36,148 nucleotides of DNA, from assembly GCA_022508615.1 (NCBI GenBank), contig JAFLUW010000003.1, forward strand, positions 1 through 36,148, in the 5' to 3' direction. The notes beneath the pieces were generated by a model, which did not search any database, had not been told where the DNA came from, and worked only from the letters and a program-made list of their open reading frames with translations. The number at the start of each line of letters is the position of its first letter. The first letter of the stretch is position 1. Below are positions 1 through 36,148 of this stretch, piece by piece. The stretch comes from Prevotellaceae bacterium. Its GTDB lineage: Bacteria > Bacteroidota > Bacteroidia > Bacteroidales > Bacteroidaceae. Position numbers and translations under genes: made by a program.

Positions 1-33
1 GCATTTTTTGCATCATATCAATAATAAATGCTG

Positions 34-41
34 CAAAGGTA
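34..41 (-). promoter_or_regulatory. Bacteroidetes-type -7 box (TACCTTTG) directed leftward, out of the window
   Basis: caaaggta on + strand = TACCTTTG on -, matching TAnnTTTG. Confidence 0.4.
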
Positions 42-303
42 AGTATATATCGGCGGTTACTAAGATTTCACCACCCATTTTGACCAATAGACCTCGATTT
101 CGGCATAGGGAGAAATACGCCTCACGGTCCCCGGCGACATAGTCAAAGCCAACGGTCGTAAACGTCGCCGTTGGTTTTCAGGGAAACATTATGCCTCGGT
201 TATGAATATCCGTGAGTTCTTTGTCGACAGCCTCGGCAAATAGGCGGCTAACGTCATTTCAAATGCACTCACAAGCGACTTGTCGAAGCGGTTTTGCGAC
301 GAA

Positions 304-1350
304 TTATTTAACAACTCTTGGAAATTCTTCAGTTATAGTATTTATTCTTATATCATCAATAGACGTTATTACAGGTCTTATAAAGCCCCCCAAACCTCTA
401 ACACAATCTATTATTTCTAATTTTGGAAATTCTTCACGTGGATATTGCTGTACTGAAATATATTTTGCACATTTCTTTATTTTTGAACCAACTTTACGTA
501 AACAATTGTCATCAGAAGCAGTACTTGATAATAACATTGTTGAAGTTCCAATATCACCCATATGATATAGTGGATCAAAATCCATGGGAATGAAAATAAA
601 ATTTTTATTAGGCCCTATTACTTTATAACCTCTAATACTATCTTTATCTAAGTATATCCATTTACATTTATCTATTAACATTTGTAATTCATAAATAGTA
701 GGCGTTCTCCATCCTTTTCCTAATTCTGCAACTGCAGCATCATATTTTACATCTCCAGAATATGATCCAAAATTATTAAATATTGAGAACCTTTTATCTA
801 AAGATTCTTTGCTTACACAAGCTAATTCACTCTCCTGCCAAGGAATACTTGGTCTTACGGGCAATAGTCCACCCCATGAGTATTTATTCCCTCTATGAAT
901 AACATCTTCCGCACCTAAATTTCTATCACTAAAATACACGTCTAAACCTAAATCAATAGCTTTAACTCCACAAGGCAGAGTTGTTATCTTCGAGTGTAAA
1001 TTGTGTAACTTCTTATCTTGATTAGGTGTTAAATCTCGTATGGGAGCTGTTCCTTTCAATGAGGGATAAACATAGGGTACTATTGGTTTTGTTTGCTTAG
1101 GCACCTCATTATGTTCACAGCATTTTTTATTAATTATTTTCAGTGAATTCTGATTCTTGTTAGATTGAAAAACATTTTTAATTACCGTAGTTATAAGATA
1201 AATAAAAAATATAAATATGAATGAATAGATTATATTTTTTAAAGATACAGAGCCCAAATTATCGTCTTGAGCCTCATGCATATAAACTGACTGCCCAAAA
1301 CAAATTTGTGAGGAAAGAAGAAATAAGGCAAATATTCGATATTGTTTCAT
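304..1350 (-). CDS. Secreted/membrane-anchored protein with FSMPD/DUF1566-like paralogous domain; AT-rich
   Basis: ORF 348 aa; signal peptide, one TM segment (IIYSFIFIFFIYLITTVI), 'AIDLGLDVYFSDRNLGAE...NKYSWGG' and 'GKGWRTPTIYELQML' motifs. Confidence 0.7.
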   Translation of the reverse strand: MKQYRIFALFLLSSQICFGQSVYMHEAQDDNLGSVSLKNIIYSFIFIFFIYLITTVIKNVFQSNKNQNSLKIINKKCCEHNEVPKQTKPIVPYVYPSLKGTAPIRDLTPNQDKKLHNLHSKITTLPCGVKAIDLGLDVYFSDRNLGAEDVIHRGNKYSWGGLLPVRPSIPWQESELACVSKESLDKRFSIFNNFGSYSGDVKYDAAVAELGKGWRTPTIYELQMLIDKCKWIYLDKDSIRGYKVIGPNKNFIFIPMDFDPLYHMGDIGTSTMLLSSTASDDNCLRKVGSKIKKCAKYISVQQYPREEFPKLEIIDCVRGLGGFIRPVITSIDDIRINTITEEFPRVVK

Positions 1351-1365
1351 TATTTAATTTTTTTG

Positions 1366-1373
1366 CAAATATA
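1366..1373 (-). promoter_or_regulatory. -7 box TATATTTG upstream of the 304..1350 gene
   Basis: caaatata on + strand, 16 nt upstream of ATG. Confidence 0.5.
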
Positions 1374-1806
1374 GATTTTTTGTTTTTTCGTGGGAATCTT
1401 ATCGGCCCAAAGTTTCCCAAATAATAAGTGCAATAACTATTCTGTTCAGTTTTTCTTAGAGAAGATTGTCTGTCGCAGTGGAGTACACTTGTTAAACACC
1501 TTTACACGCCTTTTTTTCTCCGTTTGTTCACCCTTTTTTGCTGTTTGCGTGCCCTTTTTCCGCCGTCGAAGGCGTGGCGAACGGGAGTTGAGATGTATCG
1601 TCTGCAAAGGAATGCCGAAGAACGCCCCGTTGGCCCCAACCGACCGGCCGAACCTTTCCGGGAAAAAGGTGATAGCGCGCGGGCGGCGCTCGTTAGTGTC
1701 GAAATAAATAAGTAACGAATAGGGTCTTTTTGTTCGAATTTTCCGTTGAAACAGGCGTTAAGCGTCACGTCGCGGGGCGCAATCGAGCACTTTCCCCGAG
1801 AAAAGA

Positions 1807-1869
1807 AAAACTTTCAGGGCGTTAGTTTCAACTAACGCCCTGAAAGTTTTGACTAACGCGGATTTTTCT
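1807..1869. repeat. 63-bp element E: three 21-bp units, units 1 and 2 forming a perfect 19-nt inverted repeat
   Basis: aaaactttcagggcgttagtt / tcaactaacgccctgaaagtt / ttgactaacgcggatttttct. Confidence 0.8.
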
Positions 1870-2001
1870 CGTCCCGACACGGGTCGAAAACGGCCTTCGG
1901 ACGGCGGTTTTCGGCCGAACGGCGCGTTGTTCGCGACTTTCTGCGGCGCGCAATCCGCTTGTTCACAATTACTTAATGCCAATCGGGTATAATGCCGAAA
2001 A

Positions 2002-2049
2002 AATCGCGTATTTCCGTCCGTCGATTCGGGCGAACGAAAATACGCGATT
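2002..2049. repeat. Inverted repeat (about 19-nt arms, two mismatches) downstream of pnp
   Basis: aatcgcgtatttccgtccg ... cgaacgaaaatacgcgatt. Confidence 0.65.
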
Positions 2050-2141
2050 GCAGAAGGGGCGGCAATGTTAAGAATTTTGCATATCCGGCCAAAGATTTCT
2101 TAATTTTTTTCGGCGTTCGGTGCGCCGAAAGCGGCGGTCGT

Positions 2142-4346
2142 TTAGTCGCGCGGCTCGCGGCGTGGACGGTCACCGCCTTCGCGGCGCTGGCGGCGCGGCC
2201 GTTCTTCCCAGCCCTCGGGCTTTTCTTCGAGCGCACGGTGGCTCAGGCGGAACTTGCCGGTCTTCGGGTCGATTTCGAGCAGCTTGACACTGACGGTGTC
2301 GCCTTCTCTAAGTCCGCTTTCCTCGACGGTTTCGAGACGCTTCCACGTGATTTCGCTAATATGAAGCAGGCCTTCCTTGCCCGGCATGAACTCGACGAAG
2401 CAACCATAAGGCATGATGCTCACGATGCGGGCGTCGTAGGTTTCGCCCACCTCGGGAATGGCCACGATGGCGCGGATTTTGGCCACGGCAGCGTCGATGC
2501 TCTCTTTGTTGGGGCCGGACACTTGGATCTTGCCCACGCCGTCTTCTTCGTCGATGGTGATGACGGTGCCGGTTTCCTCTTGCATGCCCTGAATAATCTT
2601 TCCGCCCGGGCCGATGACGGCGCCGATGAATTCTTTGGGGATTTCGAAGGCTTCGATGCGGGGCACGTGGGGCTTGAGTTCAGCGCGCGGCTCGGCCAGC
2701 GTCTGCTGCATGCAGGCGAGAATGTGCTCGCGGCCGGCTTTGGCTTGAAGAAGGGCTTTTTCGAGGATTTCATAGGACAAGCCGTCGCACTTGATGTCCA
2801 TCTGTGTGGCGGTAAGTCCTTTGAGCGTGCCGGTCGTCTTGAAGTCCATGTCGCCGAGGTGGTCTTCGTCGCCGAGAATGTCGGAAAGTATGGCGTATTT
2901 GTCTTCGCCGGGGTTCTTAATGAGGCCCATGGCGATGCCGCTGACGGGCGCTTTCAAGGGTACGCCCGCGTCCATCAGGGCAAGCGTGCCGGCGCAGACT
3001 GTAGCCATCGACGAAGAGCCGTTCGATTCGAGAATGTCGCTCACTACGCGCACGGTGTAGGGGAAATCGGCGGGGATTTGGCCCTTAATGCCGCGCCAAG
3101 CCAAATGTCCGTGGCCGATTTCGCGACGGCCCGTGCCGCGCTGGGCTTTGGCTTCGCCGGTGGAGAAGGGCGGGAAGTTGTAGTGGAGCAGGAATTTCAT
3201 GTAGCTCTTGTCCAGCACGTCGTCCACGAGCTTTTCGTCGAGCTTTGTGCCGAGCGTGGCCGTCGAGAGCGACTGTGTTTCGCCGCGGGTGAAGATTGCG
3301 CTGCCGTGAGGGCCGGGCAGGGGGCTGACTTCGCACCAAATGGGGCGGATGTCGGTCGTGGCGCGGCCGTCGAGGCGCTTGCCTTCGTCGAGAATACAGC
3401 GGCGCATGGCGTCGCGCTCCACATCGTGATAGTATCGGTCGATAAGTGCGTTTTTCTCCTCGAGTTCTTCGGGTTCGAGCGTTGCATGCGCGGCGGCATA
3501 GGCCTCTTTGAAGTTCTCGCGGATGGCTTCGAACGCTTCGGCGCGGGCATGTTTTTCGAGAGCTTGACCCGTTACGTCGTAGCAGGCCTGATAGCATTCT
3601 TTCTTCACTTGCTCGCGCAACTCTTCGTCGTTTACTTCGTGGCAGTAGGTGCGCTTCACGTCTTTGCCCAACTCTTTGGCCAGCTCCTTCTGCAAGCGAC
3701 ACATGGGTTTAATGGCTTCGTGAGCGGCTTTGAGGGCTTCGAGCAGCGCAGTCTCGGGCACTTCCTTCATTTCGCCCTCCACCATCATGATATTCTCCTC
3801 CGTGGCGCCCACCATGAGGTCCATGTCGGCCTTTTCGAGCTGCTGGAACGTGGGATTGATGACGTATTGCCCGTCGACGCGGGCCACGCGCACTTCAGAT
3901 ATGGGTGCTTCGAACGGAATGTCCGAGCAGGCCAGCGCAGCCGAGGCCGCGAAACCGGCCAGTGCGTCGGGAATATCCACCCCGTCGGCCGAGAAGAGTG
4001 TTATGTTAACGAAAACTTCGGCATGATAGTCCGAAGGGAAAAGGGGGCGCAGGGCGCGGTCGACGAGGCGCGAGGTCAGAATTTCGTAGTCCGAGGGGCG
4101 TCCTTCCCGCTTGGTGAAACCGCCGGGGAAGCGGCCCGCAGCGCTGTATTTCTCTCTGTAGTCGCATTGCAGCGGCATGAAATCGGTACCGGGTGCGGCA
4201 TCCTTCGCGCCGCAGACAGTGGCCAGCAGCATGGTGTTGTTCATGCGAAGCATGACAGCGCCGTCGGCTTGTTTGGCCAACTTGCCCGTCTCGATGCTGA
4301 TGGTGCGTCCGTCGGGCAGCGAGACTGTTTTGGTGATTACGTTCAT
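2142..4346 (-). CDS. pnp: Polyribonucleotide nucleotidyltransferase (PNPase)
   Basis: 734 aa; '[30 protein letters not shown]', KH domain '[16 protein letters not shown]', C-terminal S1 domain. Confidence 0.98.
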
Positions 4347-4390
4347 CTTGTTTTCTTTGATATATTTGTATCTTACTTCTTAAAATCGCA

Positions 4391-4398
4391 CAAAGTTA
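4391..4398 (-). promoter_or_regulatory. -7 box TAACTTTG upstream of pnp
   Basis: caaagtta on + strand, about 45 nt upstream of ATG. Confidence 0.5.
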
Positions 4399-4463
4399 GC
4401 CTTTTATTTTGATTTTGTCCGCCTTTTTCCCGCTCTTTTCGGCGTTTGTCTGCGCCGTTTGGG

Positions 4464-4514
4464 AAAAAGTGCGCCCGCGGCGGTCCGAAAGCTATGTTTC
4501 GGGCCGCCGCGGGC
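4464..4514 (-). terminator. Intrinsic terminator downstream of the 58-aa ORF
   Basis: gcccgcggcggtccgaaa-gctatg-tttcgggccgccgcgggc (18-nt stem, one wobble/mismatch) followed on - strand by a T-run. Confidence 0.75.
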
Positions 4515-4547
4515 TTTTCAGTTGCAACGGTCGGAGCCGGAGCGGTA

Positions 4548-4724
4548 TTATTCGTTCCAGCTGTTGTCGTCCCAAGGGCTTTTGCGTTGGCTCCAGGCCG
4601 CGTCGGGAGTGTCGATTTCGTTGTCTTGCCCGTTATCGTTGATAGACAGCGAAAGAGCCATCATTCTTTCCGCCTCGATGCCGATGGACACGGCGGCGGG
4701 TTTGATGTATGTGCGTTTCTTCAT
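4548..4724 (-). CDS. Small peptide, 58 aa, MKKRTYIKPAAVSIGIEAERMMALS... type (not in the supplied ORF track)
   Basis: Manual translation: MKKRTYIKPAAVSIGIEAERMMALSLSINDNGQDNEIDTPDAAWSQRKSPWDDNSWNE*; just downstream of the 4768..7377 gene and upstream of a terminator. Confidence 0.65.
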   Translation of the reverse strand: MKKRTYIKPAAVSIGIEAERMMALSLSINDNGQDNEIDTPDAAWSQRKSPWDDNSWNE

Positions 4725-4767
4725 GTGTGCGATGTGATTTAGTCAGGGGTTTAAATGAAAAGTGTGC

Positions 4768-7377
4768 TCATTTGACGAACACTTTCTTGCCGCCTGTGAT
4801 GTAAAGTCCCTTGCCGGCAGCGCCTACGCGGCGACCCGAGAGGTCGTAGACGGCGCTTTCGGCCGCCGGTGCCGCGGTTGCCGTGCCGATGCCGGTGGTT
4901 GTTCCGCCGATGGCAAAGAGCAGTGCCGGCGCGCTGGCGTTTGTGGCCACGTAATAGGCCTTTCCGGCCGGAAGCGTAGCGGCCCTGTAGGGATAAAAGC
5001 CCACGCCGTTCTGGAAAGCCCCGCTCAGGGCGTAGGTGACGCCTGCGGGTGTCGCTTCGTCGGTGCTTACGGTGCCGAGCAGCACGTTGTTCTCGTCTTT
5101 TTCGGGGCTTTCGGTTGAGGGAACGAAGTGTCCGTAGCTGTTGTTGTCGCTATGGAGCACGACAGCCTCGCCCCTAGCCAGCGTATTGCCCTCCACAAGT
5201 TCGAGCATGAGGTAGTTGTCTTTTAGCCAGGCCGTATAAGCCTCCACGCCTTCAGGGATAGTTACGGCATAGGGCAGATAAAGCGTGGCCCACTGCCCGG
5301 CGTTGGCTCCGGAGTCGTTTGCCGGCGTCTGCAATGTCACATTATTATAGGTATAGTCGGCTTCTTCGAGCCGGAAAAGGTTGCTGTAGCCGCTTTGCCA
5401 GCACTTCGTGTCGCCCCAAGCGTTGAAAGAGCCGTTGGCAGCAAGGATGAATGTGCCGGTAGTCCCATCGTTGCGTTTAGCCAGCAGGGAAAAAGTTCCG
5501 GGTGCAGCGGTTTCGCCGTAGCTGGTCAGGGTAAAGCTGCATTGCGGGCCGGCATATTCGGCCGTCAGACCCGTGTTGCCGTTATATCCGCCCTGATGGC
5601 CGCGCCAGCAGACGTAATCGCCCTTCGTGGCACTGACAAAGATGTACTGTCCGTTTTCCAGTGCGTGGCAGACGAACGTTGCGTCGGCGTCGAGGTTCGC
5701 TGCTTCGTAGTTTTTCACGACAAGTCCTTTTTCGCTGCCTGCGAGCAGATAGCCGTCGCCCGCCTGCTGGATGTTGTGCAGGTGGTAGGCTTTGCCGTCT
5801 TCGGGCATCACGACTTCTCTGGCCGACCAATAGTTGTTCAGTGCCGTGCGGACGGCGGCAAACTTGGGATAAGCCGTTGCGTCTTCAATGGCAGCTTGCA
5901 GTGCGACGGCGGTTTCGTGCGTTGCGGCGGGATAACCCACGCGGTTCTGCGTGATTTGCGTCTGCAACGAGTTTAGATAGGTCTCGTTGTAGTCCGTGTC
6001 GAACGATTCGAAAAAGACATGGCTGCCGACATAAGTGTATTGGTTATAGAATGAAAGATTGCGCTTATCGTGGCTCGTGTGTGCCAGCCACGTGTCCACG
6101 CCTTTCAGCCGGAAGCGCAGGTTGTCGCTCGTCGGATGCTTTTCGAGCAGGAAATAAGAGAGCGACGGGTCGGGCGTATCGGCGAAAACGCAGTTGACAT
6201 CGTGCGGACTCGCGTTGGGAGCCGTCAGATACTTGCCGTTCAGGCCCTGTATGGTAAAGCCGTTGAGCCAGTCGCCCGCCATGCGGTAGACGTAGTGCCG
6301 GCTTTCGGCGGGCGAGCAGGCGTCGAGGTTGTATTGTTCCCGCCCGGTGGTTTCGGCAGAGTACCAGTAATAGTTCTTGTTGCTGACGAAGAAGCGGATG
6401 AAATAATAAAAGCTCTCCTCGTCCGTGCTCGGCGTGAAAGGCAGCTTGTTGTTGTAGGCCGTTTCGATGGTATGGGCCGTTGTGTCGTCCGTGATGAGCT
6501 GAGGATAGCCCGCAGTCAGGACGAAGACGGGCACGGCGTCGGCCGGCGCTGCGCCTACGGTCTCCGTCACGGTGCGGCTGCCGATTTCCTGGCCGTTGAG
6601 CAGGTAGGTGTAGGTGATGTCGACCGTTTCGGGGTCGATGCCGGCGTATGTGAAGTAGACGTAAGTGCCGTTGTAGGTGTCAGGCCGCTGGCTGTAGAAC
6701 GTAAGGTTGAGCGAGGAGCTGCTCGTGTGTGCCAGCCACGTGTTCGTGCCTTTCAGTCGGAAACGCATTTCGCCTCCCGCGGGATGCTCCTCGAACAAGA
6801 AAACGGAAAGCGCCTGATCGGCCTGCGTGGGCAGGGTGGCGACGGCAAAATCCTGCGGATTCGCGTTGGGAGCCGTCACATACTTGCCGTTCTTACCCTG
6901 TATGGTGAAGCCGTTGAGCCAGTCGCCCGCCATACAGAAGACGTAGTTGTCCAGCTCATCGCCCGTGGCGCCGTTGAGGTTGGTTTTCTCCTTGCCCTGC
7001 GTCTCTCCCGAGTACCAGTAGAAGATTCCGCTTCCGCTGACGTTGAAGTTGACGAAATACCAATAGGCCTTTTCCTCCGTGCTCGGCCGGAAAGGCATGA
7101 CGTCGTAGTCGTAGCTCGTAGCGATGGTGTAGCTCGTCGTGCCTGTCCCGATGGTTTCGGGATAGCCCGTGGCGTTGACAAAGCGGGGCAGGGCGTTGCG
7201 GTCGGCAGGAGCCTCGCCGGCAGTCTCGCTGACCACGCGGCTGCCGATTACCTGCCCGTCAAGCGTGTACGTATAGGTTACGCTGACGGATTCTTCCCCC
7301 CCCCCTGAGGTTTCCTGCGCCCTGAGTGCGGGGAACGCCGCTGCGGCGAGCAGCAGCGAAAAGTAAAGTTTTTTCAT
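4768..7377 (-). CDS. Secreted protein with two tandem ~215-aa repeats and a T9SS-type C-terminal sorting domain; contains a G10 tract
   Basis: 869 aa; signal peptide MKKLYFSLLLAAAAFPALRA; duplicated 'AGDWLNGFTIQG.NGKY.TAPNA' blocks; C-terminus YDLSGRRVGAAGKGLYITGGKKVFVK. Confidence 0.85.
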   Translation of the reverse strand: MKKLYFSLLLAAAAFPALRAQETSGGGEESVSVTYTYTLDGQVIGSRVVSETAGEAPADRNALPRFVNATGYPETIGTGTTSYTIATSYDYDVMPFRPSTEEKAYWYFVNFNVSGSGIFYWYSGETQGKEKTNLNGATGDELDNYVFCMAGDWLNGFTIQGKNGKYVTAPNANPQDFAVATLPTQADQALSVFLFEEHPAGGEMRFRLKGTNTWLAHTSSSSLNLTFYSQRPDTYNGTYVYFTYAGIDPETVDITYTYLLNGQEIGSRTVTETVGAAPADAVPVFVLTAGYPQLITDDTTAHTIETAYNNKLPFTPSTDEESFYYFIRFFVSNKNYYWYSAETTGREQYNLDACSPAESRHYVYRMAGDWLNGFTIQGLNGKYLTAPNASPHDVNCVFADTPDPSLSYFLLEKHPTSDNLRFRLKGVDTWLAHTSHDKRNLSFYNQYTYVGSHVFFESFDTDYNETYLNSLQTQITQNRVGYPAATHETAVALQAAIEDATAYPKFAAVRTALNNYWSAREVVMPEDGKAYHLHNIQQAGDGYLLAGSEKGLVVKNYEAANLDADATFVCHALENGQYIFVSATKGDYVCWRGHQGGYNGNTGLTAEYAGPQCSFTLTSYGETAAPGTFSLLAKRNDGTTGTFILAANGSFNAWGDTKCWQSGYSNLFRLEEADYTYNNVTLQTPANDSGANAGQWATLYLPYAVTIPEGVEAYTAWLKDNYLMLELVEGNTLARGEAVVLHSDNNSYGHFVPSTESPEKDENNVLLGTVSTDEATPAGVTYALSGAFQNGVGFYPYRAATLPAGKAYYVATNASAPALLFAIGGTTTGIGTATAAPAAESAVYDLSGRRVGAAGKGLYITGGKKVFVK
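7296..7305 (-). repeat. Homopolymeric G10 (C10 on + strand) within the coding sequence
   Basis: ggattcttCCCCCCCCCCtgagg; encodes GGG directly after the signal peptide region. Confidence 0.9.
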
Positions 7378-7596
7378 TGCGGTTTATGTTAAGATTTTGA
7401 AAAAAGAATTTTTCCGGATAGTACCTGCAAATATGACAATAAAAATCCGAAAACCCGTCTCCGCGGGCCGTTTTTTTCCGGCCGCCGTCTGGCCGCCATC
7501 GGTGCCGTTAGCGCCGGGAAAGGCCGGAGAAGGGCGCTGCCGGCCGTTTTCAGGCCGGTTTCCGGCCCGTCGCGACGAAGCGGCAGGGCGGCGGTG

Positions 7597-7659
7597 AAAA
7601 CTAAGCCCGTGCAAGTCGAAACTTAGTCTGAGTAAGTTGAAACTTAGTCTGAGTAAGTT
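7597..7659. repeat. 63-bp element A: three 21-bp units (two identical)
   Basis: aaaactaagcccgtgcaagtc / gaaacttagtctgagtaagtt / gaaacttagtctgagtaagtt. Confidence 0.9.
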
Positions 7660-7788
7660 TTCGCTATGTGCCCGGAAACTTTCCGCAGCCGCCCGCCGGC
7701 AGCCCGGAACGCCGCGGCGCACACTTTTCAGTGCGGCGCGCTTTGTCGGAAAATGTTGCGCGGCGTGCGCAAGGCTGTACGGCGCCCC

Positions 7789-7819
7789 TTTGTGCGGAAA
7801 CAAAAAATACGTACCTTTG
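7789..7819 (+). promoter_or_regulatory. Promoter of frr: TTTG-N19-TACCTTTG
   Basis: tttg at 7789-7792, tacctttg at 7812-7819, 36 nt before ATG. Confidence 0.65.
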
Positions 7820-7855
7820 CGGCAGGCAAAAACGAACCGCAAATTCCCGAAAATC

Positions 7856-8416
7856 ATGACAGACGTCAAGCAATGTCTCGCCCAATGCGAGGAAAGAATG
7901 GAGATGAGCGTGATGCACCTCGAGGAAGAACTCTCGCACATCCGCGCCGGAAAGGCCAACGTGCACATACTCGACGGCATTCGCGTGGACTCCTACGGAA
8001 CAATGGTGCCGCTCAACAACGTGGCCGCCCTCAACACGCCCGACGCCCGGACCATAGCCATCAAGCCGTGGGACAAGTCGATGTTCAAAGTCATCGAAAA
8101 GGCCATCATCGACAGCGAAGTGGGCATCATGCCCGAAAACAACGGCGAAATCATACGGCTCGGCATACCGCCGCTGACCGAAGAGCGCCGCCGTCAGCTC
8201 ACGAAGCAATGCAGCAAGGAGGGCGAAGAAGCCAAAGTGGCCATACGCAACATACGCCGCGACGGCATCGACACACTCAAGAAAGCGCAGAAAGAAGGTC
8301 TGAGCGAAGACATGGAAAAAGACGCCGAGGCCGACTTGCAGAAGATTCACGACCGCATGGTCAAGAAAGTCGACGCCCTCCTGGCCGAAAAGAACAAAGA
8401 AATCATGACCGTATAG
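7856..8416 (+). CDS. frr: Ribosome recycling factor
   Basis: 186 aa from ATG 7856; 'HIRAGKANVHILDGIRVDSYGTMVPLNNVA', 'IPPLTEERRRQLTK'. Confidence 0.97.
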   Translation: MTDVKQCLAQCEERMEMSVMHLEEELSHIRAGKANVHILDGIRVDSYGTMVPLNNVAALNTPDARTIAIKPWDKSMFKVIEKAIIDSEVGIMPENNGEIIRLGIPPLTEERRRQLTKQCSKEGEEAKVAIRNIRRDGIDTLKKAQKEGLSEDMEKDAEADLQKIHDRMVKKVDALLAEKNKEIMTV

Positions 8417-8522
8417 GCCGCACGCCCGGCCCGAACGGCAGCAGACCCGCCGTCCTTTCCGTCCCCTCAGGCGAAAGGGGCGGCGGGTCTGCCGCAACCG
8501 CTCCGAAACAGGCGACACACAC

Positions 8523-9473
8523 GTGCAACACAAAGAAACGACAGCCGGACGCGTCGTCCGCAACACGGGAAGCTGGTATCAGGTGCGCACGGACAGCGGC
8601 GCGCTGGTCGACTGCAAGGTGAAGGGAAACTTTCGCCTGCGCGGCATCCGCTCGACCAGCCCCGTGGCCGTGGGCGACCGCGTGACAATCGGCCGCGAAG
8701 CCGGCGGCGCAGCCTACATCACGGAAATCGCGCCGCGGCGCAATTGCATCGTGCGCCGGGCCTCCAACCTCTCGAAGCAGAGCCACATACTGGCAGCCAA
8801 TGTCGACCTGGCCGTGCTCGTCGTCACGCCGGTGCGCCCCGAAACGACGACCACCTTCATCGACCGCTTTCTGGCCGGAGCCGAAGCCTACGACGTGCCC
8901 GCCTGTCTGGCCGTCAACAAAATCGACGACCTCGACGCCGCCGAACGGCGCGAAGCCGAAGCGCTGGCACAGCTCTATCGCGAGACGGGCTACGACGTAT
9001 TTCTCCTCTCGGCCGCCACGGGCGAAGGGACAGCTGCGTTTACGGCAGCCATGGCGGGCAAGACCTGCCTGCTGGCCGGACATTCGGGCGTGGGAAAAAG
9101 CACGCTGCTCAACCGGCTCGTGCCCGACGCCGGCGCACGCACGGCCGAAATCTCCGAAGCCCACCGCTCGGGCACGCACACCACGACCTTTTCCGCCCTC
9201 TACGCCATGCCTTCGGGCGGCGACCTCATCGACATTCCCGGTATCAAAGGTTTCGGCACGTTCGACATGGAGCGCGCCGAAGTGGCCCACTATTTCCGCG
9301 ACATATTCAGGCTTTCCGCCGACTGTCGCTTCCGCGGCTGCACGCATACGTGCGAACCGGGCTGCGCCGTGCGGGCCGCGCTCGACGAAGGCCGTCTCGC
9401 GCCCTCGCGCTACCGTTCCTATCTCTCCGTGCTGGGCGACGGCGAAGACGAAAAGTACCGCGCGGCTTTCTGA
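8523..9473 (+). CDS. rsgA: Ribosome small subunit-dependent GTPase A
   Basis: 316 aa, GTG start; circularly permuted GTPase motifs 'NKIDD', 'GHSGVGKSTLLN', 'DIPGIKGFG'; C-terminal Cys/His zinc site 'CRFRGCTHTCEPGC'. Confidence 0.96.
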   Translation: MQHKETTAGRVVRNTGSWYQVRTDSGALVDCKVKGNFRLRGIRSTSPVAVGDRVTIGREAGGAAYITEIAPRRNCIVRRASNLSKQSHILAANVDLAVLVVTPVRPETTTTFIDRFLAGAEAYDVPACLAVNKIDDLDAAERREAEALAQLYRETGYDVFLLSAATGEGTAAFTAAMAGKTCLLAGHSGVGKSTLLNRLVPDAGARTAEISEAHRSGTHTTTFSALYAMPSGGDLIDIPGIKGFGTFDMERAEVAHYFRDIFRLSADCRFRGCTHTCEPGCAVRAALDEGRLAPSRYRSYLSVLGDGEDEKYRAAF

Positions 9474-9548
9474 CGTCCTGCGGTGTGTCCGCCGGCGCGT
9501 CTCGGCAGACGACAATTGCGAAACGAATCAACTTAACACAAAGAAAAT

Positions 9549-10046
9549 ATGGAAAAAGTGCTTTTCAACGGCGCTCCGGTCAGCCTTTGCGGCTCCGTTC
9601 CCCGGCCGGGCGACAAAGCGCCCGGCTTTGTGCTGACGGGCAAGGACCTTGCTGAAATCCGACTGGCCGACATGAGCGGCCGTCGCGTGGTGCTCAACGT
9701 CTTTCCGAGTCTCGACACGGAGGTATGCGCCGCCTCGGTGCGCCGCTTCAACAGTGAGGCTGCCGGATTGACGGATACGGAGGTGTTGTGCGTGTCGATG
9801 GACCTGCCTTTCGCGGCTGCACGCTTCTGTACGGCCAACGGCATCGACCACGTGCGTCCGGCTTCGGCCTTTCGCTCGGATTTCGGCCGCGACTACGGAC
9901 TGACCATTGCCGAAGGGCCGCTGCGGGGCCTGCTGGCCCGCGCCGTCGTAGTGATAGGGGCGGACGGATGCGTGATGGGCGTATCGCTTTCGCACGAAAT
10001 AACGGAGGAACCCGACTACGGCTTTGTGCGCCAGTTGCTGGGCTGA
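9549..10046 (+). CDS. tpx: Thiol peroxidase (Tpx-type peroxiredoxin)
   Basis: 165 aa; 'NVFPSLDTEVCAASVRRFN' peroxidatic Cys motif, 'FCTANGIDHVRPASAFRSDFGRDYGL'. Confidence 0.92.
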   Translation: MEKVLFNGAPVSLCGSVPRPGDKAPGFVLTGKDLAEIRLADMSGRRVVLNVFPSLDTEVCAASVRRFNSEAAGLTDTEVLCVSMDLPFAAARFCTANGIDHVRPASAFRSDFGRDYGLTIAEGPLRGLLARAVVVIGADGCVMGVSLSHEITEEPDYGFVRQLLG

Positions 10047-10075
10047 GCTGTCGGTCCGCAGGGGCCGGAAATGAG

Positions 10076-10117
10076 AAAATCCCGCGCTGCCGTCGAATGA
10101 CGGCAGCGCGGGATTTT
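10076..10117. terminator. Bidirectional intrinsic terminator between convergent tpx and dacB-like gene
   Basis: aaaatcccgcgctgccgtc-gaat-gacggcagcgcgggatttt, perfect stem. Confidence 0.9.
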
Positions 10118-10141
10118 TCACAAAGCGGCAGCAACTGGCGC

Positions 10142-11416
10142 TCAGGGCGCTGTCATGACTTCGCAAAGCATGTCCTGCAAATGATGGAACTCCGTGTCGC
10201 TGAGGAAACCCGAGCAAAAAAGGGAAAAGGCCAGCGTTCGGCCGTCGGCCGTCGTGGCATAACCCGAAAGGTTGGAGACGCCGGTGAGCGTACCGGTCTT
10301 GGCGTGCACTTTTCCGCGGGCTGTGCTGTGGCGCATGCGGCGGGCGAGCGTGCCGTCCACACCTGCTATGGGCAATGTGGGAAATAGGACGCGGCGCTGC
10401 TCGTCGTCGTTCCACGCGGAGACGAGAACCGTGCAAAGCAGCTCGGCTGAGGCGTAATTGTAGAGCGAAAGTCCGCAGCCGTCGGCTATGCGGTAGTCGG
10501 CGGGATGCAGATTGAGCTTTTTGATTTGGCGCTCGATGACGGCAGCGGCTTCGAGCGCCGTGGAACGCCGGCCGCCCAGACGGCCGAGGGCGTAAAAGAC
10601 GCTTTCGGCATAGAGATTGATGCTGTTTTTCATCATGGGCGTCAACACGGCGGTAAGCGGATGCGTGCGGTCGCAGAGCAGGTCGGCGTGGCTGGGCACA
10701 TAGCCGATACGCAACGCTCCGCGCAACGAAATGCCGGCGCGGCTGAGCTCCTCGCAGAGCGTCTGGGGCAAAATGTCACGACCGTCGCAGAGCAAAGGGG
10801 TGAGCACGGGGTTGTTGTCGTCCCAGCACCAGCCTTCGCCCAGACGATGTTCGTCTTTGTAGGAATCGTCGAAAACAATGTCGCCTTCGATGGTGCGGAT
10901 GCCGCGGGCTAAAAGCGTGTCGACGAAGACTTTTACGTCGGCGCGGCTGAAAAGTGGATCCATCTCGCCGCGGACGTAGAGGTTGCAGCGGAGCAGCGTG
11001 TCGGTCGGGATACTGTCGGCATAGAGACGGGTATGGAAAAGATAGTGGCTGCCCAGCATGGCGATGGCGGACCAGGTTGTGAGGACTTTCTGGCACGACG
11101 CGGGCCGCAGTGAGCGGACTGCCCCGCTGCGGTAGAGACGCTGACCGGTGACGGCGTCGGCAATGTCTACGGAAACAGTGGCACGCGGGTCGTAAAGTCG
11201 GGTAAGGACGCTGTCAACGCGCATGGCGATAGCGTTGTAAAGGCTGTCGTCCGACTGAACGATGCCGTCGGTCGCCGGAAGGATATCGGTAGGCCGGTGA
11301 AAGCCGGAAATTATTGTTTCGGCCTCGGCGGTGCGGGCCGTGAGGCCGCTGGCGCATTGCGGCACGAGCGTCAGAAACAGAAGGGCGAGCGTGACTGTGA
11401 GGCGGGAGAGGAACAT
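10142..11416 (-). CDS. dacB: D-alanyl-D-alanine carboxypeptidase/endopeptidase (peptidase S13, PBP4-like)
   Basis: Probable start at 11416 (MFLSRLTVTLALLFLTLVPQCASG signal); SxxK 'SCQK', SxN 'SIN', 'KTGT' motifs. Confidence 0.87.
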   Translation of the reverse strand: MFLSRLTVTLALLFLTLVPQCASGLTARTAEAETIISGFHRPTDILPATDGIVQSDDSLYNAIAMRVDSVLTRLYDPRATVSVDIADAVTGQRLYRSGAVRSLRPASCQKVLTTWSAIAMLGSHYLFHTRLYADSIPTDTLLRCNLYVRGEMDPLFSRADVKVFVDTLLARGIRTIEGDIVFDDSYKDEHRLGEGWCWDDNNPVLTPLLCDGRDILPQTLCEELSRAGISLRGALRIGYVPSHADLLCDRTHPLTAVLTPMMKNSINLYAESVFYALGRLGGRRSTALEAAAVIERQIKKLNLHPADYRIADGCGLSLYNYASAELLCTVLVSAWNDDEQRRVLFPTLPIAGVDGTLARRMRHSTARGKVHAKTGTLTGVSNLSGYATTADGRTLAFSLFCSGFLSDTEFHHLQDMLCEVMTAP

Positions 11417-11618
11417 GCGGTGCAGGTATACGGTGGATTGGAAATAAGCGCGGAGGGCAATTGCCGTCTTAAGCACGAGTTGCAGGAGAAAGGGGTGGAA
11501 AGAAGTTTCGGTCAGGGTAAAATCCTGCTTTCGGCCGGTTTCATCCTGCGGGAGGGGCGAAAGGAGCATGTCGGCAGGCAGTTGTGTCTGCCGGAAACGG
11601 GGTGGCGCCAGTTATAAA

Positions 11619-11651
11619 GGCAAGACATCTCCGCGGAGGAGACGTCTTGCC
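11619..11651 (-). terminator. Terminator at the 3' end of the ompH-like genes
   Basis: ggcaagac...gtcttgcc hairpin followed by TTTAT on - strand. Confidence 0.6.
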
Positions 11652-11671
11652 TGCAGAATTGCGAAAAGGAA

Positions 11672-12181
11672 TCAGATGCCGAGTTTAGCTTTCACCTTGG
11701 CAGTGATGTCTTCGATGAGGGTCTCGTTCAAGACGCTGAAAGCGGCTTCAGTATTACTTTTTTCGAAAGCGATGACGTAGCCGCCCTCAGTGATGATTTC
11801 TTTGACGGCAGCGAGTACGCGTTCCTGCAGCGGCTGGAGTTTCTGTTGCTGTTCCTGACGGAAAGCTTCGAGGTTGTCGTCCTGAGCCTGCTGGAATTTT
11901 TGGTACATTTCCTGAAGTTCCTGTTGACGGCGTTCGCGAATGTTGGCGGGCGTTTGTTCGTTGATTTCTTTGTCGAACTTTTCGGCCTTGGCCTGGATTT
12001 CTTTTCTCATTTCTTCCAGATCGGACTCGTATTTCTGGCCGCTGGCCTGGAGTTCGGTCTGAGCCGTCTGGTAGGCGGGAAGGGCTTGCATGATTTCGGC
12101 GAAGTCGTAGCGGGCGAACTTCTGAGCGCAGAGGCTCACGGGGGCGCAGAGGAGCGCCAGGAGAAAGAGTTTCTTGAACAT
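11672..12181 (-). CDS. OmpH/Skp family outer-membrane chaperone (copy 2)
   Basis: 169 aa; signal peptide, long coiled-coil 'LQASGQKYESDLEEMRKEIQAKAEKFDKE', follows bamA. Confidence 0.9.
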   Translation of the reverse strand: MFKKLFLLALLCAPVSLCAQKFARYDFAEIMQALPAYQTAQTELQASGQKYESDLEEMRKEIQAKAEKFDKEINEQTPANIRERRQQELQEMYQKFQQAQDDNLEAFRQEQQQKLQPLQERVLAAVKEIITEGGYVIAFEKSNTEAAFSVLNETLIEDITAKVKAKLGI

Positions 12182-12217
12182 TGTATTGATGGTTTTGTTG
12201 GTTGTTGCGTGGATAGT

Positions 12218-12730
12218 TTATTCGGCGTAGCCCAAGCGCGAAAGCACTTCGGCCGAGATGTCGATAGAAGGCGAGGCGAAGATGATGCCGTTGTCGGAAG
12301 CACGGTCGAGAACGAGCTGGTAGCCGCGCAACTGGGCTACGGACTTTACGGCGTTGTAGATTTCATCTTGGATGGGCTCGAGCAAAGCTACGCGCTTTTT
12401 GTAGAGTTCGCCCTGCGGGCCGAAATATTTTTTCTTGAGTTCGGCGGCCTCTTTTTCTTTGTCTACGATGGCTTGTTCGCGATCTTTCTTCTGTTCTTCG
12501 GAGAGGAAAGCGGCCTCATTCTGGTAGTTCTTGTAAAGAGTTTTGGCCTGTTGGTCGACAGCTTCGACTTCAGCCTGCCATTTTCTGGAGGTCTGGTTAA
12601 GTTGTTCGCTGGCTCGTTCGTAGGCAGGGATGTTGCCCATGATGTACTCCATGTCGATAAGGGCGTACTTTTGAGCACTGGCCGCAGCGGAAAAGACCGC
12701 GAGGACGAAAAGGGAGAGGAGTTTTCTCAT
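12218..12730 (-). CDS. OmpH/Skp family outer-membrane chaperone (copy 1)
   Basis: 170 aa; 'AQKYALIDMEYIMGNIPAYERASEQLNQ'. Confidence 0.9.
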   Translation of the reverse strand: MRKLLSLFVLAVFSAAASAQKYALIDMEYIMGNIPAYERASEQLNQTSRKWQAEVEAVDQQAKTLYKNYQNEAAFLSEEQKKDREQAIVDKEKEAAELKKKYFGPQGELYKKRVALLEPIQDEIYNAVKSVAQLRGYQLVLDRASDNGIIFASPSIDISAEVLSRLGYAE

Positions 12731-12805
12731 GTGGAGATGTCGGGGTTTTATGTTTGAAGTAGTCGAACTTTGCAGCTTGCAAAAGGCTGTTTTCTTCCGG
12801 CTGGA

Positions 12806-15445
12806 TTAGAATTCCTGTCCGATGATGAAGTGGAATTGGCTGCCACCGGCTTTGTTGTTGCCGTTCAGGTAGCGCTGGAAACCGTAAGCCCAGTCTATAC
12901 CCATGAGGCCGACCATGGGGAGCAGGATGCGCACGCCGCAGCCTACGGAACGTTTCATGTCGAGCGGGTTGAAACTTTTGACGTCGGCCCATGCGTTTCC
13001 ACCCTCGGCAAAAGCCAAAGCATAGATGGATGTGGAGGTCTGGAGCATTACAGGATAGCGGAGTTCGAGCGTCATGCGGCTGTATGCATAGGCGTTGCTC
13101 GACGATGAACCGGCCAATGAGCCGTTGTCGTAGCCGCGCAGGCCGATGGTTTCAGTGGCATAACCCGAATAGGAGCCTGACATGCCGTCGCCGCCCACAT
13201 AATAGCTCTCAAAAGGCGACTTCTTGTACTTGTTGTAGGCGCCGAGCAGGCCGAATTCCACGCGCGTCATCAGCACAAGAGGCTTCGTGCCGTTTGTCAG
13301 CGAGGTGAAAGTGCGAAGTTTGAACTTCCATTTGTGATATTCAATCCAGCGGTATTTCTCTTGCGACTCCTGCTGGAAAGTGGAACTGTAATAGTTGGTC
13401 GCCATGTTGCGATAGTCCTTGCCGTCCCAGAGTGAGTAGGGCGGAGTGGCTGTCACGCTGAAAAGAAATTCGGAGCCGCGGTTAGGGAAGAAAGGATGGT
13501 TGGTGGAGTTGCGGCTCAAAGTGAGCGAAAGGTTGACATTGTTGCAATTGCCGTCGGTAATGAGAAAATATTGCCAGGACTTAAGCATATAACGTGTGTA
13601 GGAAAGCTCGGCCATAAAGTTGAAATAATCATCGGGCCAGCGCAAACGCTTGCCGAAGCCGAGGCTCAGGCCTACCATCTTGACATATTTGTCGGGATCG
13701 TAGTAGTTGGAATAATTATAGTAGTTATTGTTGTATCCTGTGCCGTAAAGATAGTTGTAATAGTTCTGGTAGTAATTGTTATTATAGTAGCTGGAGTTGA
13801 CATCGCTCTGCTTGGAATAAAAAAGTGAGAATGAAAACTGGTTGGGACGTTTGCCGCCGATCCACGGATCAAGGAACGAGAGCGAGTAGCTCTGATAATA
13901 GGTGCCATTGGTCTGACCGCTGAGCGAAAGAGTCTGTCCGTCGCCCTGCGGAATGAAACCTGCGCGTTTGTAACCTTTTCCGAAAAGATTCTGAAGCGAG
14001 AAGTTTGTGAATTTAAGGCCAACTTTTCCTACGACACCCGTTTGTCCCCAGCCGGCGGAGAGTTCGATCTGGTCGCCGCCCTTTGTAACGAGCGGGTAGG
14101 TAATGTCTACGGTGCCGCTGTAAGGATCAGGTTTTATGTTCTTGAAGAGTTCACTTTGCAAAGCCTCCGGGTCGAACTGATTCATATTGGCCAAATCGGA
14201 AACAGTGCGCTTTATGGCCTCCATGGAAAAAAGATCGCCGGGTTTGGTCTGTAATTCGCGGCGGATGACGTTCTCGTATACGCGGTCATTGCCGGCAATG
14301 CGTATGTGGTTGAGCGTGGCCTGCCGTCCTTCCTCGATGCGCATTTCGAGATCGATGCTGTCGCCCTCAATGTTGATTTCTACGGGGTCGAGGTTGTAGA
14401 ATACGTAGCCGTTGTTGTAGTAAAGATTGCCGATGGCGTCTTCATCCTGACTGAGACGCTTGTCAAGCAGTTCTTTGTTGTAGACATCGCCGCGTTTCAT
14501 CTTGAGTGTCTCGGCCAGGAGATCTGTATTGTAGACCGTATTGCCCACCCAATCAACATTTCGCAAATAGTATTTCTGCCCTTCGTAGAGATCAATGTAA
14601 ATATCGACGTGTTTGTTATCGATTGCCGCCACACTATCGCCCAATATGAGGGCGTCACGGTAACCCCAGGCGTTAAGCCGGTCGATAAGAAAGCCTTTGT
14701 CTTCGTCATATTTTTCAGGCAGGAATTTTTTCGATTTGAAAAGGTTGGCAAACTTCTTTTCATGGGTCTTTTTCATGGCCCGCTTTAATTTATTCTGTCG
14801 GGAAGGCTCGATTCCGCTGAGATAAATGTGCTTGACAGTGATTTTTTCGTGCTTGTCGATGTTAATGTCAAGCAATACACGGTTGTGGCCCGTCACGTCC
14901 TCGCGTTGACGTATGTCTACTTCAGTGTTTTTGAAGCCTTTGTCTTCGAAATGCCGACATATGATGCGCTTGGCGCGGTTGATCATGTCGGGAGTAATCT
15001 GCATGCCTGTCTCGAAGCCGAGTTTCTTTTCGAGATCTTCGCGTTCGGACTTCTTGACACCCGAGTAGCTGATGCTTGATATGCGCGGTTGTGTTTCGAG
15101 ATGGATGCGCAGCCATATTCTGTTGCCGGAAATGGAATCAGCCGTAATGGATACGCTCGAAAAAAGACGTTGCTCCCAGTATTTCTGTATGGCCTCGCTG
15201 ATGTCCGTTCCGGGCACTTCGTAAGTGCGGCCGACAACAAGCCCTGAAATGCTTATCAGCAGGTCGCTGTCCATATTGGGCACGGGATTGACGTCGAGAC
15301 CGGCCAGAACGTAACGCGGATGGTTCTCCGTGTAAACGATTCGCGGTTTATCTGCGGTTCCGACAGTATTCTGCGCCATTGTCGCAGGGAAAGAGAGTGT
15401 CAGAAAGGACAGCAGAAGCAGAATAGCTTTAAGCGTATGGTTCAT
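12806..15445 (-). CDS. bamA: Outer membrane protein assembly factor BamA
   Basis: 879 aa; POTRA domains then beta-barrel 'GLRGYDNGSLAGSSSSNAYAYSRMTLELRYPVM', C-terminal Phe. Confidence 0.96.
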   Translation of the reverse strand: MNHTLKAILLLLSFLTLSFPATMAQNTVGTADKPRIVYTENHPRYVLAGLDVNPVPNMDSDLLISISGLVVGRTYEVPGTDISEAIQKYWEQRLFSSVSITADSISGNRIWLRIHLETQPRISSISYSGVKKSEREDLEKKLGFETGMQITPDMINRAKRIICRHFEDKGFKNTEVDIRQREDVTGHNRVLLDINIDKHEKITVKHIYLSGIEPSRQNKLKRAMKKTHEKKFANLFKSKKFLPEKYDEDKGFLIDRLNAWGYRDALILGDSVAAIDNKHVDIYIDLYEGQKYYLRNVDWVGNTVYNTDLLAETLKMKRGDVYNKELLDKRLSQDEDAIGNLYYNNGYVFYNLDPVEINIEGDSIDLEMRIEEGRQATLNHIRIAGNDRVYENVIRRELQTKPGDLFSMEAIKRTVSDLANMNQFDPEALQSELFKNIKPDPYSGTVDITYPLVTKGGDQIELSAGWGQTGVVGKVGLKFTNFSLQNLFGKGYKRAGFIPQGDGQTLSLSGQTNGTYYQSYSLSFLDPWIGGKRPNQFSFSLFYSKQSDVNSSYYNNNYYQNYYNYLYGTGYNNNYYNYSNYYDPDKYVKMVGLSLGFGKRLRWPDDYFNFMAELSYTRYMLKSWQYFLITDGNCNNVNLSLTLSRNSTNHPFFPNRGSEFLFSVTATPPYSLWDGKDYRNMATNYYSSTFQQESQEKYRWIEYHKWKFKLRTFTSLTNGTKPLVLMTRVEFGLLGAYNKYKKSPFESYYVGGDGMSGSYSGYATETIGLRGYDNGSLAGSSSSNAYAYSRMTLELRYPVMLQTSTSIYALAFAEGGNAWADVKSFNPLDMKRSVGCGVRILLPMVGLMGIDWAYGFQRYLNGNNKAGGSQFHFIIGQEF

Positions 15446-15452
15446 TGTTCGT

Positions 15453-16208
15453 TCAGTTACTTGTCTGGGCGGATACTTGTTCGCTGGTCATCCCGAAGCG
15501 GCGTTCGCGTCCCTGATAATCGGCAATGGCACGACGCAGATCTTCTTCGCGAAAGTCAGGCCAGAGCGTCGGCGTGAAATAAAGTTCGCTGTATGCGCAC
15601 TGCCACAGCAGATAGTTGGACAAACGCTGTTCACCTCCGGTGCGGATGAGCAGTTCCGGGTCGGGCATGAAGCTGGTAGTCAGAGTTTTTCCGAAGTCGG
15701 CTTCGGTCAGTGTCTCGGGCGACAAACTTCCGTCTGCAGCCTTGCGCATGAGGATTTTGACTGTCTCTGTGATTTCCCACCGTGAGCTGTATGAAAGTGC
15801 GATAACCATTGTCAGCCCCGTGTTGGCCGCAGTGCGGCGGATAAGTCCGTCGATGCTTTCGCGAACGTTTTCCGGAACGCGCGTCAGATCGCCGATTACG
15901 CGGAGCCGCACGTTGTTTTCCATAAAGAGCTCCTCTTCGAGGCTGGTCAGTATGAGTCCCATCAACGCGGCTACCTCGGCCTGCGGCCGGTTCCAGTTTT
16001 CTGTGGAAAAAGTGTAGAGTGTCAGATAACTGATACCCATTCGTGCGCAAGCCGTTGTAATATCGCGCACGGCCGCGACGCCCTCCTGATGACCCATTGA
16101 GCGTTCCATGCCGCGGGCTTTGGCCCAGCGGCCGTTGCCATCCATGATGATGGCGATGTGACGCGGCAGTCGTGTATTGTCTATGGCGGTGGTGTTCACT
16201 TTGAGCAA
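15453..16208 (-). CDS. uppS: Isoprenyl transferase / undecaprenyl diphosphate synthase
   Basis: 251 aa; '[29 protein letters not shown]', '[13 protein letters not shown]', '[26 protein letters not shown]'. Confidence 0.97.
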
Positions 16209-16236
16209 AGCTTGTGCAGTTTTCGGTCTTTGTTTC

Positions 16237-16929
16237 TCAGTCTTTATTGCAGGTAGGGCAGCGCGGGGAGATGCTGTATGTCAGCGTGAGCAGCGTCGTG
16301 TTGAAATGGTCCTTGTTGCGGAACATTTTGCTTTTGATTCCGGTGGGAGCTTCCAGTCCGTCGAGCTTGTCGCTCAACGAAAAGTGGAACAGCCAGTCGA
16401 ATCCGAAATTGAGCCGCGGCCCGATTTTCCATTTGAGGCCTGCTCCTATCGGCACGTCGGCTGTTGCGGCTTTTGCCCGCGAGCCGTAGGCCATGCCTAA
16501 GCCTATTTGCAGGTAGGGCGTGAGGCGTTTGTAGCCCTGATAGCCTTTTTCGTAGCCGTAGGGCAGGAAGTGTATCTCGTAGAGGCCTGCGAGGCCGGCT
16601 ACGAGGCCTTCCGCTTCGTGTGAAAGCCTTTCCGTCGTTGCGCCTCCGGGCGTAGCCGGGTAGAAATTGGCGACGTTGTCGGCCGAACCCTTTGTTTTGC
16701 TGCACGAGGCCAGAATTTTGACGGCCATGCGTGGGTTGAGCACGAAGCGCAATAGCGCTCCTCCCGCTAATGCCGCATCGCCGTAGGCTTTCGTATTGAC
16801 GTCGTTGATACCGAAGCCCGTGCCGATGCCGGCGCCGAACTCCATGCGGTATTCCGTGTCGTCTTCCTGTGCGGTCAGGCTTGCTGCGAGACCGAGCCAG
16901 AGGGTAAGCATCAGGGCGAGGCGTTTCAT
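16237..16929 (-). CDS. Outer-membrane beta-barrel protein (DUF6089-like)
   Basis: Probable start 16929 ([21 protein letters not shown]); beta-barrel pattern, position upstream of uppS-bamA. Confidence 0.75.
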
Positions 16930-16955
16930 GCGGCAGCAGGTGCGGGTATTTTCTG

Positions 16956-18350
16956 TCAGCGCCGCGGCGCCTTGTAAACGTAGTTGTCGTCTGCGCTCCA
17001 CTGCCAGCCCAGCCGGTTGAAGCGTCCCGTCCACACCTCGCCCGTGCCGCCGGCGTAGACGTAAAGGTCCGTTCCGTCGGTGGCGACGGCCAGTCCGATT
17101 ACGGGACTGCCTGCCGGCAGGCGCTTGATGTCGTCCGTGCGCCAGCTTCGTCCGTTCTCGCGGCTCATGAACGGGGCGGCCACGGTGCCCGTGCCGAGTT
17201 CGATGCCCATGAGCAACGTGCCGCCGTCGTAGGCCGTGAGCGAAGGGCTGTCCAGCAGCGGACAAGCGTATGTGTCGCCGGCTTCGGGGGCCGGAAGATA
17301 GTTCCATTCGTAGTTTCGGCCGCCTGTGAGGTCGATATTCTTGCGCCAGACGACGCTTTCTGTGCCTTTCTTGCCGACAATGACGATTTCCTCGAACGTA
17401 GGATCGATGTGCGAGGGAATATGGGTGCATGCGATGTCGCTTTCGGGCATCATGTCGGGCTCGTCGGCCTCGTCGGGCTGCCATGTGCGGCCTCCGTCGG
17501 AAGAAAGGCTGAATCCGTCGGCCGTGAGTCCCACGAGATGTTTCGTTCCGCTGCCCGCCAGCATTTTCAGCTCGGCCGAGGTCGGCACGGGCTCCCACTG
17601 CCGCCCGTCGTCGCTTTTCAGCAGCTTCCCGTCGCGCAGGCCGTAGAACGTGTCGCCTTGCAGCACGATGCTTTCCGGCGCGGGTGCAGCCTCCGTGCCT
17701 GCCGGCTGCCGTTCGAGCGCCCATGGCTGCTCCTTAGGCGCGGTCAGCAGGGCAGTCTGTCCGCCTTCGTCGATGAAGAGCGCCACCTGGTCGCCCCGCA
17801 CGAAGGCTTTCAACTGCCTTGCGGCGGCTAATTCCGGGCGGCCTGAGCTGCGTTTGTGCCAGACGAAGGAGTCGCCCTCCTCCTGGTGGACGCGCAGTTC
17901 CACGCGATAGGGGCGTTTTTCGCCGTAGGCGTTATATATGGTAATCACGCGCTCGCGCGAGAAGTCCGTCGAGTCGCTCGCCGAAAATATCGTGTCGCTC
18001 TCCGTCGTTGCCGCGTCTATGGTGATGCCTGTTCCCGTATGCGTCAGCGCGCTGAAGGTTACGTGTTTCACGTCGGTCCCCACGGGCAGCGAGTCGGTGT
18101 TGTAGATTCGCCCTTTCAGCTGGTCGATGTGCAGGGGGTAGTAGGCTCCCGTGAGGTTGACCGTGTAGGTGGAGTCCCTTCCGTCCCGTGTTTGCAGGTG
18201 GACGGTGCGTTTGAGCGTGCCGAGCGTGGCCGAGGTGACGGCGGCCGTGTGCGGGAAAACCACGTCGTCTTCTTCGTCGCCCAGACACGACGTACATAGC
18301 GGCATAGCGACCATGAACACGGCCGCGAGCGGGATGAAAAATCGTTTCAT
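16956..18350 (-). CDS. Lipoprotein, DUF6242-like
   Basis: 464 aa; lipobox MPLCTSC followed by LGDEEDD; beta-propeller-like repeats; first gene of the uppS-bamA cluster. Confidence 0.75.
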   Translation of the reverse strand: MKRFFIPLAAVFMVAMPLCTSCLGDEEDDVVFPHTAAVTSATLGTLKRTVHLQTRDGRDSTYTVNLTGAYYPLHIDQLKGRIYNTDSLPVGTDVKHVTFSALTHTGTGITIDAATTESDTIFSASDSTDFSRERVITIYNAYGEKRPYRVELRVHQEEGDSFVWHKRSSGRPELAAARQLKAFVRGDQVALFIDEGGQTALLTAPKEQPWALERQPAGTEAAPAPESIVLQGDTFYGLRDGKLLKSDDGRQWEPVPTSAELKMLAGSGTKHLVGLTADGFSLSSDGGRTWQPDEADEPDMMPESDIACTHIPSHIDPTFEEIVIVGKKGTESVVWRKNIDLTGGRNYEWNYLPAPEAGDTYACPLLDSPSLTAYDGGTLLMGIELGTGTVAAPFMSRENGRSWRTDDIKRLPAGSPVIGLAVATDGTDLYVYAGGTGEVWTGRFNRLGWQWSADDNYVYKAPRR

Positions 18351-18448
18351 TTACGTTTCGTTATGGCGTGCAGCGCGCGTTGCGCTCCGCGGCCGCGCTG
18401 CACGAGGGCTTTCGCGGGCCGGATTGCGCTTTGGCTTGCTGCGGTCTG

Positions 18449-18456
18449 CAAATTTA
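18449..18456 (-). promoter_or_regulatory. -7 box TAAATTTG upstream of the DUF6242-like gene
   Basis: caaattta on + strand, about 100 nt upstream of ATG. Confidence 0.45.
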
Positions 18457-18524
18457 GGCAATTTCGTTGAGAATGCCGCCGCTGTGTGTTTTTTTAATTC
18501 TTGTTAGTACTTTCCGCCGCCTGC

Positions 18525-21500
18525 TCAACGCCCGATGTGCAGGGTTTCGCCGGCCTCGCGGGCGCGGTATTCGGGTGCATAGAGACATTCGATTTCGGCC
18601 CGGCCGCTGCCGAAGACGCCGGCCGCGGCGGCGCGCAGCTCGTGCTCGAAGACGTGCGTGCCGGCCGGCAGAAGGTCGAAGAAGAGGTGGGTGGCGTCGT
18701 CGCACACGCTGCGCCAGGCCGCCGTGCCGCCGGCCGGCACGTGGCCCGAGCGGCTGTCGGCCGGCTCGAGCCCTGCGGGGCGGTCCAGACGCAGATGGAC
18801 GAAAGCCAGCGGCTCGCTTGTTTGCACCGTGACGCGCTCGACGAGGCGTTCGCCCCTCGTTGCGCTGTGCCGCCGTTCGAGCAGGGTGCGCCCGTCGGCC
18901 GTCTGCGGCGCGTAATAGCCGCGTGTCACGCGCATGCCCGCGCCTCCGCTGCCGAAGCTGGACGTATCGGCCTTGCGTTCAGCCGTCAGCGCGCCGCGCA
19001 GCGGACGTCCCGTTTCGTTGTTCAGCGTTAGTGGAAACTTAGTCTGAGTAAGTTCGAACTTATCCAAAGTAAGTTTGAAATAACCCTGAGTAATTAACGC
19101 CCTGTTTGTTGGCAGTTCGTTGCCGGCCGCCGTCAGGCGGACACTTCCGCCCGTTTCCGCCCGCCCGAGGGCCATCTCCGCGCCCGCAATGGCCGCCACG
19201 GCGTCGGCTGTGGCCTGCGGCGCGCCCCAATCCGTGCGCCGGCGGCTGCCGGCTATCCATGTGGCGATGCCTTCGCGCGCCGCGCTGTCGGCGGGTGCGA
19301 TTTCGGCAAAAGCTGTCAGCGCGAGGGCGTGGGCCGACACGGCGTTGCCGCTCGCAGGCGCGCGGTGTACGGCTTCGCGCCAGTACATTCCGCGGCTTTC
19401 GTCGGCGACGGCCGTTTCGCGCAGGTGCGCCAGGAGTCGCCGGGCCTTGCGCTTCTGCCCGTAGCGCCAGGCCGTGAGCGCGGCGCGGGCCTTTTCTTCC
19501 GCAGACATGCCGGTCAGCGTCGCCGGCCTCAGCGCTTCGTCGACGGCAGCGCCGGCCAGACGGTCGAGACGGGCCGGAAGCGCCAGCTCGCTGCGGCTTG
19601 CGGCGCGCGCATACAGATAGGGCAGCAACACGCCGGCCGGAAGTTTCGTCCCGCTCCCGGCACAGCGGTCGACACGGGCCAGCATGAGCGAGTCGAGAAA
19701 CGCTGCCGCCCGCCGCAACAGCGTGTCGGCCGTCGCGCCGCCGGCTTTCGGGCAGAGGGCGCGCGTTCGTCCGGCTGTTTCGACGATGCGTTGCGTCGTG
19801 GCGGCCGACGAGGCTCCGCCGGCAAACCACGGGAAGCCGCCGTCGGCGTTTTGTGCCGCGCGAAGCCTTGTCCAGGCCTCCCGGCTTGCGGCCGCCCGCA
19901 AACTGTCGTCGAGCAGTTCGGCCATAGCTTCGGCCCGCGCCGCTTCGTCGCCGGCTGCGCCCACCCAGGGCGTCGCTTCGGGCGCGATGCGCTGCAATCC
20001 GGCGTTCCGGCTCAACGCCGAGGCCAGCGCATGGCGGTTCCACGCGCCGACGGCCTCACGCAGTTCGGGCCGGCGGGCCAACAGCGCTTCGGCGGCGTGG
20101 GCGGCGAAAATGCGGGTCAGCGTCTGGTCGCAACTTTCGTGTTCAGGCCGGACCAGCGAGGGCAATGCCAGCAGCGCAGGCACCGTAAGATCCGTGCAAA
20201 GTTCAAGCGTGAGCCGCGTGTCGGCGGTGGTCAGCGGCAAGTCGAGGACTTTTTTCTCGCCGGGCCGCAGGGAGAGGGCTTCCGTGCGTAGCAGTACGGC
20301 CCGTCGTGGGAGTATGGGCAAAAAGTGCTCTTCACCGTCGGCGCCGGCCGCACATTCGGCCGTCAGTCGCAGCCCCACGCCCTCCGTGTCGCCGTCGGGC
20401 ACGGCAATGATCCATGTTACCTCGCCGCTGCCCGCCGCTGCGAGGCGAAAAGGCTGTTCCGCCTGCTCCAGACCGAAGTTCCGGCCGAGGTCTTGGCCCG
20501 TTTCCATGTCGAAAAGTTGCAAGCGTGACGTGCCCGTCAGCATCGTGTCGAGCGTGGACGTGATTTTCGCGGCGATGCAAAGCGTGTCGCCTTGGCGAAC
20601 GAAGCGCGGCAGCGCCGGAGCGAGCATCAGCGGCTTGCGCGTCTCAATTTCGAGCTCGGCCGTCCCGCAGTCGAGGCTGTCCGTGTGGGCCAGCAGCAAC
20701 AGATGCCAGCGTGTCAGCGCTTCGGGCGCCGTGAAGCGCAGCGTGCCCTGTCCCGCTTCGACGGGCAGGCCGGGAAAGAAAAAAGCCGTCTCCTGCAAGG
20801 CCCGGCGCGGGGCCGACGGTGTTCCGCCGCCGGGCGTCAGTCCTGCTCTGCCGGCTTCGGCCGCATCCTTGTCGGCCGTTGCGCCGGTCATGGTCAGCGC
20901 AGCGGCTTTGTAACGCTGTGCAGCGCTTTCCATCCCCGCCTCAAAACTGTTCTCCGCCGTTGTCGTACTGCTTCCGGAGAGGAATCTCGGATTTTTCGTC
21001 TTATATAAATAGGGGTAGAGCAGGTCGAGTCCGAAAAAATCCAGCGTTGGTCTCTCCAACTGGCTTTCCTCGCGCCATTTTCGGCTCGCAAAGCTGAAAT
21101 TTCCGCCGTCCTCTGCCGACAAAGGCGTGGAAAGTTGTCGGCGAATCCAGCTTGTCGGCTCGAGTACGAGGCTTCTGCCTGCGTGGCGGGGCGGAACGAA
21201 GCGGAAACTGTGGCGGGCGAAGCCGTCGAGCGCAGCATCGTAGAGCGTAGCCGCCACTTCGGCGCGCACGGGCCGTCCTTTGTGCGTGACGGTCAGCGTC
21301 CAGCACTCGTCGGCGCCGGGTTCGAGATACGAACGGAAGGTATTTACTTTCACATCGAGCGTGGCATGCCGGCGTCCCGCCACTTCGATCCTCCCCGAGG
21401 CTGTTGCGCGCTCGCCGGCGGCCGTCAGTATGGCTTGCCAGCAGATGCCGCGGCCGATGTCGGCCGCATCGGCCGACAAGGTCAGCGTCGCACGGCCGTT

Positions 21501-24392
21501 GCAGAAACTCTTTCGCAGCAGAGGCTGCATCTTTCCGTAGCGTTCGACGCATACGAGCAGTTCGGCGTCCGGCAAATCGGAGCGCCACACGATTTCGGTC
21601 GTTTCGCCGGGCGTAAGTTCGCCTTTCGGCGCGTGTTGCGTGAAAAAAGTCTTGCTTCCGGGCAGCGTAAGGCTGTCGGTCAGCAGCGTCAGCCGCTGCC
21701 GGGCGCACAGCGTGTCGCCTTCGACGACCGTTTCGGCCCGACAGAGATAAACACCCGGCGCCAGCGGCTGCCCGAGCGACGTACTGTCGCCCGTAGCCGT
21801 GTCGAAATCGAGCGCAAGAACCGTTTCGTTCTCCGTGTCGAAACTGTTTTCTCCGTTTTCGTAACGCAAATAGGGAAAAGCGCTGACGAAATCGTCGTAG
21901 TCGCAGCGTGCGTAGTCCGTATCGAACTGCCGGTGCGGCCAAAGCGTGCGTGGCGGCCGCTTCGTGCCCATCCGGGTCAGCGTGATTCGGCCCTTGACGG
22001 CGACAGGACGGCCGTCGGCGTTGACAGCCCGCAGCCCGATGCTACGCAAGTCTGCGGCGCGGATGCCTGACGGGGCGTCGAGCGCTAATGTCAGCCGGTT
22101 CCGGCCGGCATGAAAGGCGTGTACGGCGGTTTGCGTCTCGCCGCCGAAGTCGGTGACGGCGGCTGTAAAAAAATAGGCGGACATGAAGAACGTGCCGTCG
22201 GCCGTCAGGCTGTCTTTGTCCAGACATATGCGCACGCTGAACGCGCCGTCGGCGTCGGTCACGGCCGTTCCTTCGGCCAGCACCGTGCGCACGTCGCGCT
22301 GTCTCCCCCGTCCCGGCCGGCCGTAGGGCGCAAGTTGCTGTCGTTCCAGTTTCCACGTCACGGGAACTCCTGTCAGTGCGGGGCCGGCGAGAGCTTCGGC
22401 GCGCCCCGTCAGCGTTATGCTGTCGCCGGCGGCGTATGCGCCCTCGACAGGGGCTACCGTAACCTCGAATTTCGGCCGTTTGTAGGCTTCGACCTCGAAT
22501 ATCTGCCAGTTATGCGCGCCGGCTTCGAGCGCAAAGCGTCCCGGCAGAGCCGAAGCCGGCAGCACGAAACTGCCCGCGGCGCTTCCGAAAGCATTGGCGG
22601 TCAGCCGCATCGAGTCGAGGGCTTCGCTGCTGGCTCCGCGCAGCACAACGCACAATTCTTCGCCTGTTGCGGGGCGCGGAATGCCTGCCGAGTCGCGGGC
22701 AGCGATGAGTTTGAACGAAATTTTCTGTCCCGGCCGATAGACAGCTCTGTCGGTCAGAAATGTAACCTGCGTGCGGTCTGTCCCGGCCGCCGGTTCTGCC
22801 GTCGGAATGCAGACGACGGCGGCCGTCGCGGCGTCGTCGAGCCGCGGGAAAAGGACGACAAACTTCTTTTCGTCCTTTCCGGCCGGCAGCGCAAGGCAGC
22901 CGTCGGCGTCGGTGCGGCCTTGGGCGGGCGGCTGTCCGGGCTTTCCCGCCGGACGAAGGAGAATGTCCTCGCCGGCCAGCGGACGGCCGTCGATCGTGTC
23001 GGAAAAACGCACGCGCACCGTGTCTTCGGCTGCGCCGGGCAGGAGCGTGGCGGCCACACCGCTCACGGCGAAGAGCGCGTCGTCCGACTTGTCGCCCGAA
23101 GACAGCGTGACGCGATAGACGCCGCGGGGCAAGCGCCCCAAATCGCAGACCGTGGCGTGCGGAAGAAAGTCGTCGAAGCGGCGGAGCGTGAGTGTCTCCT
23201 CGCGCAGCAACGTGCATTTGAGAGACTGTCGCAGCGTGCGTCGCGCGCCGGCCTTGAAGGGTGCGGCAAGGGCGTCGGCCGCGGTGGCGGCGTCGAGTCG
23301 TTCGAGCGTGAGCGCGAGTTGGTGCGCGTTGCGGTGGACTACGTGCAGGGGGACGTGGTGTTCCGGACTGTTGACGGAGAAGACGCTGAGCGCGATGTCC
23401 GTGCTTTCGGTTTCGGCGAGGTCGTTGGAGAGGCCGGCTGCCCACTTGCTTTCGGGAAAGAGCGTCATGCCGGCCGTCAGCAGGGCGTGGCGGCGCACGT
23501 TGCGGGCCGAGTCGGAGTGTTCGGTCAGACTTCCGGCCCACGAAGCGGCCTGCCGCCACAAGACGGCGGCGTAGGGCGTGTCGCGATGGGCGCTTGCCAG
23601 GCCGCAGAGGCGGGCTATGCTGCCGGCCGGGGCCGAAGCGCCCGTGGCGACGCGGTGTCGTTCGAGCTGCAGCTGTGCGTCGAGCCACGCCGTCTTGTCA
23701 GCGTCGGCGGCATGGGCCCCGGCGCGCAGGCGCAGCAGGGCTTCGGCGCGCAAGGGCTGGCCGGCTTCGTCGTTGAACCACGCTGCGGCCCGCGGCGCCG
23801 CGAAGTCGACGAGCAGCGGGGCCGTCCGGTCGGTGTCGGGGCCGTTGCAGAGCAGCTCGAAGGCCGCGCGCGGCGTATGGAGCAGGGCCGAGTCGGCGCT
23901 GGCGGCCTCGTCGTAGAGCGTGTCGGCCAGTGCGAGCAGGTCGTCGCGGCTCCAGGTGTCGAAACCTTGTCCGGCCGTCCCGGCCAGCCGCGTCCGCGTC
24001 CCGAAGCCCGGCCTTTCGGCCATCTGGCGGAGAAATTCGGCCATGTAGAGGTCGAAGAGCACGCGCCCGGCCGTGCCTGCGGGCTGCTCGCGGCGCGTCC
24101 GGTCGAAGCGGGCGAGGAAATCGGCTGCGGGATGGCGGCCTGCGTCGGCGTCGTAGTCTTCGATGACAATCCGTATGCGGCCTTCGCAGACGAGGGCTTT
24201 GAGCCGTTGCAGCGGCTGCCTTTCGGCCGCCGCCTTGCGCTCTGCTTGCAACACGAGCGGCAGCGCGGCTTTCAGCCGACCCGCGGCAAGGGCGCGGTCG
24301 ATGGCTTTCCAACGGTCGCGCCCGGCCGAACGGGCCGGAAGGCTGAGGGCAAAAAGGACGGCGAGCAGACAAACGAGGCGGAGGGCTGGCAT
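18525..24392 (-). CDS. Alpha-2-macroglobulin-like (MG2-domain) giant exported protein
   Basis: Start reassigned to 24392 (MPALRLVCLLAVLFALSLPARSAG); MG2 'TFLTDRAVYRPGQKISFKLI'; 1955 aa; promoter at 24426 excludes the 24644 start. Confidence 0.87.
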   Translation of the reverse strand: MPALRLVCLLAVLFALSLPARSAGRDRWKAIDRALAAGRLKAALPLVLQAERKAAAERQPLQRLKALVCEGRIRIVIEDYDADAGRHPAADFLARFDRTRREQPAGTAGRVLFDLYMAEFLRQMAERPGFGTRTRLAGTAGQGFDTWSRDDLLALADTLYDEAASADSALLHTPRAAFELLCNGPDTDRTAPLLVDFAAPRAAAWFNDEAGQPLRAEALLRLRAGAHAADADKTAWLDAQLQLERHRVATGASAPAGSIARLCGLASAHRDTPYAAVLWRQAASWAGSLTEHSDSARNVRRHALLTAGMTLFPESKWAAGLSNDLAETESTDIALSVFSVNSPEHHVPLHVVHRNAHQLALTLERLDAATAADALAAPFKAGARRTLRQSLKCTLLREETLTLRRFDDFLPHATVCDLGRLPRGVYRVTLSSGDKSDDALFAVSGVAATLLPGAAEDTVRVRFSDTIDGRPLAGEDILLRPAGKPGQPPAQGRTDADGCLALPAGKDEKKFVVLFPRLDDAATAAVVCIPTAEPAAGTDRTQVTFLTDRAVYRPGQKISFKLIAARDSAGIPRPATGEELCVVLRGASSEALDSMRLTANAFGSAAGSFVLPASALPGRFALEAGAHNWQIFEVEAYKRPKFEVTVAPVEGAYAAGDSITLTGRAEALAGPALTGVPVTWKLERQQLAPYGRPGRGRQRDVRTVLAEGTAVTDADGAFSVRICLDKDSLTADGTFFMSAYFFTAAVTDFGGETQTAVHAFHAGRNRLTLALDAPSGIRAADLRSIGLRAVNADGRPVAVKGRITLTRMGTKRPPRTLWPHRQFDTDYARCDYDDFVSAFPYLRYENGENSFDTENETVLALDFDTATGDSTSLGQPLAPGVYLCRAETVVEGDTLCARQRLTLLTDSLTLPGSKTFFTQHAPKGELTPGETTEIVWRSDLPDAELLVCVERYGKMQPLLRKSFCNGRATLTLSADAADIGRGICWQAILTAAGERATASGRIEVAGRRHATLDVKVNTFRSYLEPGADECWTLTVTHKGRPVRAEVAATLYDAALDGFARHSFRFVPPRHAGRSLVLEPTSWIRRQLSTPLSAEDGGNFSFASRKWREESQLERPTLDFFGLDLLYPYLYKTKNPRFLSGSSTTTAENSFEAGMESAAQRYKAAALTMTGATADKDAAEAGRAGLTPGGGTPSAPRRALQETAFFFPGLPVEAGQGTLRFTAPEALTRWHLLLLAHTDSLDCGTAELEIETRKPLMLAPALPRFVRQGDTLCIAAKITSTLDTMLTGTSRLQLFDMETGQDLGRNFGLEQAEQPFRLAAAGSGEVTWIIAVPDGDTEGVGLRLTAECAAGADGEEHFLPILPRRAVLLRTEALSLRPGEKKVLDLPLTTADTRLTLELCTDLTVPALLALPSLVRPEHESCDQTLTRIFAAHAAEALLARRPELREAVGAWNRHALASALSRNAGLQRIAPEATPWVGAAGDEAARAEAMAELLDDSLRAAASREAWTRLRAAQNADGGFPWFAGGASSAATTQRIVETAGRTRALCPKAGGATADTLLRRAAAFLDSLMLARVDRCAGSGTKLPAGVLLPYLYARAASRSELALPARLDRLAGAAVDEALRPATLTGMSAEEKARAALTAWRYGQKRKARRLLAHLRETAVADESRGMYWREAVHRAPASGNAVSAHALALTAFAEIAPADSAAREGIATWIAGSRRRTDWGAPQATADAVAAIAGAEMALGRAETGGSVRLTAAGNELPTNRALITQGYFKLTLDKFELTQTKFPLTLNNETGRPLRGALTAERKADTSSFGSGGAGMRVTRGYYAPQTADGRTLLERRHSATRGERLVERVTVQTSEPLAFVHLRLDRPAGLEPADSRSGHVPAGGTAAWRSVCDDATHLFFDLLPAGTHVFEHELRAAAAGVFGSGRAEIECLYAPEYRAREAGETLHIGR
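19034..19096. repeat. 63-bp element B: three 21-bp units, in frame inside the macroglobulin gene
   Basis: gaaacttagtctgagtaagtt / cgaacttatccaaagtaagtt / tgaaataaccctgagtaatta; encodes LITQGYF-KLTLDKF-ELTQTKF. Confidence 0.9.
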
Positions 24393-24425
24393 GGCGGGCG
24401 AAACGGTTGGAAAAACGGTTGCCGG

Positions 24426-24433
24426 CAAAGGTA
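24426..24433 (-). promoter_or_regulatory. -7 box TACCTTTG of the macroglobulin-like gene
   Basis: caaaggta on + strand, 33 nt upstream of the 24392 start. Confidence 0.6.
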
Positions 24434-24735
24434 GGAAATCGCGCGCGAAGCGGCAACTGTGTGCGCAGCAAAGACCGGCGCGTAAAGAAACTTTAAGAAA
24501 CGTCTCCCCTCGGCCGGCCATGCGCGCCGAAAGCCTGCCGCGCCGGTTTCGCCGACCGGCGAAACGGAGGCTTCGGGCTGTCACCTGTGGCCATTTCTTT
24601 GGTGTATTTGCGCCGGCCGCGTCGCGCGGACGGAAATACGCCATTTTTTTGGCCTTTCGCCCTCGTCGGCGTAAACGTTTGTGTATGAGCGTTTCGTTGC
24701 CTTTTTTCGGGCTTTCGCCGGCCTGCGCTGCGCAA

Positions 24736-24819
24736 AAAAAGCCGGCTTTTCGGGCGAAAAAGCCGGCTTTTCGGGCGAAAAAGCTGGCTTTCGGGGTGAA
24801 AAAAACGCTGCGAAAGGCA
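24736..24819. repeat. 21-bp tandem repeat AAAAAGCCGGCTTTTCGGGCG, about 3 copies plus a degenerate 4th
   Basis: Units at 24736, 24757, 24778 (diverged), 24799 (weak); each holds the palindrome AAAAGCCGGCTTTT. Confidence 0.85.
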
Positions 24820-24881
24820 AAAATATCGCCGCGTTAGTTTGAAATAAGTCTGAGTAAGTTTGAACTAACGCGGCGTAAGTT
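24819..24881. repeat. 63-bp element C: three 21-bp units, units 1 and 3 inversely complementary
   Basis: aaaaatatcgccgcgttagtt / tgaaataagtctgagtaagtt / tgaactaacgcggcgtaagtt. Confidence 0.85.
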
Positions 24882-25233
24882 GCCGCGCCGTGCGTTTTTT
24901 TGTTTCCCGGGAGGCTTGCGGCAGCCGCCGAGAGGCTTCGGCCGATTTTTCAGCCCATTTCGTTTTGTCAAAAAATGTCGGGGTCAGCCGCCCTCGCGGC
25001 GGCTGTCAGCAGAAACGCCTTCGCGGGTCGCCGGATGCCGTGTGCAAGAGTTGAAAACGCCGTGCCGGCGGAGGCTGGCGCTGCGTCGGCCGACGGAAAG
25101 GTTGTGCTGCTGTCCGCGAGTGTTGCGTGGCGGCCGCTTAGCCGCATCCGGCCGGCGCCGGGGTCAAAGAAAACCGCCACGAGCTTTGGGCTTGCGACGG
25201 TTATCGGTCGGGGAGCGTCTCGCTGTGCGGCGA

Positions 25234-25425
25234 TTAGTCGTCGTTGCGGTGCAGCTGCTGCACGTAGATGGCGTGCTCTTTGGCCAAACGCTTCAATACG
25301 CTGGGTTTGTCGTATTGCTGGCGGGCGCGAAGCTGCTTCGTCACTCCGGTTTTCTCGAATTTTCTCTTGAATTTCTTGAGGGCGCGTTCGATGTTCTCGC
25401 CCTGCTGTACGGGTACTACGATCAT
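25234..25425 (-). CDS. rpsU: 30S ribosomal protein S21
   Basis: 63 aa MIVVPVQQGENIERALKKFKRKFEKTGVTKQLRARQQYDKPSVLKR. Confidence 0.97.
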   Translation of the reverse strand: MIVVPVQQGENIERALKKFKRKFEKTGVTKQLRARQQYDKPSVLKRLAKEHAIYVQQLHRNDD

Positions 25426-25479
25426 AGTTTCTTTATGTATTTTGTTTTATTCTGAGTCGGGCATATAACTTGCGACGTG

Positions 25480-25487
25480 CAAAAATA
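25480..25487 (-). promoter_or_regulatory. -7 box TATTTTTG upstream of rpsU
   Basis: caaaaata on + strand, 55 nt upstream of ATG. Confidence 0.45.
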
Positions 25488-25510
25488 CGGAAAGTTTTGA
25501 GAAACAAGAA

Positions 25511-27103
25511 TTATTTCGCGTCTTTTTTGACGCTTACGGGGCGGGCGCTGCCGGCTGCCGGCGTTGTGGAAACGGCCGGTCCGAGGGTGACGGCGCGCGC
25601 CGCGCCGTCGTCATAGATGACTTTGCGCAGCGTTTCGGGGTCGACATTCACGGCGTCGCGCGAGAATTCGGGCACGTTGTAGCTCTTCATGCGCAGCAGG
25701 TTGTGCTCGGGGTCGGCCTGCGGGAGCAGAAAGGGCTTGCGGGCGCGGCCGTCGCGGTCGAAGTAGGCCAGATAGAGCCGTGTGTAGCTGCCGTCGTCGC
25801 GTCGGGTGGCCACGACAATCCAGCGGCCGTTCGAACTCCAGGCATGGTAGCTGTCGACGTCGGGGCTGTTGACTTCGGAAAGGGGGCGCAACTCGCCGCT
25901 GCGGAGGTCTTTGAGCCAAAGGTCGGAAGAGCGGTGCCAGATGTGGAACTGGCCGAAATCGCCGAGCGTGAAGAGCAGCCAGCGTCCGTCGGGGCTGACG
26001 CGAGGTAGGGAGGCGCTCTTGTTCACCGAGCGGCAGTCGACCTCTACGCTGGGCGGCCCGAAAGTGAGCGTTTCGGGGTCGAAAGGCATGGAGAGTATGT
26101 CGTAGCGCACGTTGTCCCAGGCGGCCAGCGTGCTGTCGATGCGGGCCTCGGCGTTGGTGAGGCCCGCGCCATAGGGCGCCGGGGCGGAACAGTAGAAGAG
26201 CCGCCGGCCGTCGGGAGCGAAGGCGGGGAAAGTTTCGAAGGTGTCGTCGGTGCGAAGCACGTTGCGCACGACGTTTTTCTCGACATCGTAGAAGATAAGG
26301 TCGCTGCCGTAGTCGATGACTTCGATTTTCTGCGGATCGGTGAGGTGGAAGGCCTGTCCTGTCTGGTTGCTCGAGAAAACTACCCAGGGCTTCACGGGAT
26401 GCCAGGCCGGATAGACGGCGCCCGAAAGGATGCTGTCGTTGCGAAGGTCGACCTTTTCGGCCTTTCCGTCGTGTATGAAGACAGTGCCGCCGTGACGGGC
26501 GCGCACATGAAAGAGCATGCGCCCGGCCGAATGGGACTGGAAATTGTGGCAGTTGACGCAGTGGTTGTCGTCGTCGCTATATGTGCGGTTGTTTTCGTAG
26601 ATGACGCGCTCGTCGAAGTTCTCGAGGTTGCGCTGGTAGAGTCCGAGCTGCCGATAAAGTTCATAACTCGGCTCGATGAGGCGGTAGGCCAGATAAGGGT
26701 CGACTTCCTCTTCGGCTACGTGCATGGTGTAGTCCGGATGTCTGAACCACGCGTCGCCGTGTCGGGCGTAGAGGGTAACAGAAAGGTCGCTGCCTTTCGA
26801 AGCGAGCAGCAAGCGGCGCCATTCGAGGCTGTCGAAGCGCAGGGCTTCGTCGGCGCGGGCCGCAGCCGTGACGCTGCCGCCGCGGCCGGAGACTTCGGCC
26901 ACAAAGGCCGTGGCCAACGAGTCGCGCACGCGGAGATTGAGCGGCGCGATGTTGGGCGGTATCGTGACGTTGCGGTAGTCGGGATAAATGCGGGCCTCCT
27001 CGTCGGTGGCGACACTCTGTGCGGGCACCACGGCCTCGGGTCGGCACGCGGCAAGCAGGGCGGAAAGGACGAGAATAAGGGCTTGCGTGAGGGAAAGTCT
27101 CAT
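25511..27103 (-). CDS. TolB-like beta-propeller (PD40-type) lipoprotein with a CxxCH motif
   Basis: Probable start 27103 (MRLSLTQALILVLSALLAAC lipobox); 'NHCVNCHNFQSHSAGRMLFHVRARHGGTVF'; 'PRVSPDGRWLLFTLGDFG' propeller blades. Confidence 0.8.
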   Translation of the reverse strand: MRLSLTQALILVLSALLAACRPEAVVPAQSVATDEEARIYPDYRNVTIPPNIAPLNLRVRDSLATAFVAEVSGRGGSVTAAARADEALRFDSLEWRRLLLASKGSDLSVTLYARHGDAWFRHPDYTMHVAEEEVDPYLAYRLIEPSYELYRQLGLYQRNLENFDERVIYENNRTYSDDDNHCVNCHNFQSHSAGRMLFHVRARHGGTVFIHDGKAEKVDLRNDSILSGAVYPAWHPVKPWVVFSSNQTGQAFHLTDPQKIEVIDYGSDLIFYDVEKNVVRNVLRTDDTFETFPAFAPDGRRLFYCSAPAPYGAGLTNAEARIDSTLAAWDNVRYDILSMPFDPETLTFGPPSVEVDCRSVNKSASLPRVSPDGRWLLFTLGDFGQFHIWHRSSDLWLKDLRSGELRPLSEVNSPDVDSYHAWSSNGRWIVVATRRDDGSYTRLYLAYFDRDGRARKPFLLPQADPEHNLLRMKSYNVPEFSRDAVNVDPETLRKVIYDDGAARAVTLGPAVSTTPAAGSARPVSVKKDAK

Positions 27104-27143
27104 AGGGTGGAGGTTCGGTCGGTGTAATGCGCGGCGTCTGCGG

Positions 27144-28742
27144 TCAGTTGACGCCATCGCTCTCGGTTTGGCGCGTCTGGTGCTGTTCGTTGTTCTCGCA
27201 GTAGTAATAATAGTAGTAGGTGCCCAGCCAATTTTTCTTCAGCTGGCGGCGCATTTTTGCTTTGTCGTGCATTACGGGGCGGGCTTCCTGGACAAAACGC
27301 GAAAGTTCGGCAGCCGTGAACTGCGAAATGTACGGGGCGAAAAACTGTTTGGCCTGAGGGTCTTTCATGGCCAGAATCTGCAACGCTTGGCTGAAGATTG
27401 CAGGCATGGACATGCCTTTCTGTGTCATGATTTCCGCACGCTGGGCGAAGCGGGGCAGATCTTTGGAGTAGAGACAGGCCACGGCTGAAGTGAGTAACGT
27501 GGCGTCGGTGCCCTGCATCAGTCCGATGTTGTAGCCGAGGAAGGCTGGTTGGCGGTAGTTCTGTTCAAATGTCCCCGTTTCTGCGGGGCGTAGCGACATG
27601 ACGGTGGCAAGTTCGCTGTCCTCGGAGGCAAGTTCGGGATTGCCGTTCATAGGGCGGTATTTTTCGACGAACACTTTTTCGAAAGGCACCTTGGCAAGCA
27701 AGTTGAAGTAGCGTTCGGCCAGTTTTGTCTCGCCCATGAGTACGGCGCTCAGGGCCATGCGTTTGTAGCGGTAGACCGAGGGGCCGTTCATCACGGTTTG
27801 TTCCAAATCGTGGTGGTAGGCGGCTTGTACGAGGCCGGCATGGAAATTGCAATCGGCCGTAAAAATGGCTTGTTCCTCGTTCCCGTCGGACTTGAAAAGC
27901 CGGGGGTCAGGGTAGTCGAAAGTAATGTCGAAAATACGGGCCGCAAGTTCGCCGCGTTGCAGCATGCCGATAGCGCCATAAGCCGCCACGGCGCGCGTGG
28001 GGCGCTTTGCGGCGACGGCTTCGTCGGCCATTTCTTCCCAGCGTCCCTCCTGCATCATCAGTTGCAGGCGCGCCGTGAGGATTTGGTTGCGGTCGAAATG
28101 TGCGGTGACGGCAATCAGGGCCACGAAAAGCGCGGCAAGCCCGCCGCACAGCGGGGCAAAGGGCTTGCCGGCGGGCGTAGATTGCCCCCGACGGGCCAAC
28201 GCCGAGAGACAAGCCGCGAAAACTACCGCGAAAAGCACGGCTACGGGCAAACCGAAGACGATGCCGGGCTCGTTCTTGTGGTAAACATTCGTGCCGAGAA
28301 AGGCAAACCAGCCGAGTTGGGCCACGACGAACAAGAAGCCCAGACCTGCGAGCCGCGGCATGCGCAGCGCGCGGTCGAAAAGCCACGCCGTGAGCGTCAG
28401 CAAAAGGCTCAGGCAGAGGGCGCCGGCCCATTTGCTTTTGTAGGCGAGCAACAGGAAACGCGAGCCCCACCAGTAATGCCCCAACGGTTGGTCGAGTACA
28501 TACTTCATGGGCATTGCGTCGAACGTGAAGAAGCTTTCCTGCTCGGCGCGGGCGAAGACGTCGCCCATCGTCAGCGCGCAAAACCAGTAGGTCAGCAGAA
28601 ATCCGACTGTGTAGATTGTTGCGGGCGTCAGTGTGCGTTTCCTTTTCCCGTTATTCAGGCTTTTTCCTGCATCGGCGCCCGAACCGTGGGCCGATGAGGG
28701 CTTTACGGTTCGGATTGTGCCGCTATGTTTTTTGCGGGTCAT
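27144..28742 (-). CDS. DUF6057-like multi-pass membrane protein
   Basis: 532 aa; multiple TM helices then soluble helical C-terminus; adjacent to the TolB-like gene. Confidence 0.7.
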   Translation of the reverse strand: MTRKKHSGTIRTVKPSSAHGSGADAGKSLNNGKRKRTLTPATIYTVGFLLTYWFCALTMGDVFARAEQESFFTFDAMPMKYVLDQPLGHYWWGSRFLLLAYKSKWAGALCLSLLLTLTAWLFDRALRMPRLAGLGFLFVVAQLGWFAFLGTNVYHKNEPGIVFGLPVAVLFAVVFAACLSALARRGQSTPAGKPFAPLCGGLAALFVALIAVTAHFDRNQILTARLQLMMQEGRWEEMADEAVAAKRPTRAVAAYGAIGMLQRGELAARIFDITFDYPDPRLFKSDGNEEQAIFTADCNFHAGLVQAAYHHDLEQTVMNGPSVYRYKRMALSAVLMGETKLAERYFNLLAKVPFEKVFVEKYRPMNGNPELASEDSELATVMSLRPAETGTFEQNYRQPAFLGYNIGLMQGTDATLLTSAVACLYSKDLPRFAQRAEIMTQKGMSMPAIFSQALQILAMKDPQAKQFFAPYISQFTAAELSRFVQEARPVMHDKAKMRRQLKKNWLGTYYYYYYCENNEQHQTRQTESDGVN

Positions 28743-28761
28743 GCGAATTTTTTGTCAACGC

Positions 28762-31728
28762 TTACTGAACAATGACTTTTTTGCCGCCCACGACGTAAAT
28801 ACCCGGCTGGAAGCCATCTACGACTGTGAGACTTTGCACCGTGCGCACGGTACGTACGAGCCGGCCGCTCATATTATATATGGGGAGCGTCTGCGGTTGG
28901 GGCGAATGGATGGCAATTTGTCCTTTTCCGCCCGATACGCCGAAATAGGTCCGGCTATCTTCGGCTTTCACGGCTCCTATTCCCGTCGGCTCAATGTATC
29001 CGTACTGGGCGTCGAGCGTAGCGATGCGCTGGTCTATCCATTCGCAGGCATAATCCACGCTGCTTTGTATTTTTCCGTGTGCCGAGGCCCACTTGCTGCC
29101 TTCGCGCGTATCGGCGCCGCTTTCGGCGAAAAGTTCGGCGTAATCGCGGAAGCGTTTTTTCAGCGCTTCGCGGTCGAAATAGGTTTCACGCAGCTTGTTG
29201 TAGCGGTCTTTGAGCTGGTTTTCCCAGTTCATGTAAAGAATTTCGCGCAGTCGGGTGAAGTAGGTCAGCTGTCCGTGCTCGTTTTGCCAAAGGAAAGTTG
29301 TAAAGTCTTGGTCGGCCGACGCATTTCCGCCGCTCCACTGCTTGCTGCCGTCCCAACGTATGCCCCACACGCCGTCAAGGTCCCACACGGCTATGCCCAG
29401 TTTGCGCGCATTCTTTTGTGCCGTCTGGTCATAGTTGAAGTAGTACATGTTCTTTCCGTGATTGTCCGTGGCCAGCAGGAGTTCGATGAACAAATAGTAG
29501 TCATTGACCACAGGATAGTCGAAAAGTGTGTAATAATTGTTGATGAAGTCGTCGTCCGAGCCGGTAGCCACAAGATTGATGGCCTCATAGAGCGGCCCCC
29601 AGTCGAGGAACTCCTCTTCGTAGTCGGGATATTTTCCCTCGTAGCCGCGCCAAGTTTCCCTTTTCGTGTAGTAGGGATAACTTGAATCGGGTATGGTACC
29701 GGTAGTGCCTTTGTAATAGTAAGCCGCGCGGTCCATTTCGTGACCGAAGAACACTTCGTAACTCCAATCGGTCGACTTGTAGAGCGAACCGCGGACATAG
29801 GCCTTCGTAGAGTCGGTCTCCTCGACGAATTTCTTTAATTTCAACTGTTTGCGGTCCATCTTCTCGGTCATGCAGTAGAGGCCGTGATAGGTGCCGTTGA
29901 GGAATACTTCGACAAAGGCGCCGCGGGTGCCCGTGCGGGCTTTCTTCTCCTCGCTCTTGTGGTAGGGATCGTGCGAAAAGTCGTTCCAAAGGTCGGTGCT
30001 CACGCGGTTGCGTATGCAAGTCGGGTCGATGTAAGCCGCATCGAGTATCCAGTTGTTGTCTTCACGCAGGCCGAGGAATTCGCGGTCCACGCTGTTTCCC
30101 CATTCGTCGCGCAACTTGATGGCGTAGGCTTTCTTGGGTTTGCCCGACGCCGTGGCGCCGCGGTAGCGATAAGCGGCCACGAAAGTGCTGTCGTAGCCTG
30201 CATAGTTTGCGTCGGTCACGCGGATGCTGCCCGTGGTGTAGGTAGTGTAATTGCACGAGCCGTAGGAAATCTCCACGATGGGCAGGAACGTGAAGTTGAG
30301 CGTTGTGGAGGCGGCCACTTCGTCATTGTCGCTGCGACGGATTTCCATGAGATAGGGTGTCAGGCAGGACACTTCGCTGAAGTAGATTTTCGTCGCTTCG
30401 TCAACGCGCTGGCCGTTGATAGTCAGATAGTATTCTTCGGCATAGGCCTTGCGCATCTTCAGCCGCACGTTTGCCGTGTAGTCCTTGCCGCCGCGCAGTT
30501 CTTCGGATAGCGGCATGTAGTATTTACGGGCTGTCTGGTCGTAGATGATGTCTTTTCCGTCGAAGGTGAGGCTGTCTACGCAGCTTTTCACGCTGCTGGC
30601 CGTAATCTGGACGTTTTCGAATTCGAAGCCTGCATCCGTCAGGTATTCCAAGTGGCGGACGTCGGCCGAGGCAAAGAGAAAGGTATTGCCTGAGTCCCGG
30701 TTGCTGTAAAGGCCGATATAGGGATCGGAACCTCCTTCGTAGGAGTTCCAGAAGTGGTAATTGTCCGTTTCGTAGCCCCAACCCCAGCCCCATGTGCTGC
30801 GGTCGGTCTGCCGTTCGATGGTGTAGCCCGGATAGTCGGCGTCGGCGTAGTAGCCGAACGACCAGCGGTTCTTGCTCTTGTCGCTCGAGCTGCCTCCGGT
30901 GTAAATGGGTGTGGTCGTGCTGTACCACGATGTGGCTACGTACTGGTTGTCTTCGGTGTAGATGTTCACGCCGCCTGTGGCCTGGGTGAAATAGAAGCGC
31001 GTGGCGTCTTTCAGGTCGCGCTGGCGCAGATAGCTGTTCGCCAGGCTCACGCTCAGTCCCGAGCGCACGTTCGTTATCGTGTAGAGCACGGGGTCGGCCA
31101 CGTTTTCGGTCAGCACGACGGGCTGTGCGGCCAGCCGTGCGCTGTTGGCCCAGTATTCGCCGGCCTCGTTCATGCCGCAATTTTCCGGCGATTCGCCCGT
31201 TGCGCCGTTTTCGGTGACGAGATTGCCCTCGTCGTCGTAGATGAAGAAGTATTCGTTGGCACTCGACGTGGTGTGGGCGCTGTATGTGCCCACGAGACAG
31301 GAGCCGTCCAAGCGCACGTTGATCCACGCCGCGGGCTTGCCTGTGTTCTGGAAGGCATATTGCTCGCCGTCCTCGCTAGCCGAGAGGGCCCATGTCGTTT
31401 CAGGGCTGTCGGCTGTGGCGGAAAGGTTCATGTATTTGCAGGTTACTTCGTCGCGCTCGGTGGTGTATTGCAGGTAGAGTCCGCTGGCGGCGTTGCGTAT
31501 GGCGTATCCGCCGTCTTTCTGCTCGAAGATCCAGTAGCTGTCGTCCGAAAGGGCGGACGAAAGGTTATAGTAGATGAGCGGCAGGGCGTCGTGATAGGCG
31601 CCGAGGCCCATCGAGCCGGTGTTGTAGGCTGCCGAGACGAGGTAATACTTTTTGCCGCTCTCGATGCCGGCGGCTGCGAGCAGCTGCGCGGCGAGCAGGC
31701 CGAGGATGGCGAGTAATGTCTTGCGCAT
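28762..31728 (-). CDS. CotH-kinase family secreted protein with a T9SS-type C-terminal domain
   Basis: Probable start 31728 (MRKTLLAILGLLAAQLLAAAG); 'KKAYAIKLRDEWGNSVDREFLGLREDNNWILDAAYIDPTCIRNRV', 'VWDLDGVWG'; C-terminus YNMSGRLV...GIYVVGGKKVIVQ. Confidence 0.88.
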   Translation of the reverse strand: MRKTLLAILGLLAAQLLAAAGIESGKKYYLVSAAYNTGSMGLGAYHDALPLIYYNLSSALSDDSYWIFEQKDGGYAIRNAASGLYLQYTTERDEVTCKYMNLSATADSPETTWALSASEDGEQYAFQNTGKPAAWINVRLDGSCLVGTYSAHTTSSANEYFFIYDDEGNLVTENGATGESPENCGMNEAGEYWANSARLAAQPVVLTENVADPVLYTITNVRSGLSVSLANSYLRQRDLKDATRFYFTQATGGVNIYTEDNQYVATSWYSTTTPIYTGGSSSDKSKNRWSFGYYADADYPGYTIERQTDRSTWGWGWGYETDNYHFWNSYEGGSDPYIGLYSNRDSGNTFLFASADVRHLEYLTDAGFEFENVQITASSVKSCVDSLTFDGKDIIYDQTARKYYMPLSEELRGGKDYTANVRLKMRKAYAEEYYLTINGQRVDEATKIYFSEVSCLTPYLMEIRRSDNDEVAASTTLNFTFLPIVEISYGSCNYTTYTTGSIRVTDANYAGYDSTFVAAYRYRGATASGKPKKAYAIKLRDEWGNSVDREFLGLREDNNWILDAAYIDPTCIRNRVSTDLWNDFSHDPYHKSEEKKARTGTRGAFVEVFLNGTYHGLYCMTEKMDRKQLKLKKFVEETDSTKAYVRGSLYKSTDWSYEVFFGHEMDRAAYYYKGTTGTIPDSSYPYYTKRETWRGYEGKYPDYEEEFLDWGPLYEAINLVATGSDDDFINNYYTLFDYPVVNDYYLFIELLLATDNHGKNMYYFNYDQTAQKNARKLGIAVWDLDGVWGIRWDGSKQWSGGNASADQDFTTFLWQNEHGQLTYFTRLREILYMNWENQLKDRYNKLRETYFDREALKKRFRDYAELFAESGADTREGSKWASAHGKIQSSVDYACEWIDQRIATLDAQYGYIEPTGIGAVKAEDSRTYFGVSGGKGQIAIHSPQPQTLPIYNMSGRLVRTVRTVQSLTVVDGFQPGIYVVGGKKVIVQ

Positions 31729-31757
31729 GGTGTGTATGGGGTTTTCTTGTTCGTTGT

Positions 31758-32258
31758 CTATTCTGCGAGCAGCAGTTCGTAGTCTTCCACGTCGAGCCAG
31801 CGGCCGCCTTTGCGCCCCACCTGGCGGAAGCGCGACACGCGCCGGAAGCCCAGCGCTTCGTGCAAGGCCGTGCTGCGTGCGTTTCCGCCCGTGATGCAGG
31901 CCACTAAGGCGTGCGCGCCGCGCTGCCGGCAGTCGTCGATGAGCCGTTCCATCAGCCTTCGCCCGATGCCGCGGCCGCAATGCCGGCGGTCGATGTAGAC
32001 GGTCGTCTCCAACGTGAGCGCATAGGCCGCCCGCTCTTTCCACGGGTGGGCGTAGCAGTAGCCTACGGGCGTTCCTCCGGCTTCGGCCACGAGGTAGGGG
32101 CAGCTTGCCGCCGTCTGCGCGATGCGCTGCCGCATGTCGCCGGCCGTCAGCGGCTCGGTTTCGAAGGAAATGTCCGTTTCCGCGACGTAGGGGTTGTATA
32201 TCGCGGCCAGCGCGGCAGCGTCGTCCGCCCTGACGGGCCGTATCGTGATGGCATCCAT
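31758..32258 (-). CDS. GNAT family N-acetyltransferase (phosphinothricin acetyltransferase-like)
   Basis: 166 aa from 32258; 'IRPVRADDAAALAAIYNPYV', 'VYIDRRHCGRGIGRRLMERLI'. Confidence 0.92.
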   Translation of the reverse strand: MDAITIRPVRADDAAALAAIYNPYVAETDISFETEPLTAGDMRQRIAQTAASCPYLVAEAGGTPVGYCYAHPWKERAAYALTLETTVYIDRRHCGRGIGRRLMERLIDDCRQRGAHALVACITGGNARSTALHEALGFRRVSRFRQVGRKGGRWLDVEDYELLLAE

Positions 32259-32282
32259 GGAGCCGTGTCTTTCAGTGAGCCA

Positions 32283-32290
32283 CAAAAATA
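32283..32290 (-). promoter_or_regulatory. -7 box TATTTTTG upstream of the GNAT gene
   Basis: caaaaata on + strand, 25 nt upstream of ATG. Confidence 0.45.
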
Positions 32291-32394
32291 CGCTTTTCTT
32301 CACGAAAAGCAAACCTTGCCGGCGAATTTAACAGCTTGCTCCCTGCTGCGGCCGCCTTGCGGGCTGCAACAGGAGAACAAACGGGCCGTAAGCG

Positions 32395-32457
32395 AAAACT
32401 TACTCAGACTAAGTTTGAATTTAGTCTGAGTAAGTTGAAACTATCTCTGAGTAAGTT
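32395..32457. repeat. 63-bp element D: three 21-bp units, units 1 and 2 near-perfect inverted repeat
   Basis: aaaacttactcagactaagtt / tgaatttagtctgagtaagtt / gaaactatctctgagtaagtt. Confidence 0.9.
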
Positions 32458-32508
32458 TTTCGTTTGGCTGTGCAGTTGGCTGTCAGCGCTTTGCAAAGGG
32501 TGGAAAAA

Positions 32509-33138
32509 TCAGTAGCGCAGGTAGTCGGGCAGGGGCGCGCGCCGCGCTTCGTCGTAGCGCGCGCCGAGCAGTCGGGCCATGAGCGGCATGACGGCCGTGT
32601 GCAGCGCGCGTTCGTTGAGCGCGTGGTCGCCGTCGAAGCGATAGGCGTGCGTATAGTGGCGCGTGAAGGCGGCATAGCCCGTGCGGCTCAGCTCGTCGCG
32701 CGTGCCGAAGAGCGCATGGCAGAGTTCCTGCTCCCCGGGCGCGATGTCGTCGAACTGCCGACGCTCCATTTGGTTGAAATGCTGGATAGTGTCGCGCGTG
32801 ACGCGAAATTCCTTCTCGTGGTTCTTGCGTCCGTTGAGCCAACGATGGGTGCCCGTGCGCAGCACGCGGCTCATCGTCGAAATGTTGAACGACGGGTTCA
32901 CGCAAATGCGCAGAAAGCCGCGCATTTGCTGGGCATACATGCCGCCCATGCTCGTGCCGATGATGATGTCGGGCCGCTCCGTGGCGCAAAGGTCAAGCAA
33001 AAAGGGCAGCGCCTCCTCGGGATCGAGCGGTATGTCGGGCGCAACGACGCGCGCCGAGGGGAAAGTCTTGCCGAGTAGCTCGGCCGTGCCGCACGCGCCC
33101 GACGAAGCGAAGCCGTGCAGAAAGAGAATGGTCAGCAT
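32509..33138 (-). CDS. YqiA/YcfP-like alpha/beta-fold hydrolase
   Basis: 209 aa; 'ILFLHGFASSG', 'IIIGTSMGGMYAQQM', C-terminal 'RFDGDHAL'. Confidence 0.85.
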   Translation of the reverse strand: MLTILFLHGFASSGACGTAELLGKTFPSARVVAPDIPLDPEEALPFLLDLCATERPDIIIGTSMGGMYAQQMRGFLRICVNPSFNISTMSRVLRTGTHRWLNGRKNHEKEFRVTRDTIQHFNQMERRQFDDIAPGEQELCHALFGTRDELSRTGYAAFTRHYTHAYRFDGDHALNERALHTAVMPLMARLLGARYDEARRAPLPDYLRY

Positions 33139-34166
33139 CTTTGTTCTTTTTCAGCGTGTAGTTGCATAAAGGTGCGGCGGCCGCGAAAATAGTAGTCGAA
33201 AAGCAGCGATGCGGGCTGCCGCAGGGCCGTCGTGTCCGTGCAGGCGAGGCGCAGATTTTCCTCGCGCTGTGCGGCGAAGTCGGGACGCAGCTTTCGGAAC
33301 GCCCTGCGGGCGCGGCGCACGGCGAGAAAGTTCGCCGCTTGCCCTTTCATCAGAAATTGCAGCGCGGCCAAGGCGTCGAGCCAGCGCCGACGGCGCAGCG
33401 TACGGCGCAATTCGGCCTCCGGCAGATTTTTATAGAGCAGCAGCAGATTGTTGCGGAAATTAAGAAACGTTTTGCGCGGGCTTTCGTAGGCCAAAGAGCC
33501 GCCGCCTACATGCCACACCCGCGATGCCGGCACGCAAGCCAGCCTTCGGCCGCGCGAACGCAGCCGCCAGCACAAGTCTATCTCCTCCTGATGGGCAAAG
33601 AAGCGGCCGTCCAATCCGCCGGCGGCCGTCCAGTCCGCGCGACGCACCATCATGGCCGCGCCCGTCGTCCAAAACACGTCGCAAGGGCTGTCGTATTGCC
33701 CCTTGTCGCGCTCCACGCAGCCGAACACGCGGCCCCGGCAGTAGGGATAGCCCAGCGCGTCGATAAATCCGCCCGCTGCGCCGGCGTGTTCGAAGCGCGT
33801 GCGGTCGTCGGCGGCCAACACTTTCGGCATGACGGCCGCCACGTCGGCCCGGGCGTCCATAAAGTCGAGCAAAGGCCGCAGCCAGCCCTCCGAAGGCTCG
33901 ACGTCGCTGTTCAGGAGCAGCAGAAATTCGTGCTCCAAGCCCGCAAGTGCGCGGTTGTAGCCTTCGGCGAAGCCGTAGTTCCGGCCAAGGCGCACGAGAC
34001 GCACGCCGGGAAAATCCTTTTCCAGCATTGCGCACGAGTGGTCGGTCGAACCGTTGTCGGCCACGATGACTTCGGCCTCTCCGGAGCGCGCAATGACGGT
34101 CGGAAGAAAGCGTTGCAGCATCGCGGCGCCGTTCCAGTTGAGAATAACGAGGGCTATGCGTTTCAT
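33132..34166 (-). CDS. Glycosyltransferase family 2
   Basis: 344 aa from 34166; 'ALVILNWNGAAML', 'EVIVADNGSTDHS', 'LLLLNSDVEP', 'HQEEIDLCWRLRSRG'. Confidence 0.93.
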   Translation of the reverse strand: MKRIALVILNWNGAAMLQRFLPTVIARSGEAEVIVADNGSTDHSCAMLEKDFPGVRLVRLGRNYGFAEGYNRALAGLEHEFLLLLNSDVEPSEGWLRPLLDFMDARADVAAVMPKVLAADDRTRFEHAGAAGGFIDALGYPYCRGRVFGCVERDKGQYDSPCDVFWTTGAAMMVRRADWTAAGGLDGRFFAHQEEIDLCWRLRSRGRRLACVPASRVWHVGGGSLAYESPRKTFLNFRNNLLLLYKNLPEAELRRTLRRRRWLDALAALQFLMKGQAANFLAVRRARRAFRKLRPDFAAQREENLRLACTDTTALRQPASLLFDYYFRGRRTFMQLHAEKEQRC

Positions 34167-34203
34167 GACAGGAAGAAAAAGAAAAACAACCGCGGCCGGG
34201 CGT

Positions 34204-35610
34204 TCAGACAAGGGCCGTCAGCGCCTCGCCGTCGGGCGTAAACGGGCCGAGACGCTCGCTTGTCACGCTGCCGTCGGCGCGAACGGCACCCGCGGGCAGC
34301 TCTACGCGCACATAGTTGTCCGTAAAGCCGCGCAAGGGGCGGCCCGGGGCGGCGTGCTCCCACAATACGGGGCGCTCCGTCCCCATATATATATTATAGA
34401 AAGCGCGAAGTTTCTCCTTGCTCAGCGCCAGCAGCCGCTGCGAGCGCTCGTGCTTTTCGGCGGGGCTGACGGAGTGGGGAATGTCGAGCGCTTTCGTGCC
34501 CGGCCGTTCGGAGTAAGAGAAAACATGCAGCTGCGCGATGTCCAAATCGCGGATAAAACGGAAACTTTCCTCGAACAACGCCTCCGTTTCGCCCCGCGTG
34601 CCCACGATAACGTCCACGCCGACGAACGCATCGGGCATGGCGCGGCGCACGCGGGCCACTTTTTCGGCAAAAAGCGCCGTGTCGTAGCGCCGGCGCATGA
34701 GTCGGAGCACACTGTCCGAGCCGCATTGCAGCGGAATGTGGAAATGGGGCATGAAAGCGCGGCTTTCGGCGCAAAAATCTATGATTTCGTCGGTCAAAAG
34801 GTTGGGTTCGATGCTCGAAATGCGGTAACGCTCGATGCCTTCCACGCCATCGAGGGCCCGAACGAGGTCGAAGAACGTCTCGCCCGTGGTCTGGCCGAAA
34901 TCTCCTATGTTTACGCCCGTAATGATAATCTCCCGGCCGCCCTCGCGGGCCACTTGGCGGGCACTTTCCACGAGTTCGGCCACCGAAGCGTTGCGGCTGC
35001 GGCCGCGGGCGAAGGGTATGGTGCAATAGGTGCAGTAGTAGTTGCAGCCGTCCTGCACTTTCAGGAAATAGCGCGTGCGTTCGCCCCGCGAACACGAGGG
35101 TACGAAGCGACGAATGTCCTTTGCGGCCGAAGCCATGGCCTCGTGGCAGGCGCCGGCGGCCGCCAAGTCTCGACTATCCTTTGCAAACGGGCCGCCATTC
35201 GCCGACAAAGGCGCGCCGGCCGCGGCTTTTGCGACACTTTCGGCCTTCGCTTCGAGCATACGCGCCAGATGCTGCGGCAAGTCGCCCTTCTCCTCCTGCC
35301 CGAGCACGAGGTCGACGCCCTCCATGGCCGCCAGTTTCTGCGGTTGCAGCTGTGCGTAGCAGCCGATGACGGCTATCAGCGCCTTCGGGTGGCGCCGGTG
35401 CATGCGGTTGATGGCCTGGCGGCACTTTTGGTCGGCCGTCTCGGTCACGCTGCACGTGTTGACGATGCAGATGTCCGCCTTTTCGCTTTCGCGCGCCGTG
35501 TGTGCGCCCAGTGCGCCCAGACGGTCGGCCATCGAGGCCGTTTCGGCGAAATTCAACTTGCATCCCAGCGTGGCATAGGCCACGCTCTTGCCTTTCAGTA
35601 CGTTCATCAT
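34204..35610 (-). CDS. mtaB: tRNA (t6A37)-methylthiotransferase MtaB
   Basis: 468 aa from 35610; 'YATLGCKLNFAET', radical SAM 'GCNYYCTYCTIPFARGRSRN', 'IPLQCGSDSVLRLMRRRY'. Confidence 0.95.
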   Translation of the reverse strand: MMNVLKGKSVAYATLGCKLNFAETASMADRLGALGAHTARESEKADICIVNTCSVTETADQKCRQAINRMHRRHPKALIAVIGCYAQLQPQKLAAMEGVDLVLGQEEKGDLPQHLARMLEAKAESVAKAAAGAPLSANGGPFAKDSRDLAAAGACHEAMASAAKDIRRFVPSCSRGERTRYFLKVQDGCNYYCTYCTIPFARGRSRNASVAELVESARQVAREGGREIIITGVNIGDFGQTTGETFFDLVRALDGVEGIERYRISSIEPNLLTDEIIDFCAESRAFMPHFHIPLQCGSDSVLRLMRRRYDTALFAEKVARVRRAMPDAFVGVDVIVGTRGETEALFEESFRFIRDLDIAQLHVFSYSERPGTKALDIPHSVSPAEKHERSQRLLALSKEKLRAFYNIYMGTERPVLWEHAAPGRPLRGFTDNYVRVELPAGAVRADGSVTSERLGPFTPDGEALTALV

Positions 35611-35659
35611 GCTTTTCGGAGTGCGTCCGGAGGTTGCGCGTCGCGGTCCGAACGAGAAA

Positions 35660-35667
35660 CAAAGGTA
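35660..35667 (-). promoter_or_regulatory. -7 box TACCTTTG upstream of mtaB
   Basis: caaaggta on + strand, 49 nt upstream of ATG 35610. Confidence 0.6.
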
Positions 35668-35811
35668 CAACTTTTTTTTCGTTCGCAGCTTCCGCCCCTT
35701 TGTCGGGACGTTTCCGACGGTGTTTTCGTAAACTCCGGTTTGCAGTTTGCCTATTTTGGAATGTTTTCGGCACTTTTTCCTTGAAAAAACGTAAAAAAAG
35801 AATGCAATCTC

Positions 35812-35841
35812 TTGCGCGGTATGAAAAAGTCCGTACCTTTG
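35812..35841 (+). promoter_or_regulatory. Promoter TTGC-N18-TACCTTTG of the small lipoprotein gene
   Basis: ttgc 35812-35815, tacctttg 35834-35841. Confidence 0.65.
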
Positions 35842-35890
35842 CACCGTTTTAATAAGCAATTGATTGTTTTACTCAAAACCTAACAAGAAA

Positions 35891-36061
35891 ATGAAAAAGT
35901 TGATTTTCGTGTTCGCAGCTTTCGCCGCTGTTTCGTTCGCTTCCTGCGGTGGTAACACTGCTGCTACCGAGGCTACTGCCGATAGCGACAGCGTTGCTGT
36001 AGACAGCATTTCTGCTGACAGCGTAGTTGCCGACAGCATTCCCGCTGACACTATCGCCTAA
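35891..36061 (+). CDS. Small Asp/Ser/Ala-rich lipoprotein with pentapeptide repeats
   Basis: 56 aa MKKLIFVFAAFAAVSFASCGGNTAATEATADSDSVAVDSISADSVVADSIPADTIA; lipobox FASC; promoter and terminator on either side. Confidence 0.85.
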   Translation: MKKLIFVFAAFAAVSFASCGGNTAATEATADSDSVAVDSISADSVVADSIPADTIA

Positions 36062-36081
36062 TTGCTGACGAACGCAATGGT

Positions 36082-36116
36082 AAGTCCGTTGGAACAAGGT
36101 TCCGACGGACTTTTTT
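36082..36116 (+). terminator. Intrinsic terminator of the small lipoprotein gene
   Basis: aagtccgttggaac-aag-gttccgacggactt followed by a T-run. Confidence 0.85.
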
Positions 36117-36148
36117 GCGCTTTTCCCGCAGCCGGCGCCGCGCGACGC

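Follow-up and report, generated by a model that had tools for sequence, protein, structure and literature searches.

Several described systems resemble the repeats reported here. REPINs, the REP doublets of Pseudomonas and Escherichia, consist of short palindromic units with the outer ones inverted, form hairpins, occur in hundreds of extragenic copies reported to lie at random in extragenic space, and show compensatory changes and lineage-specific sequences (PMC3116915). GTAG- and CGTC-tagged super-families are named in PMC3733652, and PMC2817692 presents BIMEs as mosaic REP arrays with several palindromic units, regular spacing and alternating orientation. Homogenisation of hairpin arms and inversion of the spacer between them have been described as the signature of template switching (PMC8604942, PMC8794818). 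Here we describe repeats in a 36,148-nucleotide stretch of a Prevotellaceae genome (contig JAFLUW010000003.1 of assembly GCA_022508615.1, positions 1 to 36,148), referred to below as the window. In the literature on Bacteroidota covered by our search, which left most subscription journals outside, we found the element undescribed.

The repeated unit is 19 bp long, reads AACT N11 AGTT and is followed by a free 2-nt linker, which gives a period of 21 bp. Most copies contain three good units, sometimes with degenerate units outside them; the three-unit copies are usually flanked by TT and then by C/G-rich sequence, and the base of the stem is AT-rich. The genome assembly that contains the window comprises 1.87 Mb in 156 contigs and is about 86% complete; we analysed a sample of 511 kb, about a quarter of the genome, with genes called by a simple codon model, not by a standard gene finder. 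In this genome we counted 281 exact adjacent-unit pairs versus 0 for a reversed-pattern control, and 512 versus 4 when two mismatches were allowed. The 511 kb held 75 three-unit copies, from which we extrapolate a copy number of about 275 genome-wide. Some contigs (L024, L025, L029, L033 and L034) start or stop inside or beside an array, and at such contig ends the arrays may be breaking the assembly.

The three repeats of the window that a sequence-only reading had singled out, copies C, D and E, all belong to a single element family; the coordinates of all copies are given here without strand. Copy E (1809-1869) was said to hold cores that are perfect reverse complements, and this proved correct: its units 1 (1809-1827) and 2 (1830-1848) pair perfectly within an inverted repeat at 1807-1850 that has 21-bp arms and 2 nt between them, the third unit (1851-1869) is degenerate, and the RNA fold has a z-score of -9 to -10. 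In copy D (32397-32457) a different core was claimed to pair, and indeed AACTTACTCAGACTAAGTT pairs with AATTTAGTCTGAGTAAGTT, though with one mismatch; units 1 and 2 are complementary at 18 of 19 positions, unit 3 is related in direct sense, and a degenerate unit precedes the copy at 32376. The claim that units 1 and 3 of copy C (24821-24881) share CGCCGCGTTAGTT / AACTAACGCGGCG also held. This copy sits between rpsU (25234-25425, minus strand) and an alpha-2-macroglobulin-like gene (18525-24644, minus strand), and 9 of the 11 core positions are complementary between its units 1 and 3, which enclose unit 2 as the loop. Just before it, in the same gap, lies a tandem of three 21-bp units of a different sequence (AAAAAGCCGGCTTTTCGGGCG, 24736-24798). 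A further copy at 7599-7659, in a divergent gap, has three units, of which 2 and 3 are identical in direct orientation and unit 1 is degenerate.

The copy at 19036-19096 lies within the alpha-2-macroglobulin-like gene and is the only one of the 75 three-unit copies inside a called gene. It is in frame, and the protein there reads ...FKLTLDKFELTQTKFPLTL... The protein is about 5 residues longer than its relatives at the copy, and clean boundaries of an insertion could not be defined; as the relatives are nearly equal in length there, this copy seems to have replaced sequence, not to have been cleanly inserted. Elsewhere in the window, an open reading frame at 4768-7377 contains pairs of direct repeats at 6041-7293. 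They are 62-133 nt long, share 71-90% identity, lie about 650 bp from each other and hint at duplicated domains in the protein, for which Pfam gave no match.

The collection of copies and the covariation test that the sequence-only reading had proposed revealed an excess of complementarity between units. Units 1 and 3 were perfect reverse complements over the variable core in 25 of the 75 copies, against 2 expected, and this held both in a discovery set (12 of 40; 1.1 expected) and in an independent test set (13 of 35; 0.9 expected). In a gap-free alignment of 67 copies, the covariation score for this pairing was 0.213; shuffles gave 0.097 +- 0.009 and slid controls no more than 0.06, and doubly changed cells numbered 106 versus 52 +- 5 in shuffles. 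Position-wise, covariation was limited to the core positions of units 1 and 3 (block z = 7.6). The pairing of units 1 and 2 was weak (0.110 versus 0.085), and that of units 2 and 3 showed neither covariation in the 67-copy alignment nor an excess of complements among the 75 copies. No covariation was seen for the linkers, for the two halves of unit 2 taken together or for the outer flanks and the units outside the three. We also considered each unit as a hairpin of its own, for which covariation within the unit fell below that of the shuffles, and arms extended through the linkers or into outer units 0 and 4, for which there was none; both models were rejected. As a rule, then, units 1 and 3 form the pair while unit 2 forms the loop, and the pairing of units 1 and 2 in copy E is a less common arrangement.

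Arm pairing was all-or-none. While 25 copies paired at all 11 core positions (2.0 expected), only 2 did so at 10 of 11 (4.1 expected) and 4 at 9 of 11 (4.7 expected). Where the arms are perfect, the copy folds into a near-continuous hairpin, as does the one at 11347-11417 of contig L035 (-41 kcal/mol). On the transcript strand, G-U and A-C mismatches were balanced, in few cells, and so gave no sign of selection at the RNA level.

The three-unit copies are intergenic or lie at contig edges (74 of 75), with at most one per gap. Their mean spacing is 5.45 kb with a coefficient of variation (CV) of 0.41; measured on gap centres the CV was 0.46, versus 0.73-0.80 for random placement in eligible gaps (3,000 shuffles, P at most 0.0003). 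Among gaps that measure 50 bp or more once the element is subtracted, those between convergent genes were occupied in 10 of 26 cases, co-directional ones in 45 of 133 and divergent ones in 12 of 34, and in the co-directional gaps the copies tend to sit nearer the stop codon of the upstream gene. A candidate flank motif, CTGAAAATCAG, was discarded, as only 6 of its 15 scored occurrences were near copies.

We then compared two sister species of the same genus, G008 and G019, which are collinear at 86% nucleotide identity. Their arrays are also evenly spaced, with CVs of 0.29 and 0.33, respectively, versus 0.70-0.82 in the null. Among conserved gaps of at least 100 bp (n = 35), both species had an array in 14, only one species had it in 5, and 16 were empty in each (Fisher P = 3e-5). 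The unit ends are TCT/AGA in both species, and pairing of units 1 and 3 dominates, at 10 of 11 positions or better in 11 of 19 arrays of G008 and 13 of 19 of G019. Over 16 orthologous arrays, identity was 56% in the flanks, 87% in the outer units, i.e. the arms, and 92% in the middle units taken in their better orientation. Eight compensatory pair changes were found across these loci, the cleanest being T-A to G-C (G008 117011 / G019 127523) and C-G to A-T (30245 / 42956). At 6 of the 16 loci the middle unit was inverted in place, and both of the clean compensatory loci carry such a flipped unit; two of the six inversions, at 75945/88797 and 112771/123303, are exact reverse complements over the middle 17 bp, between arms that are identical in the two species. 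At two further loci (G008 98264 / G019 108676 and G008 102082 / G019 112578) the outer units seem to have exchanged orientation (B'-B-A' versus A-B-B), which indicates that more than the middle unit can flip. A second and a third family of arrays (TTGCAAG..TTGCAATATATA and GTGGCAAGGCTTGCCACAAAA; G008 128389 / G019 138666, G008 39382 and 82520) have a period of 21 bp as well and conserved positions.

In other genomes of the genus there were almost no copies of the sequence found in the window's genome, yet we observed arrays of the same architecture built from other units, such as CTCAACGCGAAGAGAAAACTTT in G012 and CTACATGCCGAGGTAG in G067. The period was 21 or 22 bp in 28 of 37 intergenic tandem arrays from 22 other species of the genus, and no array was seen in the 20 kb sampled from each of G080, G032, G062 and G026. 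Beyond the two sister species themselves, their unit frame recurred among 58 genomes only in G065, as direct repeats, and in G025, at a single site. Sequence turnover is complete between most species, and in the sampled stretches the window's genome had no gaps in common with more distant species. The arrays of other species fold better than other gaps (mean z of -2.4 versus -0.8, P about 1e-6), but not in every species; the units of G066 and G065 are mainly in direct orientation with no clear hairpin, which is therefore not a universal feature. From other families of the order, 261 kb yielded two arrays of period 21/22 and, at present sampling, the element is mainly a feature of the genus. 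The idea that structure is kept while sequence changes was thus right both within the window's genome, where units 1 and 3 covary, and between species.

Similar frames were noticed in more distant assemblies. In Treponema and Spirochaetaceae (L055, L059, L070, L071, L074, L080 and L097), arrays of up to about 15 units have the same AACT...AGTT 21-bp frame with mix-and-match cores such as AACTTTTGACTCCACAGTT. Planomicrobium assemblies (L056, L058, L066, L095 and L096) contain period-21 palindromes, mostly AGTTGYAACT, with 11 almost wholly different bases between them, in the manner of a miniature repeat-spacer array. The AACT/AGTT-ended arrays of Treponema, Planomicrobium and Chitinophagaceae looked longer and mostly direct.

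Our main reading, to which we assign a probability of about 0.5, is that these arrays form a genus-wide intergenic family whose arms are renewed by template switching and which as a whole is kept by selection as an architectural site in DNA, not as a terminator. Each element has about three short dyad units in phase, with a new unit starting after 21 (or 22) bp, or two helix turns; the outer units are often mutually inverted, which allows a strand to fold back as a single long hairpin whose tip is the middle unit. Template switching between the inverted arms during replication would then be what mainly renews the perfect pairing of the outer units, homogenising the arms and flipping the middle unit. 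The flips of the middle unit and the all-or-none pairing match the published signature, which is why template switching fits the pairing best; together with the compensatory pairs they can be explained by it with no need for selection on each base pair. It leaves unexplained the persistence of the elements amid replaced flanks, their even intervals, and a period and unit number held across species; such features speak for an element that is selected as DNA. Most likely, selection would keep the whole element as an architectural site at regular intervals, either bound by a protein or forming a cruciform; the 21-bp period would place the dyads on one face of the helix, which would suit cooperative binding of a protein. 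Of the origins offered by the sequence-only reading, inversion or templated copying is therefore the better supported one for the pairing itself, whereas selection finds support for the whole element, which is evenly spaced and is retained in the same gaps while the flanks diverge.

The architectural role is putative and is drawn from spacing, phasing and retention; the even spacing could also result from a copying mechanism that avoids neighbours. More tentatively, the arrays may be evenly spaced chromosome-wide sites whose architecture and positions are conserved while their sequence is rewritten in each species, presumably along with a fast-evolving putative binding protein. If so, they would be a chromosome-organising counterpart of rapidly evolving satellite DNA and the proteins that bind it.

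A doubtful but serious alternative is that the arrays are REPIN- or BIME-like palindromes, mobile or formerly mobile, that spread within each genome, while selection or target immunity acts against close neighbours and so makes the spacing even. REPINs, too, are described with a high copy number, an intergenic location, palindromic units in inverted orientation, a hairpin, compensatory changes and species-specific sequences (PMC3116915), the complete sequence turnover between most species would agree with this, and the 5 of 35 conserved gaps that differ between the sister species mean that gain or loss occurs. However, positions are mostly shared at 86% identity, the elements are evenly and not randomly spaced, and a Y1_Tnp (RAYT-type) gene is hard to connect with them. 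The RAYT marker PF01797 was absent from the window's genome, about 86% complete, at E <= 0.001, and across the genus it occurs in a patchy manner, in 28 of 58 genomes, with 26 of them above the family cut-off; genomes that bear arrays and have no Y1_Tnp include G061 (99% complete), G018 and G015 (90-91% complete), G012, G063, G067 and G072. In the sister species, such a gene lies at least 7 kb from the nearest among the exact arrays listed, with none beside them, and we rejected mobilisation by RAYT. Selection on base pairing itself, with a cruciform or single-strand hairpin maintained by ordinary compensatory substitution between the outer units, is unlikely. It would account for the covariation across core positions and for the clean single-pair changes at 117011/127523 and 30245/42956, but stepwise compensation should leave an excess of near-perfect pairs that we do not see, and a single template switch explains the flipped middle units at both of those loci, which substitution does not. 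Moreover, the pairing of units 1 and 3 is missing from some copies and species.

The sequence-only reading had also suggested that the hairpins act on the minus strand as terminators of genes such as pnp and rpsU, being followed by T-rich tracts. For copy E the tract is there: its tail, TCTTTTCT, scores as terminator-like on the minus strand, and E itself could still terminate. For the class it is not, as at least 5 T in 8 were found on the transcript strand in only 7 of 44 co-directional copies (16%), with 8% per strand at random intergenic positions. Despite the lean of co-directional copies toward the upstream stop codon, we thus regard bidirectional intrinsic terminators, or 3'-UTR hairpins of upstream genes, as a very improbable general function; divergent gaps, which have no 3' end, are as occupied as other gaps, the TT that follows the stem gives way to C/G-rich sequence, the stem base is AT-rich, copy E is 272 bp beyond pnp and copy C 352 bp beyond rpsU, and no match to Rfam covariance models was obtained within the window at the gathering threshold. 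That the arrays are a chance or low-complexity artefact of an incomplete metagenome assembly is hardly conceivable, even for a genome in 156 contigs, given the 281 exact pairs versus 0 reversed and the many further assemblies of the genus that share the architecture.

Among known systems, intrinsic terminators share with the arrays a hairpin with A/T flanks on both sides, but differ from them in stem base, T run, which is short here, and absence from divergent gaps. Template switching, which likewise homogenises arms (here 25 copies versus 2.0 expected) and inverts the spacer between them (here at 6 of 16 orthologous loci), is a mutational process and not an element, whereas we describe a dispersed family in which the 23-nt spacer is itself a unit. 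Integron attC sites, defined by R''/R' core boxes, a cassette array and an IntI integrase, likewise put structure before sequence, but the dispersed position of the arrays between genes makes them an unlikely match. The closest known kind is REPIN/BIME. As in REPINs, inverted palindromic units with a spacer between them form a hairpin; unlike REPINs, the arrays have three units at an exact 21- or 22-bp period, their extragenic copies are evenly spaced, no RAYT was found in the window's incomplete genome, and the unit ends, AACT/AGTT here and TCT/AGA in the sister species, carry no GTAG/CGTC-type tag. From BIMEs, as PMC2817692 describes them, they differ in the fixed number of about three units, the two-turn period, the equal occupancy of divergent gaps and the even chromosomal spacing. 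The element is thus REPIN-like in some respects and should not be filed as a REPIN; its features suggest a little-known type of chromosome element and not a set of gene-end signals. The comparison of sister species amounts to a natural experiment, with structure, position and sequence uncoupled, that allows mutation by template switching to be separated from selection. If the sites organise the chromosome, it becomes possible to ask why they stay about 5 kb apart when their sequence can change freely. With even spacing and a fixed three-unit helical phasing, two properties absent from the REP-type descriptions that we compared, the arrays would add a distinct class to the bacterial interspersed palindromic repeats.

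Follow-up and report, generated by a model that had tools for sequence, protein, structure and literature searches.

Five arrays, each built of three units at a 21-bp pitch, lie in the window, by which we mean the whole stretch of 36,148 nt that was analysed. An earlier note, made from the letters of this DNA, had described these arrays as the members of a dispersed family, and direct inspection of the sequences found all five where the note had placed them; none is assigned to a strand. Three units at 21-bp spacing could be traced in every one of them, but one unit is degenerate in two of the arrays (unit 3 of 1807-1869 and unit 1 of 7597-7659). The 19-mer at the core of the unit matches the window 11 times at up to three mismatches, compared with 0 matches in 100 shuffles, and the hairpin folds calculated for the five copies range from -14 to -32 kcal/mol. 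Array 1 (1807-1869), recognised from sequence and fold, is intergenic; its units 1 and 2 are perfectly reverse-complementary (19/19) and its fold reaches -32.4 kcal/mol (z -8.3). Array 2 (7597-7659) is intergenic with predicted divergent genes on either side, and the two identical consensus units that had been reported for it are units 2 and 3. Array 3 (19034-19096) lies in frame in a variable linker of a predicted alpha-2-macroglobulin gene (18525-24644, minus strand); the homologs that could serve for an empty-site comparison share at most 34% identity and are variable in the linker. Array 4 (24819-24881) is intergenic and its units 1 and 3 pair around unit 2. Array 5 (32395-32457), also intergenic, pairs at 18/19 positions between units 1 and 2 and at 16/19 between units 1 and 3; at an offset of 18 bp it is accompanied on the plus strand by a degenerate palindrome (32476-32486, TTGGCTGTCAG) with three mismatches to YTGAWWWTCAR, which is weak when taken alone. 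Scanning the window for Rfam families and tRNAs gave no match. Two further tandem repeats were observed: AAAAAGCCGGCTTTTCGGGCG, a terminator-like 21-bp repeat of other sequence present 3.2 times at 24736-24803, ends 15 bp ahead of array 4, and a 15/30-bp repeat lies at 35987-36050, close to the contig end.

In the genome of the window (G000, an assembly of 1.87 Mb in 156 contigs that is 86% complete, from an uncultured bacterium whose gene content points to Bacteroidales) the 19-mer gave 326 forward and 353 reverse matches, compared with 0 for the reversed pattern. The two-unit pattern AACTWA-N7-TWAGTT-NN-AACTWA-N7-TWAGTT was found at 403 places with at most two mismatches, compared with 0 in the control. 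We counted 156 arrays in ~1.0 Mb of G000 stretches, which scales to ~290 for the genome, although the contigs behind this estimate were mostly picked for holding matches; eight contigs not picked by matches contain 15 arrays in 131 kb, scaling to ~215. Since most of the sampled contigs were picked for matches, we give the number of arrays as 215-290. At the loosest threshold the first 797 kb of G000 yielded 140 arrays, compared with three in the reversed control. The conserved part of the unit is AACTWA-N7-TWAGTT: of the 19-mer that had been taken as the core the AACTWA and TWAGTT ends are kept, but the seven central bases differ among copies, and we found 66 distinct unit cores in 133 arrays. 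A match to the dyad (at most 2/12 mismatches) is found for units 1, 2 and 3 in 90, 95 and 86% of the arrays of the 797-kb sample, whereas the next unit outward on either side reaches this threshold in 6%; directly outside the arrays there are faint traces of a fourth dyad. The arrays have three core units at a 21-bp pitch, and some show just two clear units because one unit has decayed. The dispersed family of 3 x 21 bp proposed from the window is upheld by this census and by the unit-number test; its copies are neither few nor random in unit number.

Pairing of the outer units and the flanking palindrome

Units 1 and 3 are reverse-complementary at 10 or more of the 11 central bases in 45 of 133 arrays, where shuffles give a mean of 9.2 and a maximum of 18. 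Direct near-identity of units as well as the pairings 1-2 and 2-3 gave counts within the range of the shuffles, although the mean direct identity of units 1 and 2 is slightly raised. In 70 aligned arrays 82% of the cells of the outer helix formed by units 1 and 3 are paired. Double-changed cells numbered 160 in this helix, compared with 82.7 ± 6.7 in shuffles, none of 500 reaching the observed value. The covariation score was 0.244 compared with 0.116 in shuffles (0/500) and 0.03-0.07 in slid controls, where the shuffle leaves the relatedness among copies in place and the slid control partly removes it. The self-folding of each unit showed no covariation beyond the shuffle, and a self-paired structure for every unit was rejected, as the halves inside a unit do not covary. 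Because units 1 and 3 covary and the halves of a unit do not, the array is predicted to be one long hairpin of ~65 bp, with units 1 and 3 paired and unit 2 at the tip, rather than three independent dyads. The units, described earlier as near-palindromes, are not simply independent of each other, since the outer units pair by compensatory change. The pairing may act in RNA, in single-stranded DNA or in a cruciform, or it may merely record conversion from arm to arm.

In 797 kb of G000 the palindrome YTGAWWWTCAR occurs 15 times, and nine of these occurrences are separated from an array by exactly 18 bp; no array has it on both sides. Many arrays of the congener G003 have a similar palindrome ~17 bp away. 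Copies with the flank palindrome have fewer mismatches, and 62% of them form strong hairpins compared with 29% of the copies without it (Fisher P 0.004). Flank palindrome and hairpin seem to belong to one element whose parts decay together, but the palindrome could instead be a preferred target and not a part of the element. As a candidate for a 3'-end motif general to the order, the flank palindrome is modestly enriched in the array-free genome G004, and in G017 it is located mostly in genes, at chance-like levels. For four copies in G000 (in L025, L016 and L011, among others) the predicted upstream gene stops at the TGA of the flank palindrome, as if the stop were supplied by the element. 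At three of the 30 gene junctions conserved between G000 and G003, only one of the two species carries an array and its counterpart has a shorter gap; no junction has an array in both, and the three cases could also be losses.

Spacing of the arrays

The gaps between neighbouring arrays in G000 have a mean of 5.6 kb and a CV of 0.47. None of 103 gaps was shorter than 1 kb, and 3% were shorter than 2 kb compared with 31% under uniform placement. Uniform placement over intergenic bases is too lenient a null, and it was replaced by one-per-region nulls and by permutation within contigs. Under the one-array-per-region nulls 19-29% of the gaps are shorter than 2 kb (lowest 0.5% bound 11%), compared with 4.5% observed in the set tested. 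The cleanest test of spacing permutes the array marks among the eligible intergenic regions inside each contig: 2 of the 88 eligible regions less than 2 kb from another array were occupied (permutation mean 0.29, lowest of 2000 permutations 0.12), and at distances of 4 kb or more 68 of 119 were occupied (permutation mean 0.38, highest 0.56). Occupancy was 0 at distances below 1 kb, 0.21 at 2-2.5 kb and 0.68 at 4-5 kb; the bin 0-500 of the sequential hazard estimate, in which a region is counted against its own array, was excluded. The rise with distance was similar for tandem, convergent and divergent regions, with few data for the latter two. Simulated parking on the real regions, under a hard exclusion of 3-3.5 kb, gave mean gaps of 5.0-5.5 kb, too many copies and a CV of 0.30 compared with 0.55 observed in the set used. 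As this simulation is too dense and too narrow, the data are better described by a softer exclusion of ~2-3 kb that has not reached full saturation. Contig ends coincide with arrays in 10 of 96 cases compared with 2.2 expected, and assembly breaks at arrays look too few for concealing close pairs.

Second copies are too rare in the vicinity of a first one, as known from target immunity, in G000, G003 and G015 alike. On the long contigs of G015, which reach hundreds of kb, no gap out of 42 was shorter than 2 kb compared with 5.2 expected (P 0.003), and one array pair 150 bp apart was seen elsewhere in this genome (L169); the G015 gaps are irregular overall (CV 1.0) because only arrays fitting two patterns were listed. 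In G003 1 of 23 gaps was shorter than 2 kb compared with 34% expected. Divergence between neighbouring arrays does not exceed that between random pairs, and selection through recombination was accordingly rejected as the cause of the spacing.

Array families in congeners

The array pattern of G000 is missing from nearly all of 57 congeners, and other families were uncovered by a blind count of repeated 14-mers. In G003 three AATTATTAGTAA motifs stand at offsets 0, 21 and 49, a geometry that is related but not identical to that of G000; this genome carries two families, of which the AACT family is degenerate and older and the other is homogeneous and younger. In individual G003 arrays (L146, L141, L133 and others) we observed two equal units and one inverted unit, bordered by a conserved AAAAACTATACCTATTGTAGT arm and, at the opposite side, by a flank palindrome. 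In the G015 family, AACAAGTACTACGATAG-AAATTT-CTATCGCTGCGATAG-AAATTT-CTATCGTAGTACTTGTT, a palindromic centre is flanked by outer units that are reverse-complementary to each other. The G003 and the G015 family are each confined to one genome among 58 congeners. A covariance model of the window family found full-length three-unit relatives in 16 of the 58 genomes (E <= 0.001, with rough E-values), most numerous in G011, G073 and G003; in the complete genome G004 it found none, and 160 kb of this genome contained no arrays. The G011 array reads TA-AACTATATCCGTGTGACTT-TA-AAGTCACACGGAGTGACTT-TA-AAGTCACACGGATATAGTT-TA, and its arms change jointly (ATATC/GATAT, ATGTC/GACAT, AGGTC/GACCT). Judged from the sequences, the same or a similar three-unit design is retained among congeners while the sequence itself differs. 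Two Treponema MAGs (L037:5631-5775 and L038:5376-5520) contain tandem 21-bp palindromic units AACTAATGACTCATTAGTT-AC in ~7-8 copies; in L038 these units fall in frame within a membrane protein, where they give 7-residue repeats of the TTNDSLV type. A CRISPR-like array in G116 (L180:966-2217, repeat GTTGTCTATACCACTCAAACTAGTGGCATCCACAAC) and a coding-like 69-bp repeat in G004 (L175:10101-12336) are unrelated to the three-unit arrays.

Proposed mobile hairpins and alternative explanations

We assign a probability of about 0.5 to the reading that the arrays are non-autonomous, REP- or MITE-like mobile hairpins with an immunity-like local exclusion. The element would consist of a core of ~65 bp with three 19-bp dyads at a 21-bp pitch and, in the best copies, of the flank palindrome 18 bp off on one side. 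A putative DNA-processing protein would act in trans by recognising the repeated dyads, and the element would spread inside the genome of a single species until it nearly saturates the intergenic space. Each copy would suppress the insertion or retention of another one within ~2-3 kb in the manner of target immunity, which would give the even spacing of ~5 kb. Mobility behind the spread, an acting protein and immunity behind the spacing are what we infer here. The mobile reading is supported by the hundreds of copies that a single species carries and the restriction of other families to other species, by presence and absence at 3 of 30 junctions, by the joint decay of flank and hairpin and by the two-age families of G003, as well as by the compensatory changes through which units 1 and 3 pair, the exclusion in G000, G003 and G015 and the precedent for immunity in Mu. 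Against it stand that no transposase was found, either as a Y1/RAYT gene in G000 or between close array pairs, and that no insertion event was seen inside one species, the comparison of G000 and G003 being one between species; neither a target-site duplication nor exact element ends were definable, with three empty junctions available.

Immunity-bearing transposons such as Mu, Tn7 and Tn3 have their transposase sites clustered at the ends. In Mu insertion is undetectable at 5 kb and free at 25 kb (PMC2837660). In Mu, Tn7 and Tn3 a resident copy suppresses insertion nearby, as proposed here, but these elements are large and autonomous, whereas immunity in G000 is proposed from the spacing. MITEs share terminal inverted repeats with an autonomous element; units 1 and 3 of the arrays are inverted repeats, and no autonomous element was seen beside close pairs: the genes between the closest array pairs are housekeeping genes or uncharacterised ORFs and no transposase was seen among them, as judged by eye from the translations. 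The BrickBuilt MITEs of Porphyromonas gingivalis are likewise dispersed intergenic elements of Bacteroidota with short tandem units (23 nt); however, they comprise 19 copies with variable direct units, and their leader and tail have terminal inverted repeats that resemble those of known insertion sequences (PMC4596501), compared with 215-290 copies, three units and a hairpin in G000.

Even spacing regardless of gene orientation would also be compatible with a chromosome-organising lattice, which we regard as the main, though less probable, alternative: every ~5 kb an array would bind three dimers of a putative nucleoid, segregation or loop-anchoring protein, and array sequence and protein would be swapped between species with the three-dyad 21-bp design and the spacing kept. 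G011, G015 and G073 keep the 21-bp pitch and three units despite a changed sequence, and the old and new families of G003 do not crowd one another, on few data. However, all relatives should then have the system, and many congeners have no arrays or none that were detected, as in the 160 kb of the complete G004; moreover, copies decay, and G000 and G003 share no positions.

According to gene calls from an in-house, uncurated codon-usage model, 1 of 123 arrays is located in a gene, 63 lie between tandem, 23 between convergent and 15 between divergent genes, and 21 are at stretch edges. The almost wholly intergenic placement, a point that the earlier note had marked for checking, is thus borne out, with array 3 of the window as the sole in-gene array among those sampled. 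Rickettsia palindromic elements lie in frame inside genes, a possible parallel to array 3, but coding insertion is exceptional here. Bidirectional terminators or mRNA 3'-end hairpins, homogenised per species, are an unlikely explanation of the arrays. Stable hairpins bounded by A and T runs, one at each end, would suit it, as would the enrichment between convergent genes (23 compared with 11.8 expected by bases) and the arrays of tandem gene pairs that are closer to the upstream stop (45 of 63); however, divergent regions are equally occupied beyond 2 kb from another array and the 2 kb exclusion is left unexplained. Single-gene intervals between neighbouring arrays are rare, and therefore the arrays do not mark every operon end.

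The earlier note had recognised no named family, in agreement with the missing Rfam match, and the literature that we searched holds no description of a repeat family this evenly spaced, with graded exclusion and sister-species variants. The nearest known kinds are REPINs, tagged REPs (PMC3733652), BrickBuilt MITEs and immunity-bearing transposons. REPINs are hairpin-forming doublets that are species-specific and reported to be randomly distributed in extragenic space (PMC3116915). The arrays share with REP, BIME and REPIN sequences the hundreds of short palindromic, intergenic, hairpin-forming repeats and the species specificity (PMC3116915, PMC3733652), but they consist of three evenly spaced dyads at a 21-bp pitch without an inverted doublet, whereas REPs are singlets or doublets at random positions. 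That they are REPIN remnants moved by a RAYT (Y1 tyrosine transposase) is decidedly improbable: hairpins, species specificity and intergenic placement match REPINs (PMC3116915), but the arrays have three units and a non-random spacing, and the search for a RAYT-like transposase suggested by the earlier note gave 0 matches to PF01797 in G000 (86% complete), G003 and G015, and the 41 genomes for which PF01797 was listed do not include G015. The RAYT route is unlikely because Y1 genes are absent from the array-rich G000 and G003. The arrays resemble parts of REPINs, tagged REPs, BrickBuilt MITEs and immune transposons and depart from the REP/RAYT group in defining features. By analogy with DNA uptake sequences, which have species dialects, many copies and a reported even spacing, the arrays might be uptake signals spread through natural transformation; we consider this very improbable, as uptake sequences differ in length and structure, being short, non-palindromic and often located within genes (PMC1939737), whereas the arrays are 65-bp hairpins nearly absent from genes. 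Slippage of a 21-bp minisatellite has next to no probability: the Treponema arrays do have the same period and AACTAA/TTAGTT ends, but they contain ~7-8 units, and a variable number of direct tandem units is contradicted by a unit number fixed near three and by the genome-wide dispersal.

Dispersed palindromic repeats are common in bacteria, but the papers found describe none that combine even spacing, graded exclusion and sister-species variants in similar geometry. If the arrays are mobile, their distribution would document in nature how transposition immunity acts at short range and how the intergenic space of a genome becomes saturated; if they are architectural, they would represent sequence-specific chromosome landmarks in Bacteroidota.
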